From Sphingobacterium sp. SGG-5 (GTDB lineage: Bacteria; Bacteroidota; Bacteroidia; Sphingobacteriales; Sphingobacteriaceae): 64,000 nucleotides of DNA. Below, in pieces: positions 1 to 64,000 of this stretch. The position numbers and the translations under genes are program-made. The notes under the pieces were generated by a model that saw only the letters and a list, made by a program, of their open reading frames with translations, ran no database searches and was not told the origin of the DNA. The stretch's first letter is position 1. The number at the start of each line of letters is the position of its first letter. The stretch is from the NCBI RefSeq assembly GCF_011043525.1, contig NZ_JAAKGO010000009.1, forward strand, positions 1-64,000. Reading direction: 5' to 3'.

Positions 1-273
1 AGGAAACTGTTATCCCTAATTAGGTTTGGAGTTTTCCTTGTTGGAGAAACTGTATCCCCGGTTAGGAAACTGCTATCCCTAATTGGGTCTGGAATTTTCC
101 TTGTTGGAGAAACTGTATCCCTGATTAGGAAAATGTTATCCCTAATTGGGTCTGGAGTTTTCCTTGTTAGGGAAGCTGTATCTCTGGTTGGGAAAATATT
201 ATCCCTAATTAGGTTTGGAGTTTTCCTTGTTAGGGAAACTGTATCCTTTGTTAGGAAAACCATAAAAGTAATT
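1..273 (+). repeat. 63-bp minisatellite built of three degenerate 21-mers
   Basis: Units start at about 1, 64, 127, 190 and 253, the last one decaying. Each 63-bp unit divides into three related 21-mers that all end in TT (for example AGGAAACTGTTATCCCTAATT). In frame 1 every 21-mer is a heptad whose last residue is usually V or I, such as RKLLSLI, RFGVFLV and GETVSPV. The array runs off the left edge, so its full length is unknown. Confidence 0.85.
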
Positions 274-363
274 ACAAAAGTCGTGTTTCCTGTTCAATAT
301 AAATACCTAACCCTAGGTATTTACGGGTCTTGTTTAAGATTCTACCTTTGGCCTGTACATTAA
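1..363 (+). CDS. Possible 3' end of a heptad-repeat protein
   Basis: Frame 1 is open from the first base to the TAA at 361-363 and covers the minisatellite. The predicted peptide is a run of hydrophobic heptads, then a unique tail of about 35 residues ending in GPVH-like sequence. An internal ATG at 133 would give 76 residues. The whole repeat being a multiple of three keeps any frame open, so openness alone is weak evidence for coding. I do not recognise a family. It may equally be a non-coding repeat upstream of the next lipoprotein gene, which begins 11 bases later. Confidence 0.25.
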   Translation, partial: RKLLSLIRFGVFLVGETVSPVRKLLSLIGSGIFLVGETVSLIRKMLSLIGSGVFLVREAVSLVGKILSLIRFGVFLVRETVSFVRKTIKVITKVVFPVQYKYLTLGIYGSCLRFYLWPVH

Positions 364-374
364 TCTAGAACAAC

Positions 375-1619
375 ATGAAGAATATTCAAAAAATTAGGAT
401 GGGCATTTTCGGGATGATATGTCTGTTGTTTAGTGTGTTTCTGCTATTGTCTTGTGATAAAGATAAAGACCCAGATTTAGGTGATCCTTCTGCACTTGTG
501 CTGACGGCATCTTCGACCGATGTCGATGAAGGTGAAGAAGTGACTTTTGAAGTCAAAGCAGACGGTAAAGTAGTGATAGCCGATATCTATGTGGGTAATG
601 AGAAGATAAACGGCACCAAACATATCTTTACCGAATCCGGTACCTATAAGGTCATGGCTAAGAAACCCAATTACCTGGAGAGTAACGAGATAACGATCGA
701 TGTGTATAAGGTGGATGTCTACGTGTCGGGTAATGGCCCTATGGGGGGAATGTATTGGAAAAACGATACACCTATGCTCCTTACTGATGGAAGTAAACAA
801 ACGGAGACCTTCGGGATAGCTATCGATAAGGACAATATATATGTTGCCGGCCTTGAGGTCGTCGGTTCGGAACCGCGAGCAAGGTACTGGAAAAATGGTA
901 CAATGGTATCTCTTTCGGATAAACATTCTGTTGCTAAGGCAGTAGTCCTTCAAGGGGAGGATATCTATGTAGTGGGATATGAGCTCGAGGATGGTGTTGC
1001 AATGGCCAAATATTGGAAAAATGGTACTGCTGTGTCTGTTTCTGACGGAATTCGTCATCATGAAGCGACTGCGATAGCTGTGCATAACAACGATGTGTTT
1101 GTAGCTGGATTCGAAAATGTCGGTAAACAAGTAGCTAAATATTGGAAAAACGGCGTAGAAGTTTCGCTGAGCGACGGAACTAATAATGCACAAGCTCTTG
1201 GGATAGCCGTTATCAGTGGTAAGATTCATGTTGTAGGATGGGAAAATATGAGTGCCGGGCAGATGGCCACGCATTGGGTAGATGGTATAGCAACATCGCT
1301 GAGCGCAGAAAATAGGCTCAGCACAACTCGTGCACTAACTACGCAAAATAGCGATATTTATATAGTTGGTGGGGAAGTTGAAGATACAAAATCAGTTGCT
1401 AAATATTGGAAGAATGGTACAGCTGTGCCTCTTAGCGACGGAAGTCAAGATGAGGTAGCTACTGCGATAGTCGTTAACAATGGCAATATATATGTGTCTG
1501 GACATGAGTCAATAGAAAGTAAGAATATAGCCAAATATTGGAAAAATGGTACAGCAGTGACCTTGCCCGATGGCGATGGAGTAACAACAACCGGTATAGC
1601 CGTATCCCGGACGAAATAA
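375..1619 (+). CDS. Lipoprotein with seven YWKNG repeats, probable beta-propeller
   Basis: A 414-aa protein with a lipoprotein signal (hydrophobic stretch followed by LLLSC, Cys about 27) and an acidic linker. Residues about 38-110 resemble a PKD/Ig-like domain. Seven repeats of about 43-47 residues follow, each containing a variant of (A)KYWKNGTAVSLSDG, then a hydrophobic IAV strand and an IYVAGYE strand; one copy is degenerate (THWVDG). Seven copies with a strand-rich pattern suggest a seven-bladed propeller, but this is an inference. Such surface lipoproteins with YWKNG repeats occur in Bacteroidota; the ligand is unknown. It appears to be expressed alone. Confidence 0.8.
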   Translation: MKNIQKIRMGIFGMICLLFSVFLLLSCDKDKDPDLGDPSALVLTASSTDVDEGEEVTFEVKADGKVVIADIYVGNEKINGTKHIFTESGTYKVMAKKPNYLESNEITIDVYKVDVYVSGNGPMGGMYWKNDTPMLLTDGSKQTETFGIAIDKDNIYVAGLEVVGSEPRARYWKNGTMVSLSDKHSVAKAVVLQGEDIYVVGYELEDGVAMAKYWKNGTAVSVSDGIRHHEATAIAVHNNDVFVAGFENVGKQVAKYWKNGVEVSLSDGTNNAQALGIAVISGKIHVVGWENMSAGQMATHWVDGIATSLSAENRLSTTRALTTQNSDIYIVGGEVEDTKSVAKYWKNGTAVPLSDGSQDEVATAIVVNNGNIYVSGHESIESKNIAKYWKNGTAVTLPDGDGVTTTGIAVSRTK

Positions 1620-1651
1620 TATACACTTGGCTAAAGAACACGGTCATCAGT

Positions 1652-2155
1652 ATGAAAGCGCACAATCCGTATGCGGTAAAGAACAGCGATTTTATGCAGC
1701 AAATTGACGTGGTCTGCCCGCGTTGCGAGAAAAAGGCGCTGGTCTTTGGTGCTGATCTCTACGCACCGGCAGCCCGGCACGAAGAGCAAGTGCGTTTTTC
1801 CTGCATGGCTTGTGGGTATGCTATAAAATATGCAAATACGCCCAAGATGATCGTGTATGTCAATAGTCGAGGCATGCCTAAATACAGTCGGGTACTCTAC
1901 CGCAATGAGCCTATCGATCCGTTCTTTGGCTTTACCGTATGGTATCGTGTAGACACGAAGGATGGTCTGTTGTGGGCCTACAACCTTGAACACCTTGCTG
2001 TTATTGAAACTTATATCGCTGATCCATTGCGGCAGCGAAATGGACTACCAAACCAAAACAATAGCTTGGCAAGTCGCCTACCCATTTGGGTAGGCGCAGC
2101 CAAGAATCGAGAATACCTATTGCGGTTGATTGCACGAGCGAAGCTAAAAAGTTAA
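1652..2155 (+). CDS. Zinc-ribbon protein of unknown function
   Basis: A 167-aa cytoplasmic protein. I chose the ATG at 1652 because the longer open frame (from 1538) would overlap the upstream lipoprotein gene and adds low-complexity residues that look like its shadow. Near the N-terminus are two CxxC knuckles, CPRC and CMAC, about 30 residues apart, which make a probable zinc ribbon. The rest (FGFTVWYRVDTKDGLLWAYN region) is a mixed alpha/beta segment without a motif I can name. Similar small zinc-ribbon proteins are annotated as hypothetical in Bacteroidota. Possibly nucleic-acid associated, but nothing here proves it. Confidence 0.7.
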   Translation: MKAHNPYAVKNSDFMQQIDVVCPRCEKKALVFGADLYAPAARHEEQVRFSCMACGYAIKYANTPKMIVYVNSRGMPKYSRVLYRNEPIDPFFGFTVWYRVDTKDGLLWAYNLEHLAVIETYIADPLRQRNGLPNQNNSLASRLPIWVGAAKNREYLLRLIARAKLKS

Positions 2156-2245
2156 GATAACTTTATTCAAAAGTAACGAAACGGCTTTTTTGGTTTTGTT
2201 GCCAAATTCTAAATAAGTTTACTATATTGCCGAGAAACCATATCC

Positions 2246-3916
2246 ATGCGTACGGCTATCCTTTTATTCCTGATCATGACGCTATATCTTCCGACATTTG
2301 CCCGTACGGATAGTTTATCTTTGGATTACCTGTTGCGGTTGATTGATCAGAAAGAAGTCTATATGGAAGTGCGGGAGGGACACATTCTCCAGTTGGAGGA
2401 AGAGCTGAAAAAATCGCATGGCAGTGATAGCCTTGTCTATACACTGCAAAAGTTACTATATCAGGATTATACCACCTACAAGCCGGATTCTGCAATTACC
2501 TACGTTCATAAAAACCTAAAACTGGCTTTGGAAAAAGAAAATTCCAATTGGATCGATGAAAGTAGGCTGGATCTGGCCTCCCTGTATCTGACGATTGGGA
2601 TGTATATCGACTCGTATCAATTGCTTTCTACCTTATCGGCAGGAGAGTTGGATCAGACGTTGCTCGTCAAGTACTACGACACCTGGAAGAATTTTTATAA
2701 ATTCTATTCGTTCAATAACCCCAACGAAGATTTTTATATACAGAAGAGCGATGTATACCGCGATTCGTTGTTGTCTGAGCTGGATCCCGCGGGGAATCAC
2801 TATCAGATCGTGTATGCCGAGAAACTGTACGATGCGGGCAAGTTGAGAGAAGCAAAGCGTATTCTGCAGGCGATGTTGGATGGGACTATAGGGGATACGC
2901 ACGAACGTGCGGTACTGTCCTACGCGATGGCCTATGTGTATCAAAAGGAAGGGAATGTACAGCAACAACGCTACTACCTTATCCAATCTGCGAGTTGTGA
3001 TATTAAAAATGCCATCAAAGAAAATGCAGCTATGCAGGCACTGGCCTCGTTACTCTATGACGCTGGTGAAATAGAGCCTGCTTATAAATGTATCAAATCG
3101 TCTATGGAAGATGCTATATTCTGTAATGCACGCTTTCGGACGTATGAGATTTCTAAAGTATTTCCCATCATCGATTCGGCCTATCAAGAGAATGAAGTCG
3201 AGCGCAGGTTTGTGCTGACATCTTTTCTGATCGTCGTCTCGGTACTTTCCCTGTTTTTGGTGGTTGCTGTGATTTATGTTTACCTACAGATGCGGAGAAT
3301 CGCCCGTGTGCGACAACAGCTTTTTGAGGCAAATCAAGCGTTGAATAAACTCAATCTCGCCTTGCAGACTTCCAATGCCGAACTGGCCGGCACGAATACC
3401 GAAATATCGGCCATCAATACCCGATTGACCGAAGCGAATCAGATCAAGGAAACCTATATCGGACAGTTCCTCGACCTGTGTTCGATGTATATTAATAAAC
3501 TCGAACGGTTTCAGTTGACACTCAAGAAGATGGTCATGGGTCAAAAAATCGATGAGCTGACGAAGTTGCTGAAGTCGAGAGCCATGATCGATCAAGAGGT
3601 GAAGGAGCTTTTTACCACTTTCGACCATATTTTTCTACAGTTGTATCCGAATTTTGTGGAGGATTTCAATTCCTTGTTATTGGAGGAAGAGCATCTAATG
3701 ACCAAACCCGGAGAGGTTCTGAGTACCGAACTGCGGATTTTTGCTTTGATTCGGTTGGGGATTACCGACACTTCGAAGATTGCCGACTTCCTCCATTATT
3801 CGACCAATACAATCTATACCTACCGTACGAAAATCAGGAATAAAGCCGCTGTTCCCCGTGAAGAATTTGATAATATGGTCATGAAAATAGGACGAATCAG
3901 CAAATCTGGATCGTAA
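2246..3916 (+). CDS. susR: SusR-like TPR transmembrane transcription regulator (DUF6377 type)
   Basis: A 556-aa protein with a signal peptide ending near FAR, a helical TPR-like sensor region (about 25-310), one transmembrane segment at about 320-343 (FVLTSFLIVVSVLSLFLVV), a coiled coil (about 350-400) and a C-terminal helix-turn-helix of LuxR character (ELRIFALIRLGITDTSKIAD, then YSTNTIYTYRTKIRNKA). This is the architecture of Bacteroides SusR, which senses oligosaccharide in the periplasm and activates sus genes from the membrane. It sits directly upstream of susC in the same direction, and the 190-bp gap holds a strong inverted repeat. The symbol is by family and context; the inducer is probably an isomalto-oligosaccharide. 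Confidence 0.85.
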   Translation: MRTAILLFLIMTLYLPTFARTDSLSLDYLLRLIDQKEVYMEVREGHILQLEEELKKSHGSDSLVYTLQKLLYQDYTTYKPDSAITYVHKNLKLALEKENSNWIDESRLDLASLYLTIGMYIDSYQLLSTLSAGELDQTLLVKYYDTWKNFYKFYSFNNPNEDFYIQKSDVYRDSLLSELDPAGNHYQIVYAEKLYDAGKLREAKRILQAMLDGTIGDTHERAVLSYAMAYVYQKEGNVQQQRYYLIQSASCDIKNAIKENAAMQALASLLYDAGEIEPAYKCIKSSMEDAIFCNARFRTYEISKVFPIIDSAYQENEVERRFVLTSFLIVVSVLSLFLVVAVIYVYLQMRRIARVRQQLFEANQALNKLNLALQTSNAELAGTNTEISAINTRLTEANQIKETYIGQFLDLCSMYINKLERFQLTLKKMVMGQKIDELTKLLKSRAMIDQEVKELFTTFDHIFLQLYPNFVEDFNSLLLEEEHLMTKPGEVLSTELRIFALIRLGITDTSKIADFLHYSTNTIYTYRTKIRNKAAVPREEFDNMVMKIGRISKSGS

Positions 3917-3968
3917 ATCGTCTATATTTTTAGGGGTATATTTTTGTGTTAATGTATTGGTGTTTAGT

Positions 3969-4001
3969 GAATTAAATATTTGTGCTGTTAATATTTAATT
4001 C
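3969..4001 (+). promoter_or_regulatory. Perfect 12-bp inverted repeat, candidate SusR operator
   Basis: GAATTAAATATT at 3969-3980 and its exact reverse complement at 3990-4001, separated by nine bases. One further pair (T3968/A4002) also matches. No T-tract follows, so it is not a terminator of the upstream gene. It lies about 110 bases before the susC start, where an activator site is expected. Confidence 0.6.
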
Positions 4002-4109
4002 AACACATCTTTTATTCCCCCTTTGTCTTCTATAGCTTTGTCATAGTCGCTGTCGAGAATATGAGCATCTCGGAAGGTGCATACAATTATAAATTTTAAT
4101 AATCATAAT

Positions 4110-7103
4110 ATGATGAAGAAAGGCAAAAAAATAAGCTTATCGATTCTACTACCGACTGTACTGTTGCTGTTATGCAGTATGTACACGTTTGCTCAGCAAA
4201 GGACGATTTCGGGAATCGTGCGTGACGCCCAAGGGCAGCCCATTGAAGGCGCGACAGTAGCTCTTCGAGCAAGTAATACTGTGGTCAGTACGAATGCAAG
4301 TGGAAGGTTTGCCCTGCAGGCAGCTTCAGGGGCTGTCTTGTCGGTATCCTATGTTGGTTACATTACTCAGGAAATTGCTGTTGATCAGAAGAGCGAATAC
4401 CTTGTGGTGTTGCAGCCGGAGGAAGAACTGCTGGACGAGGTGGTGGTCATCGGTTACGGGCAGGTTCGTAAGCGTGATCTGACGGGCTCGTTGTCTTCCG
4501 TGGGCTCGGAGGCGATGAAAGACCGTCCTGTGGCAAATATAGGCGAAGCCTTGCAGGGGCGTGCCTCCGGCGTGCAGATTGTCAACTCGGGTGATCCAGG
4601 CAGCAATGTGTCTATACAGATCCGCGGACTGGGATCGATCAACAACAGTGCGCCACTGCTGGTGATCGATGGCGTGCCGACCGATCTTCCTTTGAATGCG
4701 CTGAACCCTAACGATGTCGAGACCATAGACATATTGAAAGATGCATCGGCAACAGCGATATATGGCTCGCGCGGTGCGAATGGTGTGGTACTCATCTCGA
4801 CGAAAAAGGGGAACAGAAATAAGGGAAATATTACAGCGAGCGCCAATTTTGCCACGCAACGTGCCACAAGTGTTCCCCAGATGTTGAATGCACGTCAGTT
4901 TGCTTCTTTTCACAACGAAATGATGTTGAATAATAACAATCTGCAACGCCCGGATTTTGCCGATCCGACAATATGGGACGAAGGTACAGATTGGACCGAT
5001 GCATTATTGCGTGATGATCGCCTGTCGAACTATTCGGTAGCTTATTCGGGTGGGAGCGATAAGAGTACCTATTATGTATCGGGCGGTGTACTCAATCAGG
5101 AAGGTATCGTGATCAATACGGCATATAAGCGGTACACTTTTCAGTTTAATAACGAAACGAAGCAGACTTCCTGGCTAAAGTTTGGGAACAATCTGAGTTT
5201 GAGTCACGATGTCAAAAAGAGTGGTTCGTACAGCGTACTGAATACATTGGCCTCGTTGCCTACAGACCCTATTTATAACGCCGACGGTAGTTTTTCGGGG
5301 CCTGGTGCAGAGCCACTCTACTACGGCGACCTCCGGAACCCCATAGGTACGGCGTTATTGGAACAGAATACGACAAATGGTTACAATCTCTTGGGGAATC
5401 TTTATGGCGAAGCTACTATAGCAAACAACTTTACGTTTAAGACCATCTTGGGCCTGGATTACAAAGCTTGGGATAATGTAGGCTTTTCGCCTAAATACGA
5501 TTGGAAGCCTATAGCGGTACCGTATTCATCGCGGCGAGAGAGCTTTAATAAAAGTTTGACGTATTTGTGGGATAATACATTGACGTATGCGAACACCTTT
5601 GCCGATAAGCACGATGTAAATATCATGGTCGGTTCGAGTGCGCAGAACAATGCGTACAACTATATGAACGGCAGCATCCAGGATTTCTTATCCGACAACA
5701 ACAACCAATTGAGCAACGGATTGCTGGATCCTACCGTAGGAGGCAGTCGGGAAGAATGGGCTTTGCTCTCTTTCTTTGGCCGTGCAAACTATACTTACAA
5801 CAATAAATATCTACTGACAGCCACGATACGTTACGATGGGACTTCTCGTATTGCTTCGGCAAACCGTTGGGGGACTTTCCCCTCATTCGCAGCCGCATGG
5901 CGTCTTTCAGAGGAAGATTTCTTTCCTAAAAGTGACTTTTGGAATGACCTGAAAATACGGGCAGGTTACGGTGCGACAGGTAATCAGGCTGTGTTGGATG
6001 CTTATGCGGCTTCGGCCAGGTTGAAGACAGCCCAGTACGTGTTTAACGGAAAGCCGGTATCGACGTTGTATCCGTTGGTCATGCCATATCCTGACATCCG
6101 ATGGGAAACGGTGAAACAAAGCAACGTAGGTTTGGATGCCAGCCTGTTGAACAGCCGGATCAATGTGACATTTGATGCCTATATCAAAAAGACTTCGGAT
6201 ATGTTGGTCGATATGGTTGTACCGATTACGACGGGATATTCGGATATCTCGACGCCGAAAATCAATGCCGGTGAGGTGGAAAACCGTGGCTGGGAACTGT
6301 CCGTCAGTAGTCAGAATTTTCGGGGTGCATTCACATGGCGCTCGGATTTTAATCTTTCGTACAACCAAAACAAGATCGTCAAGCTGGATGGCGATGTGCC
6401 GATGTATTTCGGATTTCAATCCCATACAGTAGGTCAGCCTATATCCTCATTCTACGGATGGAGGACCAATGGGATATTTCAGAATTGGGATGAAGTCAAC
6501 AACTACGCTTTTCAGTACCAAGCAGCGGATCCCTACAACAGTACTGCACCGGGCGATATCAAGTTCGTCGACATCAACAAGGATGGAGTGGTCAACGATT
6601 ACGACCGTACGTACATTGGCAATCCGACACCAAGCTGGTCGTTTGCTTTGGGCAATAGCCTGTCCTATAAAAACTTTGATGTAGAGGTGTTTTTGCAAGG
6701 CGTAGCCGGAAACAAAATTTACAATGCGAACCGAGTGACCTTGGAAGGGATGTATACAGTGCGCAACCAGACAACGAAGGTGCTGGATCGCTGGACAGGC
6801 GAAGGGACGAGCAACGATATGCCGCGTGCGATCTACAGTGACCCAAACAAGAATACACGCCATTCGGATCGTTTTGTGGAAGATGGTAAATACCTCCGCC
6901 TAAAGAATGTTACGGTGGGGTATACGCTTCCCGAAACACTCGTACAACGGGCAGGTGTAGGTAGTTTACGTTTTTACTTCTCGGGGCAGAACCTATTGAC
7001 CTGGACGAAGTATTCGGGCTTTGATCCGGAGGTCAACGGCGTAGACGAAAGCCGTTATCCGATTACGCGAAATTTGAGCTTGGGTATAGATTTACGATTC
7101 TAA
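4110..7103 (+). CDS. susC: SusC-like TonB-dependent outer-membrane transporter
   Basis: About 997 aa from the ATG at 4110; an upstream ATG at 4077 would add a non-signal extension. Signal peptide ending in FAQQ, a carboxypeptidase-regulatory-like beta-sandwich (about 30-110), the TonB-box-like motif DEVVVIGYG, a plug domain with the SusC signatures LQGRASGVQIV and ATAIYGSRGANGVV, then the 22-strand barrel ending in the aromatic LSLGIDLRF. It imports oligosaccharides across the outer membrane together with the SusD lid encoded 17 bases downstream. No STN domain is present, which fits control by SusR rather than by an anti-sigma relay. Confidence 0.95.
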   Translation: MMKKGKKISLSILLPTVLLLLCSMYTFAQQRTISGIVRDAQGQPIEGATVALRASNTVVSTNASGRFALQAASGAVLSVSYVGYITQEIAVDQKSEYLVVLQPEEELLDEVVVIGYGQVRKRDLTGSLSSVGSEAMKDRPVANIGEALQGRASGVQIVNSGDPGSNVSIQIRGLGSINNSAPLLVIDGVPTDLPLNALNPNDVETIDILKDASATAIYGSRGANGVVLISTKKGNRNKGNITASANFATQRATSVPQMLNARQFASFHNEMMLNNNNLQRPDFADPTIWDEGTDWTDALLRDDRLSNYSVAYSGGSDKSTYYVSGGVLNQEGIVINTAYKRYTFQFNNETKQTSWLKFGNNLSLSHDVKKSGSYSVLNTLASLPTDPIYNADGSFSGPGAEPLYYGDLRNPIGTALLEQNTTNGYNLLGNLYGEATIANNFTFKTILGLDYKAWDNVGFSPKYDWKPIAVPYSSRRESFNKSLTYLWDNTLTYANTFADKHDVNIMVGSSAQNNAYNYMNGSIQDFLSDNNNQLSNGLLDPTVGGSREEWALLSFFGRANYTYNNKYLLTATIRYDGTSRIASANRWGTFPSFAAAWRLSEEDFFPKSDFWNDLKIRAGYGATGNQAVLDAYAASARLKTAQYVFNGKPVSTLYPLVMPYPDIRWETVKQSNVGLDASLLNSRINVTFDAYIKKTSDMLVDMVVPITTGYSDISTPKINAGEVENRGWELSVSSQNFRGAFTWRSDFNLSYNQNKIVKLDGDVPMYFGFQSHTVGQPISSFYGWRTNGIFQNWDEVNNYAFQYQAADPYNSTAPGDIKFVDINKDGVVNDYDRTYIGNPTPSWSFALGNSLSYKNFDVEVFLQGVAGNKIYNANRVTLEGMYTVRNQTTKVLDRWTGEGTSNDMPRAIYSDPNKNTRHSDRFVEDGKYLRLKNVTVGYTLPETLVQRAGVGSLRFYFSGQNLLTWTKYSGFDPEVNGVDESRYPITRNLSLGIDLRF

Positions 7104-7120
7104 GATTAAAAAATACGACT

Positions 7121-8608
7121 ATGAACAAGATATTTTATACGGCCTTTTTGATTATTCCTTTGCTATTGGGTTCCTGTTCGGGCTTCTTAGATAAGGATCC
7201 ATTGCTGGATCCCGGCGCTGAATCGGTTCGGGATGCGGCTTCGGCCATTGCGATGGTGAATGCGGCTTATCAACCCTTACAGCGGCCCAAGCTGTACAAC
7301 ATGCGGATATGGACCTTGGATATTATGGCCGGCAACAGTGTGGTGGGTGCCGGCGGTGGCGATGATGGTATTGAAACGGTACAGCTCGCTAATTTCACAA
7401 CCGGGCCGGACAATTTTGCGGCGGTAGATTTGTGGCGTGGTCCTAATCCGGGTATCCTCTACTGCAATACGGTATTGGAGAATGTGCCTTCGATGGCTAT
7501 TGATCAGACCCTGAAAAACAGACTGATCGGAGAAGCGAAGTTTCTGCGGGCCAACTACTATTTTATACTGGTGCAACTTTTTGGGGATGTTCCGATGAGC
7601 CTGACCCCTGCCAAGCCTGGCGACGATCTGAACCAGCCCCGCGTCAGCAAGGATAGGATCTATAATGAGGTCATCATTCCCGACCTAATGGAGGCTGTGA
7701 GTTTTCTGCCGCCGCGGGAGGAGTATGGCGACGAAGATAAGGGTCGTGCCAGTAAGGGGGCTGCTGCCGGACTGTTGGCCAAAGTGTATCTGACACTTGG
7801 ACGCTATGAACAGAGTCTGGATATGTGCAACTTGGTAACGAACCTCGGTTATGTGCTTAACCCGGATTATAGCGATTGTTTCGGTGGAGAGCAGCGGAAC
7901 AAGAATACAGCGGAATCATTGTTTGAAGTGCAGTATTATGGGTTGACCAAGGCTGATTTCTGGAGCGATGAAAACCAGGCCAACTGGCTCAGTACCTATA
8001 TGGGACCTCGTAACTCGGGCTGGGTTGGCGGTGGCTATGGCTGGAACCAACCTACGCAGGAATTTGTAGATCAATATGAAGAGGGCGATCTGCGAAAAGA
8101 TAAGACCATACTTTATGAAGGCGGTCCGCTGTTTGACGGCAAGTCGTACCGCTCGAATATGTCTACTACAGGCTATAATGTCCGCAAGTTTTTAGTGCCT
8201 CTATCGGTATCGCCCGATTACAATACCAATCCGGCGAACACCGTCGTGTTACGCTATGCCGATGTATTGCTGATGAAGGCGGAGGCGTTGAACGAGCTCG
8301 GCGAGACCGAGCTTGCTGTCGATCCGCTTTATGAGGTTAGGGCACGGGTAGGGCTTACCGATAGACAGGCGCTGGAAGAATTATCGCAGGCCGACATGCG
8401 CGAAAAGATACGTCATGAACGCCGTATGGAGCTGGCTTTCGAGGGGCATCGTTGGTTTGACATGATCCGTTGGGAGAACGGGCAGTATGCACTGGACTTC
8501 CTGCACAGTATCGGTAAGGTCAATGCCGCGCGAAAGCATCTGTTATTACCTATTCCGCAGGTAGAAATCGATGCCAACCATAATCTGGAACAAAATGATG
8601 ATTATTAA
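7121..8608 (+). CDS. susD: SusD/RagB-family surface glycan-binding lipoprotein
   Basis: A 495-aa lipoprotein (signal followed by LLGSCSGF). The N-terminal SusD-like helical TPR region contains the family motifs GEAKFLRANYYFILVQLFGDVP and, towards the C-terminus, RYADVLLMKAEALNELG and the closing AFEGHRWFDMIRW segment. SusD proteins bind glycan at the surface and form the lid of the SusC barrel. It is tightly spaced after susC. Binding specificity cannot be read from sequence; the neighbouring GH66, GH31 and GH97 suggest alpha-glucan. Confidence 0.95.
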   Translation: MNKIFYTAFLIIPLLLGSCSGFLDKDPLLDPGAESVRDAASAIAMVNAAYQPLQRPKLYNMRIWTLDIMAGNSVVGAGGGDDGIETVQLANFTTGPDNFAAVDLWRGPNPGILYCNTVLENVPSMAIDQTLKNRLIGEAKFLRANYYFILVQLFGDVPMSLTPAKPGDDLNQPRVSKDRIYNEVIIPDLMEAVSFLPPREEYGDEDKGRASKGAAAGLLAKVYLTLGRYEQSLDMCNLVTNLGYVLNPDYSDCFGGEQRNKNTAESLFEVQYYGLTKADFWSDENQANWLSTYMGPRNSGWVGGGYGWNQPTQEFVDQYEEGDLRKDKTILYEGGPLFDGKSYRSNMSTTGYNVRKFLVPLSVSPDYNTNPANTVVLRYADVLLMKAEALNELGETELAVDPLYEVRARVGLTDRQALEELSQADMREKIRHERRMELAFEGHRWFDMIRWENGQYALDFLHSIGKVNAARKHLLLPIPQVEIDANHNLEQNDDY

Positions 8609-8618
8609 TTTCTTAATC

Positions 8619-10091
8619 ATGAAAAAAACGATGAAAAAGATATATTCGATCATCAGCCTATGTCTCATGCTGCCGCTGATGCTTATTTCCTGTAAAGATG
8701 AGTTTGGGAATATTTCCTATCCCGATAGTCCAGTGGTGTTAAGTGCCAGTGCGACCGATATTGCCCTCAATGTGGCTGCACCGGAAGGTGACGCGGTAAA
8801 GTTCAGCTGGACGCCGGGCTCTAATTTTGGTTCGAACGCTGCGGTTCGTTATATCTTTGAACTGGCTCCGAAGGGCAGCAATTTTGAGGATGCTGTAGTT
8901 ACCGAGTTGGAAAAGGGTAATACAGCGGTCATTTATCGGTCAGGACAGCTGAATAAACTGCTGTTGGAGGAATTTGGTGTTGCACCTGCCTCTACAGTAG
9001 ATCTGGACATACGTGTGACGGCATACGTACAGGCTGAAGGTATCGCTCCTCAAGTATCTGAGGTTCTTTCGGTGAAGGTGACGACCTATAAACCCATCAC
9101 GCCTACACTTTATCTGATCGGCAGTGCAACGCCGAACGGTTGGAGTGCGGACGATGCCACGAAGATGAATGTGGTACAGGGTGCTCCGGGTACCTTTATC
9201 TGGCAGGGGAATCTGACGGCCGGAGAGTATAAGTTTATCACGACTTTGGGTGAATTTGCGCCGTCTTATAATAGAGGTGACGACGATCACAGTCTGTATT
9301 TCCGGGAGTCGGGAGACGATCCGTATGATGTACCTTTCGTCGTGACGGAGGCGGGAAGTTATCAGGTAAAGGTCAATCTGATTACACTGCAGATCGATGT
9401 AGTCGAAACAGAAGGAGCAGCGTATAGCGAACTGTGGTTTGTGGGTGGGTTTACGGGTTGGTCTTTCCAACCGATGACAGTCGATGCGAACGACCCGTTT
9501 ATCTTCCGCTATCATGGTGAACTGAATTCCAGTAATGCTACTGATGAGTTTAAGATCGCTACACGGCCAGATTTTGATCCGAGTGTTGTCTTCCTGCGTC
9601 CGGAGACCAATGAACAGGGTGTGGGTGTTGACCTCCCTGTGGTGAGCTGGTCGGAGAGTGAAAACAGTGACGATTATAAATGGAAAATAGGAAATGACGT
9701 GTACAAGATCAAACTCGACCTGCGGGAGAATACCTTGGATATTGTGCCCTTTACGCCATTTGCCGATATGTATATCGTAGGTGACGCAACTCCGAGCGGA
9801 TGGGACATTGGTAATGCTACGCCTATGGTCAAAAGCTCGGATTACGTATTTACCTGGACGGGAACACTGCAGGCGGGTGAACTCAAATTCAGCTGCGATA
9901 AGCAGTCCGATTGGAACGGCGCTTGGTTCCTCGCTCCGGTCAACGGCATCGAACCGACAGGGGCGGAAGAGCCGGTACTGTTCAGTCAACCGGGATCTAA
10001 TCCGGACAATAAGTGGAAGCTTGCCTCGGCCGGTACGTACACGATTACGCTGGATCAACTGAAAGAGACGGTGATTATCCAGAAGCAGTAA
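8619..10091 (+). CDS. susE: SusE/SusF-like surface starch-binding lipoprotein
   Basis: About 490 aa from the ATG at 8619, ten bases after the susD stop; a longer frame from 8571 would overlap susD. Lipoprotein signal with LMLISCKDEFG. An N-terminal SusE domain (about 20-160) precedes three tandem binding modules that begin with YLIGSATPNGW, LWFVGGFTGW and MYIVGDATPSGW. The W-containing starts and the spacing match SusE/SusF carbohydrate-binding modules, which hold starch-like polymers at the cell surface. A long reverse-strand open frame covers this gene but is a shadow. Confidence 0.9.
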   Translation: MKKTMKKIYSIISLCLMLPLMLISCKDEFGNISYPDSPVVLSASATDIALNVAAPEGDAVKFSWTPGSNFGSNAAVRYIFELAPKGSNFEDAVVTELEKGNTAVIYRSGQLNKLLLEEFGVAPASTVDLDIRVTAYVQAEGIAPQVSEVLSVKVTTYKPITPTLYLIGSATPNGWSADDATKMNVVQGAPGTFIWQGNLTAGEYKFITTLGEFAPSYNRGDDDHSLYFRESGDDPYDVPFVVTEAGSYQVKVNLITLQIDVVETEGAAYSELWFVGGFTGWSFQPMTVDANDPFIFRYHGELNSSNATDEFKIATRPDFDPSVVFLRPETNEQGVGVDLPVVSWSESENSDDYKWKIGNDVYKIKLDLRENTLDIVPFTPFADMYIVGDATPSGWDIGNATPMVKSSDYVFTWTGTLQAGELKFSCDKQSDWNGAWFLAPVNGIEPTGAEEPVLFSQPGSNPDNKWKLASAGTYTITLDQLKETVIIQKQ

Positions 10092-10121
10092 GTAAATATT
10101 CGAGGACAAAAAGAAAGAAAA

Positions 10122-11872
10122 ATGAAAAAAATAGCTTGGGCTTTTACGATAAGTAGTATACTCCTGGTAGCCGGGTGTAAAGATTACTACGATGTAACCA
10201 ACGACCCGATCACATACGGACAGACCTATTTTAAACCGGCACTGAAGACCTATAAGGCGGTCTACAAACCTGGGGAAACTGTAAAATTCACTTTGGAGGA
10301 GGAACTTCCCGGAAATGCGACGGTGGCCTATACCCATTTGGGGGAGGTTATCAAGGAGGAGAACATGTCGGGCAATAGCTGGACATGGAAAGCGCCTGCC
10401 GATGATTTTCAGGGCTATCTGGTCTATGTGTATAGAAAGGACGATGCGGAGAAAAAACCTTTATATAGTATTGCGGTGGATGTGTCCTCCGAATGGACCA
10501 AGTTTCCACGGTATGGTTTTGTCTCGCAGTACGATCTGATGTCTGCCGATGCTATAGCGCGGAATGTAGACAACCTGAGCCGCTTTCATATCAACGGCGT
10601 GCAGTTTTACGACTGGATGCACGATCACCAAAAGCCGTTGGCTGGTTCGGTGGCAAATCCTGCCGAATCCTGGCCCGACTTGATCGGCCGCACCAATTAC
10701 AAATCCACCGTGGCCGGATATATCCAAGCGATGCACGACAAAGGGATGAAAACGATGTTCTATAACCTGCTGTTTGGTGCATTGGACAATGCCGCCAGTG
10801 ATGGTGTAGGCGAAAACTGGTACCTTTTTAAAGATCAGGAGCATCAGGAAAAAGATATGCATCCGCTGGACCCTCCCTTTCGGAGTAGTATTTATCTGAC
10901 GAATCCGGCGAATCCGGACTGGCAGACCTATATCAATAAAAGACATCAAGAGGTATACGAGGTATTCGACTTTGACGGCTTTCATATCGACCAGCTGGGA
11001 AATAGGGGCACCGTCTATGACTACGATGGAAATAGCATCGACCTGGCAGCATCGTACGGTTCGTTTATCGCTGCGACAGTGGTTAAATTTCCCGATAAAT
11101 ATCATGTGATGAATTCGGTTGCCCAATATGGGCAGGAACAATCGATAGGTCCTTCGGGAGTAGATTTTCTCTATACCGAGGTCTGGGATCCTTACAATAC
11201 GTTCGATCAGCTGACCGGAATTATCCACGACAATTATCGCTTCAGTGGGTATACCCGCAATAGTGTTCTGGCGGCCTATATGAACTATGCGAAGTCGGAT
11301 AAAGCGGGATTTATACATGAGCCGAGCGTGCTGCTTACCAACGCGGTCATCTTTGCCAACGGCGGCGCTCACTTGGAAGTCGGTGAACATTATCTGGCGA
11401 ATGAGTACTTTCCGAACAATAACCTGCGCATGAAAGGTACCTTGAAGGATAAGCTGATTACCTACTATGATTTTATGGTAGGCTATCAAAATCTGCTACG
11501 TGATGGCGGTGAAATGGTCGTGCCTTCGGTGACGGCTACAGATGTAACGCTCCATAATGGTACGGCCGTGCAGGGCGGGGTTACGGTATATGGGCGCAAA
11601 TTAGCGAATAAGGATGTGTTCCACTTCGTCAACTTTATCCACGCTACGACAATGGAATGGCGGGACGACTATGGGGTGCAGGCCGAGCCCAATCTTATAC
11701 AGGATATGGAGGTGAAAATTCCCGTCACACGGACAGTAAAGAGGGTATGGGTAGCTTCGCCCGATCAAAACGCAGGTGTGGCACAAAATATTTCGGTTAC
11801 CCAACAGGGTATGGAGATTACGGTGAAACTTCCCCAGTTAAAATACTGGGATATGGTTGTTGTTGAATACGA

Positions 11873-11876
<4 letters not shown>
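10122..11876 (+). CDS. GH66 dextranase-like endo-alpha-1,6-glucanase lipoprotein
   Basis: A 584-aa lipoprotein (LLVAGCKDYYD). After an N-terminal beta domain comes a (beta/alpha)8 barrel with the GH66 signatures: GFHIDQLG, whose Asp (about 290) fits the nucleophile, and LYTEVWDP, whose Glu (about 353) fits the acid/base. The barrel ends near the FVNF segment and a C-terminal beta domain follows. GH66 contains dextranases and cycloisomaltooligosaccharide glucanotransferases. I see no glucanotransferase-type CBM35 insertion, so hydrolysis is more likely. A surface-anchored enzyme cutting dextran before SusCD import fits the locus. Confidence 0.85.
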
Positions 11877-16535
<4,659 letters not shown>

Positions 16536-16601
16536 TTAGGACAACTTAAAAACTAAAAAAATAATGGTGAATATGGCGCTTTTTGTCTAAGTTTACCTGC
16601 C

Positions 16602-17699
16602 ATGAACATAACCGCAATAGAAATTTACCGACTGAGTATTCCGATGGAGCCCTTTGTCATTGCGACAGGGACAATGGATTATGCACAAAATACATACATC
16701 AAACTGCTAACCGATGAGGGGTTGTATGGTGTAGGAGAATGTTCGGCTTTTCCGATGATTGTCGGGGAAACCCAAAATACCTGTATCAGCGTGGCGCAGG
16801 ATTTTGCACGCCTGTGGAAAGGTAAGAATCCTTTAGCGATTGCCGATCGCCTGGCAGAACTTCATTTGTATATTGCCGGTAACGCGACCATCAAGTCAGC
16901 TTTTGATATGGCCTTATACGACTTGGCTGCAAAACATGCAAATCTTCCTTTATATAAGTTCCTGCAGGGAGAACGACGCGATATCGTCACCGATATTACA
17001 TTGGGTATTGCTGCGCCGGAAGAAATGGCGGCAAAGGCGCTACAATTTAAAGAAAGTGGTGCTTCTACCATAAAAGTCAAACTGGGAAAAAAACCTCAGG
17101 ACGATATACAGCGTATAAAAGCGATCCGTCAGGCCGTGGGTTTTGACATCGCTATACGTATCGACGCTAATCAGGGATGGTCATATGAAGAGGCTGTAGA
17201 AGCCTTGCAGGGTATGGAGGCCTATAAAATTCAATTTTGCGAGCAGCCCATGCGGACATATAACGATCATTTGTTGCCGGAACTACGTACGCAGACTATC
17301 GTACCGATCATGGCGGATGAGTCGGTATATAGCCATTGGGATGCAGAGCGCCTCTGCCGAACCGACGCTTGTGATTTCATCAATATCAAATTCTCTAAAT
17401 CATCGGGCATTTATGAAGCGCTGAAGATTCAGGAGGTGGCTGCGGAGTACAGTATCCCTTGTATGATCGGTGGAATGCTGGAAAGTCGTCTGGCGTTGGC
17501 AGCGAAAGTGCATTTCGCCTATGCGGCACCAAATGTAAAATTCTTTGATCTGGATACCTGTATGGTCGGACATCTGGAAGATCCTGTAATAGGAGGGGTG
17601 CAATACGACGGGTATCAAGTCTCGGTATCGGATGATATCGGTATCGGTGCGGATATTTCCGAGGCCTTTTTGGACCGTTGTGATAAATGGGTGATATGA
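16602..17699 (+). CDS. Enolase-superfamily dipeptide epimerase (Ala-D/L-Glu epimerase-like)
   Basis: A 365-aa cytoplasmic enzyme. Enolase-superfamily residues are visible: KxK at 158/160 (IKVKLG), the metal ligands Asp188 (IDANQGW), Glu214 (CEQP) and Asp239 (ADES), the second catalytic lysine in IKFSKSSG (about 266), and the Asp-x-Asp motif FFDLD (316/318) that in dipeptide epimerases binds the substrate ammonium group. It would epimerise the second residue of L,L-dipeptides, as in murein-peptide recycling. Exact substrate is open because the subgroup varies. It follows the glucan locus but is probably independent of it. Confidence 0.85.
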   Translation: MNITAIEIYRLSIPMEPFVIATGTMDYAQNTYIKLLTDEGLYGVGECSAFPMIVGETQNTCISVAQDFARLWKGKNPLAIADRLAELHLYIAGNATIKSAFDMALYDLAAKHANLPLYKFLQGERRDIVTDITLGIAAPEEMAAKALQFKESGASTIKVKLGKKPQDDIQRIKAIRQAVGFDIAIRIDANQGWSYEEAVEALQGMEAYKIQFCEQPMRTYNDHLLPELRTQTIVPIMADESVYSHWDAERLCRTDACDFINIKFSKSSGIYEALKIQEVAAEYSIPCMIGGMLESRLALAAKVHFAYAAPNVKFFDLDTCMVGHLEDPVIGGVQYDGYQVSVSDDIGIGADISEAFLDRCDKWVI

Positions 17700-17715
17700 T
17701 GAAAGGAGGGTAATC

Positions 17716-17820
17716 GTGAGCTGGCACATCGGTATAGCTGAGGGTATCGTTTTATTGGTTATCCTCGCGTTTCTGGTTTTCTTTTATTTGCTCTTCAGAA
17801 AGCTGCTCCGGCGGAGGTGA
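17716..17820 (+). CDS. 34-aa single-span membrane peptide, GTG start
   Basis: A small open frame starting with GTG at 17716 and ending with TGA at 17818-17820. It has a strong Shine-Dalgarno sequence (GAAAGGAGGG, 17701-17710), notable because most genes here lack one. The peptide is MSWHIGIAEG, a 17-residue hydrophobic span (IVLLVILAFLVFFYLLF), then the positively charged tail RKLLRRR, a normal N-out/C-in small membrane protein. It begins 16 bases after the epimerase stop and may be co-transcribed. I know of no function. Confidence 0.55.
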   Translation: MSWHIGIAEGIVLLVILAFLVFFYLLFRKLLRRR

Positions 17821-17848
17821 GGAGTCCCGATAATTGGGAGATATTCCC

Positions 17849-17856
17849 TACCTTTG
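17849..17856 (+). promoter_or_regulatory. Bacteroidota -7 promoter element
   Basis: TACCTTTG matches TAnnTTTG and lies 34 bases before the ATG of the deoxyhypusine-synthase homologue. I see no good -33 TTTG at the usual 19-21 bases upstream, so this is supported only by the -7 element and its position. Confidence 0.45.
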
Positions 17857-17890
17857 CATTTATATTTTTATGATTAGCTATTGATACACT

Positions 17891-18871
17891 ATGAGTACAC
17901 AAAAAGGTCCTATATCTCAATTTTTAGCGAAGAATTACCTTCATTTTAATGCTGCTGCGTTAGTAGATGCGGCAAAAGGGTACGAGACCCATCTGTTGGA
18001 AGGCGGAAAGATGTTGATTTCGCTGGGTGGCGCGATGTCCACTGCCGAATTAGGTATCTCTTTGGCGGAGATGATCCGTCAGGATAAAGTGCATATTATT
18101 TCATGTACAGGGGCCAACCTGGAAGAAGATGTGATGAACCTGGTGGCGCATTCGCATTACAAGCGTGTGCCGAATTACCGGGATCTTACGCCCGAGCAAG
18201 AGCGTGAGCTACTGGATCAGCATTATAATCGGGTGACAGATACCTGTATCCCGGAAGAGGAGGCCTTTCGTCGTCTGCAGACGCATCTGGAAGATGTATG
18301 GCATGCTGCAGAAGCAAAAGGCGAACGTTATTTGCCGCATGAATTTCTATATCAGGTGGTCAACTCGGGTGTATTGGAACAATATTATGAAATTGACCCC
18401 AAAAACTCTTGGATCGTGGCGGCTGCGGAGAAAAACTTACCAATCGTATGTCCGGGATGGGAGGACTCCACAACGGGTAATATTTTTGCTTCGAATGTGA
18501 TTAAAGGTAAACTGAAAGCGTCTACGGTGAAATCGGGTATAGAATATATGATTTATCTGACGGAATGGTACCGTGCCAATTCGGAAGGTAAAGGTGTAGG
18601 ATTTTTCCAGATTGCCGGTGGTATTTCGGGTGACTTCCCGATCTGTGTAGTACCGATGATGTATCAGGATCTGGAATGGGAGGATGTGCCTTTCTGGTCG
18701 TATTTCTGTCAGATTTCGGATTCGACAACCTCCTATGGTTCGTACTCGGGTGCAGTACCCAACGAAAAGATTACCTGGGGTAAACTGGATATCGATACGC
18801 CGAAATTTGTCATCGAGTCGGACGCAACGATTGTCGCTCCACTGGTGTTTGCCTGGGTGCTGGGACAGTAA
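17891..18871 (+). CDS. Deoxyhypusine synthase-family protein
   Basis: A 326-aa Rossmann-like protein of the deoxyhypusine/homospermidine synthase family. Early LISLGGAMSTAELG and ISCTGANLEED match the NAD-binding region. The late segment YGSYSGAVPNEKITWGKL contains the catalytic Lys (about 298) that in eukaryotic DHS forms the imine with the aminobutyl group. Bacteria lack eIF5A, so the acceptor must differ: homospermidine synthesis or an unknown amine or protein acceptor. Bacteroidota carry such homologues widely without assigned function. A terminator follows directly, so it is likely monocistronic. Confidence 0.85.
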   Translation: MSTQKGPISQFLAKNYLHFNAAALVDAAKGYETHLLEGGKMLISLGGAMSTAELGISLAEMIRQDKVHIISCTGANLEEDVMNLVAHSHYKRVPNYRDLTPEQERELLDQHYNRVTDTCIPEEEAFRRLQTHLEDVWHAAEAKGERYLPHEFLYQVVNSGVLEQYYEIDPKNSWIVAAAEKNLPIVCPGWEDSTTGNIFASNVIKGKLKASTVKSGIEYMIYLTEWYRANSEGKGVGFFQIAGGISGDFPICVVPMMYQDLEWEDVPFWSYFCQISDSTTSYGSYSGAVPNEKITWGKLDIDTPKFVIESDATIVAPLVFAWVLGQ

Positions 18872-18909
18872 GGGGCCCCTCGGGCCGGGAGGGCCCTTCA
18901 TTTTTTTTC
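18870..18909 (+). terminator. Rho-independent terminator after the DHS-family gene
   Basis: A GC-rich imperfect hairpin (AGGGGCCC at 18871-18878 against GGGCCCTT at 18891-18898, with one bulge) begins in the stop codon and is followed by eight T residues at 18901-18908. Confidence 0.75.
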
Positions 18910-19066
18910 TTGACAAAAAAAACGAAGCAAAAAAAGTCAAGGCTTGGACGGTACGACGCTAAAAACAGCCTGCTTGCCCTAAACCGATCGGAGCCATTAC
19001 GCTACGCTCCATTTTTTCGATCGTTTTTTACGGGCAGCCGACTGTTTTCTTCACGCTGCACCGTCC
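18909..19066. repeat. Large palindromic intergenic element
   Basis: A small hairpin (CTTGAC 18909-18914 / GTCAAG 18936-18941) precedes a 121-bp imperfect palindrome. The outer arms start with GGACGGTACGACGC at 18946 and end with GCTGCACCGTCC at 19066, and the pairing continues through the AAAACAG and TGCCC segments. An inner pair CGATCGGAGC / GCTCC...CGATCG follows. There is no open frame of interest. This resembles REP- or MITE-like intergenic palindromes; whether it is mobile or multicopy needs the whole genome. Confidence 0.6.
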
Positions 19067-19174
19067 TAGGCCGCTTGTTTACGGTAACGTCCTTGGCGAT
19101 GTGCAGTGGTGAGGTTTAGTAGGTAGATATTAGTATTTAGATGTTAGATTTGGTGAAAGGTGTTGTTAGTTCAT

Positions 19175-19225
19175 AGGTTACGAGGTTATAAAGTTACGGG
19201 GTTATGAGGTTATAAGGTTACGGCG
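19175..19225. repeat. Two tandem copies of a 25-26-bp GGTTA-rich repeat
   Basis: GGTTACGAGGTTATAAAGTT and GGTTATGAGGTTATAAGGTT occur back to back, each followed by ACGG. A related reverse-strand pattern (GTAACTTTGTAACTCCGTAA) stands at about 20665-20690. Probably a slippage-prone intergenic repeat of no coding value. Confidence 0.6.
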
Positions 19226-19414
19226 TTCCACGAATAGTGAAAATAAGAAAAGCAGAATCCGTACAAACACAATAAATGCTGCCTCAAAGCTTTAGCTTCG
19301 CTGAACTCCACTTTGTTCCGGTTTGGCAGTAGTAGGGGTAGTGCAATATCCGCACAAGAGCTATAGGTGTCGCCTTAGCGGGTCGCGGATAGCAGGAAGG
19401 AAGAGACATTGTAG

Positions 19415-19486
19415 CGAGCCGGTACAGCGACGAGTTTTTTGCCTATCTTTTTTGCGGAAAAAAAGTAGGAGCCCCATCGCGGCTCG
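19415..19486. repeat. Nested palindromic element upstream of the 19516 gene
   Basis: Outer arms CGAGCCG (19415-19421) and CGGCTCG (19480-19486) enclose an inner hairpin, CCTATCTTTTTTGC against GGAAAAAAAGTAGG (about 19442-19469). It ends 29 bases before the next ATG, so it could affect that gene's mRNA, but it also looks like a dispersed repeat. Confidence 0.55.
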
Positions 19487-19515
19487 AGCGATTAGTGATA
19501 AAAAGACAAACAGAG

Positions 19516-20064
19516 ATGAATACCTTATTGACAAATAATCCGGTAGCGTTACAGGCTTTGATGTCGGAAACAATTTTCTCGACGGGCTTTGTCATGCAGG
19601 ATACAGCAGTCAAACCATCCCCAAGTCAAGTTCTTGAACAAACTTCGCCTGCCGATGCCACTATGGTGCAGGAGGAGTTTGTTTACCAAGGGGATAAGTC
19701 GACAGGTGTCCTGTTTATCCTGCGTTATCCGGATTACCCTTATTTTTCGCCTCAGGCGGAAGAAGCTTTTGTCAAAACCATAGGGGCTTTGCAGCTTACT
19801 CCCGAGAATGTGGCTGTCGTCAATCTTGCCAATACACATAATCCAAATGATTTTAAACGGATTATGTCGTTCTTCGAGCCTACGAAAATCACTTTGTTAG
19901 GGGTAGAACCGGCATCTTTAAAATTACCCGCTATTGCGCACAATTCATATATGCGTGGGCGAGTTGCTACCGTGTTCAACACCTTCTCCTTCGAAGAGAT
20001 GTTTGCCGATATTAATAAGAAAAAACTGTTTTGGACAGAATTTAAATCTTTTATTCTTTCCTAA
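19516..20064 (+). CDS. Conserved-looking protein of unknown function
   Basis: A 182-aa soluble protein; I take the ATG at 19516 because the seven residues before it come from the palindromic element. It has no signal peptide or membrane span. A hydrophobic strand FILRYPDYPYFSP (about 85-98), the VAVVNLANTHNP strand and the TKITLLGVEP strand suggest an alpha/beta fold. I do not recognise the family; a DNA polymerase III psi-type role occurred to me but cannot be supported by a motif. It lies 15 bases upstream of rdgB in the same direction and is probably co-transcribed with it. Confidence 0.65.
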   Translation: MNTLLTNNPVALQALMSETIFSTGFVMQDTAVKPSPSQVLEQTSPADATMVQEEFVYQGDKSTGVLFILRYPDYPYFSPQAEEAFVKTIGALQLTPENVAVVNLANTHNPNDFKRIMSFFEPTKITLLGVEPASLKLPAIAHNSYMRGRVATVFNTFSFEEMFADINKKKLFWTEFKSFILS

Positions 20065-20079
20065 TAAAGAGATAATCAA

Positions 20080-20655
20080 ATGACTGAGCTCATATTTGCA
20101 ACAAATAATGCCCATAAGCTGGAGGAGGTACAGGCTATTATCGGTGATAAGTTTGCGATAAAGTCATTGGCCGATATAGGCTGCGAGGACGACATTCCGG
20201 AAACTGGCGAAACCTTTCAGGAGAATGCCCGGCAAAAGACGGATTATCTGTTTGCGAAATATAAGCTGGATTGCTTCGGTGACGACTCGGGTTTGGAAAT
20301 AGATGCTTTAAATGGTGAACCAGGAGTATATTCTGCACGGTATTCCGGTAGCCGTGATATGGAGAAGAATATTGATTTGGTATTGGAAAGATTGGAAGGG
20401 AAAACACATCGTGCCGCCCGTTTCAAAACGGTCATTTCTTTGTTTTTGAACGGAAAACAACACTATTTTGAGGGTGCAATTGAAGGTCGCATTATCGCGG
20501 AACGTCGTGGCGGGAAAGGTTTTGGATATGATCCGATCTTTATCCCCGAAGGCTACCAACAAACCTTTGCAGAGATGTCTGCAGAAGAAAAAAATACCAT
20601 CAGCCACCGTGCCATCGCTGTACAAAAGCTAGCAGATTTTCTCGTCAGCGGCTGA
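20080..20655 (+). CDS. rdgB: XTP/dITP pyrophosphatase (RdgB/HAM1)
   Basis: A 191-aa cytoplasmic enzyme that hydrolyses non-canonical purine NTPs (ITP, dITP, XTP) to monophosphates and prevents their incorporation into nucleic acid. Family motifs are complete: N-terminal [11 protein letters not shown] (substrate loop), [14 protein letters not shown], the metal-binding [36 protein letters not shown], and the C-terminal SHRAIA. Length is typical. Its stop lies within a small GTCAGC/GCTGAC palindrome, 42 bases from the convergent alpha-2-macroglobulin gene. Confidence 0.95.
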
Positions 20656-20697
20656 CGTTCGTTGTAACTTTGTAACTCCGTAACTACCTAACTATTA

Positions 20698-23600
20698 TCA
20701 CTCCACAATAGTCACCGTTACATTATTCGACCGGGCCCGCACAGCCGGATCATACATGCCTTCTATAGTTGTTATCCCCGAATTGAAAACCCCTACATTG
20801 TTGGCTTTTACCTCATATTCAAACTCTCGTTTTCCTTTAGGGAGGTAATCGAAGAAATAGTTTGTTGATGCATCTTTCATTGTGAAATAATACCCCTGCC
20901 ACCAATTGTAGCCCGAAGGTTGATAGATGGGCTCGACACCCGATGGACGTGCATCTTTAAGATGTACATATTCCAATGGACTGTCGTTGATGACGGTCAG
21001 CTTAACCTTGACACGTTCGCCTAACCGGATTTCCTTACTTTCCACCCATTTCCCTGCACGTTCGACAAAATACTGCTTCTGAACCGCAATTCCGTTTGTT
21101 GCGGCTTTAACTTCTTCGACAGGAGCGAAATATTGGTGTACGATCGAACCATAGACTGTCCTACTGTTATTGTTCTGTATAGCTATATTTACGTTGGCCT
21201 GCAGATCTTGTGTGTTAAGGTCTTTGCTGACTTGTCCGAGGACGACCTGTTCGGTAGGCATCTCCTTGCTATCCACCCACAGTTTGATCGTGTTTTCGAG
21301 TTTGAAATCAGCCGTGTCATTGGCGAGAAGCAATGCGTAGATTGCATCGACGGTCATCCATGTGGTACGCCAGTGATTCGCTTGCTTATTGTAGTAGAGC
21401 CATTGTGTCAATGCATGGAGCGTGCTTGGGTCGTGAAGTTTATACGCTTCGATCATATAGGTGTGCAGGCTTATTGCATTATAGCCTCGACGATTACTTT
21501 CCCAATACATACCTCTGTCGATGTCATGGATCACCTCCTGTGTAATACGGTTTTTAAGCTCAGCCGCGGGTACTGCGGTGCCATATAGTTGTTGGACTAC
21601 CCAAGCTTTTGCTGCGATGCCTGCTGAACTTTGGGCTGTTGCCAGCGGCAACCGTAGGAGATGCGAGGTTAACTTTCGGACTACAGCAGTGTCCGGTTGA
21701 TATAAGCCATTCCAATACTGCCGGGCATAGAGGTAGTTCAACACCTGTAAGGAAGTGGTTTTCGCGTCGAATATCTTACTGTCTGTATCGAGGAAGCGAA
21801 CCAGGTTTTTAACACTTTGCCGCATACTGTTGCTGACTAACGTATGATCGAGGTGGAGCGCTTTACCGAGGATCTCCAATATGCGTACGGAGATGTAGGT
21901 GTCGGCCTTACCGCCTTCGAACCAAGGAAATGCACCATTTGTGTTTTGACTCTGTATCAGTTTTTTCTCAAGCACGCTGATTTCTTGTCGGATATTGCTG
22001 CTGAAAAGCGCAGCGATGGCTTTCCTTCGCTCGGCGTCACCCTGTATGTCACGCAACCAAGGCATTTCTTCTTGGCTAAGTTCGCTCAATGCCGTGTTTT
22101 CTTCCAATTTACCCTTAAAATCTTCGCTATCCAAGGTGCTGAAGTAATCGGCTATCGCCGGGTAATGCTTTTGGATATAGAGCGCCATGTTGTAAGCAAA
22201 CCATTTGCTGGTCGTCTGCTCCGTGCAGACATAGGGATAGTTTTTCAGATAATCCAACGCAGAGAGTATTTCGAGTATAGGATTGCTTTGTACCTGTATC
22301 TTCGCATGTAAGTTATCTTTTCCCAGGCTGTTGATCGGATAATCTCCGGTCTGATTGGCTTTGAGCGTGATTCTTTCGGTGTCTGATACGAGAATATTGT
22401 TAGGAAGGATAAGAAGTTCATGTTGTTCACCATCGGAAAACTCATCGGATGCGGCAACGATGCGGATCTGCACGGTGGGATAGCCCTCCGGTATCTGGAG
22501 CGACCATTGTACTGTACTGTTATTGCTGGCATCGACTTCAAAAGCTTGCGTACTATTTTTGTCCAGGAAAAACGAGGTAAGCATCTCGTTATTTTCCGGA
22601 TTCATGATTTCTATCCGTGCATTGCCGGTCAGTTTGTTGTTGCTGAGGTTTTGGAGCTGTGCTTTCAGGACAATCCGATCACCTGTTCTAAAATAACGGG
22701 GCAGATTCGGGCGCACCATCAGTTGCTTTTGGGTTTGCGTAAAAAACGTTGCCGATCCGGCTTCCAGATTTTTACCGTGGGCAAAGAGCAATAGTTTCCA
22801 TCGGGTGAGTGCCTCGGGGCTATCGAACTCGAATGAGATATTGCCTGCTTCATCGGTATACAGTGTGGGGTAAAAGAATGCAGTTTCCTGTAAATTAGCC
22901 CGTGCTTGCACAGCGTTAAGTTGATTTTGCCGTGCCAGTTCTTCTTTCGTTGTAATTATAATAACGCCATTCGCTCCCCGTGAGCCGTAGAGTGCAGTTG
23001 CTGCAGCATCTTTGAGTATATCCATTTGAGCAATCTGGTCGGGGTTGATGGTATTAGGATCATAGCCTTCCTTGATCTCACCATCCACGACGTAGAGTGG
23101 AGTATGGGTTTGTAGATCCATTGCCATACCACGAATGACGATGCTTTGGCTTTCTTGTTGAACGGCCACTCCTGCTACGGCTCCGGTCATACTCCGTTTA
23201 GCCCGCTCGCCATATCCTATCACGGCCACTTCCTCTAGGACATTTTCGAAAATTCCGATTTGTTGACACAACCCATACGATCGTATCGTGGAAATAGCAT
23301 TTCCCTGAGGTTTGAACCACGAACTTTCATAAAATACGTCCTGCGTATGACGGGTCTGGAGAAATTCCTGTAAGAGATAATAATAATTTAAGTTGCTGTA
23401 ATACGGATAGCGCAGACCAAGCGCCTGAGGGAAGGTATTACTCGCGAAGGCATCCAAGGCTGCATCGTACATCGTGGCGAGCACTTCGGCTTGGGTAGCC
23501 TCATCCTTTTGTAAAATGGTGAAACGCCACTTTTCCTTTTGACCTGGCGTAATTTTATCCCTAAAAGTCTCCGTTTTAATGGATAGCGTCTTGTCAGAGC

Positions 23601-26592
23601 GCTGGATAGGAACGGTTGTGGAAACTACAGCAGCTTTGTTGTCAGTAACCAATAGCGCCGTGAAAAACAAATTGGGAGAGATATGCTCCTTTTGTAAAAT
23701 AAAATGAATTGTCACTTCTCCGTTTTTCCAGTTCAGCACCTGCGTTTCTTCTTTTTTTGTGCCTTGAGAGCGGAATACAAATAACTTCTTGGCGTGTGGC
23801 GCATCGGTCTGAAAGGTAATCCTCACCTCATCACCGATCGCATATTGCTGTTTGTCCATCCGATAGCTCAGAAACTCATTTTCCCTTACTTTCCGTGTTT
23901 TCGCTTGATAAAGATTGACTTCCGCTGAGGCTCGGATGGTATCTGAATCTTGTATACTGATGGCTTCAACGTAGTAACGGCCTTGGTCAAAAAGATTGGA
24001 GTCCAATTGTACGAGACTGGTATCCCGGGTATCAAAATCATAAGAACGGACAAGGTTTTTTTGTGCGCCCGGTTGCAATAAGGTTTCGTCGAAATACGCA
24101 GGGAAATATTTTTTGTATGTTTCGGCAGTTAATAGATGGTAGTCAACATCTTGGAAATAGCGTACATTTTCAGTGGTAAGGACATGTTTTGGTTCTACAT
24201 ATTTATAGATGTTGATCTTTCCGGCAAATTTCAACGGTTGGCCGTTGGGGTTCCGGGTTAAGATGTGCAGTTCACTCCACTTCTTTTCCTCGATCAGGTG
24301 ATCGGTCTGGATCTGTATGTTCCAGGGTTTCGTAGAAAAAGAGTAGGAGCCCGATGCAGCTTGCATTTCGCCCGTTTGATCGACTACTTCTGCACTATAT
24401 TGCAGCGAAAAGGAAGATTGCCCGGCAAAGATGGTGTCCATTAAGGGGACACGGATATGAAATTTGCCTTGTGTGTCTGCGGTGATGGCTGTATCCGCAA
24501 ATATAATCTGTCTACGCTGCGCGGTATGGTAGAAACTGACTTTATAATTCACGGTAGCATGCGCAAGCGGCGCACCGGACAAGCTTTCCGCTAAGCCTGT
24601 AAAAATGGCTGTGTCTTTTAAGGTATAAGTCTCCTTATTGGTGTCAAAAGTCACTTTAAATGTAGGTCTTTTATATTCTTCTACCCGGAAACGGTACATA
24701 TTGATCTGACGGTTTTTATGAAAAGCCAAGATGCTATAACTGCCTGCGAGGGTAGGACTCGGAATTTGGAAGGAGCCATGGGCCGATCCAAAACTGTTGG
24801 TGTGTAAAAGGAGTGAATCGATCTTTTGGTTATTGGCGTCCTGCAAGACAAATAGAAGCTCCTCTTTTTCCAATACTTTTCCCAATAGCGCATGACTGTT
24901 ATATAGGATACTTTTGAAGTATACGTGTTGTCCGGGACGATAGATAGCTCTGTCGGTTAAGGTTTGTATAGCGATATTAGTTTCCGGCTTGCGTGATGCC
25001 GTCTCGATGTGTCGTTCCACTCGGCTGAGGTCTGTCAGATCGATAAATTGATTTTCATCGGGAACAAACAGGGAATAAGAGCTCAGTGCATACTGGTCTT
25101 TTTTAGCATCGGTAACGTAGGTGAACTCACCGTTTCGGTTTGTGGTGAATGCCTTGACAAATCGGGGAGCGGCAGTGGTATCCGCTTCGTACAGTCGTAC
25201 CTTTTTACCTGCAAACGGAGCACCTGTTTTTCGGTTGATCAGCAGCGCTGTGTATTGCTTTTGCGGGCTGGTATCTTTATTCATAGTAGCAGAAACGAAG
25301 AGATCGGTGATGGTTATTCTGCTTTCTGCTACAGTTTTATATAGACCATCGTCCTGAAAATTTTTATTATTCGCTATCAACAACGTATAACTGCCATAGG
25401 GTAGGGGATTGAGTTTATAAATCGTTTTATGGGTTTTATAATCATCGAATGATTGGAGTGAAAGCTGTTCTTCATAGACTATTTCTGCATCCAAATGAAT
25501 GTGAAACGTGGTCGAATCGTAAGTCGCATCCGTGTGCGCGTAAACTTTTAGATTTTGGGGTGTACGATATACCCGGATATACAGATTATCGGTGTTTTTT
25601 GTTTGTGTTTTTACAGGTGTATATCGGGATGCAGGTGCAAACCGAGGGTTGTCCAGTAGGATTTCGGCCTTTCGGACCGTGTTCGATAGGTTTTTGACCT
25701 CATTGATCCAAGGCGAATGTGGATAATCTGACAGAGCGGTGTCTATATACTTGATAGCTTCTTTTGGGTTATTTGCGCCGGCATAGGCGTTGGCAATCTT
25801 ATAGTAAAGGAAAGCATTGTAGTCACTTTTTTGCTGTCTGATGATGGTTTGGATCTGAGGGCGCATGGTTTCGATATTCCAGCTGTAGATCTGTAATTTA
25901 TAGCTTTTTAGAAACGTGGAAGCGTCGGCGTAAGTGTGTTTTTTGTTTAGCGCTGTCAACAGGTGTATGAGCTTGTCCGTCTGGGGGCCTTTGTTTGCTT
26001 CATAACCACGCAGAAATAGGAGATAATGATGGGCTAAAAAATGGAAAAGTGTCGGTGTCAGGGAAATGTTTTGTTGTTCTTCAAACATATCCGTCCATTT
26101 TTGGATGGGTTCGCGGATGAGCAGATCCGGTCTTGCCAACGATAGATTGAACAGCGAATCAATTATCTTTTGCTTTCCCGCAGCATTCTGGGCTATAAAA
26201 GTATCGGTGCTGGCCGAGAGGTAGCGATGCTGGTTGGCGAGGAGAAAACGTGCGTAGAAGTTTTGGAGTAGATTTTTTTCAACTCCCGCGGCTGTTTTTA
26301 TATGCTGCTCGAAATGATTTTCGATTTTCGTAAAAGTGCTGTCGGTCGTCGAATTGATTTTTAATGCCTGGCTTTCTGCGAGAAAAGCACGTATCCATTC
26401 CGCACTATTATTGTTTTTTTTTGCAATAGCTTTAATGTCGGCCAATAAGGGTAATGTCTGTGCGTAGTTTTTGATGGAGATCAGCCGTTCTACCTCTTGC
26501 CATTTATCTGCTGTAAGGGGATTTTTAATGGATTCCTGCGCTACCAATAGCGTAGGGATTATATAAAGGATGAACAGAATATATTTTCTCAT
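20698..26592 (-). CDS. Giant alpha-2-macroglobulin with inserted TonB-plug-like domain
   Basis: About 1964 aa from the ATG at 26592; a GTG nine bases upstream is less likely because the signal peptide starts MRKYILF. After the signal (LLVAQE) comes a helical TPR-like region, then MG domains (MG2 near TDRAIYRPGQHVYFKSILYN), the A2M domain (TRWKLLLFAHGKNL) and the thioester motif CTEQ (Cys about 1456) inside an alpha/alpha toroid. Between MG7-like and A2M regions, at about 1120-1217 (22940-23230), sits EEVAVIGYG...YVVDGEI...ATALYGSRGANGVIIITTKE, a SusC-type plug sequence. Bacterial A2Ms trap foreign proteases in the periplasm; the plug insertion is unexplained. Confidence 0.9.
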   Translation of the reverse strand: MRKYILFILYIIPTLLVAQESIKNPLTADKWQEVERLISIKNYAQTLPLLADIKAIAKKNNNSAEWIRAFLAESQALKINSTTDSTFTKIENHFEQHIKTAAGVEKNLLQNFYARFLLANQHRYLSASTDTFIAQNAAGKQKIIDSLFNLSLARPDLLIREPIQKWTDMFEEQQNISLTPTLFHFLAHHYLLFLRGYEANKGPQTDKLIHLLTALNKKHTYADASTFLKSYKLQIYSWNIETMRPQIQTIIRQQKSDYNAFLYYKIANAYAGANNPKEAIKYIDTALSDYPHSPWINEVKNLSNTVRKAEILLDNPRFAPASRYTPVKTQTKNTDNLYIRVYRTPQNLKVYAHTDATYDSTTFHIHLDAEIVYEEQLSLQSFDDYKTHKTIYKLNPLPYGSYTLLIANNKNFQDDGLYKTVAESRITITDLFVSATMNKDTSPQKQYTALLINRKTGAPFAGKKVRLYEADTTAAPRFVKAFTTNRNGEFTYVTDAKKDQYALSSYSLFVPDENQFIDLTDLSRVERHIETASRKPETNIAIQTLTDRAIYRPGQHVYFKSILYNSHALLGKVLEKEELLFVLQDANNQKIDSLLLHTNSFGSAHGSFQIPSPTLAGSYSILAFHKNRQINMYRFRVEEYKRPTFKVTFDTNKETYTLKDTAIFTGLAESLSGAPLAHATVNYKVSFYHTAQRRQIIFADTAITADTQGKFHIRVPLMDTIFAGQSSFSLQYSAEVVDQTGEMQAASGSYSFSTKPWNIQIQTDHLIEEKKWSELHILTRNPNGQPLKFAGKINIYKYVEPKHVLTTENVRYFQDVDYHLLTAETYKKYFPAYFDETLLQPGAQKNLVRSYDFDTRDTSLVQLDSNLFDQGRYYVEAISIQDSDTIRASAEVNLYQAKTRKVRENEFLSYRMDKQQYAIGDEVRITFQTDAPHAKKLFVFRSQGTKKEETQVLNWKNGEVTIHFILQKEHISPNLFFTALLVTDNKAAVVSTTVPIQRSDKTLSIKTETFRDKITPGQKEKWRFTILQKDEATQAEVLATMYDAALDAFASNTFPQALGLRYPYYSNLNYYYLLQEFLQTRHTQDVFYESSWFKPQGNAISTIRSYGLCQQIGIFENVLEEVAVIGYGERAKRSMTGAVAGVAVQQESQSIVIRGMAMDLQTHTPLYVVDGEIKEGYDPNTINPDQIAQMDILKDAAATALYGSRGANGVIIITTKEELARQNQLNAVQARANLQETAFFYPTLYTDEAGNISFEFDSPEALTRWKLLLFAHGKNLEAGSATFFTQTQKQLMVRPNLPRYFRTGDRIVLKAQLQNLSNNKLTGNARIEIMNPENNEMLTSFFLDKNSTQAFEVDASNNSTVQWSLQIPEGYPTVQIRIVAASDEFSDGEQHELLILPNNILVSDTERITLKANQTGDYPINSLGKDNLHAKIQVQSNPILEILSALDYLKNYPYVCTEQTTSKWFAYNMALYIQKHYPAIADYFSTLDSEDFKGKLEENTALSELSQEEMPWLRDIQGDAERRKAIAALFSSNIRQEISVLEKKLIQSQNTNGAFPWFEGGKADTYISVRILEILGKALHLDHTLVSNSMRQSVKNLVRFLDTDSKIFDAKTTSLQVLNYLYARQYWNGLYQPDTAVVRKLTSHLLRLPLATAQSSAGIAAKAWVVQQLYGTAVPAAELKNRITQEVIHDIDRGMYWESNRRGYNAISLHTYMIEAYKLHDPSTLHALTQWLYYNKQANHWRTTWMTVDAIYALLLANDTADFKLENTIKLWVDSKEMPTEQVVLGQVSKDLNTQDLQANVNIAIQNNNSRTVYGSIVHQYFAPVEEVKAATNGIAVQKQYFVERAGKWVESKEIRLGERVKVKLTVINDSPLEYVHLKDARPSGVEPIYQPSGYNWWQGYYFTMKDASTNYFFDYLPKGKREFEYEVKANNVGVFNSGITTIEGMYDPAVRARSNNVTVTIVE

Positions 26593-26680
26593 AACTTGCA
26601 CAATATGTCTAAAGATAAGATTTTTCTTCTTTTTGTAGAGGATGCAAAAAAGAAGAGAATTCCATATTAGGAAAAATCGG

Positions 26681-27154
26681 TTACGTTTTTTTCTTATAGC
26701 GCTTGATGTTACCTTCTTTCACGTATTCCAGTTCCCCTTCCTTACAATATCCCGTAAGATAGACCGAAAATTTATTGCTGTCGCGTCTATCGGAATCCAG
26801 TTGTTCCAACACTTCGGAGACACGTTTTGGGGTATTGAAGAAGTCCGTATTCCGAATGAGGTTATCCAGCTTTTTGGTAGTTTCTATCCGCTTTTGTGAG
26901 TCTGGAGGAAGATGGTATAACGGAGTCAGGTCGATGGGATCTTTAAAAACCAGCTGAGGTTGTATCTGGAGTGCACGGCATATCAATAGGAAATTACTTA
27001 ATGAAATGCTCTTACCTTTTTCAAATGTAGAAATACTATTGACGGTGAGTCCCGTCATATTCGCTACATCCCGCTGAGAGTAAGACAGCTCCTCTCTTCG
27101 GTTACGTAATACTCTCCCAATGTTGTGGAGTATGTGTTTATTGACGTCCGGCAC
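26681..27154 (-). CDS. XRE-family helix-turn-helix regulator
   Basis: A 157-aa DNA-binding protein. Residues about 10-65 form a Cro/CI-type HTH (VLRNRREELSYSQRDVANMTGLTVNSISTFEKG). The C-terminal half is charged and ends in a basic tail (GNIKRYKKKT); I recognise no ligand domain. It is divergent from the dead Cas12f-like gene, with a 14-bp palindrome 18 bases upstream of its own start, so autoregulation and shared control of both directions are likely. The alpha-2-macroglobulin gene follows 88 bases downstream on the same strand. Confidence 0.85.
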   Translation of the reverse strand: MPDVNKHILHNIGRVLRNRREELSYSQRDVANMTGLTVNSISTFEKGKSISLSNFLLICRALQIQPQLVFKDPIDLTPLYHLPPDSQKRIETTKKLDNLIRNTDFFNTPKRVSEVLEQLDSDRRDSNKFSVYLTGYCKEGELEYVKEGNIKRYKKKT

Positions 27155-27171
27155 ACAACAAATAGAGATAT

Positions 27172-27198
27172 TATTTGCGCAAATATATTACAAATTTA
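27172..27198 (-). promoter_or_regulatory. Promoter and 14-bp palindromic operator of the XRE gene
   Basis: On the minus strand TAAATTTG (27191-27198) matches the TAnnTTTG -7 element, placing the start of transcription near 27184. A perfect palindrome TATTTGCGCAAATA (27172-27185) covers that point, an ideal position for repression by a dimeric XRE protein. No clear -33 element is visible. Confidence 0.55.
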
Positions 27199-27209
27199 GT
27201 TATGTATAA

Positions 27210-27240
27210 TTTGTTCATTCGCGTTTCTTTCTTATATTTG
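27210..27240 (+). promoter_or_regulatory. Near-consensus Bacteroidota promoter of the leader RNA/dead Cas12f unit
   Basis: TTTG at 27210-27213 and TATATTTG at 27233-27240 are 19 bases apart, matching the -33 TTTG / -7 TAnnTTTG consensus. Transcription should begin at about 27245-27248, roughly 200 bases before the protein start, leaving a long non-coding leader. Confidence 0.75.
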
Positions 27241-27245
27241 GTTTA

Positions 27246-27426
27246 GAAAAGGTGAAGCACATCATCATGCTTTACGCCTAATAATAAGAGGCTTCTTGTG
27301 GCGCCGCAGGGTGAGGGCGATGTACCACTCACTAAATACTTTTTTGCAGTATGTCGTAACGAGGAAATATAAAAATATGTGCTCGGGCTTACTTCGAGAG
27401 GTATACACAACGAAGGTCGTTTTTTT
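27246..27426 (+). ncRNA. Structured leader RNA, candidate guide-RNA scaffold
   Basis: A non-coding stretch between a near-consensus promoter and the dead Cas12f gene. By eye it folds into successive hairpins: GGTG-AAGCA/TGCTTtacGCC (27251-27279), GCCT/AGGC, GTGAG/CTCAC with inner GG/CC (about 27311-27332), CGAG/CTCG around AATAT/ATATG (27360-27385), then competing CTCG/CGAG and CTTCG/CGAAG pairs. Its end AGAGGTATACACAAC resembles the 3' end of Cas12f repeats, after which guide sequence begins. A 5-bp stem AACGA/TCGTT (27409-27421) plus T-run may terminate it. Function as gRNA is inference; a plain attenuating leader is the alternative. Confidence 0.45.
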
Positions 27427-27450
27427 AATTTGGAGGAAGGCGCTGATACT

Positions 27451-28533
27451 ATGGCAAAAAATACCCTTATTCTGACAAGAAAAATACAGATTTTTATTGA
27501 TTGCGAGGACAACGAGAGGCGTACAGCTTACTATACGAAATTATTCGAATGGCAGGACATCGTATTTCGGGCATCTAATTTTGTGGTCACACATCAGTAT
27601 GTGCAAGAGAATATGAGAGATTTTATTTATCTGCAAGATCACGTTAAGATAAGATTGACCGACTACGCGAAAGATGGCGAGGGGATCTTCAATACATCGC
27701 GTCTGAATACAACGTATCGGCTACTTTCCCATCATTTTAAAGGGCGCTTGCCAGCTAATATATTGTCCAATGTGAATACCGTGCTGAGCAAGAATTTTAA
27801 TGCGGATCGGATGGCCTATTGGAAAGGCGATAAATCCCTGCGCAATTACCGGAAAGATATGCCTATACCGTTCTCCGGCAATCAGTTGAAATTAAGTGTG
27901 GGCCGGAAAGGCGGCGATTTTAAGATCGACCTGTTTAATATTCCTTTCCGCACTTATCTAGGAAAAGATAGGACGGATAAAAAAGTGCTGCTGCGCCGTG
28001 CATTAGCCGGGCAGATTAAAATATGTGCCAGTTCGTTGCAAATCGTGAAAGGTAAATTGTTTTTGCTTTTAGCTTTGGAGAGACCCATGGAAGATGTGGC
28101 TTTGCAGGAAAATATTGTCGCAGAAGCTTCTTTGTCGTCCGACTATCCAATTGAGGTGCACATCGGTAATACTGCCTTTCCGGTTGGTAGTAAAGAAGAG
28201 TATTTACACCGAAGATCGGCCATCCGGACGGCGAAAGCCCGTCATGAAAAAGGCTGTCTGTACAATAAAGGTGGAAAAGGGAGAAAACGAAAATTTAGAA
28301 GTCTGGACTATTACGAAGAGAAGGAAAGAAGTTATATCGATAGTCGGTTGCATCTGTATAGCCGCCGGTTGATCGATATCTGTGTAGCTTCTCAGGCGGG
28401 CACTTTAGTGCTTACGGATCATCAGGATCGGGACCGTAAGGAGAATTTAATTCTGTACAGTTGGGGTTATTATGGTTTGCTGGATAAGATTAAATATAAA
28501 GCGCAACTGGTGGGGATTAAAGTGGTGATTTAA
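27451..28533 (+). CDS. Nuclease-dead, C-terminally truncated Cas12f/TnpB-family protein
   Basis: 360 aa from ATG 27451, preceded by GGAGGAAGG; a longer frame would run into the leader RNA. MAKNTLILTRKIQI resembles the N-terminus of Un1Cas12f1. FGNIPF-like WED strands follow. The RuvC part has VHIGNTAFPVG where the family has (G)VDLG, so the first Asp is His, and LVLTDHQ where it has MEDL, so the Glu is lost. GKGRKRKFRSLDYYEEKERSYIDSR is replaced here only in short form as GRKRKFRSLDYYEEKERS, the bridge-like segment. It ends at YKAQLVGIKVVI, before the zinc ribbon and RuvC-III Asp. DNA cleavage is not expected; RNA-guided binding is possible. No TnpA nearby. Confidence 0.8.
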   Translation: MAKNTLILTRKIQIFIDCEDNERRTAYYTKLFEWQDIVFRASNFVVTHQYVQENMRDFIYLQDHVKIRLTDYAKDGEGIFNTSRLNTTYRLLSHHFKGRLPANILSNVNTVLSKNFNADRMAYWKGDKSLRNYRKDMPIPFSGNQLKLSVGRKGGDFKIDLFNIPFRTYLGKDRTDKKVLLRRALAGQIKICASSLQIVKGKLFLLLALERPMEDVALQENIVAEASLSSDYPIEVHIGNTAFPVGSKEEYLHRRSAIRTAKARHEKGCLYNKGGKGRKRKFRSLDYYEEKERSYIDSRLHLYSRRLIDICVASQAGTLVLTDHQDRDRKENLILYSWGYYGLLDKIKYKAQLVGIKVVI

Positions 28534-29216
28534 GACAATCCGTTTCTTATTTTCACCCGTATGTCGGTGGTAGAGAGGTGACCAATATCGAGGATGTGTT
28601 GTGCATAAGGCAACGTTTCTAACGTCTCTACATGGTTCATGAAGTACTGAATAAAATAGTCACCCTGATAATCATGTTGTTCAAGGTAGGCTATCATCGT
28701 ACTGATATCGTCTTGGGTAAGTAACGTACTATGCCAGGTCGTCCGTATCTCGAAAGATATACCTGCTGATTGCAATAAAGCCAGACTCGTGGAGAATGTA
28801 GAAAAGGTACCTGACTGGGTAATGTTTTCGTGTTTCTTGCCGATGCCTTTGAAGTCTAACGCGATATAATCGATAAGCTGCTCGTCCAGCAATTTTTTCA
28901 ACACATGTGGTTTTGTGCCGTTGGTATCGATTTTGACCCGATATCCCATATCTTTTGCTGCCCTTGCCAAAGGGAATATCGCGGGGTGCAAAGTACACTC
29001 GCCACCACTGAAAACCACTCCTTGTAGTAGCGCCTGACGGGATTCAAGGAAGCGTATGGTATCCTGAAGCGAAAGCTTTCCCTTACCGAGGACAATATCC
29101 GGATTGTAGCAATAGACGCATCGCATATTACAGCCCGCAAACCAAAGGATGCAGGCTGGGTGGTTTGGATAATCCAATAGCGTAAAAGGTGTGATACCGT
29201 AAATCGGATTAGGCAT
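28530..29216 (-). CDS. nrdG: Anaerobic ribonucleotide reductase activating enzyme NrdG
   Basis: A radical-SAM protein of 228 aa if started at the ATG at 29216, which overlaps the stop of the small upstream gene by eight bases; an in-frame ATG at 29279 would add 21 residues. The [4Fe-4S] cluster motif CxxxCxxC is present as CNMRCVYC (Cys29, 33, 36), followed by the SAM-binding FSGGECTLHP. It generates the glycyl radical in NrdD with S-adenosylmethionine under anaerobic conditions. The C-terminus overlaps the convergent dead Cas12f gene by four bases. Confidence 0.92.
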   Translation of the reverse strand: MPNPIYGITPFTLLDYPNHPACILWFAGCNMRCVYCYNPDIVLGKGKLSLQDTIRFLESRQALLQGVVFSGGECTLHPAIFPLARAAKDMGYRVKIDTNGTKPHVLKKLLDEQLIDYIALDFKGIGKKHENITQSGTFSTFSTSLALLQSAGISFEIRTTWHSTLLTQDDISTMIAYLEQHDYQGDYFIQYFMNHVETLETLPYAQHILDIGHLSTTDIRVKIRNGLS

Positions 29217-29382
29217 GCCGCTCGCTGAAATGTGTGCGCTGGCGATGCTCACCTTTCTTTCCGATGTTGAAACTTTCAACCGGCCTATGGTATCCCATTA
29301 CCCGGGTGTAAACGAGGCATTTGCTGCGGTGCTGTTGATTTTGCTGCAAAATCAGGGTGCGTTCTGCTGTGTTTGTTGTCAT
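29209..29382 (-). CDS. Detached glycyl-radical domain of class III ribonucleotide reductase
   Basis: A 57-aa gene whose ATG overlaps the nrdD TGA (ATGA at 29382-29379) and whose stop overlaps the nrdG start. Its core KCLVYTRVMGYHRPVESFN and then IGKKGEHRQR matches the NrdD C-terminal tail, where E. coli has RVCGY with the radical-bearing Gly. Gly30 in RVMGY is therefore the predicted radical site. The large NrdD subunit here lacks this tail. The arrangement parallels GrcA/YfiD, a free glycyl-radical domain for pyruvate formate-lyase. Assignment rests on the short motif but is supported by exact gene position. Confidence 0.8.
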   Translation of the reverse strand: MTTNTAERTLILQQNQQHRSKCLVYTRVMGYHRPVESFNIGKKGEHRQRTHFSERHA

Positions 29383-31484
29383 GATGTATGTATTTGTGAA
29401 TGGTTGGCAAGAATGATATCGTCACACTGCGGACAATACTCATGTTCGCCCGTGAGATAGCCGTGAACCGGACAGATACTGAAGACCGGTGTGACGGTAA
29501 TATAAGGAAGTTTGAAGTTGGACAAAACCGTACGTACAAATTCGCGACATGCGTCGGGTGAGCTTATCCGTTCGCTCATATAGAGGTGGAGTACCGTACC
29601 GCCAGTATATTTGCATTGCAACTGATCCTGGAGGAGCAGGGCTTCGAAAGGGTCATCCGTATGGTCGACAGGTATCTGCGAACTATTGGTATAATAAATA
29701 TTTTCCTCCTGACCTGCTTGCAGGATTTCCGGAAATCTTTTCTTGTCTTCTTTCGCAAAACGGTAGGTTGTTCCTTCGGCAGGGGTTGCTTCGAGATTGT
29801 ACAGGTTGCCGGTTTCCTCCTGAAACTCCCGGAGACGCGTACGGATATGTTCCAAAAGTTCGGTGGCAACAGCCATTCCCCAATCGCTGACGATATTTTC
29901 CTGGTCACCCGTATAGTTACGGATCATCTCGTTCATCCCATTGACACCAATGGTAGAAAAATGATTCCGAAAATGAGAAAGATAACGTTTCGTATACGGG
30001 AAGAGACCATTGTCATAGAGCTGCTGGATAAAGCTGCGTTTCTTTTCTAAGGTGGATTTCGCGATTAACAAGAGATGATCCAATCGTTTGTAGAGTTGTT
30101 CTTTGTCACCGGGGAAGAGGTAGCCAAGTCGGGCCATATTGATCGTGACCACACCGATACTCCCGGTCATTTCGGCACTTCCAAATAGCCCGTTTCCCCG
30201 CTTAAGGAGTTCGCGTAAGTCGAGTTGTAGACGGCAGCACATGCTGCGTACTGCATTGGGTTTATACGCTTCGGGATTCTCCACTTTTTGGCCGTTTTCA
30301 TCGATGATGTATTGGCTGCCTATAAAATTCTGAAAATAAGAAGAGCCTATTTTGGCTGTGTTCTCAAATAACAGTTGGGCATTCTCACTGTGCCAGTCAA
30401 AGTCTTCGGTGATATTGACGGTGGGGATGGGAAAGGTGAACGGCTGTCCGTTGGCGTCTCCTTCCGTCATGACCGTATAGTAGGCTTTATTGATCATATC
30501 TATCTCCGGCTGAAAGTGACGATAGCAAAGATCTTCAAGATGTTGTACCCCTCTTGTACTAGCGGCTTGTAAAAGACACACGTCCTGTATATTTTCGAAG
30601 AGGTGCCTTCCTCCACGTGTCGGAATCTGATCCTGTAAATCTTCCGGAACATTCCAATCTAAAGTAATGTTGGTAAAAGGTGATTGCCCCCAACGCGCAG
30701 GGACATTCAGATTATAGACAAAACTACGTACCGCTTTCAATACGGCTGTGTAGTCCAGTTGGTCTTTAAAGACGTAAGGAGCAAGGTACGTGTCGAAAGA
30801 ACTGAATGCCTGTGCTCCGGCCCATTCACTTTGGAGTATGCCTAAGAAATTAGCCATTTGCCCTAACGCTTCTCTAAAATGGGATGGAGGGCGACTTTCT
30901 ACACGTCCTCGTACGCCGTTGAAGCCTTCGTCCAGCAACACCCGCAAACTCCATCCCGCACAATATCCGGTAAGACAATCAAGATCATGGATGTGCAGGT
31001 CACCGTTGCGGTGGGCATAGCCTTCTTCCTTGCTGTAAATTTTGTCCAGCCAGTAATTGGCGATGATTTTTCCGGCCGTATTGTTGATCAGCCCTGCATT
31101 AGAATAAGAGGTGTTGGCGTTCGCGTTAATGCGCCAGTCGGTTTGAAAAATATATTCCTCGACAGTTTGACTGCTGTCGACATAAGTCGTGTCATCATTA
31201 AGCCCGTCAATATGCTCACGTTGGAGTTTGCGTGTATGCCGATACAGCATAAAGGATTTCATCACTTCGAAATATCCCATTTCGTAGAGACGTCTTTCGA
31301 TATTGTTTTGGATTTCTTCAACGCTCCAGGTATCCTTTTCATAGAGGTCGTTGACAATAGCGTCGAATACCCGCCCATCGATGGGGTGGGCGACGCTTTG
31401 GAAACCTTTATGAATGGCATCCTGTATTTTGTAAGTTTGTAGAGGCTCATAGCTTCCGTTTCTTTTGATCACATATTTTTCCAT
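29379..31484 (-). CDS. nrdD: Anaerobic ribonucleoside-triphosphate reductase NrdD, large part
   Basis: A 701-aa cytoplasmic enzyme reducing NTPs to dNTPs without oxygen. An N-terminal ATP-cone (YVIKRNGSYEPLQTYKIQDAIHKGFQ region, about 1-90) gives allosteric control. The body contains RDGDLHIHDLD-type sequence (HRNGDLHIHDLDCLTGYCAGWS), GGRHLFENIQDVCLLQ and the GSIGVVTINMARLGY segment. Near the C-terminus CPVHGYLTGEHEYCPQC is the zinc site. The usual RVxGY glycyl-radical tail is missing and is encoded by the overlapping 57-aa gene. Operon order is nrdD, tail gene, nrdG. Confidence 0.93.
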   Translation of the reverse strand: MEKYVIKRNGSYEPLQTYKIQDAIHKGFQSVAHPIDGRVFDAIVNDLYEKDTWSVEEIQNNIERRLYEMGYFEVMKSFMLYRHTRKLQREHIDGLNDDTTYVDSSQTVEEYIFQTDWRINANANTSYSNAGLINNTAGKIIANYWLDKIYSKEEGYAHRNGDLHIHDLDCLTGYCAGWSLRVLLDEGFNGVRGRVESRPPSHFREALGQMANFLGILQSEWAGAQAFSSFDTYLAPYVFKDQLDYTAVLKAVRSFVYNLNVPARWGQSPFTNITLDWNVPEDLQDQIPTRGGRHLFENIQDVCLLQAASTRGVQHLEDLCYRHFQPEIDMINKAYYTVMTEGDANGQPFTFPIPTVNITEDFDWHSENAQLLFENTAKIGSSYFQNFIGSQYIIDENGQKVENPEAYKPNAVRSMCCRLQLDLRELLKRGNGLFGSAEMTGSIGVVTINMARLGYLFPGDKEQLYKRLDHLLLIAKSTLEKKRSFIQQLYDNGLFPYTKRYLSHFRNHFSTIGVNGMNEMIRNYTGDQENIVSDWGMAVATELLEHIRTRLREFQEETGNLYNLEATPAEGTTYRFAKEDKKRFPEILQAGQEENIYYTNSSQIPVDHTDDPFEALLLQDQLQCKYTGGTVLHLYMSERISSPDACREFVRTVLSNFKLPYITVTPVFSICPVHGYLTGEHEYCPQCDDIILANHSQIHTS

Positions 31485-31526
31485 GACATGACGTTATTGA
31501 GATAAGGGCCTTTTGAAAGGGTCTAA

Positions 31527-31576
31527 CAAAGCTAAACACGAAGTACATTTTATTTTATGACCCGAGACATAAAATG
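31527..31576 (-). promoter_or_regulatory. Promoter region of the anaerobic nrd operon
   Basis: On the minus strand TAGCTTTG (31527-31534) matches TAnnTTTG. Upstream of it, CATTTTAT (31546-31553) and ATAAAATG (31569-31576) form an inverted repeat with 8-bp arms and a 15-base spacer. A regulator site for oxygen or dNTP control is possible; it does not match the NrdR box I remember. Confidence 0.4.
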
Positions 31577-31586
31577 GAACAAGTAA

Positions 31587-31633
31587 AAAATTTTTGGACA
31601 GGTTTTACTTTTTTTCTTGTTTTTATATTTGAA
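31587..31633 (+). promoter_or_regulatory. Shared 47-bp promoter-like element, copy 1
   Basis: Starts AAAATTTTTGGACAGGTTTT, continues through a T-rich tract and ends TATATTTGAA, 20 bases before the fecR ATG. A closely similar element with identical spacing lies at 39742-39788. The conserved GGACAGG and the downstream TATrTTT block could be the -33 and -7 parts of an ECF-sigma promoter. TATATTTG also fits the housekeeping -7 box. Confidence 0.55.
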
Positions 31634-31652
31634 GTTGGAAAAGCATTAAAAA

Positions 31653-32855
31653 ATGGGCATACAATCGGACATTCCAGAGTTGATTTATAAGAAGTTGCAG
31701 GGTATTATCACGCCTGACGAACGAGCTGTGCTGGAGCGTTGGGCTGATAGTGCGGCGGAAAATCGTAGACTTTTGGACCAGCTCCTTGAGGAAGAACAAT
31801 TGATGGCTGACGTAAAAGCGTTTGATGCATTGTGGGAAGGAAATGTCGGGATAAAAAGACACAGGAAAATGGAAAGAGCTGTACTGTCCCGAATTGCTAT
31901 TCCACTACACAACAGATGGAGAAGAGGGCTGCTTTATGCTGCTGTTATCGTCTGTGTTGCCGTGGTGACCGTTTTAATGCTTTATAAGTTGCCTCTTCCG
32001 GTAATGCAGCAGGAAGAGGTACTAACTGTTGGAACAATGGATAAACAGGCTGCTGAAAAAGATGCTGTTGTATTGACATGGGAGGACGGACAGCAGATCG
32101 GCCTGAGCGTCGAACAAGGGGGAATCGTGATGGGCGACAAAAAAATTCTCTACGGAGACAATACTGCGGTGGCGGGCGATAAAGCGATCAGCGATTTATT
32201 TCAGGAAGAGCTTCGGCAGTTAAAACTTACAACACCACAACAAACAATATACAGCGTAATTCTTGCCGATGGTACCAAAGTCTGGCTCAATGCCAAGAGT
32301 ATACTTCGCTATCCGAGCAGGTTTGTGGGCAATGAACGTATCGTAGAACTGGAGGGAGAAGCTTTTTTTGATGTAACTTCCCATAACGCACAGGACGGTA
32401 GCGATAAGATGCCATTTATCGTGAAAACCAGAGGGCAACGTGTTGAAGTGTTGGGTACACAGTTCAATATATCCGCTTACGAGAAAAATGCAGAAACGAT
32501 AACTACGCTGGTGGAAGGGGTTGTTCGTGTTAGTTCATTGGACAACGTCATGCTCAAACCAAACGAACAAAGCTTGTGCGGTGCGAACGGTCGCATCTCG
32601 GTAAAAGCCGTAGATGTTGCTCCGTTCGTAGCTTGGACGAAAGGGTATTTCTATTTCAAGAATACGTCTTTCGAGCAGGTAATAGATCAAATAGCCCATT
32701 GGTACAATATGGACATCCAATGGAAAAATGAAAAACCTAAAGAAACTTTTACGGGTAAGATAAATAAGAATTCATCGCTTCAATCCGTAGTCGATTTATT
32801 AAATGCATCCAATGTCAAGTTACATATACAGGGGCAGTACCTAGTTGTGGAATGA
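31653..32855 (+). CDS. FecR-family anti-sigma factor
   Basis: A 400-aa inner-membrane protein. The N-terminal cytoplasmic helices (about 1-85) bind the ECF sigma factor, a transmembrane segment lies at about 91-111 (GLLYAAVIVCVAVVTVLML), the FecR domain at about 190-290 (LADGTKVWLNAKSILRYP, VELEGEAFFDV, VLGTQFNISAYE) and DUF4974 at about 325-398 (FKNTSFEQVIDQIAHWYN). In such systems the STN domain of SusC signals to FecR, which releases the sigma factor. The next gene encodes exactly such a SusC. The sigma gene, usually just before fecR, is instead at 39105. Confidence 0.93.
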   Translation: MGIQSDIPELIYKKLQGIITPDERAVLERWADSAAENRRLLDQLLEEEQLMADVKAFDALWEGNVGIKRHRKMERAVLSRIAIPLHNRWRRGLLYAAVIVCVAVVTVLMLYKLPLPVMQQEEVLTVGTMDKQAAEKDAVVLTWEDGQQIGLSVEQGGIVMGDKKILYGDNTAVAGDKAISDLFQEELRQLKLTTPQQTIYSVILADGTKVWLNAKSILRYPSRFVGNERIVELEGEAFFDVTSHNAQDGSDKMPFIVKTRGQRVEVLGTQFNISAYEKNAETITTLVEGVVRVSSLDNVMLKPNEQSLCGANGRISVKAVDVAPFVAWTKGYFYFKNTSFEQVIDQIAHWYNMDIQWKNEKPKETFTGKINKNSSLQSVVDLLNASNVKLHIQGQYLVVE

Positions 32856-32925
32856 TAAGTGACAAGACTGACCGAATATAATATGAAGAAAGATGATGTA
32901 GTAGGATAATAAAACCTAAATACTG

Positions 32926-35900
32926 ATGATAAATTATGATGTCAATTCATTGAGAAATCAAAAGTCTCAAAGAGTTTTCCGATTATTGCGAATGATGAAG
33001 CTATCTGTTCTATTGTTATTTTTCATAAGTATGCATATCAGTGCAACAGCTTGGTCGCAGACGGTGACACTGAAAGTAACGGACCAACCATTGACTAAAG
33101 TTTTTGAATCTATAGAGAAACAGACAGGCTATATGATCGTGTATAACGATCGTTATGTCAGATCCGATGTATTGGTAAGTGTTGATGTACATAATAGCCC
33201 TTTAAGGCAAGTCTTGGATCGCGTATTGACCCCGCTTTCGCTCATATATCTGATCAAGGAGAAAAACATAGCAATCCGAACGAAGGGGGAAACCAAAGGT
33301 GACCAGCAACAAACAGTGAGTGGCACCGTGATCGATGACAAAGGTGAACCTCTGGTCGGTGTGCTTATCAAGATAAAGAATACGCAGGTCAGTGCGCTGT
33401 CTCAAGCCAACGGTAATTTTACTATTGATATCCCCGATAATGACGCAGTATTGGTTTTCAGCTTTGTGGGTTTTGCATCACAGGAGCGGAAGGTAGGGCG
33501 GCATCAAACAATACATATAAGACTCATTCCCGAAGTCTCCAAGTTGGACGAGGTCGTCGTCATAGGCTACGGGGCTACCGTATCACGACGGGATCTGACG
33601 GGGGCCGTAGGTACAGCCGATATGGCGGATATGCAAGTAGCACCGGTGGCCTCTTTCGAGCAGGCACTTGCAGGGCGGCTGGCCGGTGTACAGGTCTTAT
33701 CCAATGACGGGCAGCCGGGCGAAGAGGGAATCAGTATCACTATTCGTGGGCAGAATTCATTAACTCAAGATAATTCTCCCTTATTTGTCGTAGATGGTTT
33801 CCCGATGGAAGATTTTGATGCGGCCTCACTGTCTATAGATGATATCGAATCAATAGATATATTAAAGGATGCGTCGGCATCGGCCATTTATGGTGCCAGA
33901 GGAGCCAATGGTGTTATTGTTATCCAGACAAAAAAAGGGAAAATAGGCGATCCTGTTATAGATTATTCTGCTACACTGGGCTTTCAGGAAATAACGAAAA
34001 GAATGGACTTGTTGAGTCCTTATGAGTTTGTGAAATATCAGATCGAAAGAAGCGCCACGAATAGAGCCAAATATATACCGGCAGATTTGGCGGAGACCGA
34101 TCCGGACTACGACCCGGATGGAAATACATTGGAATCGTATAAAAATATAAAAGGTATCGACTGGCAGAACGAGCTTTTTAGACAAGGGAATTTGCAAAGA
34201 CATAATTTATCGATAAGAGGGGGTAACCAACAGACTAAATATGTTTTTTCGGGATCTGTCTACAATCATCATGGGGTGATTTTAAACACGGGTTCATCTC
34301 GATATCAGGGACGGGTTTCTATAGATCAGAAGCTTGCAAAAAAGCTGGACGGCAGTTTAAGGATAAACTTTAGCCGAAATAATTCTTATGGACAGTTGGC
34401 CAAAGAAAGTCCAATAAGCAGTCAGGCGAGCAGCAATTTGCTTTTTGGGGCTTGGGGTTACCGTCCTGTGACCGGAAGGGAAACAGAAGAAGATGATGTG
34501 GATTATGACTTTATCGAAGATTTCACGGATGAGGAGACCACCTGGATCTACGACTACAGAGTCAATCCTGTTATCTCTGCCGAGAATACTTACCGGGAAA
34601 GTAAGGTCGATAATCTAAATTTCAACGGCAATATTGATTATAAGATTTTAAAAGACTTCAGCCTCAAAGTCACGTTAGGGTTTGATAAAAGACAAACCGA
34701 TATCGAAAACTTTTATAACTCGCAAACTGCAAGAGGATCATCAAAATTCCGGGTTAACACGAGAGGTGTTCAGGGGAATATAGCTATTGTTGACAGAGAG
34801 GTCTGGACAAACTCGTCTATACTCCACTATAGAAAGAGATTTAACAAGCGAAATAGCTTAGATGCGCTCCTTGGATACGAAATACAGGCAGCGGATAATT
34901 CCAGGATAGGCTTAGCTAATCAGCAGATACCTAACGAATCGCTGGGTATAAGTGGTATGGACGAAGGTGTGACGCTGAATAATACCGTAGCGTATTCGAG
35001 TTCGGCGTTGGGCTCGTTGATAAGCAGGGTTAACTATAACTATCTTTCCCGTTATCTTTTCACAGCCACATTCCGAACAGATGTTTCTTCGAAATTTGCA
35101 CCGGGCAATCGGACAGCCTACTTCCCGTCAGGGGCGTTTGCCTGGAGGATGGGGCAGGAAAAATTCATGAAGAAAAGTCGATTGATAAGCGATGCCAAGC
35201 TTCGCATGAGCTACGGTATCACGGGAAATAACAGGGTAACAGATTTTGCGTATTTATCACCCATTGTGGGTACTACAATAACTGAATCATATTCCTGGAA
35301 TAATCAAGAACCGGAACCGGGGATGTACACGGGCAGCTTAGGAAATAAAGATCTGAAGTGGGAGACGACCTCCCAGCTTAATTTGGGCTACGATATCTCC
35401 TTTCTGAAAAACAAAATCTCGTTAACGATGGATGTTTACCGTAAAACAACATATGATTTGTTGTTGAATGCGAATGTGCCCTATAGTTTTGGTTACCAAA
35501 GGGCCTATAAAAACATGGGTAAAATAGGTAATGATGGATTAGAGGTTGCTGTAAATACGGTCAATATCCGAAACGAAAATTTTGATTGGAGGAGCAGCAT
35601 CAATATCTCATTTAATAGGAATAAAATCCTGGCACTGTCCGAAGATGAGCAGAAGATGTTCAGCAGAATCACCTGGGCAGCAAACTATAACGCTACATAT
35701 TTGTATGCTGCAGAAGTAGGAGGACCAGCGGCCATGTTTATAGGTCAGGTGTTTGATGGCGTGTACCAGTATACGGATTTTGAAGAAGTAGCTCCCGGTA
35801 AATATTATTTAAAAATGGGGATTCCCTATACGGGGACGAACCGGGACGCTATTCGGCCCGGTGATATTAAGTATAAAGACCTGAATGGGGATGGCGTTAT

Positions 35901-36435
35901 TAACGAATATGACATTACGATAATCGGTAATCCGAACCCAAAACATAGTGGAGGCTTTGTCAACAATTTTAAGTACAAAAATTTTAGTCTAAATGTGTTT
36001 TTACAATGGGTCTATGGCAATGACGTATTTAATGGCAACAGGATTTATTTGGAAGGAAATCCATCGAATGTGCCAAATTTAAACCAGTTTGCTACTTATG
36101 CGGATAGATGGACACCGGAAAACCAAAGCAATACGATGTTTAGATCCGGTGGTTATGGTCCGGCATACTACTCATCACGCGTGATTGAAGATGGTTCTTT
36201 TTTAAGGTTAAAAACCGTGTCCTTTGGGTATGAAATCCCCAAGCAATGGCTTGAAAATATCAAAATAACCCGAATGGATATTTCTTTCGTAGCACAGAAT
36301 CTTTTTACCTGGACGACGTATTCGGGTATGGATCCGGAGGTGTCTGCACGTCATTCGACACTTACCCCGGGATTCGATTTTTCGGCTTATCCGCGCGCTA
36401 GGACGATTGCGTTTACTTGGAAAACTACTTTTTAA
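32926..36435 (+). CDS. SusC-like TonB-dependent transporter with STN signalling domain
   Basis: A 1169-aa outer-membrane protein. After a long N-region the hydrophobic signal starts at MKLSVLLLFF and ends near TAWSQ. An STN domain (about 45-120, VTLKVTDQPLTKVFESIEKQ) is followed by a carboxypeptidase-regulatory-like domain (about 125-205), DEVVVIGYG, a plug (ASASAIYGARGANGVIV) and the barrel ending AFTWKTTF. The STN domain relays substrate occupancy to FecR. It pairs with the SusD gene 10 bases downstream. Substrate is not deducible from sequence. Confidence 0.95.
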   Translation: MINYDVNSLRNQKSQRVFRLLRMMKLSVLLLFFISMHISATAWSQTVTLKVTDQPLTKVFESIEKQTGYMIVYNDRYVRSDVLVSVDVHNSPLRQVLDRVLTPLSLIYLIKEKNIAIRTKGETKGDQQQTVSGTVIDDKGEPLVGVLIKIKNTQVSALSQANGNFTIDIPDNDAVLVFSFVGFASQERKVGRHQTIHIRLIPEVSKLDEVVVIGYGATVSRRDLTGAVGTADMADMQVAPVASFEQALAGRLAGVQVLSNDGQPGEEGISITIRGQNSLTQDNSPLFVVDGFPMEDFDAASLSIDDIESIDILKDASASAIYGARGANGVIVIQTKKGKIGDPVIDYSATLGFQEITKRMDLLSPYEFVKYQIERSATNRAKYIPADLAETDPDYDPDGNTLESYKNIKGIDWQNELFRQGNLQRHNLSIRGGNQQTKYVFSGSVYNHHGVILNTGSSRYQGRVSIDQKLAKKLDGSLRINFSRNNSYGQLAKESPISSQASSNLLFGAWGYRPVTGRETEEDDVDYDFIEDFTDEETTWIYDYRVNPVISAENTYRESKVDNLNFNGNIDYKILKDFSLKVTLGFDKRQTDIENFYNSQTARGSSKFRVNTRGVQGNIAIVDREVWTNSSILHYRKRFNKRNSLDALLGYEIQAADNSRIGLANQQIPNESLGISGMDEGVTLNNTVAYSSSALGSLISRVNYNYLSRYLFTATFRTDVSSKFAPGNRTAYFPSGAFAWRMGQEKFMKKSRLISDAKLRMSYGITGNNRVTDFAYLSPIVGTTITESYSWNNQEPEPGMYTGSLGNKDLKWETTSQLNLGYDISFLKNKISLTMDVYRKTTYDLLLNANVPYSFGYQRAYKNMGKIGNDGLEVAVNTVNIRNENFDWRSSINISFNRNKILALSEDEQKMFSRITWAANYNATYLYAAEVGGPAAMFIGQVFDGVYQYTDFEEVAPGKYYLKMGIPYTGTNRDAIRPGDIKYKDLNGDGVINEYDITIIGNPNPKHSGGFVNNFKYKNFSLNVFLQWVYGNDVFNGNRIYLEGNPSNVPNLNQFATYADRWTPENQSNTMFRSGGYGPAYYSSRVIEDGSFLRLKTVSFGYEIPKQWLENIKITRMDISFVAQNLFTWTTYSGMDPEVSARHSTLTPGFDFSAYPRARTIAFTWKTTF

Positions 36436-36445
36436 TGTAGAGAAT

Positions 36446-38029
36446 ATGAAATATTTGATGAACTGCTTTTTGATTACATGTATATTGGTGCTATTCGTAG
36501 GGTGTAATAAACTGTTTGATACACAGCCGGAGGATTTTGTAGATCAAGAACAGTTTTATCAGACCGAGCAGCAATTGAACAATGCCTTGGTAGCAGTATA
36601 TAGCCACTTAGGCAAAGGCGAATTGTATGGCGGAAGAATGATTGCCAGACTGGGAATGGATGGAGACGAAGCATTTTACAATTCAAGCCTATTTACAGGG
36701 GTTTTAAATAATAGTATTATCCCGACAGACTCTTATATAACCGGTTTTTGGAGAGTTTGTTATGAAGCCATCAACAGGGCAAACCTATTGTTGAAATATA
36801 TCGACAGACCGGTTATGAGCGAAAAAAATAGGGATATAATTAAAGGTGAAGCCTTGTTTTTGCGGGGATATTATTACCTGTTGCTCACTAGCAATTTCGG
36901 GGACGTTCCTTTAATTCTTGAACCAAGTCTATCGGCTTCTCAGACCACCCAGATTTTGCAGACAAAAAGTAAAGATGTTTACGAGCAGATTATTACGGAC
37001 ATGACCGCAGCTCAGGGCATGGTATTGACGGCCTCAGAGGTTGGATTTGGTGGTAGAATTAACCGATCCGCCGTACAGGGTATTTTATCCAGAGTTTGCT
37101 TGTATATGGCCGGAAACCCGGTTAATGATGTGTCAAAATATGAAGACGCTAGAGCGTGGGCTGATAGTGTAATAACTTCGGGGCAACATGAGCTGAATAC
37201 GAGTTATTCCGACGTATTTAAAAATTATGCCAAGGATGTTTACAATATCAAAGAGAGTATTTTGGAAGTAGAGTTCTATGGAAATTCCGAAGGTATTTAT
37301 TCAGAAGGGGGTACAGTAGGTAACGCCAATGGTATCCGATATACGGGAGATGACACGGACTACGGTAGAGCCGATGGTTATTTAAATATCACCCCGAACT
37401 TGTGGGAGCTTTATCCGGATGCCAATAGTTTGACGTCTCCGGATTTGAGAAGAGACTGGTCCATCGCACCATTTTCGTTATCAGGTGACCCTGCTGTTGA
37501 AAAACCGTGGACTGTTTCGCAGATATTAAACAGGTTTCCGGGTAAATTTCGCCGTTTTTATGAGGAAGTATTACCAAAAACCAGCAGTTCACCTCAAAAT
37601 TTCCCCCTGTTACGCTATGCTGATGTGTTGCTGATGTACGCCGAAGCTGATAATTATTTAAACCAAGGGCCCACACCTGAGGCGTTGGAGGCTTTTAATC
37701 AGGTTAAAAGGAGAGCTTATGGTCTGCCGGTAAAAGATGCAAGTGTGTTAGATTTAGATATGTCTATTTCTTACGCTGATTTCCTGGAGGAGATAAAAAA
37801 TGAAAGATCGAGGGAACTCAGTTTTGAATGTCTGCGGAAGAGGGATCTGGTGAGATGGGGTGATTATATGAAGAATATGAAGGCCGTCTATTTGCAGGTA
37901 GTAGATTTGGACCCCACTTCAAGAGCCGTATCTTATTTCGGAAACGTAACGGACCGTGATGTGCTGTGGCCCATACCTGCTTACGGAATGGGTGTAAATT
38001 CTTCGTTGGTTCAAAACTATGGGTGGTAA
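36446..38029 (+). CDS. SusD/RagB-family lipoprotein
   Basis: About 527 aa from the ATG at 36446; a longer frame overlaps susC. Lipoprotein signal ending LFVGCNKLFD. SusD motifs include GEALFLRGYYYLLLTSNFGDVP, LRYADVLLMYAEADNYLNQG and the C-terminal ERSRELSFECLRKRDLVRWG. It acts as the glycan-binding lid for the preceding SusC at the cell surface. Confidence 0.95.
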   Translation: MKYLMNCFLITCILVLFVGCNKLFDTQPEDFVDQEQFYQTEQQLNNALVAVYSHLGKGELYGGRMIARLGMDGDEAFYNSSLFTGVLNNSIIPTDSYITGFWRVCYEAINRANLLLKYIDRPVMSEKNRDIIKGEALFLRGYYYLLLTSNFGDVPLILEPSLSASQTTQILQTKSKDVYEQIITDMTAAQGMVLTASEVGFGGRINRSAVQGILSRVCLYMAGNPVNDVSKYEDARAWADSVITSGQHELNTSYSDVFKNYAKDVYNIKESILEVEFYGNSEGIYSEGGTVGNANGIRYTGDDTDYGRADGYLNITPNLWELYPDANSLTSPDLRRDWSIAPFSLSGDPAVEKPWTVSQILNRFPGKFRRFYEEVLPKTSSSPQNFPLLRYADVLLMYAEADNYLNQGPTPEALEAFNQVKRRAYGLPVKDASVLDLDMSISYADFLEEIKNERSRELSFECLRKRDLVRWGDYMKNMKAVYLQVVDLDPTSRAVSYFGNVTDRDVLWPIPAYGMGVNSSLVQNYGW

Positions 38030-38047
38030 ATCTAAAATACAGAAGTT

Positions 38048-38983
38048 ATGAAATGGATTAGTGCATTGCTGATATTAGTGATTATTTCTTCATGCAGTAA
38101 GGTAGACTTTAAAACTGCTGAACTCGAAGTGTATGTAGACGATACCGCGTATAAAGTCGGTGACCCCATATTTTTTAACATTAAAAGTAATGCGGACAAT
38201 ATCGTTTTTTATTCTGGTGTAGCCTATGGCGATACATTAAACGAATACAAATCCAGGGACGGCAGAGAGATACCGATAGAAAATTTGAAAATGTCATTCA
38301 GTACCAAGCTGGGGACTGCCGGCACGCAGGTAGATCAGTTGCGGATTCTGGTTTCTACAGATTTTAATGGTATATATTCAGAAGAAAATGTCGATTTGGC
38401 ACAATGGATAGATATTACTTCGGAATTTACCCTATCTACATCCACTGCAGTAGTTAATAGTGGCGAACATCGTTTAAACCAATATACGGAACCAGGAAAA
38501 CCGCTGTATGTTTGTTTTAAATATATCGCAAGACCTAGGACAACCTATAAAACGGCACGAGATGTAACGATCAGCGAATTTCTGATAACGAATGAAGGCG
38601 GGTACGGAAAGCATGATGTTGTTACTTTTACAAGATCGGGCTTTGCCGCGGCAACGGCTGTACGAAAAGGGAATTTCACACCGACTGAGGGAAGGACTGT
38701 TTTCTCTAATACATCTATACAGCTAAGAGCTAATAATGCTGCCGGGACAACAGATGAGTATACCGAAACTTGGGTTATTTCCAAGCCGATTAATACCGAT
38801 TTTCTAAACTTAGGCCCTGATGCGTCTATTCCCTTAAAGGGATATAAGGAACTGAAACAGGAAGCATTTTATTATACTTATTACAGACCCGGTGCCTATA
38901 CCGCGACATTTGTAGCATTCAACATGAATAAAGACGAGATAAGTTCGGTTGTCAAAGAGATAGACATTAAAGTGGGCCGTTAG
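38048..38983 (+). CDS. DUF5017-containing lipoprotein
   Basis: A 311-aa lipoprotein (IISSCSKVDF). Residues 30-75 form a small Ig-like strand region. About 95-260 matches the DUF5017 pattern seen twice more in this locus: LRILVSTDFNGIYSEENVDLAQWIDIT, a VNSGEHRL strand and the EPGKPLYVCFKY segment. A C-terminal beta domain (about 280-311) follows. Position after SusD is that of a SusE-like surface glycan-binding protein, which is the probable role, though no ligand is known to me. Confidence 0.8.
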   Translation: MKWISALLILVIISSCSKVDFKTAELEVYVDDTAYKVGDPIFFNIKSNADNIVFYSGVAYGDTLNEYKSRDGREIPIENLKMSFSTKLGTAGTQVDQLRILVSTDFNGIYSEENVDLAQWIDITSEFTLSTSTAVVNSGEHRLNQYTEPGKPLYVCFKYIARPRTTYKTARDVTISEFLITNEGGYGKHDVVTFTRSGFAAATAVRKGNFTPTEGRTVFSNTSIQLRANNAAGTTDEYTETWVISKPINTDFLNLGPDASIPLKGYKELKQEAFYYTYYRPGAYTATFVAFNMNKDEISSVVKEIDIKVGR

Positions 38984-39104
38984 TTTTGGATTCGGCAAAG
39001 AACTCTCTATATTTAACTTTATAATCATTTGATGGAAACTTCGTTTTTGTGGTCAGGTTATCGAGTTGTATTCACTTTGTTCGTTGTATTAAATTGCTGA
39101 TGCA

Positions 39105-39695
39105 ATGGTTGTCTTAGATACTCATTTACATTTATTGCGCAAAGGAAATCAACAAGGGCTCCAATTCTTTATGCAAAGGCATATCCGGGAATTGACGTAC
39201 TTTGCGCAGCGTATCGTCCAAAAGACAGAAATTGCTGAAGAAATTGTACAGGACAGTTTTGTGAAAGTATGGGAGGCACGGCATAGTTTTCAAACCGCAG
39301 ACAACATCAAGGCTTTTCTTTATATTTCTACAAAGAATGCTTGTCTTAACTATATAGACTCGGCCGACACACGCAGACGTACATATTATAATGAGCTTTC
39401 GGAAGATATTCTACATCCCGATACCGATGTACTTACTGGGATAATCCATGCGGAGACCATAGGAATCATCTATAATGAATTAGAAAAGTTGCCCGCCCAA
39501 CAGGCTAAGGTGTTTCGATTGTCCTTTTTTGAAGGCTTTTCTACAGAAGAGATTTGTCGAGAGCTCGGTATTTCTTCAAATGCGGTTTTTTTAGCTCGCT
39601 CCAGAGCTGTACAGACTTTACAAAAGATATTTAAGGATAAGGATACGCTTTATTACATTGCGTTTTTACATATTCTTTTTACGCCTCTTAAATAA
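39105..39695 (+). CDS. ECF-type RNA polymerase sigma factor
   Basis: A 196-aa sigma-70 family protein with only regions 2 and 4. Region 2 includes FAQRIVQKTEIAEEIVQDSFVKVWEAR (in two parts: helix and -10-binding element), region 4 LPAQQAKVFRLSFFEGFSTEEIC followed by the recognition helix SSNAVFLARSRAVQTL. It is separated from its probable anti-sigma factor FecR (31653) by the first SusCD operon, an unusual order. Matching promoter-like elements before fecR and before the 39988 gene suggest it drives both halves of the locus. Confidence 0.93.
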   Translation: MVVLDTHLHLLRKGNQQGLQFFMQRHIRELTYFAQRIVQKTEIAEEIVQDSFVKVWEARHSFQTADNIKAFLYISTKNACLNYIDSADTRRRTYYNELSEDILHPDTDVLTGIIHAETIGIIYNELEKLPAQQAKVFRLSFFEGFSTEEICRELGISSNAVFLARSRAVQTLQKIFKDKDTLYYIAFLHILFTPLK

Positions 39696-39741
39696 TTTTT
39701 GTAACAATATCTTCTGTTATAAATTCTATTTCAAAAAAAAT

Positions 39742-39788
39742 AAAAATTTTGGACAGGTTTTTCTGTTTTTCCTGTTTCTATGTTTAGA
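39742..39788 (+). promoter_or_regulatory. Shared 47-bp promoter-like element, copy 2
   Basis: AAAATTTTGGACAGGTTTTT, a T-rich tract and CTATGTTTAGA, with the same spacing as the copy before fecR. It lies about 200 bases before the 39988 gene and after the sigma gene. The 290-base gap holds nothing else I can name apart from an A/T-rich stretch. Confidence 0.55.
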
Positions 39789-39987
39789 GAAGGTATGAAC
39801 TCCATGTGAGTACGTTGCCTATCTTAACTAGAGAAAACCGATTATAGGTGTCATTTAGTGGATAAACTGGAGAATTTTGCCCTAAGCATAAGGTGCTGTC
39901 TGGGCAAATTTTGTGTCAACTTGGATGACGTTAAAAAAGTATAATCAATTTACGGGTACGTAAACAAGATATAAAAAACAGATATAA

Positions 39988-41664
39988 ATGAACATTATGA
40001 TGAACCTTAGGAATTATTTAGCCCTTTTCTTCTTTTTGTGTATAACTGCACTGACCACGAGTGCCTCTACGGCAGACGAGTATGTATTCCACTTTCGGTC
40101 CAGTGTCGTATATGGATCCCAAAAGAATGATCTGACGATGTATGTTTCGACGGATTTCCCCGGTGGCAATACACTCGACGACATCAATAGCTCGACTTGG
40201 GAAGATATAACAAATAAGCCTACCTTAAGCGAGGGGACTTCCTTTGTAAACTCCGGTGATGTGGATTTTACACCATTTATTAAACCAGGCAAACCGTTAT
40301 TTATCGCCTTTAAATACAGTGCGCCGGCTACGCCTCGACCTACACAGCGAATGTGGCGAATAACAAGGCCTTCTTTTAAGCACAATGGTGCAAACGTAAA
40401 CCTCTCGGAATGGCTATTCATCAATCATGCAGATAATGACGAGAATGTTGGCTGGGAGAAAATGACGAATGGTGCAGGCATTCAGTACCGTTCGCGTATG
40501 ACAAAGAAAAAGACAGAAAGTTGGGCGGTTGTACAGGTATTGCTCCCCGGTACAAAACCAATTATTTCGGGCGTAACTAGTTCGGTGGCAAAAGCTGCGA
40601 AGCCGACAGAGACCGTATCTACAGAAAAGGTTAAGTCTGGTGGCAATTCGGGAACTGCGGTTGTTACACGGGAGGATTTGAAGAAAGCGATGTACGAGGC
40701 TTATCTTGCAAACGGGCCAGATCCAGCGATTCAGAATCAATTGGGGAAGGCAGAAGTGCTGGAAAAGATTAAGCTGGAGGGTTATGAACGCTGGCATATT
40801 AAATATAAGGTCGATAAAGAGGAATATTCCTATGCTTTCATCCTGCTTCCGCTACATATTTCGGCAGGAGCCAAACTCCCGTTGATGTTATGCCCTCATC
40901 CAACGTATAACTTGGGCAAGAATAGAGTGGCGGATTTGTATGACGAACCGGCAAAAAGTAAATCCGATTCGTTGAGCAGGGTTTCCCGTCAATATGGTGT
41001 GGATCTGGTAAAAAGAGGGTTTGTTGTTTTTGCACCCGATAGAGCAGGGTATGGCGAACGCCGGTTATTACCTGATGCAGGGTTTAAAGAAAATATGTCT
41101 GCTTTTTCCAAAAAAATGCGGGAGACGTATCCTAAATTTGGCTTAAACGGCAAGGCCATCTGGGATCTACAGGTCGGCCTCAACCTCATGCTGACGTATG
41201 ATTTTGTGGACAAGGAGAATGTCGGAATAATCGGGCATTCGCTGGGTGCGTGGGATGCGATTCTTTTTTCAGCATTGGATGACCGGGTAAAGGCTGCAGT
41301 GGTCAACTCCGGGGGTATGATCGCCTACTTACCCGAATTATGGTCTGAGGATCAGACTGCATTGCGTGCTTATATCGGGTCGCGCTCAAAACAGTCATTA
41401 ACAAAAAATGTCAACATCTTTTTGATGCTGAATGCGTCGCGCTCCGTTTTCTATCTATTCTCCTTACGGGATCCGTTTTACAAAGGTGCACCACAATTGT
41501 TGGAGGGCTATAAAACGATATATGAATATTATAAAGCGCATAATCCCAAAAAGCGGGCGGATATTTCGTATTTCCTGCACCGGGATGGTCACGATTTTGC
41601 GCCTACAGCCCGGGCTGCGGCATATACGTGGCTTGAGGAACGGTTAAAGGAGAATGAACAATAG
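39988..41664 (+). CDS. DUF5017 domain fused to an alpha/beta hydrolase
   Basis: A 558-aa exported protein (signal ending TSAS). Residues about 27-195 are a DUF5017 module paralogous to the 44398 protein (VVYGSQKNDLTMYVSTDF, IKPGKPLFIAFKY, RPTQRMWRIT). After a linker, residues about 225-558 form an alpha/beta hydrolase with the nucleophile elbow GHSLGAW (Ser) and the late histidine HRDGHDF, as in dienelactone-hydrolase or acyl-peptidase-like esterases. The fusion suggests a carbohydrate esterase brought to polymer by DUF5017. Substrate is unknown. Confidence 0.82.
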   Translation: MNIMMNLRNYLALFFFLCITALTTSASTADEYVFHFRSSVVYGSQKNDLTMYVSTDFPGGNTLDDINSSTWEDITNKPTLSEGTSFVNSGDVDFTPFIKPGKPLFIAFKYSAPATPRPTQRMWRITRPSFKHNGANVNLSEWLFINHADNDENVGWEKMTNGAGIQYRSRMTKKKTESWAVVQVLLPGTKPIISGVTSSVAKAAKPTETVSTEKVKSGGNSGTAVVTREDLKKAMYEAYLANGPDPAIQNQLGKAEVLEKIKLEGYERWHIKYKVDKEEYSYAFILLPLHISAGAKLPLMLCPHPTYNLGKNRVADLYDEPAKSKSDSLSRVSRQYGVDLVKRGFVVFAPDRAGYGERRLLPDAGFKENMSAFSKKMRETYPKFGLNGKAIWDLQVGLNLMLTYDFVDKENVGIIGHSLGAWDAILFSALDDRVKAAVVNSGGMIAYLPELWSEDQTALRAYIGSRSKQSLTKNVNIFLMLNASRSVFYLFSLRDPFYKGAPQLLEGYKTIYEYYKAHNPKKRADISYFLHRDGHDFAPTARAAAYTWLEERLKENEQ

Positions 41665-41666
41665 AT

Positions 41667-44372
41667 ATGAAAGAAAGTATAATGAGACAAGTTTATCTGG
41701 CGTGTTTGTCGCTGCTGATTTTTTTTCCGATTGTCCTATCGGCGCAGGAAAATGTGTTGGTGTATGGGGAAGCCTTTTCTAATTCTGCAGTGTTGAAAAA
41801 AGATTTGGAAAACAAGAATTTCAAGGTGCAGTACATCACTGCTGCTGGCTTATCGGATATCACGGTGGACCAGGGACGATTGCTGTTGATGGGTGGAGAT
41901 ACACCCTGCCCGCCCGAAAGTAGACAGGCAATCAGCAAATATTTGGCAAAAGGAGGAAATGTAATGATGGTAGGTCCGGCCCTCTTTGATTATACGCCGA
42001 AACCTATTCGCCCCGTTCCCGTAGTGGACTTTAGCAGCAGCAAGAATTATAAAATTTTAAAACCACTTCGGAAACCAAGATTGGGGTCGATGGAAAAACC
42101 TGTTATCCAGGTGGTGGATGTTCCTTCGAGTAAGGATAAAGGCCTGTCCTTTTCGACGAAAGAAAGAGGGATGGCAGATACGTATGTGCAATTTGCTGTC
42201 GCACAGCACGCGTCTTCGACGAAATCGGTGCTAACCTTTAACGCGAAGGGTAATCACTATATGGATTTACTCGCTCTTGAGATTAAAGATAAAGATAAGA
42301 ATAGGTGGTTGACATTTGTCCCATTATCATTAGAATGGAAAGAATATACGGTGTCTTTAGCGGACTTTCTACCGGAAGGATGGAAGTCAGAAGGTACGAT
42401 GTATCCGTTGCTTGAGCCGGCACAGGTTGATTCCCTTGCGATAGGGGCTAATCTCGCGACAGTATGGAAAGAAAAGCCAATGGCTTTTGGGATAGCCAAC
42501 GTGGCATTGTGTGAGAACGCTACCGGTATATATACGCCAACTTCTGCATTGAATGCACTACGATTGCCTTTTCTGGAAAATGGGATAACCGTTCCACAAT
42601 GGATTGTCGATCCTTTTTTTCAATCGCAGCCTGAGGGAAGCACAGAAACATTGGTGTCACCTCAGGATTCGCCGTTTGCTGCTGTGTCACCGGTAACGGT
42701 GAAGGATAAAGTCTTATTAGCGGATGCTTTAGTAGAATTTCCGGGATCAATGAGCGGTACGGATACCAAAAAGAGCTACGACTATCGTCTAGATCGAGAA
42801 AAACGTGCGATACCCCTTTTGGTGACGAATGGGGGCAATGTGGTTGCGCGGTTTGATATTCATGCCGGAGGCAAATACCGACATGCCGCGGTAGCGGCAT
42901 TTGGTCTGCAGCCTGAGACCATGTTAGCACATGCGGACTTGCGCCGTACACTAACGGATGCCATTGATTTTATTTTACGAACACCCCGTGTATTGAAGAC
43001 AACGGTGAATACAACTACGCAAAAGGCGGATGAGGAGATCGTGCCGAAATTTAAGATTCTGTTGCAGAATCCAACATCGCAGACGGTGAAGGGAAAATTG
43101 ACCTTAGCTATTGAAGGCCTGTCACAGAAGAAAGTGGATGTAACGATTTCACCCCGTGAGACCTTGGATCGGATTGTCCAGTTTGGTGAAGTGCCGGCTG
43201 ATTTTTCATTTAAGAAGTTTGACTGGAAGATCGAGCTGACAACACCTTTGGGCAACGATCGTGTACAGGAGACAGTGGACGTGGAGCGCGCCATGTTGGA
43301 AGCATTTATCCATTTGGTTGAAACGCAAAAGAAATACCCGGACGGGCGATATAGCAACCATTATTTTGGCGATGCCTATGGCGTACGAGCCATGTTTGCT
43401 TATCTGGATTTTCTGGATCGCAATCCCGAGCACCTGGCAAAGAATACAGATTTGTGGAAAAAAATTTCACCGGCGGATATACGGGAAAGTGCGATACGTT
43501 TTTGTGACATGTTGGTCGAGCGGCAATTGCCGGATGGTGCACTTCCCATGGGGTACTCCGAACATGCGCATGGTTATAATGTTGCCGATGGCGGACAAAT
43601 GGTGTTGGCTTTATCCCAATTGTCACGATATGTGAAAGACGAACAAAAACGGAAGACCTATATGAATGTGGTCTACCGCTTTATGGATTGGGCAGAGACA
43701 TACTATATCGATAAGGCAAAATCTGATTCGCTGAAAACAAGTGAACCGGATGCTTATAAAAAGGGACAAGCGAAAGAGGGGCTATATGGCTTAGGCCGAT
43801 CCGGAAAACGGCGTCGGGAGACAGGGCCTTCCTGGGTACTGTCGGATATATTAGGCGCACAGGTGTATGTGGCCTATGTCGACAAAAATGATCGTCAGCA
43901 AATGTATCGGGAGATAGCTGAAAGAAATGTCCGGTTTTACGCCAATGCCCAATATTCGGCAGCGGGATATTATCAGGCTGAAGCGCTTTTCTGGTCCTAC
44001 TTGACCACGCAAGACAAGTCGATCCGGAAAGTAATTGCGGCAAATCTGAAAAACTCATTCCTACCCCCGTTATATAAAGGAAAGCTGAATGATATGTACG
44101 ATTTGGGATCCCGATCGACTTTGCGGGCTCTACCGCTACTTTATTATCAGCAGTTCATCGCGAACACGGCCAGTAACCGAGCCGTACTGCTCAAATATAT
44201 TTGGAGCTTTGGTTCAGACGATTCAATGTCTTCCATGCACAATCTGGCACAGTCGTTTCCCAAACCTGTCCACGGCGAATCGCTCGCGGCAGCGAAATAT
44301 GCAGCATTAAGTGCGCTCTGGGCCATGGAATTATTAGAACCGGGGTCGACATTATATCCCGGAGTGAATTAG
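41667..44372 (+). CDS. Large exported protein with alpha/alpha-barrel C-terminus, activity unknown
   Basis: A 901-aa exported protein (signal ending LSAQE; ATG 41682 is an alternative start). Residues about 25-110 resemble a class-I amidotransferase or ThuA-like flavodoxin fold (LLLMGGDTPCPPESRQAISKY). About 150-290 looks like a galactose-binding-type beta module (MADTYVQFAVAQH, WKEYTVSLADFLPEGW). The C-terminal 350 residues (about 550-900) are helical with QLPDGALPMGYSEHAHGYNVADGG-type loops, as in alpha/alpha-toroid hydrolases and lyases. I cannot assign a CAZy family. It follows the esterase by two bases and is a candidate main depolymerase of the locus. Confidence 0.75.
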   Translation: MKESIMRQVYLACLSLLIFFPIVLSAQENVLVYGEAFSNSAVLKKDLENKNFKVQYITAAGLSDITVDQGRLLLMGGDTPCPPESRQAISKYLAKGGNVMMVGPALFDYTPKPIRPVPVVDFSSSKNYKILKPLRKPRLGSMEKPVIQVVDVPSSKDKGLSFSTKERGMADTYVQFAVAQHASSTKSVLTFNAKGNHYMDLLALEIKDKDKNRWLTFVPLSLEWKEYTVSLADFLPEGWKSEGTMYPLLEPAQVDSLAIGANLATVWKEKPMAFGIANVALCENATGIYTPTSALNALRLPFLENGITVPQWIVDPFFQSQPEGSTETLVSPQDSPFAAVSPVTVKDKVLLADALVEFPGSMSGTDTKKSYDYRLDREKRAIPLLVTNGGNVVARFDIHAGGKYRHAAVAAFGLQPETMLAHADLRRTLTDAIDFILRTPRVLKTTVNTTTQKADEEIVPKFKILLQNPTSQTVKGKLTLAIEGLSQKKVDVTISPRETLDRIVQFGEVPADFSFKKFDWKIELTTPLGNDRVQETVDVERAMLEAFIHLVETQKKYPDGRYSNHYFGDAYGVRAMFAYLDFLDRNPEHLAKNTDLWKKISPADIRESAIRFCDMLVERQLPDGALPMGYSEHAHGYNVADGGQMVLALSQLSRYVKDEQKRKTYMNVVYRFMDWAETYYIDKAKSDSLKTSEPDAYKKGQAKEGLYGLGRSGKRRRETGPSWVLSDILGAQVYVAYVDKNDRQQMYREIAERNVRFYANAQYSAAGYYQAEALFWSYLTTQDKSIRKVIAANLKNSFLPPLYKGKLNDMYDLGSRSTLRALPLLYYQQFIANTASNRAVLLKYIWSFGSDDSMSSMHNLAQSFPKPVHGESLAAAKYAALSALWAMELLEPGSTLYPGVN

Positions 44373-44397
44373 ATTATCAATTATAAATTATAATATC

Positions 44398-44955
44398 ATG
44401 AGAAAAATTAATGCTATAACCCCAAAGACGACAATCCTGTTCTGGTGTATGTTATTTTTTGCCCAGTTAGGTTTTGCACAGACGACGCTATCATTTAAGA
44501 ATGCGGTCCAATATGGCTCACAGGAGAATAATCTTTCCGTGATGATTTCTACCGATTTCAATGGGAAATACGATTTGGAGAATGTGCAAAAAGCGACCTG
44601 GAAGGACGTGACAGAAAAATTTCATTTGGCATCAGATAAGAGTTTTATAGCATCCGGGGACTTAGATATGTCTCCGTGGATAAAGCCCGGACAGCAAGTA
44701 TATCTTGCTTTCCGATATCTGGGACAGGCGTCACCGAAACCAACACAAAGGAGTTGGGTTATCTCAAAGATTTCCCTGACATCTGATGGTGTAGATCACC
44801 GCATCCCGACCGAGCGCTTTACCATTGTCGATGCACCCGAAAATTTGGAAGGAGCCACGTGGATGAAGTCTGCTGTAGCGCTACGGTTCCGTTCTAATTT
44901 GTCAAAAATAAAATCTGAAAGTTGGGCAATAGTTCCGATTACAGAGGCTAAGTAA
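44398..44955 (+). CDS. Small exported DUF5017 protein
   Basis: A 185-aa protein consisting of a signal peptide (LGFAQ) and one DUF5017 module: VQYGSQENNLSVMISTDFNG, IKPGQQVYLAFRYLG, KPTQRSWVISK and SESWAIVPI. It lacks a lipobox, so it is probably periplasmic or secreted. Its closest relative in the window is the N-terminal half of the 39988 hydrolase. It may be a carbohydrate-binding partner of the enzymes upstream or of the SusC encoded next. Confidence 0.8.
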   Translation: MRKINAITPKTTILFWCMLFFAQLGFAQTTLSFKNAVQYGSQENNLSVMISTDFNGKYDLENVQKATWKDVTEKFHLASDKSFIASGDLDMSPWIKPGQQVYLAFRYLGQASPKPTQRSWVISKISLTSDGVDHRIPTERFTIVDAPENLEGATWMKSAVALRFRSNLSKIKSESWAIVPITEAK

Positions 44956-44990
44956 AGATTTAAAAAGAAATTATGATGATTTATAACCAT

Positions 44991-47900
44991 ATGAAAAGTA
45001 AAGCGAATATTTTTCTTCTTCTCTTGATGTTGTTTTCTATTGGTGTGAATGCCCAGGATAGAAAAGTCTCAGGCGTAGTAACCGATTCACAGACAGGCGA
45101 GGCTATCCGGGGCGTACTCGTATCCGTCAAAGGAAGTTCAACCAATACGCTGACCGATGACAACGGAAGGTACACGCTATCGGGTCTTTCGAATGACGCT
45201 GTCCTGTCTTTTACGTTTTTAGGTATGACGACGGTCGAGGCTTCTGTCGCAGGAAAGAGTGCCATTAACGTCACGATGGAGCGATTGGCTTTAGATTTAG
45301 ACGAAGTTGTTGTCATTGGTTACGGAACCCAGTCAAAACGAGATGTAACCGGTTCGATCGTGTCCGTATCCGGAGAGGATATGGGTACGAGTCCTGGGGG
45401 GACAATTGTGTCAGCGTTGCAGGGAAAAGTGCCGGGTATGCAGATTATAACGAACTCTGGAGAACCCGGGGCTGGAGCAACAATACAGATCCGGGGAGCG
45501 TCATCGATCAGCGGTGGTAATGAACCGTTATATATTGTAGATGGTGTGCCTATCGATGGAAGCAATATCACAGCACTCAACGATGCGGCGACCTTCAGCC
45601 CTTTGGCGAGCATCGATCCCAATGATATCGAATCCATCGAAGTATTAAAAGATGCAGCCTCCGGTGCGATTTACGGTTCCCGAGCGGCCAACGGGGTAGT
45701 TATCATTACCACGAAAGGAGGAAACAAATTTGAGAACGTGAAACCACGGATAACACTGAGCCATACCTCCAGTTCGGTACAGCCCGGTCGTAAAATGGAT
45801 GTCATGAACGCGGGGCAATTCCGCGAAGCTTATGTAGATGCCCGAACCAACAATGGGTCGACCATAAATGCAGACTGGATTGATAATCCGCATCATCCGT
45901 ATTATAACAATACAACAGATTGGCAAGATATTCTGTTTCGCAGTGCTTATCAGCATAATAGTAATCTGGGGATCCGGGGTAGCTCGGAAACGTTTTCTTA
46001 TGGTATATCTCTTGGTTATCGGGATCTTAAACCAACAATAGTACATACCGATTATGGACAAATGAATGCACGTGGAAATTTTTCCTATCGCATTACGAAG
46101 AATATTTCTGCAGAAACCCGGGTGTCCTATAGCAATATTGACTACACACGTATATTATCCTCTAGCGGGAGCTACTACAGTGCACTTCGGGCGGCGCTCT
46201 TTACCAACCCTGTCTTTACTCCTTATGATCCGCTTACGGGAGAGCTCATGGATTGGTTAGGGAAACGTGAACAGCGGAACCCTTTGGCAGTTGCCGAAAA
46301 GGTACCTGCGACATTTGATCGGAATATGACGACGTTGTCACAAAATGTCACTGCCGAACTGCTGAAGGGTTTGAAGTTCAAAACCAGTGTGTATGCAACG
46401 GTCTCTAAATTTGAGCAGTCTTATTATCAGCCCAAAACATTTAGCAACTCCACGCCAAGAAGGGATGACGGGCGCTATCAGCAGCGTACATCCAATCATT
46501 TTGTGAATGAAAACACCTTAAGTTATAACCGGCTTCTAAAAAAGCATCGTATCAGTGCGGTTCTCGGGCAGTCGATAGAGAAATGGTCGACGGATGGAAT
46601 TCAACATTATGGAGAAGATTTTGTTGATCCGAACGTGACGCCGATACAGGGGGCAGCTCGGATGACACGTGTGGAACAGACCATTTCCAAACGGGCCATG
46701 CTTTCTTTTTTTGGACGGGTGAACTACAGTTATGCCGGCCGATATCTTGCTTCTTTCACAATGCGACGTGATGGTTCGTCACGTTTCGGAGCAGACCGTC
46801 GTTATGGTAATTTTCCAGCGGCAACGTTAGGTTGGCGTTTTTCGGATGAAAGCTTCATGGATTTTTCCGACAACATTCTGGATAATGGTATGATCCGCGG
46901 TAGCTTCGGTATTACAGGGAATCAAGTCGCTCCCAACTACGCCTGGCAGGGTGAATTTAACCCCGCTGCGAGCCGCTATGACGGGAATGTGGCCATTCTC
47001 CATGATGCCATGATGAATAATAGGTTAGGATGGGAAACAACGACACAGTATAACGTCGGTCTTGATCTGTCTATGTTTAAAAAGCGGGTCTCGTTTACAG
47101 CTGATATTTACAAGAAACAAAGTGAAGATCTATTATTTAGCTTCCCGCTCAACGGTTATACGGGTTTTAACTCGATCACCCGAAACTACGGGAGTATTGA
47201 AAATAGAGGATTGGAGCTCTTGTTGGAAACGGTCAATTTAAATAAGGCGGTACGTTGGGAAACAGGTGTCAACTTCTCCCTCAACAGGAACAAGGTGACA
47301 GCCTTGCCAGAAGGAGAGGATATTTTGATCGGTGATTTTTCGTTGGGCCGGATCGGTGAACCTGCCGGCGTGTTTTTTGCCCATCGTGCATTGGGCGTAT
47401 ATGCCAATGATACAGACAATGTGTACTACGCGCCGGATGGTGCCGTAGGCCAATACACGAGAGGATCGGCTACAGGAGAAGTCTTCAAGGGGGGAGATAT
47501 GATCTGGGACGATATTGATGGTAACGGCATAATAGACGATAACGACCGGGTAATTATTGGTAATCCACACCCCAAGTTTATCGGTGGACTGAACAATAGC
47601 CTGGCTTACAAAAATATTTCATTGAAATTTTCCCTATACTGGTCGTACGGCAACCAAATCATGAATACCTTACGAAGAAGAAGGAATCAGATGCTTACCG
47701 CCGGAAATTTAGGGCAGGATGCTTTGCAACGTTGGAGAAAGCAAGGAGATGTTACCGATTTCCCCATGCTTCGGTATCAGGATTTAATGGGTAATTTCCG
47801 GACTTCCTCATTTACTATGGAAGATGGCTCTTTTGTTCGGCTTAAGGAAATTGTCTTAGGTTATACAGTTCCGGCCAAGTATTTAAAACGGTTCTTTCTC

Positions 47901-48068
47901 AACTCGCTTGGCGTGTATGTCTCGGGAACCAATTTGCTGACATGGAGTTCATATAGTGGGTTTGATCCCGAGGTAAATACATCGACCAATCCCTTCATTT
48001 CGGGAGCTGATAACGGATCATTGCCGCAGAGCCGCTCTTACAACTTCGGAATAACGGCTCAGTTTTAA
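44991..48068 (+). CDS. SusC-like TonB-dependent transporter, second of this locus
   Basis: About 1025 aa from the ATG at 44991, which gives a clean signal peptide (MKSKANIFLL...NAQ); an ATG at 44973 is possible. No STN domain. Carboxypeptidase-regulatory-like domain (RKVSGVVTDSQTGEAIRGVLV), DEVVVIGYG, plug with ALQGKVPGMQI and ASGAIYGSRAANGVVI, barrel ending NFGITAQF. It pairs with the SusD 19 bases downstream. Lacking STN, it is likely co-regulated through the sigma factor that responds to the first SusC. Confidence 0.95.
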   Translation: MKSKANIFLLLLMLFSIGVNAQDRKVSGVVTDSQTGEAIRGVLVSVKGSSTNTLTDDNGRYTLSGLSNDAVLSFTFLGMTTVEASVAGKSAINVTMERLALDLDEVVVIGYGTQSKRDVTGSIVSVSGEDMGTSPGGTIVSALQGKVPGMQIITNSGEPGAGATIQIRGASSISGGNEPLYIVDGVPIDGSNITALNDAATFSPLASIDPNDIESIEVLKDAASGAIYGSRAANGVVIITTKGGNKFENVKPRITLSHTSSSVQPGRKMDVMNAGQFREAYVDARTNNGSTINADWIDNPHHPYYNNTTDWQDILFRSAYQHNSNLGIRGSSETFSYGISLGYRDLKPTIVHTDYGQMNARGNFSYRITKNISAETRVSYSNIDYTRILSSSGSYYSALRAALFTNPVFTPYDPLTGELMDWLGKREQRNPLAVAEKVPATFDRNMTTLSQNVTAELLKGLKFKTSVYATVSKFEQSYYQPKTFSNSTPRRDDGRYQQRTSNHFVNENTLSYNRLLKKHRISAVLGQSIEKWSTDGIQHYGEDFVDPNVTPIQGAARMTRVEQTISKRAMLSFFGRVNYSYAGRYLASFTMRRDGSSRFGADRRYGNFPAATLGWRFSDESFMDFSDNILDNGMIRGSFGITGNQVAPNYAWQGEFNPAASRYDGNVAILHDAMMNNRLGWETTTQYNVGLDLSMFKKRVSFTADIYKKQSEDLLFSFPLNGYTGFNSITRNYGSIENRGLELLLETVNLNKAVRWETGVNFSLNRNKVTALPEGEDILIGDFSLGRIGEPAGVFFAHRALGVYANDTDNVYYAPDGAVGQYTRGSATGEVFKGGDMIWDDIDGNGIIDDNDRVIIGNPHPKFIGGLNNSLAYKNISLKFSLYWSYGNQIMNTLRRRRNQMLTAGNLGQDALQRWRKQGDVTDFPMLRYQDLMGNFRTSSFTMEDGSFVRLKEIVLGYTVPAKYLKRFFLNSLGVYVSGTNLLTWSSYSGFDPEVNTSTNPFISGADNGSLPQSRSYNFGITAQF

Positions 48069-48087
48069 CGATTAAAAAAATATACAG

Positions 48088-49533
48088 ATGAAGAAATACA
48101 TTTATTTTATTGTGAGTTGCCTACTGCTTGGCAGTTCTTGTAATGTGCTGGATCTGGAACCTGAAACATCTTGGTCCGGCTCGAATATTCCGACTGATGA
48201 ATCACACCTAAATGGTATATTGTATGGAGGTTATGAACGTCTGCGGTCTGCATTGTCCACCGGTTTCTTGGTGTACGGTGAACTGCGGGCAGAAGCATTT
48301 TATAACAATGCGTTTCAGACGAATATCGACAAAGCCATTAACAATTCCTTGGATTACGACATGTCGTACGCTTCGTGGCAGCCTTTTTATGAAGTCATTA
48401 AGCAGGCCAATATTGTCCTCAGGTATACACAGGATCTGATCGCGACAGGCGCCATTACACAGGCAAATGCGGATGCAATCATGGGGCAGGCCTATACATT
48501 ACGGGCTTTTGCTTATTTTTATATTGTACGGATCTGGGGTGATGCGCCTTTGATCTTAGAGCCTTTTCTTTCTGACGACGATCTAAAAGGGTATGGCCGG
48601 GCGCCTTTGAATGAGCTATATACACAAATGCATCAGGACCTGCAAGAAGGTCAGCGCCTGATCCCGGCATCCAGCAACGAACGGACGACATTGACACGTG
48701 CGGCAGCCCACGCTATTGAGGCACATCTGTATGCGTGGGAGCATAATTACGAACAAGCTATCGTTTCCATCGATAAAGTATTGGGCAATTCGAATTATTC
48801 GCTAGCCAGTCTTTATAATTCAAGCTGGACTACCGGAGCAAGCGATTTTACGACTCGGGTACAGACGTCCGACTATGCGGCGATTTTTAATATAGGGCGT
48901 CATAAGGAATCTATCTTTGAGCTTGCTTTTAGCTTGGCCGACGGTGACAATACCCGATTCCTAACGAGCTATTTTTCGGGTACAAATCCGATTGTCCGTG
49001 TCATGCAGGAGTTTGGTGATAGCTTCGATAGCAACGATTGGCGGGCTATTGCAAGTAGCGAACGGTCGTCTTCCGGAACGTATAAGGCGATCAAGTATAT
49101 CATTGGCTTTAGCGCGGATGTGGATACACGAAATATTGTCCTGCTGCGCTTGGGTGACCTATACCTGCTGAAGGCAGAAGCCATCATGTCCCTCGGCGAT
49201 ACCGACGACGATAGAGAAGAGGCGATGGAATTGGTCAATATTATCCGGAATAGAGCAGGTGGACCAGCCTTTGAAATACCGGAGACAGAATACCTGGATC
49301 GTGGTCTTTACACGCAGGATGATCTGCTCGACCTCATACTGGAAGAACGGAAGTTTGAACTGGCTTACGAAGGATACCGTTGGTTTGACCTGGTGCGCAC
49401 AGGCAAGGCAATCGAAGTATTGCAGGAGACCCGCGGTATAGATCTCGATCCAAGATCCTTGGTGTGGCCTATCCATATTGATGAGATTAGACGATCAGGG
49501 GGACTGATTGAGCAAAATGAATACTACAAGTAA
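48088..49533 (+). CDS. SusD/RagB-family lipoprotein, second of this locus
   Basis: A 481-aa lipoprotein (LLLGSSCNVLDLEP). SusD signatures include MGQAYTLRAFAYFYIVRIWGDAP, LLRLGDLYLLKAEAIMSLGD and ILEERKFELAYEGYRWFDLVRTG. Surface glycan-binding lid for the preceding SusC. Operonic with it and with the next lipoprotein gene 17 bases downstream. Confidence 0.95.
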   Translation: MKKYIYFIVSCLLLGSSCNVLDLEPETSWSGSNIPTDESHLNGILYGGYERLRSALSTGFLVYGELRAEAFYNNAFQTNIDKAINNSLDYDMSYASWQPFYEVIKQANIVLRYTQDLIATGAITQANADAIMGQAYTLRAFAYFYIVRIWGDAPLILEPFLSDDDLKGYGRAPLNELYTQMHQDLQEGQRLIPASSNERTTLTRAAAHAIEAHLYAWEHNYEQAIVSIDKVLGNSNYSLASLYNSSWTTGASDFTTRVQTSDYAAIFNIGRHKESIFELAFSLADGDNTRFLTSYFSGTNPIVRVMQEFGDSFDSNDWRAIASSERSSSGTYKAIKYIIGFSADVDTRNIVLLRLGDLYLLKAEAIMSLGDTDDDREEAMELVNIIRNRAGGPAFEIPETEYLDRGLYTQDDLLDLILEERKFELAYEGYRWFDLVRTGKAIEVLQETRGIDLDPRSLVWPIHIDEIRRSGGLIEQNEYYK

Positions 49534-49550
49534 AATTTAAAGAGATAGCT

Positions 49551-51062
49551 ATGAAATATTCAGCACTATTAATAGTTGGTCTATGCATTGTCCTATTGAC
49601 CGGCTGTAATAAACTAATGAAAGATTATGACTTAGATACCTCCAATGATCTGGATGACGTCACACTCTTGGAATATATCAGTCAAGGAAAAGACTCTCGG
49701 CTAACACTATATGCCGAGGCAGTGCATTATGCAGGTATGGAAGATATCATAGAGGGGCAAGCCAAAACCCGGATTGTTCCCACCAATGAAGCGATTCAAG
49801 GGCTGTTGCTCAGTGCAGGCGTATCGAGTATACAGGAATTGTCGCCGAATGTGGTAAAGGAGATGCTTTCTTATCTCGTTATTCCCGGTGCTTACCGGTC
49901 GTTGGATTTGGAGGAAGATGAAACGATCGGGGAAGCTACGGTACAGGGGGACAGTTTATACCTTACTCGAAATGTATCGGCTACCGATAAATTTCGTCTT
50001 TATGTCAACAAAAATTCCAAGCTTGCTACGCCACAGATACCGGTGATTGGTCAAGACTATGTGTTCAAAGACGGCGTTGCCCATGTCGTCAATATCTTTC
50101 CGACTTACCAGGGAGTCATGACGGTTACGGATCCAGTGCCCGATGGAGTGGATTATTCGGATGCTAAAAAGGATACGTTATGGGTGGAGGCAGATGCTCA
50201 TGTCTACAGAGGAAGTCGCGATGCGAATTATGGTGACGACGGACCATATACTACTCGCTCTATCATCGTGAATGCTCGCCCCGATAATCATGTCTCTGCA
50301 AGACGTGGGCTCATCAAGTTTGATTTAAAAGATATTGCTTTTGCGGACGATTTAGTCGGTGCGAACTTCAACTTTAATGTTCGCACTCCCTTTCCTGCAA
50401 ATATAACGCCCACTCTTGGTGTTTGGGAGACCGGTACGGATTGGGAAGAATTTGGTGAAACTGGTGTAACGTGGAATACTATGCCAACTTTTGGGGGACA
50501 GATAGCTACCTCAGAAGTAGTTGTCGTGGGTTGGAATGTCGTGTCGCTAACGACTTTCATCAACCGTGCATACCAACAGCATGTGGAGGAAGTATCCTTA
50601 GGACTTGGGTTGATGGATGATCCAAATGGTGAGTTTGGTAATGTTTTCATTTATAACAGAGAGCAGAGTAATGGAGACTATAAAGCTTTTATCAGCTTAC
50701 TTGGCGCGATGCCAAGCGAGCTGGAACTCGATCATCTTACTGCGTTGCAAGTACCCCAAGATGGGGCAGCTGCGGTAACGAAAGAACAGCTATCGATGAA
50801 GCCCGCTGTATCACCGACCTATAATTATACCGACAACAATATTATCTATGTATTGGCAGAGACCCCGGCGAATGGTACTGTGACGCGCTTCGGTCTTCCT
50901 ATGGGCAAATTTGGGGAGTTTACGCAGGAAGAATTGAAAGGTGGTGCTATCCGCTACGTACACGATGGTACGGGTTCTTCGGATGCGATCACGTTTAAGG
51001 TAAAGGATTATATTGGTGGTGTGTATGCTGAATTGATCGAACTACCAGTTACTATACAATAA
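49551..51062 (+). CDS. FAS1-like plus CBM96-like surface lipoprotein
   Basis: A 503-aa lipoprotein (LLTGCNKLMKD). Residues about 35-185 look like a fasciclin (FAS1) domain (TRIVPTNEAIQGLLLSAG, VNIFPTYQGVM). About 205-375 carries the DNRLRE/CBM96 pattern: EADAHVYRGSRDANYGDDG, then RRGLIKFDL and a series of strands to SLGLGLMD. The last 80 residues resemble a cadherin-like or Ig strand module. CBM96 members bind charged polysaccharides such as alginate; specificity here is unknown. It occupies the usual SusE position and is probably a surface glycan-binding protein. Confidence 0.78.
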   Translation: MKYSALLIVGLCIVLLTGCNKLMKDYDLDTSNDLDDVTLLEYISQGKDSRLTLYAEAVHYAGMEDIIEGQAKTRIVPTNEAIQGLLLSAGVSSIQELSPNVVKEMLSYLVIPGAYRSLDLEEDETIGEATVQGDSLYLTRNVSATDKFRLYVNKNSKLATPQIPVIGQDYVFKDGVAHVVNIFPTYQGVMTVTDPVPDGVDYSDAKKDTLWVEADAHVYRGSRDANYGDDGPYTTRSIIVNARPDNHVSARRGLIKFDLKDIAFADDLVGANFNFNVRTPFPANITPTLGVWETGTDWEEFGETGVTWNTMPTFGGQIATSEVVVVGWNVVSLTTFINRAYQQHVEEVSLGLGLMDDPNGEFGNVFIYNREQSNGDYKAFISLLGAMPSELELDHLTALQVPQDGAAAVTKEQLSMKPAVSPTYNYTDNNIIYVLAETPANGTVTRFGLPMGKFGEFTQEELKGGAIRYVHDGTGSSDAITFKVKDYIGGVYAELIELPVTIQ

Positions 51063-51074
51063 TATATTAGGACT

Positions 51075-51845
51075 ATGATACGAATAAAACGATATGCTAT
51101 TTTCATACTTGGATTCGTCCTGGTGTTAGGGCATGGCTGCGCTACGAAATCGAAAGTGACGAATAATCAGATGGAACTCTATTTATTAGTGGGGCAATCC
51201 AATATGGCCGGACGGGGTACCATCGAGGCCATAGATACAGCAACCCATGCAAACGTGTATGTACTGAATGCCGAAGACGGTTGGAGCTTAGCCAAGGAAC
51301 CGCTCCATTACGATAAAGCCAATAGGGGAGTAGGGCCCGGATTTGTATTTGGTCAGATCATGGCGGCAAACAGAAAGGGAACCCGCATTGGTTTAATTCC
51401 CGCGGCTGTAGGAGGTACAAAAATTTCATACTGGCACCCGGGAGGAAAACGGGGCCTTTATGAAGAGGCAATCCGAAAAGCCAAAGTGGCGATGCAGCAG
51501 GGGAAATTAAAAGGTATTGTCTGGCAGCAGGGCGAATCGGATTCGAATACAAAAGATGCTCCCCTATACAAAGAGCGGTTAATGGCGCTGATGCAATCTT
51601 TCCGTAAGGATTTAGGAAATCCTGATCTTCCTATTGTCTTGGGCGGATTGGGAGATTTCCTTCGTCGGGATACCTATAAACAGGTGAACCAAGCGATACA
51701 GGAGGCTGCAAATGAGCTGGGGTATGCGGCCTATTCCGAGCCGAGTAAGCTGGGACATATCGGTGACAACTTGCATTTTAATAGTTCGGCACAGCGGGAG
51801 AATGGGAAACATATGGCGGAGGCGATGCTCGGCCTGCTTGAATAG
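51075..51845 (+). CDS. SGNH carbohydrate esterase (CE6 / sialate O-acetylesterase-like)
   Basis: A 256-aa lipoprotein (LGHGCATKSK). The catalytic Ser is in LLVGQSNMAGRG, the oxyanion and structural motifs are IPAAVGGTKI and WQQGESDSN, and the His is in GDNLHFNSSAQR; the acidic partner lies two residues earlier. This is the DUF303/CE6 pattern of acetyl-ester hydrolases acting on plant or acidic polysaccharides. It closes the operon, so the target glycan is probably acetylated. Confidence 0.88.
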   Translation: MIRIKRYAIFILGFVLVLGHGCATKSKVTNNQMELYLLVGQSNMAGRGTIEAIDTATHANVYVLNAEDGWSLAKEPLHYDKANRGVGPGFVFGQIMAANRKGTRIGLIPAAVGGTKISYWHPGGKRGLYEEAIRKAKVAMQQGKLKGIVWQQGESDSNTKDAPLYKERLMALMQSFRKDLGNPDLPIVLGGLGDFLRRDTYKQVNQAIQEAANELGYAAYSEPSKLGHIGDNLHFNSSAQRENGKHMAEAMLGLLE

Positions 51846-51923
51846 AAATAGATTGTGAACAGATGGTGGTGTAATATTCTCGAAAAAAGTGATACGTGTT
51901 ATTTTTAGGTTAGATTATTTCTG

Positions 51924-51931
51924 TACCTTTG
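51924..51931 (+). promoter_or_regulatory. -7 element of the copper-uptake operon
   Basis: TACCTTTG matches TAnnTTTG and lies 31 bases before the TTG start of the first gene. The -33 region is only T-rich. Confidence 0.45.
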
Positions 51932-51961
51932 AGCTACGTTTAGGGAAGTAAAATAATAGCT

Positions 51962-52330
51962 TTGAGGTTTTTCTGTACATATATTCTGCTAATCGCTCTG
52001 ACACTGCAATCCTTTTATCGCAGTATTATGACCATGGAATATCAGATACATCTACCCGAGTATCTGGCAAAGTGTATCAACAAAGACCGTCCTCAATTAC
52101 ACTGTGATGGGCAGTGTGTTCTCATGAAAAAAATCAAGGAAAAAGAGAAAGAGGAAACAAAGAAGAATTTGCTCGTATATGAATACAGCGCTCTTTATGT
52201 GCATAAAGAGTATACTGTTTTTACTTTATATCAGCCAAAAGAAGAAACCACAGATAAGCCTTTCTCTCCTTATTTGATCGACTACCGGTTCAACTATAAT
52301 ACCCCCATATTCCGTCCCCCGATCGGTTGA
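51962..52330 (+). CDS. Small membrane-anchored CxGxC metal-site peptide
   Basis: 122 aa if started at TTG 51962, which supplies an N-terminal hydrophobic anchor (FFCTYILLIALTLQSF); an ATG at 52028 would lose it. The core CINKDRPQLHCDGQCVLMKKIKE has three Cys and a His in the pattern CxNxDxPxLHCxGxC, followed by a very charged KEKEKEETKK helix. I recall proteins with this NRDKPxLHCxGxC core in Bacteroidota next to metal-uptake genes. Its position at the head of a copper operon suggests copper binding or sensing at the inner membrane, not demonstrated. Confidence 0.65.
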   Translation: MRFFCTYILLIALTLQSFYRSIMTMEYQIHLPEYLAKCINKDRPQLHCDGQCVLMKKIKEKEKEETKKNLLVYEYSALYVHKEYTVFTLYQPKEETTDKPFSPYLIDYRFNYNTPIFRPPIG

Positions 52331-52486
52331 GTCTGTCTCTAAGATGTATTTGCTCTTGACAAGGCTATGACGGACTATTATGTCCGTGGATACATTATTG
52401 CATTTTTTTCTTTAACGAAGTCCCAAAGCCGTCTGGATGATGGTAAATAATAGGATTTTGTATGCTCACACCACAGATTATCCATC

Positions 52487-53413
52487 ATGAAGATAACGAG
52501 GTTTTGTGCTGTCGCCATAATTTTTGCAATGGTGGCATGCACCAAGGACAAGACAGACTACGAAGCGGAAATTGCAACAGAAGTCACTGAATACGTCGAG
52601 TTTGAAGAAGCTGCCCGTATTACGGTAGGAGATTATGACATCGGTGTCGAAGCCCTGAACGGGACTTTTTACGTGGGCTATAATGAAGTCCGCGTGAAAG
52701 TGACGGACAAACAGACCGGTGCGGATATGCAGGTCTCGTCGGTGACTTTTTTGCCCATACGGAAAGAGGAAGGCGGAAACACAACTTCCTGCCCGCACCG
52801 CTACGATATGAATATAAGTACGGACGAGAACTGTTTTTCGGGCTACGCGGTATTCACCGATGCAAGCAGGCCCGGCGGTAATTGGGAGCTATACATTTCG
52901 TTCACTATCGATGGACAGTTGTATAGCGTGCATCAAGCTATTACGGTAGAGGAACAGCTCAATATGAACCTGAACATGACCAGTTTTACGGGCAAAGATG
53001 ACGAGCAATATATCATCGCTTTGGTATCGCCACAGCGCCCGAAGGTTGGCGAGAATGAACTGGTCGCCGGTATCTATAGATTTGAGCAACCGAACAGCCC
53101 ACCTACGAGTGATTTTCCTGATCCTTCTCAGTTCACTTATACGGAAGTCAGTGGGTACACCTTGCTGTTGGATCCGCGGATGCCGGAGCCTTCTATGGGT
53201 AATCACTCTTCGCCCAACAATGTGGATCTGACGCAGCGGGATGATGGGCTGTACTATGGTGTGGTCAATTATACCATGACGGGCAACTGGACGTTGAACT
53301 TCATCTTACAGAACGAGGAAGGACGAATCTTGAGGGGAACGGAGGTTCCAACGGTTTTTACGCCGGGGATCGAGGGTGTGAAAAGTGAATTGTATATAGA
53401 TGTTTTGTTTTAA
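52487..53413 (+). CDS. YtkA-like periplasmic lipoprotein, probable copper handling
   Basis: A 308-aa lipoprotein (AMVACTKDK). It contains two related beta-sandwich modules. The second has PRMPEPSMGNHSSPNN, GLYYGVVNYTMTGNW, the signature of YtkA/FixH-like domains; the first has SCPHRYDMN and CFSGYAVF with GGNWELYISF. Met- and His-rich loops in these positions suit Cu(I) binding. The gap before it (52331-52486, 156 bases) shows nothing I can name. It overlaps no neighbour and is followed one base later by the copper receptor gene. Confidence 0.75.
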   Translation: MKITRFCAVAIIFAMVACTKDKTDYEAEIATEVTEYVEFEEAARITVGDYDIGVEALNGTFYVGYNEVRVKVTDKQTGADMQVSSVTFLPIRKEEGGNTTSCPHRYDMNISTDENCFSGYAVFTDASRPGGNWELYISFTIDGQLYSVHQAITVEEQLNMNLNMTSFTGKDDEQYIIALVSPQRPKVGENELVAGIYRFEQPNSPPTSDFPDPSQFTYTEVSGYTLLLDPRMPEPSMGNHSSPNNVDLTQRDDGLYYGVVNYTMTGNWTLNFILQNEEGRILRGTEVPTVFTPGIEGVKSELYIDVLF

Positions 53414-53414
53414 G

Positions 53415-55409
53415 ATGATGAAGAAGAAGATAAGCATTGCTTTTTTTGGTCTTTTCCTTGGAATACATGTCAGTGCACAACATACCCACACGCAAAGCGA
53501 CAGTACTAAACATCTTAAAGAGGTAAAAATCACAGCTATTGCTAAAAAGAAGATCGAGACAGACATGAAAATGGCCGTTTCTGTGGATGAGTTTTTGGCG
53601 TCGTCCGAAAATATCAGCTTCATCAAACGTGGGGCATACGCTTGGGAGCCTTTGCTTAATAATATGAGTACCGAGCGCTCCACGTTGACTATAGACGGTA
53701 TGCACGTATTCGGTGCTTGCACGGACAAGATGGATCCGGTTACTTCCTACGTAGAGAGCAACGACCTGTCCGGCATCAACATCACATCAGGACAGGAGGG
53801 TAATATGCACGGGGCTACTGTAGCTGGAAGCATTGACCTGAAAAGGAAAAGTATTCCCTTTGGCATGGAAAGGAAATGGAGTGGTGCGTATCAGAGCGGA
53901 TTTGAATTCAACAACAGACAGTTTTTCAATCTAAGCAACCTGTCTTATTCCACGGAAAGATTTACAGCCGATGGCCGTGTCTCTTTTCGAAAGGCAGGCA
54001 ACTACCGTGATGGTAAAAATGACGAAGTGAATCATTCGCAATACAACAAATTCAACACATCTTTAGGTTTAGCATATAAAACAGGGGATCTTTCATCGGT
54101 CAGGGTGGATGCTATCTACGACAAAGCAAAAGATGTAGGCTTTCCGGCATTGCCCATGGATCTGTGGCTGTCTCGCGCAATTATCACGTCGGCATCCTAC
54201 AAACAGCTGTTTGACGAGGGGCTGCTACGGGTTTGGGATAGCAAGGTCTATTTTAATGCAATCGAGCATTATATGGACGATACCACACGCCCCGAAAACT
54301 TAGTGCATATGGATATGCCAGGGTGGAGTACGACCTACGGGCTGCTGTCCAGGGTTCATCTGAAGAAAGACAGTTATTCGTCTGAAATACAAGCCAACGC
54401 CTACGAAAATCTATCTATTGCCGAGATGACGATGTATCCACAGAATCGGAGCAAGAAGACTATGTTTGCGTATAGCTGGCCTTGGGTCATGACACGTTTT
54501 GCGGGACTTTCGATGAACAACACATGGGATATTTCCGAAAGGAGCCGATTGAATTTCGGGGGGTCGTTAGGCTGGAATTACAACCGCTCGAAGTATGTGG
54601 AATTTAATTGGATCTTTCATCCTGCTACTCCCCAGGAGAAAAGCCGGATACTGCCCGGACTGCATGCCAGCTATCGACTGGAAATCGATCAGTTTGCTTT
54701 TTCTGTCGGTACGGGTTATGGACATCGCGCGCCATCGGTTTCGGAAGGGTATGGATATTATATCTACAACAGCTTTGATCGTTACGACTACATTGGGAAT
54801 CCGGATCTGAAAAATGAAATTTCTTACGAGGGGAATGCGAGTGCTGGATTCAGGAACGAAAGAATGGGCGTCGAGGCCAAGGTCAATTATTTCTATATCC
54901 AAAACTATATTGTCGGGAGGATTTTAAGTCTGGGGAGTCCGATGAATTATCAGTCGGTGGGGGTGAAAGGGTATACTTCTTTGGATCATGCGAGACTATT
55001 CAACCTCTCATTGAATGCCAATTACGATATTTTGAGACATTTGCATTGGAAAGGAATGCTCTCGTATGCACGGGCAACGGATGATAAAAAAGGCAATTTG
55101 CCGTTTATACGCCCGTTGAGCTATCAGACTTCTCTTTATTTTATGCATAGGAAGTTGGGGGTGTGGACTTCGGTGAATGGTGATTTTGAGCAGCAAAAAT
55201 ATAGTCCGGAATACGGTGAAGATCAGACACCGGCGTATATGATATGGAATATATCAGGAGATTATACGCTTAATTTTAAGGGGTATCAAGCTGTATTGCA
55301 GATTGGCGCAGAGAACCTCTTCAACACGTATTACAGCACCTACGCCGACTGGGGCAATATTCCGAGGATGGGGCGTAATATTTTCACCACGTTAAAAATC
55401 AATTTTTAG
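53415..55409 (+). CDS. OprC/NosA-type copper TonB-dependent receptor
   Basis: About 664 aa from the ATG at 53415 (an upstream frame overlaps the previous gene). Signal ends VSAQH. The plug contains IDGMHVFGACTDKMDP, the hallmark of copper receptors; Cys102 and Met106 form the CxxxM half of the site and His285-Tyr-Met287 (HYM) the HxM half, with the same roughly 180-residue spacing as OprC C143/M147-H323/M325. Barrel to the C-terminal aromatic TTLKINF. It imports copper across the outer membrane; NosA is needed for loading nitrous-oxide reductase. Confidence 0.88.
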   Translation: MMKKKISIAFFGLFLGIHVSAQHTHTQSDSTKHLKEVKITAIAKKKIETDMKMAVSVDEFLASSENISFIKRGAYAWEPLLNNMSTERSTLTIDGMHVFGACTDKMDPVTSYVESNDLSGINITSGQEGNMHGATVAGSIDLKRKSIPFGMERKWSGAYQSGFEFNNRQFFNLSNLSYSTERFTADGRVSFRKAGNYRDGKNDEVNHSQYNKFNTSLGLAYKTGDLSSVRVDAIYDKAKDVGFPALPMDLWLSRAIITSASYKQLFDEGLLRVWDSKVYFNAIEHYMDDTTRPENLVHMDMPGWSTTYGLLSRVHLKKDSYSSEIQANAYENLSIAEMTMYPQNRSKKTMFAYSWPWVMTRFAGLSMNNTWDISERSRLNFGGSLGWNYNRSKYVEFNWIFHPATPQEKSRILPGLHASYRLEIDQFAFSVGTGYGHRAPSVSEGYGYYIYNSFDRYDYIGNPDLKNEISYEGNASAGFRNERMGVEAKVNYFYIQNYIVGRILSLGSPMNYQSVGVKGYTSLDHARLFNLSLNANYDILRHLHWKGMLSYARATDDKKGNLPFIRPLSYQTSLYFMHRKLGVWTSVNGDFEQQKYSPEYGEDQTPAYMIWNISGDYTLNFKGYQAVLQIGAENLFNTYYSTYADWGNIPRMGRNIFTTLKINF

Positions 55410-55440
55410 AAAAAACAAAAAAATTAAAATAAATATTATC

Positions 55441-56304
55441 ATGAAAACATTAACAACATATTTTGCTTTATGTATTGGATTAGCCTTATTTGTATCTTGT
55501 AACGACAAAGAAGATCCTGTGGCCAATAGTATTACCTTGCATTTCAACAATACATTTGGAGACGAGACCATAGTACTCGGAGATGCTATATCAGCTACTG
55601 CCACGGAAAACACCTCGGCAGAAGGACAGATCCATCATTTTTCAGAACTGAAATATGTCATTAGCAATATCCGTCTCATCAAAGCAGATGGTGGCGAATT
55701 TCCTTATCATATCAACGACCTGGACAAGGGCGCTACGGTTGTAAATCATGCAAAACCACAGACGTTGGATTATGTGTTGAGTAATATACCTACAGGGGGG
55801 TACAAACAGATCAAATTTGGATTAGGGGTGAAGCAAGACTTAAATACGCTCGACGAAGTCCGATTCCCTAAGTTCTATTCTGCTGCAGGGGAGAACGATA
55901 CGGAGATGATGTGGGAATGGGGCGCAGGATATCGCTTCACAAAGATCGAGGGCTTCTATGATACGGACAACAAAGAGCTTTCAATCCATACGGGTAGTAC
56001 GGTAGAGGGAGAGGAAGGCTCGTATACACAAGGCGTTGACGCTTATCGGGATATTATCTTAGATCTAAATACGAATGCAGTGGTTGGTAGCACAGCTCCA
56101 CGGATTATAATCAAAGCGGATTTTGACAAACTGTTGAGTGGAAAGACCAATACGATTACATTGACAACAGGCACAGGTATGGGAGACAACGCTACGCCAA
56201 ACATCCACACAGCAGCCCAGATGGTCACATTTGTCGATAATTTGGGGGGAGATGGTACAAGTGATATTTCGGGAATGTTTTCTATCCAAAGTGTGGAAGA
56301 TTAA
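55441..56304 (+). CDS. MbnP-family copper-binding lipoprotein
   Basis: A 287-aa lipoprotein (LFVSCNDKED). MbnP features: HFSELKYVISNIRLIKADG, then MMWEWGAGYRFTKIEG with the Trp-rich pair, and HTGS. MbnP binds copper after one tryptophan is oxidised to kynurenine by the diheme partner MbnH, encoded 66 bases downstream here. In methanotrophs the pair belongs to methanobactin clusters; in other bacteria it accompanies copper receptors without methanobactin, as here. Confidence 0.85.
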   Translation: MKTLTTYFALCIGLALFVSCNDKEDPVANSITLHFNNTFGDETIVLGDAISATATENTSAEGQIHHFSELKYVISNIRLIKADGGEFPYHINDLDKGATVVNHAKPQTLDYVLSNIPTGGYKQIKFGLGVKQDLNTLDEVRFPKFYSAAGENDTEMMWEWGAGYRFTKIEGFYDTDNKELSIHTGSTVEGEEGSYTQGVDAYRDIILDLNTNAVVGSTAPRIIIKADFDKLLSGKTNTITLTTGTGMGDNATPNIHTAAQMVTFVDNLGGDGTSDISGMFSIQSVED

Positions 56305-56370
56305 AGTGATGAAGGTGTTAAAAAATAGTTATCTCATCGAAATGACGTTGTAGAAAGCTTGTATTCGTAA

Positions 56371-57393
56371 ATGAAAAATATACTCGGCCTATTATCTATC
56401 TTTCTACTGTTACTATCCTGTAACAGAGAGGATAGCATTGCGCCAGAGCCTTACGACAATCCCGAAATCCCGCTGGATATACCTGCGGGATTTCCGTCGT
56501 TGAATCCTGCAGTCGAGAAAAATAGACCTACCAAATACGGTGTGGAGTTGGGCGAAAAACTTTTCCACGAAAATAAATTCAGCATCAATAATTCGATTTC
56601 CTGCGCCAGTTGCCACAAGCGGGGTAGTGCTTTTGCGGATAATGAGGTGCAGGCCGTAGGGGTCTATGGTCGCGTTAGTCTTCGGAATACGCCACCCATC
56701 CAAAACCTGGCGTTTATGAAGTTTTATAATTGGGACGGGAGCAAACTTCGGTTGGAAAATCAGCCATTGGTACCAATCATCACGCACGAGGAGATGAATT
56801 CTTCCATTGTGGAAGTCATCAACAAACTCGCCGTCGATCACGTATATAGACATTTGTTCATGAAAGCATATGGGGATGATGCGATTACCGCTGATCGGAT
56901 TTATCGGAGTCTGGCGCAATACCAATACACATTAATTTCTGCCAACAGTAAATATGACAACGTAAGGCGTAACGAGGGTGAGACGTTTACCGAAAGCGAA
57001 GCACGGGGCTATCAAGCGTTCCAGACGAAATGTGAAAGCTGTCATAGCACAGAGCTGTTTACAGACCAAAGTTTCAGAAATGTAGGGTTTCCTGTAAATC
57101 CGAGCACCGAAGAAGCAGGACGCGCCAGAGTCACAGGGATACCGGCAGACTTAATGAGCTTTCGCGTTCCGTCTCTAAGAAATGCCGAGTATACCGCTCC
57201 TTACGGTAGTTTTGGTCAATTTTCAACGTTAAAAGCGGTGTTAGATTACTTTGATAATGGTGTATTGGAGGCTGATAACCTTGATCCCATTTTGAAAGAG
57301 CAGGACAATCGGATCCCGATGACCGAACAAGAAAAACAAGATATAATTGCTTTTATTAAAACATTAAGTGATGAAGCGTTTGTCGGAAAGTAA
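56371..57393 (+). CDS. MbnH-like diheme cytochrome c peroxidase family protein
   Basis: A 340-aa lipoprotein (LLLSCNRED) with two heme-c motifs, CASCH (about 78-82) and CESCH (about 221-225), typical for CcpA/MauG relatives. The PSLNP and FRVPSLRNAEYTAPYGSFGQFSTLKAVLDYF segments are family-typical. Next to mbnP the likely function is oxidation of an MbnP tryptophan rather than peroxide detoxification. Last gene of the copper operon; a bacterial cytochrome c peroxidase role is the alternative. Confidence 0.85.
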   Translation: MKNILGLLSIFLLLLSCNREDSIAPEPYDNPEIPLDIPAGFPSLNPAVEKNRPTKYGVELGEKLFHENKFSINNSISCASCHKRGSAFADNEVQAVGVYGRVSLRNTPPIQNLAFMKFYNWDGSKLRLENQPLVPIITHEEMNSSIVEVINKLAVDHVYRHLFMKAYGDDAITADRIYRSLAQYQYTLISANSKYDNVRRNEGETFTESEARGYQAFQTKCESCHSTELFTDQSFRNVGFPVNPSTEEAGRARVTGIPADLMSFRVPSLRNAEYTAPYGSFGQFSTLKAVLDYFDNGVLEADNLDPILKEQDNRIPMTEQEKQDIIAFIKTLSDEAFVGK

Positions 57394-57417
57394 ATAGCTT
57401 GGCCAGTTCTTTTGCTA

Positions 57418-57500
57418 TTAAGGCATATTCAACTGTTCTTTTCCGGCATCCGAGATCCTATCAAAATTCCATTCGGGTTTTCATACCCAGCTGATGGAAG
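57418..57500 (-). pseudogene. Duplicated 3' fragment of the iron-sulfur assembly gene
   Basis: About 83 bases that repeat 58350-58433, the 3' end of the complete gene at 58351-58680, in the same orientation. The first 60 bases are nearly identical; small insertions and substitutions accumulate towards the interior of the gene. Together the two copies form direct repeats around the toxin-antitoxin pair. Confidence 0.85.
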
Positions 57501-57527
57501 GTTAGATGTTGTTTCACTATGAGGTAA

Positions 57528-57968
57528 TTATCCTGGTACCCTGATAGTTTGGACTTCCATGAATACGTCATTTAGGTGGGTAAAGTCTTTATCTGCGGTA
57601 ATGAGTTTCAGTCCGAGCAAAGCTGCTGTTGATGCGATCCAAAGATCATTCTTTCCCATATTTCTAGGTGTAGTAAAGGGGTAATGTGAAAATAATGGAT
57701 TTCTGCGTTGAGAGTAGTTGTCTATCTGTGTATACGTGTCGACTAAATTTTCGTTTATCTCAATAATGACCGCTTCATCTAATATATTATGAATAACTTG
57801 CCATTTCTTTATACCCCAATTGTGTCGTAGAGCAAGTGATTTTAGCTCGGCTATAGAAACAATGGAAATAAAAATTTTCCTATTATCCGGATTAATTTCA
57901 TCAATTAATTTTTGCTGATGATCCTTAGCTAATAGAATTAGAATATTAGTGTCAAATAGAAGGTTCAC
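57528..57968 (-). CDS. PIN-domain toxin (VapC-like)
   Basis: A 146-aa protein with GTG start two bases after the antitoxin stop. PIN acidic residues: Asp in LLFDTNILILL, Glu in SIAELKSLAL, and the pair of Asp in GKNDLWIASTA and LITADKDF. VapC-type toxins are Mg-dependent RNases that cleave tRNA or rRNA when not bound by the antitoxin. The order antitoxin-toxin and the near overlap are usual. Confidence 0.88.
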   Translation of the reverse strand: MNLLFDTNILILLAKDHQQKLIDEINPDNRKIFISIVSIAELKSLALRHNWGIKKWQVIHNILDEAVIIEINENLVDTYTQIDNYSQRRNPLFSHYPFTTPRNMGKNDLWIASTAALLGLKLITADKDFTHLNDVFMEVQTIRVPG

Positions 57969-57970
57969 AG

Positions 57971-58189
57971 CTACTCCTTAAGTTGTTCAAGTGCGTCTGT
58001 TGCCTCTTTTCTGGTTAAAAAGGCATCTTTGGGTAGTTTTTTAAGATTTTCAGAAATGTTCTCTGGTTTTTTGCTCAAGCGATTGGCCAAAGCGGTAGTC
58101 CCTCCTGCAGCTATAATATCATTAATTGAATAAGATTTGTAGCCTGGAAATAATATGTTTTTAGATTCTGTTGTTGCTCTCTTGCCCAT
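57971..58189 (-). CDS. Antitoxin of the PIN module
   Basis: 72 aa from the ATG at 58189, preceded by a clear GGAGGG site; a longer frame lacks such a site. The N-terminus is basic (MGKRATTESKN) and the middle SYSINDIIAAGGTTALANRLSKK may be a short DNA-binding or helix segment; the C-terminal LTRKEATDALEQL helix probably wraps the toxin. I cannot name a known antitoxin family. Confidence 0.8.
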   Translation of the reverse strand: MGKRATTESKNILFPGYKSYSINDIIAAGGTTALANRLSKKPENISENLKKLPKDAFLTRKEATDALEQLKE

Positions 58190-58350
58190 AAATTTACCCT
58201 CCTCTCTTCTACTTTGAAGTATGAATATTATACAAAAGTACAAAAAAATCTAAATGGAATCTTATTTGGATAGTGTCTTCTGCGTGATACATGCCAATAA
58301 AGCCATGATAGTCGAGAAAACACGGAAATTTTCACATTAAATAACGGTTA

Positions 58351-58680
58351 TTAAAGCATATTCAACTGTTCTTTTCCGGCATCCGAGATCCTATCAAAAT
58401 TCCATTCGGGTTCCCATACCAGCTGAATGGAAGCTGTTCGGTCAGGGAAGGCGTCGCTGAGGACATTCAGCACGCCTTGCTCGATAGCGTGGCCCATGGG
58501 ACAATAGGGGGTGGAGAGGGTCATCTGTACGAGGATCTCCCCGGGAGTAGAAAAGATGACCTCATAAATAAGTCCCATATCCACGATATTGATATTGAGC
58601 TCAGGGTCCATGACTTGCATCAAGGCGACCTGAGCCTTTAATTGTTCCTGTGCATAGGGGTTATTTAGTTGTATTTCCAT
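58351..58680 (-). CDS. MIP18/PaaD-family metal-sulfur cluster assembly factor (DUF59)
   Basis: A 109-aa cytoplasmic protein. DUF59 motifs: VMDPELNINIVDMGLIYEV and MTLSTPYCPMGHAIEQGVLNVL with the conserved Cys; the C-terminal WEPEWNFDRIS is typical for the stand-alone SufT/PaaD-like group. It assists iron-sulfur cluster insertion. Its 3' end is duplicated beyond the toxin-antitoxin module. Confidence 0.88.
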   Translation of the reverse strand: MEIQLNNPYAQEQLKAQVALMQVMDPELNINIVDMGLIYEVIFSTPGEILVQMTLSTPYCPMGHAIEQGVLNVLSDAFPDRTASIQLVWEPEWNFDRISDAGKEQLNML

Positions 58681-58740
58681 GGCCTAAATTTATTCCTATC
58701 ATTCTTTTGATAACCAAGAGATGTAAAAAGGTCATCTCAA

Positions 58741-58876
58741 TGTCATTTCGACCAGAGGGAGAAATCTATGGATAAAATTTAATTAACTAATTTTCAGAAA
58801 GTTGAAAAATTTCTTAACCATAGATTTATCTTTGATGAGCCCTCCGGGGTTCTCGTCGTGTCTCCTCGAAATGACG
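58741..58876. repeat. GTCATTTCGA palindromic intergenic element
   Basis: GTCATTTCGA with GAAATCTATGG on the left (58742-58771) and CCATAGATTTATC with TCGAAATGAC on the right (58818-58876) are inverted. The right arm is longer, with a CCTCCGGGG loop region. A partial copy (TCGAAATGAC) occurs at 56338-56347. This looks like a widespread Bacteroidota intergenic palindrome. Confidence 0.65.
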
Positions 58877-58942
58877 ATGTAATTGACTTTTTTGGATTGT
58901 GCCCGGTCAGAGGCTGTCATACGTCGTCGTATAGCATGATTT

Positions 58943-59866
58943 TTAGTTTTGAGACAGTGCTATTGCTTTGGGGAACAGTACATTGTTTTCTAAATGAATA
59001 TGTTGGAACAGATCATTCTCAAACTCTTTAATCTTTTCAAACAGATAGGTATACGAATTGCAGGCATTTGCCGGAAGTTTGTAATCCCGAGTCAACGCCC
59101 TGAACTGACGCAATTCGTTCCCTGCATCTTCATGTTCCTCTTCCATCGTAGCAATAGTTTCTTTGATATGGGAGGGCTGAAGTTGTCCGCCGGATACCAG
59201 CTGTTTAATCACGGGAAAGAGTTTTTCATCTTCGGTTTTTACGTGATTATAGAGATCAGCCATAAACGCGTGCATACCTTCTGCTAAGGCGAGTAACTCG
59301 CGGTGCTCCGAGCCGTGGCGCATGGCGACTTTATCGGCCAACTGTTCGATGATTGGTCCCTGTTCACGCACGTATTTGTGGTGTACATTGTGAATGTAGT
59401 CGGAAAGGAAAGCGAGATCCCAACTGTCAAAGTCATGTGCTATAGAACCGTGCGCCTGCTGTTCGGCGCGTGCGAGTTGATCCTTCAATTCTTGCTCGTT
59501 TAACCCTACGCTTTCTGCAGCTTCTTGGAGTGATTTCTTTCCGCCGCAGCAAAAGTCTATCCCCAGTTTCTTAAATACGTCGGCCTTGCGTATATCTTTC
59601 GCCGCAATGGATCCCACCGTATCTTCTTGTACAGCGGCAGGTTTGGTGATCCGTATGCGCCACCATTCCGGTCCGTTTTCGACATACTCCCACGTGAAAA
59701 TGTTGCCTCGCTCACCGAGAAGTTGGTAGTAAAGCGGTTTAGGATCGTGATCGTTCAGGATTTCGAAAGCTTCGCCTTGCACGAGTGCATCAAAATGTTC
59801 GAAAATAGTAGGATGTTTCAATCGAGGTTCGATCTGTGTGACATTTAATTGTGCTGTTTTTATCAT
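58943..59866 (-). CDS. ric: Iron-sulfur cluster repair di-iron protein Ric (YtfE/ScdA) with DUF2249
   Basis: A 307-aa cytoplasmic protein. The N-terminal DUF2249 domain (about 5-75) contains LKHPTIFEHFDALVQGEAF and ERGNIFTWEYVENGPEWWRI. About 82-140 is the ScdA_N/DUF542 domain with the CCGG motif (FCCGGKKSLQEAAE). About 145-305 is a hemerythrin-like four-helix di-iron domain with HNVHHKYV, HGSEHRELLAL and HVKTEDEKLFP. Ric repairs clusters damaged by nitric oxide. Location next to nitrous-oxide reductase genes and a separate palindrome-bearing promoter fit NO control. Confidence 0.92.
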   Translation of the reverse strand: MIKTAQLNVTQIEPRLKHPTIFEHFDALVQGEAFEILNDHDPKPLYYQLLGERGNIFTWEYVENGPEWWRIRITKPAAVQEDTVGSIAAKDIRKADVFKKLGIDFCCGGKKSLQEAAESVGLNEQELKDQLARAEQQAHGSIAHDFDSWDLAFLSDYIHNVHHKYVREQGPIIEQLADKVAMRHGSEHRELLALAEGMHAFMADLYNHVKTEDEKLFPVIKQLVSGGQLQPSHIKETIATMEEEHEDAGNELRQFRALTRDYKLPANACNSYTYLFEKIKEFENDLFQHIHLENNVLFPKAIALSQN

Positions 59867-59917
59867 GACTTGCTGTTTTTATATTGTAATAACTTGACTT
59901 CCTTTTTGCGTACAGTA

Positions 59918-59963
59918 CAAATTTACAGAGTATATAAAGCACGTTTTATGCGTCCGCGCATAA
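59918..59963 (-). promoter_or_regulatory. Promoter and FNR-like inverted repeat of ric
   Basis: On the minus strand TAAATTTG (59918-59925) is a -7 element. Upstream, TTATGCG-N4-CGCATAA (59946-59963) is a perfect 7-bp-arm inverted repeat centred about 43 bases before the expected start of transcription, the position typical of class II CRP/FNR-family activation. Confidence 0.55.
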
Positions 59964-59997
59964 TACGGAACAAGCCTGTCAAAATGATGTCAGTTTC

Positions 59998-60768
59998 CTA
60001 CAGATCTTTTCGCTTAAAATACCGGACGGATAATCCTACCGGAATAGCAATCCAGAGTAACATGACGATTAGCGTTAGAGACATTCCTCCGCCGGTTCCA
60101 AAGAACTCCCGGAAGATGGCACCTGTATAACCCATCATGGCAGAGAGATCTATTTCCAATAGGATCAATATGCGTGTGATATCAATTGGATTAAGCATAG
60201 AAATGCCGATCATGATATTTTCGATGGGATAGTCGGCAAATTGAAAAAGCAGAAATAATAAGAGAGCGTCAAAGATCAATGCAAAATATAACCATAAAAT
60301 AATGGCTAAGCCAATACCTTTTGACTTATCCCGTATGCGTACAGCGGTCCATAGGGCTATGGAGACAAAAATAAGCGATAAAAGTAACCCCCCGGCTATC
60401 AACATCAGCCCGGAGGGGCTACTGGCGTACAATAAAGTCGGAACGCCGACGCCGATGAAGAAGGAGAGTAACATAACGGCCCCAAGTCCCAGGAATATGC
60501 TGAACCAGATGCTTTGTCTTTTTAGCGGTTGACTGACGAGCAAGGCTATAAATTCCGCACTGTTGTAAAGGTATATCGTCGAAAAGATGATACTGACCAG
60601 CGGAACGACAAAGAGGACGACATGAAGTAAACTGGCTATACTTTTGTCCGCATTGTCTTCCATCATGAAGATGCCCAAGGATAAGGCAAGCAACAATACC
60701 GTATAGCCTACTATCGTACGGTTTCGAAGGAGGTCGGTGATGACATATTTGACGATTTTATTATTCAT
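59998..60768 (-). CDS. nosY: Nitrous-oxide reductase maturation ABC permease NosY
   Basis: A 256-aa inner-membrane protein with about six spans (for example YTVLLLALSLGIFMM, VVLFVVPLVSIIFSTIYLY, SGLMLIAGGLLLSLIFVSIALW). The NosY pattern SAEFIALLVSQPLKRQSIWFS in the first cytoplasmic loop and the LNPIDITRILILLEIDLSAMMGYTGAIFREFFG-type periplasmic segment, here seen at LNPIDITRI and MMGYTGAIF, identify it. With NosF and NosD it forms the NosDFY complex that delivers a sulfur or copper component to NosZ CuZ. It overlaps nosF by eight bases. Confidence 0.92.
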   Translation of the reverse strand: MNNKIVKYVITDLLRNRTIVGYTVLLLALSLGIFMMEDNADKSIASLLHVVLFVVPLVSIIFSTIYLYNSAEFIALLVSQPLKRQSIWFSIFLGLGAVMLLSFFIGVGVPTLLYASSPSGLMLIAGGLLLSLIFVSIALWTAVRIRDKSKGIGLAIILWLYFALIFDALLLFLLFQFADYPIENIMIGISMLNPIDITRILILLEIDLSAMMGYTGAIFREFFGTGGGMSLTLIVMLLWIAIPVGLSVRYFKRKDL

Positions 60769-61498
60769 GGGAAATTACTGTTGGAACGGCTTGTTTGTTA
60801 GACATGATAGCTGCAATAGCCTTTGATAACTTATCTGTGGCTGTCTCTGTTTTTAAATCGATCAGTGATTTGTGAAAGATGACCTTGCCATCTTGCATGT
60901 AGATAATCTGGGAGACTAAATCATCCAGGTCGCTTAATATATGGGATGTGATGATAATAAGTTTGTTCTTCTCTCTTTCGCGTAGGATTTTCTCTTTCAG
61001 TATCTCGGTCGAGAGCGGATCGAGTCCTGCAGTAGGTTCATCCAGGATCAGCACTTTGGGGTTAAACATAAAAGCGAGGCAGGCACTTACTTTTTGGCGG
61101 GTACCACCAGACAGGGTACGCATACGCTTATTCCGTATTTGGCCGAGGGCAAATTTCTCGTAAAGTTCGGTATCCAACTGATTTTCGGGCACGCGACGGA
61201 TATCCTTCATCATGTCCAGTACCTGACCAATCGTCATATTTTCAGGATATTCACCGATCTGTGGCATATACCCGATATCGTTGCGGTAGGCCCACTCCCG
61301 ACCGATATCCTTACCTTGAAAATAGATGCTTCCCGCACTGGGAACGACCATGCCGAGGACCGACTTAATTAAGGTCGTCTTGCCACTGCCGTTGGGGCCT
61401 ATCAGTGCTATACATTGCCCACCATCCAGAGAAAGGTTAATAGCCTCAAGCACCTGCAGCTTACCAAAACGCTTATATAATTGTTCGATTTTAATCAT
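60761..61498 (-). CDS. nosF: NosF ATPase of the NosDFY transporter
   Basis: A 245-aa ABC ATPase: Walker A GPNGSGKTT (34-42), Q-loop in GYMPQIGEYP, signature LSGGTRQK, Walker B VLILDEPTAGLD, and H-loop IITSH. The ATG overlaps the nosD stop (ATGA). It powers NosY in maturation of the tetranuclear copper-sulfide site of nitrous-oxide reductase. Confidence 0.93.
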   Translation of the reverse strand: MIKIEQLYKRFGKLQVLEAINLSLDGGQCIALIGPNGSGKTTLIKSVLGMVVPSAGSIYFQGKDIGREWAYRNDIGYMPQIGEYPENMTIGQVLDMMKDIRRVPENQLDTELYEKFALGQIRNKRMRTLSGGTRQKVSACLAFMFNPKVLILDEPTAGLDPLSTEILKEKILREREKNKLIIITSHILSDLDDLVSQIIYMQDGKVIFHKSLIDLKTETATDKLSKAIAAIMSNKQAVPTVISHE

Positions 61499-62745
61499 AG
61501 TATCACCGATTTCATAAGTGGCTTATCGTCTTTGAGCTTTTCTGGCGTAAGACTGGGGAACATTTTTTCACTGCGGTCAAACAAGGTGACCATAAAGCTT
61601 CTGAAAAGTAGCATAACCGTGGGATACCGTTCCACGAGCATGGAGAAAAGGCTGACCGGATGATGCGGCACATCGCCTATACCATTCTTATCCAGATCGT
61701 ATCCCTCATATTTATCCCAATAGTTGCCATCAAATGTGTTGGCTATTCGACCGCCATTTGTAGCAATGTCGAATGTATTCTGCACAAAATTGTTTTTTGT
61801 GAGTGTATTATCCATGCAACTGGTCATGATCTTGATGGCCCACCCGTTGTTTTCAAATCGGTTTTCAAGTATCTGTACGCGATTGCTGCCTTCCATAAAT
61901 ATTGCTGTCGTATTCTTAACGAAGATATTGTGCTGGATATGGCTATCCGTAATATCTTTCAGTAGCAAGCCATAAGCGGCGTCTCCCCAGTTTTCTTCGA
62001 AGATGTTACGTTCCATGCGGACATGTTTGGTGTACATGACGGCAACACCTGCTCCGTTGGCCCTAAAGGTGTTGGAATAATAAGCATTGTTGTGCGAAAA
62101 CATAAAATGCAGACCATACCGTAGATTATTGCTGGATAGATTATCCTCTACTTGTGTATGGGTAACAAATTCGAGGTAAATACCATCACGATGCCCAATG
62201 ATTTCATTGCCCACGATGGTCAGGCTGTCGCTCTTCCAAGCGTGGATACCGTTTCCGATATACTGTTCAGCTTTTCCGTAAGCGCGGAGACGATTATTTT
62301 TGATCAGGCAATTTTTGGAGCCTTGGGAGTAAATACCAAAAAAATTGTTATCCAGGATATTGTCCTGAATAGTCACACGGCTACTGTTGTAGATTTTAAT
62401 ACCGGCCATGTCTACCATGGAGGATTGACCGGAATTCTTGATGGTAAAGCCCTGTACTGTAACGTCGGAAGCCCGTATAGAAATGGGTTCGTACTTATGC
62501 TGCCCGTCGATAACAGGGCCGTCCTTGCCGATTAAAACGATACCTTTGGTGATGTTGATATTACCTTCCTGATAAATACCCCCATGCACGATAAGGGTAT
62601 CGCCGGGATTAGCCAGCGCCACAGCCGCCTGAATGGATTTGTTTGCTTGTCGCTGGCCCACTTCGATCGTCTTGGCGTGGACTGCACCGCTGATCACCCA
62701 TAACCCGACGGATATACGCCATACAAACGACAGCCTGTTTCTCAT
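61495..62745 (-). CDS. nosD: NosD periplasmic beta-helix maturation protein
   Basis: About 416 aa from the ATG at 62745 (MRNRLSFVW); a longer frame overlaps nosL. Signal peptide ends AVHAK. The rest is a right-handed parallel beta-helix with CASH-domain repeats: KNSGQSS, YNSSRVTIQDNILDNNFFGIYSQGS is seen as repeating NxFxGIY and NxxxxNxxG ladders. NosD accepts the component handed over by NosFY and by NosL for NosZ assembly. Confidence 0.92.
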   Translation of the reverse strand: MRNRLSFVWRISVGLWVISGAVHAKTIEVGQRQANKSIQAAVALANPGDTLIVHGGIYQEGNINITKGIVLIGKDGPVIDGQHKYEPISIRASDVTVQGFTIKNSGQSSMVDMAGIKIYNSSRVTIQDNILDNNFFGIYSQGSKNCLIKNNRLRAYGKAEQYIGNGIHAWKSDSLTIVGNEIIGHRDGIYLEFVTHTQVEDNLSSNNLRYGLHFMFSHNNAYYSNTFRANGAGVAVMYTKHVRMERNIFEENWGDAAYGLLLKDITDSHIQHNIFVKNTTAIFMEGSNRVQILENRFENNGWAIKIMTSCMDNTLTKNNFVQNTFDIATNGGRIANTFDGNYWDKYEGYDLDKNGIGDVPHHPVSLFSMLVERYPTVMLLFRSFMVTLFDRSEKMFPSLTPEKLKDDKPLMKSVIL

Positions 62746-62756
62746 ATCAACGCCTT

Positions 62757-63200
62757 TTATTTCCAAAGACCATCCCACGTCATAACAGTTCCACCGATTT
62801 CATTTAAGGTTTGCTCCAGGGCATCCTTTGTCGAGAAAGCAGCAATGTCGCCACGCATAGGGCTTTTTAAGGCTTCACTTTTTAAGTAAAATAGATCTTT
62901 AGCCGGTAAAAGCTTTTTGGTATTAAAGTCCGGGACGTAGAATGCAGCAATGTCCTCAGGAGTTACCTGCTTTTCTTTGGCAAATGAAATCATACATTGG
63001 ATGTCGTCAAAATTATAAGCGCGTCCCTTTTTGGTCAACAATTGTGTCCCAAATCGGGCATCACTAACCGTCATTTTGCAATAGGCACATTGGTCTTTAC
63101 CATATCGAATAGGCTTAGGACCTGCACTCGTGGTGCAAGCTTGGACACAGATAAAGAGAAATAAGACAGACGCATATAAGATTAGTGTATACTTTTTCAT
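62757..63200 (-). CDS. nosL: NosL copper chaperone lipoprotein
   Basis: 147 aa from the ATG at 63200, which overlaps the upstream stop (ATGA). Lipoprotein signal with VQACTTS (Cys22). The Cu(I) site CAYCKM (Cys38, Cys41, Met43) is complete, followed by the NosL strands ARFGTQLLTKKGRAYNFDDIQCM. NosL carries copper to NosD/NosZ in the periplasm. Confidence 0.92.
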   Translation of the reverse strand: MKKYTLILYASVLFLFICVQACTTSAGPKPIRYGKDQCAYCKMTVSDARFGTQLLTKKGRAYNFDDIQCMISFAKEKQVTPEDIAAFYVPDFNTKKLLPAKDLFYLKSEALKSPMRGDIAAFSTKDALEQTLNEIGGTVMTWDGLWK

Positions 63201-63799
63201 GTTGTGCTGTTTTTGAGTTTTTTGTGCAATAAGAATTCTTTGCCTGTACAATAGGCTAAGAGTAAGCCGACGCCAATAAAGATCCAACCCCCGGTATCTG
63301 GTATGGAAAAAGCAAGGAAGTTGAGCAATTGCTTTGACCCGATTAACGGCGGCTGATAAGCCATACCCGGTACAATGATGGGCGCGTTTGGATCCAAGTT
63401 ATGGCCATACTCATATAACCACCGGTAAAAGTCAACCATAGAGACGATTCCAAACAGTATAAAAGCGCCCATAAGTATATACACGAATTTGCGTCGCGCC
63501 AAAAGCCCCACTACTATAAAGAAAAAACCATATACCCCGATAATGTAGGGTAAGACTGTAAATTCGATAAAATCATCCGCATGCAGTACTTGCATACCGA
63601 TGTAATGGTTCAGCCCGTTAATGATCTCAACCTGCCCGCCCAGCTTGTAGCTGTAAATATGCATTTCGAGGCCTTCCGGATATTGTGGAGCAATCAGCTC
63701 GATACGCCATATCGGCAGTACGATGACGGCAAAGAGTGCTATACCCCCTAAGAGGAGTATAGCACGGCTAAGCTTTGATATCTTTTGATAATTTTTCAC
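63197..63799 (-). CDS. Four-span membrane protein of the nos cluster, function unknown
   Basis: About 200 aa from a GTG at 63799; the frame is also open to a GTG at 63844, which would overlap nosZ by about 23 bases. Four membrane spans: AILLLGGIALFAVIVLPIW, FTVLPYIIGVYGFFFIVVG, FVYILMGAFILFGIVSMV and GGWIFIGVGLLLAYC. The first periplasmic loop has GLNHYIGMQVLHADDF, whose His and Met residues could bind metal. It lies between nosZ and nosL and is therefore likely a nos accessory protein. I cannot name a characterised homologue. Confidence 0.72.
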   Translation of the reverse strand: MKNYQKISKLSRAILLLGGIALFAVIVLPIWRIELIAPQYPEGLEMHIYSYKLGGQVEIINGLNHYIGMQVLHADDFIEFTVLPYIIGVYGFFFIVVGLLARRKFVYILMGAFILFGIVSMVDFYRWLYEYGHNLDPNAPIIVPGMAYQPPLIGSKQLLNFLAFSIPDTGGWIFIGVGLLLAYCTGKEFLLHKKLKNSTT

Positions 63800-63821
63800 A
63801 TTATTCTGTTTCTGTTGCGAT

Positions 63822-64000
63822 CTATTCTGCTGTCCGCGGTTCACCGGTATAGCTCATAAGTGGTACATTGCTTCCTTTCGGCGAAACCCGAACATACCCG
63901 GACATTTCCTGGTGCAATGCCGAACAGAAGTCAGTACAATAGAAGGGAAATATACCGGTACGATCGGGCACCCATTTCAATGTTGTTGTTTCGCCCGGCA
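63822..64000 (-). CDS. nosZ: Nitrous-oxide reductase NosZ, C-terminal end
   Basis: The last 58 codons before TAG at 63822-63824; the gene continues beyond the right edge. The CuA motif CTDFCSALHQEM contains both bridging Cys, the His and the Met ligands of the binuclear copper site of the cupredoxin domain. NosZ reduces N2O to N2 in the periplasm. The nosZ-membrane protein-nosL-nosD-nosF-nosY order resembles the clade II cluster arrangement. Confidence 0.93.
   Translation of the reverse strand, partial: PGETTTLKWVPDRTGIFPFYCTDFCSALHQEMSGYVRVSPKGSNVPLMSYTGEPRTAE

What the first reader, a model, noticed from the sequence alone, without database searches (positions are those of the whole stretch)
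27210..27450. Promoter-driven structured leader that may be the guide RNA of the dead Cas12f
A near-consensus promoter (TTTG-N19-TATATTTG) begins transcription about 200 bases before the protein start. The leader is full of complementary segments, and its AGAGGTATACACAAC end resembles Cas12f repeat ends that directly precede a guide. If so, the guide would start near 27409-27412. Position upstream of the effector differs from transposon omegaRNAs, which lie at the 3' end.
Basis: partly seen in the sequence, partly recalled or inferred. Interest (0 to 1): 0.8.

Follow-up and report, generated by a model that had tools for sequence, protein, structure and literature searches.

The report
Natural single-guide RNA of dead Cas12f
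The stretch encodes the guide RNA of a neighbouring DNA-cutting-dead Cas12f protein, with its tracr and repeat halves fused into one natural single-guide RNA under a promoter that a neighbouring repressor probably controls; unlike almost all of its relatives it has lost the sigma factor that normally turns such proteins into gene activators, so it probably acts as an RNA-guided switch of another kind.

Summary
27210-27240 is the window's only exact TTTG-N19-TAnnTTTG promoter. Behind it lies an RNA scaffold found in about 120 distinct copies beside homologous dead-Cas12f genes, with strong covariation. The end of the leader pairs with its scaffold as a Cas12f repeat pairs with its tracr anti-repeat, and ...TATACACAAC at 27411 is the 3' end of CRISPR-like repeats in Sphingobacterium relatives (36-nt repeats, 30-nt spacers). 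The guide therefore starts at 27412. The protein (27451-28533) matches the solved dCas12f-guide RNA complexes 9n9c/9n9m at full length.

What is new is the anatomy. Nearly all homologous loci carry an RpoE-type sigma gene in the operon (homologous to 9n9q chain C). The window locus and four relatives have none beside dCas12f. In the window genome and two relatives no cognate sigma was found anywhere, and these three dCas12f proteins have lost or changed a loop that is invariant in sigma-linked ones. A divergent HTH regulator gene and a palindrome TTTGCGCAAA sit beside the promoter and co-occur with dCas12f across the genus.

The target remains unidentified. An RNA-guided repressor is the likeliest function, but it is inferred.

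The parts
26681..27154 (-). Divergent HTH_3 (Cro/C1-type) regulator, 157 aa, GTG start
   Evidence: Pfam HTH_3 E 2e-10. 56-77% identical homologs in 46 other genomes of the genus; co-occurs with dCas12f, 44/12/3/35, Fisher p 6e-12.
27174..27183 (.). Palindromic operator TTTGCGCAAA, presumably bound by the HTH protein
   Evidence: Only copy in the window, expected 0.11. TTTGCGCAA/TTGCGCAAA lies within 400 nt upstream of the HTH start in 30 of 35 HTH loci, usually at the same offset of 19-20 nt; also upstream of arrays without a local HTH gene and of the unlinked sigma genes. Binding is inferred.
27210..27240 (+). Bacteroidota-type promoter TTTG-N19-TATATTTG
   Evidence: Only exact match in the window. 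The TAnnTTTG box lies about 78-80 nt from the HTH start in most HTH loci.
27252..27275 (+). 5' hairpin GUGAAGCA/UGCUUUAC at the start of the predicted transcript
   Evidence: MFE and centroid fold; conservation not tested.
27288..27335 (+). tracr-like scaffold core: stem 1 (27290-27292 with 27303-27305) and stem 2 (27311-27317 with 27325-27332)
   Evidence: About 120 distinct copies beside homologs. Alignment A2 of 43: 95.5% of cells paired, 58 double changes, covariation 0.317 against 0.106 in shuffles, 0/500.
27336..27363 (+). Anti-repeat AUACUUUUUUGCAGUAUGUCGUAACGAG
   Evidence: Pairs with 27382-27404 in the MFE fold. Compensatory versions AUAGCU:AGCUAU in L053 and AUAUCU:AGAUAU in L046.
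27364..27381 (+). A/U-rich linker that joins anti-repeat and repeat into one RNA
   Evidence: Fold. In relatives with arrays, the tracr core and the repeats are separate.
27382..27411 (+). Repeat-derived part ending GAGGUAUACACAAC; ACACAAC left unpaired
   Evidence: GGTATACACAAC is the 3' end of the 36-nt CRISPR-like repeats of relatives.
27412..27441 (+). Guide GAAGGTCGTTTTTTTAATTTGGAGGAAGGC (length of 30 inferred from array spacers)
   Evidence: Array spacers of 30 nt start directly after CAAC. In S. deserti/S. paludis the sequence after CAAC is conserved for about 29 nt and then diverges. 3' end in the window not mapped.
27451..28533 (+). Nuclease-dead Cas12f, 360 aa, ATG 27451
   Evidence: phmmer 9n9c_A E 3.6e-105 over 2-359. 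AlphaFold2 model pLDDT 82; Foldseek top hits 9n9m, 9n9c. PADLOC Cas12f E 3e-50. RuvC-I Asp aligned to Ser; chain ends before the zinc-ribbon/RuvC-III part.

Best explanation
The leader 27247-27441 (approximate ends) is the guide RNA of the dead Cas12f encoded just behind it. It is a natural single-guide RNA: a tracr scaffold, an anti-repeat, a short linker and one CRISPR-repeat-like segment in one transcript, followed by one guide from 27412. It starts from one promoter next to an operator that the divergent HTH protein probably occupies, and the same transcript probably runs into the dCas12f gene, so RNA and protein are made together. The ancestral system was probably an RNA-guided activator (HTH, tracr plus CRISPR-like array, RpoE-type sigma, dCas12f). 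This lineage has lost the sigma factor, the array and a loop of dCas12f. The remaining complex most likely binds one chromosomal site through the guide and blocks transcription there. Shown by sequence comparison: guide RNA identity, scaffold, repeat end, guide start, absence of a cognate sigma. Inferred: HTH control, co-transcription, DNA binding in the cell, repression. The stated confidence is for the guide RNA identity; for repression it is about 0.5.
For: Scaffold conserved and covarying. Anti-repeat:repeat pairing with compensatory changes in sigma-less relatives. Repeat end identical to CRISPR-like repeat ends with 30-nt spacers. Guide-length conservation between two species. Protein homologous over its length to dCas12f solved with guide RNA and target DNA. 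Neighbouring sigma of relatives matches RpoE of 9n9q, an entry that also holds that dCas12f sequence. Sigma next to dCas12f in nearly all homologous loci but not in the window, L046, L053, L057/L144, L060/L142. No cognate sigma in G000, G274, G265; one at a distance in G127, G199. Loop with invariant Q in sigma-linked proteins, kept in the two unlinked-sigma cases, changed in the three sigma-null ones. HTH, operator and promoter association.
Against: No transcript or binding data. No convincing genomic target: the best seed matches (13 nt at C50:206869, 10 nt at C11:175376) are near chance. A T7 run at 27420-27426 might end the RNA early and shorten the guide. The window genome has many other ECF sigma factors that might have been recruited instead. 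The long branch of the window protein could also mean decay.
Confidence: 0.9

Rival explanations
1. Guide RNA of an RNA-guided activator that still works: the complex recruits a different, unlinked ECF sigma factor of the host and switches on a gene.
For: Relatives are sigma-linked and two sigma-less relatives keep the cognate sigma elsewhere. The window genome has many generic ECF sigmas. One G-plus-10-nt match lies about 90 nt upstream of a SusC-like start.
Against: No cognate sigma in this genome (best 29 bits, 29% identity). The invariant loop is changed only in the sigma-null proteins. The SusC site is one of two such matches, about what chance gives, and lacks the T at -3 seen before protospacers of related arrays.
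Confidence: 0.2
2. Relic: the guide RNA and dCas12f are decaying after loss of the sigma partner and array.
For: Loss of sigma, array and loop; long branch; no clear target. Fragments and stop-bearing copies of dCas12f exist in other genomes.
Against: Intact 360-aa frame, confident fold, intact pairing in scaffold and anti-repeat, exact promoter and operator. Sigma-less single-guide loci recur in at least two branches with intact genes.
Confidence: 0.2
3. Ordinary cis-acting 5' leader (riboswitch, attenuator or autoregulatory leader) of the dCas12f mRNA, not a guide.
For: It lies in the 5' leader of the gene and has a weak hairpin followed by T7.
Against: No Rfam match. In relatives the same scaffold stands in other places: before the array and sigma gene, or downstream of dCas12f in several tandem copies. 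Repeat ends and spacers as in CRISPR arrays.
Confidence: 0.03
4. Type V-F CRISPR-Cas immunity remnant.
For: Repeat end, tracr pairing, Cas12f homology.
Against: Nuclease residues missing, one repeat only, no array; no match of the guide in viral contigs or plasmids.
Confidence: 0.05

Closest known systems
dCas12f-RpoE (sigma-E) RNA-guided transcription, structures 9n9c, 9n9m, 9n9q (mechanism known to me from memory of 2025 preprints; papers not held)
   Same: Protein homologous over its whole length, same fold, guide RNA-bound dead Cas12f; sigma partner present in most relatives.
   Different: No sigma gene in the operon and no cognate one in the genome; invariant loop lost; one fused guide; HTH-operator promoter next to the guide RNA.
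CRISPR-Cas type V-F (Cas12f) with tracrRNA and crRNA
   Same: tracr-like scaffold, anti-repeat:repeat duplex, repeat ending in ..CAAC, guide 3' of the repeat; PADLOC Cas12f.
   Different: Dead nuclease, no array at this locus, tracr and repeat fused in one RNA.
TldR, TnpB-like nuclease-dead repressors (PMC13418256 and its reference 5)
   Same: Dead RNA-guided TnpB/Cas12-family protein with a single linked guide; repression is the function proposed here.
   Different: Nearest to Cas12f rather than TnpB; guide RNA upstream of the protein gene; repression not shown.
TnpB omegaRNA of IS200/IS605 transposons
   Same: Guide at the RNA 3' end, TnpB superfamily effector.
   Different: Upstream position, no transposase gene seen beside it, scaffold matches no Rfam family at E<=5.

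Membership tests
dCas12f-RpoE RNA-guided transcription system | Full-length dCas12f homolog without RuvC catalytic residues | tested here: met
dCas12f-RpoE RNA-guided transcription system | Linked guide RNA with conserved scaffold | tested here: met
dCas12f-RpoE RNA-guided transcription system | Cognate RpoE-type sigma factor in operon or genome | tested here: not met
   none in the window genome; nearest hits are generic ECF sigmas
dCas12f-RpoE RNA-guided transcription system | Guide-directed RNA polymerase recruitment and activation | not testable with these tools
   needs ChIP-seq and RNA-seq
CRISPR-Cas type V-F | Cas12f effector homology | tested here: met
   PADLOC Cas12f E 3e-50
CRISPR-Cas type V-F | CRISPR array with repeats and spacers at the locus | tested here: not met
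   one repeat-like segment in the window locus; arrays only in relatives
CRISPR-Cas type V-F | Active RuvC nuclease | tested here: not met
   RuvC-I Asp aligned to Ser, C-terminal RuvC-III part missing
TldR | Nuclease-dead TnpB-family protein with a single guide RNA | tested here: inconclusive
   dead and single guide, but nearest to dCas12f, not to TnpB
TldR | Guide matches a promoter and represses it | tested here: inconclusive
   no convincing target found; repression not testable here
Known structured RNA family (Rfam) | Match to an Rfam model | tested here: not met
   none at E<=5 in 26600-29300

The most novel reading that the evidence does not exclude
Sigma-dependent RNA-guided activators of the dCas12f-RpoE type have repeatedly turned into sigma-free single-guide regulators: the tracr and repeat fused into a natural single-guide RNA, the sigma gene and a sigma-linked loop of dCas12f were lost, and the complex became an HTH-controlled RNA-guided repressor of one chromosomal site.
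Probability: 0.45. Interest if true: 0.75.

Novelty: new variant of a known kind. Interest (0 to 1): 0.66.

Why it matters
It gives a natural example of a tracr and a repeat fused into one guide RNA, as engineers do by hand, and a series of related loci that shows possible steps: CRISPR-like array plus sigma plus dCas12f; sigma moved away; sigma lost together with one loop of dCas12f. The loop is a testable candidate for the surface that meets sigma or RNA polymerase. If the sigma-less forms repress, then RNA-guided activators can become repressors in evolution by loss of one partner.

Tried and rejected
Single-sequence folding as proof of structure: z only -1.1 to -1.3, so comparison was used instead. 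A first leader alignment without reorienting minus-strand loci gave no signal. Target search: 14-mer with one mismatch gave 6 sites outside the locus against 4 for the reversed control; five lie inside ORFs, the other between convergent genes. G plus 10 nt gave two sites, one about 90 nt upstream of a SusC-like gene, about as many as chance gives. A conserved-looking guide match in S. deserti and S. paludis shares a mismatch at position 5 and was not accepted. The same test with the other sigma-less guides gave no consistent promoter target, and no site at all in G265. Viral contigs and plasmids: no match of the window guide. Rfam: nothing. The window protein alone found no relatives in genome contigs; the alignment did. 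Papers on dCas12f-sigma systems: not held.

Full report
WHAT IS THERE. TTTG 27210-27213, a spacer of 19 and TATATTTG 27233-27240 form the only exact TTTG-N19-TAnnTTTG in the window (expected 0.24). AGAGGTATACACAAC lies at 27397-27411. The dCas12f start codon is ATG 27451; the mechanical ORF starts earlier at a GTG. Folding energy by itself is not remarkable.

THE PROTEIN. Residues 2-359 of the queried chain match PDB 9n9c_A, 'Nuclease-deactivated Cas12f', at E 3.6e-105. An AlphaFold2 model (pLDDT 82) finds 9n9m (dCas12f-gRNA-DNA) and 9n9c (dCas12f-gRNA) first. PADLOC calls it Cas12f; NCBIfam guided_TnpB is below cut-off; Pfam has nothing. In the alignments the RuvC-I aspartate is a serine and the chain ends before the zinc-ribbon and RuvC-III part, in the window as in its relatives (the reading of which residues are catalytic is from general knowledge of Cas12f). 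It is single-copy in the genome.

THE RNA. 98 of 401 genomes of the same family have a homolog; the named ones are mainly Sphingobacterium, Parapedobacter and Pedobacter, with some flavobacteria. After orienting the loci, the window leader around 27295-27355 matches sequence upstream of many homologs at 74-91% identity. About 120 distinct copies of the core were collected. On 43 of them the two-stem structure has 95.5% of cells paired, 58 cells with both sides changed and covariation 0.317 against 0.106 in shuffles, none of 500 reaching it, while slid versions fall to 31-48%. RNAalifold gives nearly the same structure independently.

THE REPEAT. In Sphingobacterium relatives GGTATACACAAC is the 3' end of a repeated unit of 36 nt with 30-nt spacers, period 66, up to about 16 copies, e.g. 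L122: CRISPR-like arrays. In the window the scaffold end AUACUUUU pairs with AGAGGUAU. In L053 the pair is AUAGCU:AGCUAU and in L046 AUAUCU:AGAUAU, i.e. compensatory changes; 31 of 49 scaffold-repeat combinations tested pair at all six positions. In the window this duplex extends to CGAG:CUCG and is closed by a linker, so tracr and repeat are one molecule. Between S. deserti and S. paludis the stretch after CAAC is conserved for about 29 nt and then turns to noise, matching the 30-nt spacers. Hence a guide from 27412.

THE MISSING SIGMA. Nearly all homologous loci have an ORF of about 270 aa directly upstream of dCas12f. It matches RpoE of 9n9q at E 1.6e-33, an entry that also contains the dCas12f chain, and carries weak sigma-70 regions 2 and 4. 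Without it are the window, L046 (G265), L053 (G274), S. deserti (L057/L144) and S. paludis (L060/L142); L132 is a truncated copy and was left out. Genome searches find the cognate sigma elsewhere in S. deserti and S. paludis (50% and 46% identity) but not in the window genome, G274 or G265. In the tree the window pairs with L053 (support 0.92) and L046 sits in another clade, so sigma was probably lost at least twice. Of the columns fully conserved in 64 sigma-linked proteins, the Q of the loop NQxxKEExAKE is changed in all three sigma-null proteins and kept in both unlinked-sigma ones. The loop is 14 residues in every sigma-linked sequence that the search pattern caught (121 rows, some of them the same species in two collections), 11 in the window and 8 in L046; in L053 it is 14 but NP replaces NQ. 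That this loop meets sigma is my inference.

THE HTH GENE. A Cro/C1-type regulator (26681-27154, minus strand) is divergent. Homologs at or above 56% identity occur in 47 of 94 genomes of the genus, 44 of them with dCas12f (Fisher p 6e-12, which ignores relatedness of the genomes). TTTGCGCAAA at 27174-27183 is unique in the window. The motif and the TAnnTTTG box recur in front of most HTH homologs, usually at the same offsets, and also before arrays without a local HTH gene (L122, L134, L120) and before the unlinked sigma genes. I infer one regulon: HTH controls guide RNA and, where unlinked, sigma.

MECHANISM. Transcription from 27210-27240 yields the single-guide RNA and probably the dCas12f mRNA. 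The complex should bind DNA as 9n9m shows for its homolog. Without sigma, blocking transcription is the simplest outcome (about 0.5 by my estimate); recruiting another sigma about 0.2, decay about 0.2. Targets: no significant match was found. Spacers of related arrays with clear protospacers have T at -3, so the bare 5'-G motif that I recall for other dCas12f-sigma systems may not apply here.

NOVELTY. dCas12f-sigma systems are known from solved structures and, from memory, 2025 preprints. The sigma-free, HTH-linked, fused single-guide variant is not in any source I could read; the library lacks the primary papers, so prior mention cannot be excluded.

Noticed in passing
L122 2400-5170, L113, L106, L112 and other sigma-linked loci: CRISPR-like arrays of up to about 16 repeats beside sigma-dCas12f genes. 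Some spacers have near-perfect protospacers in the same or related genomes, several inside small HTH-regulator genes, antisense, with T at -3. Could be memory of mobile elements read out by transcription rather than cleavage; no phage match.
   Followed up: partly
L154, L155, L146: Several separate scaffold units in tandem (up to 8 in Pedobacter cryoconitis, downstream of dCas12f), i.e. batteries of guide RNAs instead of arrays.
   Followed up: no
L185 3959-4801, L186 (reverse complement) 3995-4801: Unlinked cognate sigma genes in S. deserti and S. paludis, next to ABC-transporter permease-like genes and behind a promoter with the HTH operator motif.
   Followed up: partly
L254, L257-L262 beside the HTH gene; L046 upstream of dCas12f (three copies): A recurring hairpin-like element of the kind CAACTTACGCAGCC...GGCTGCCGTAAGTTG with an inner CCGCTAAG or CCGTCAAGAG segment lies near HTH genes; nature unknown.
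   Followed up: no
window 31653-36435: A FecR-SusC pair without an ECF sigma gene directly in front; an ECF sigma gene lies at 39126-39650.
   Followed up: no
L031, L146, L132: dCas12f copies broken by stops or truncated in some genomes.
   Followed up: no
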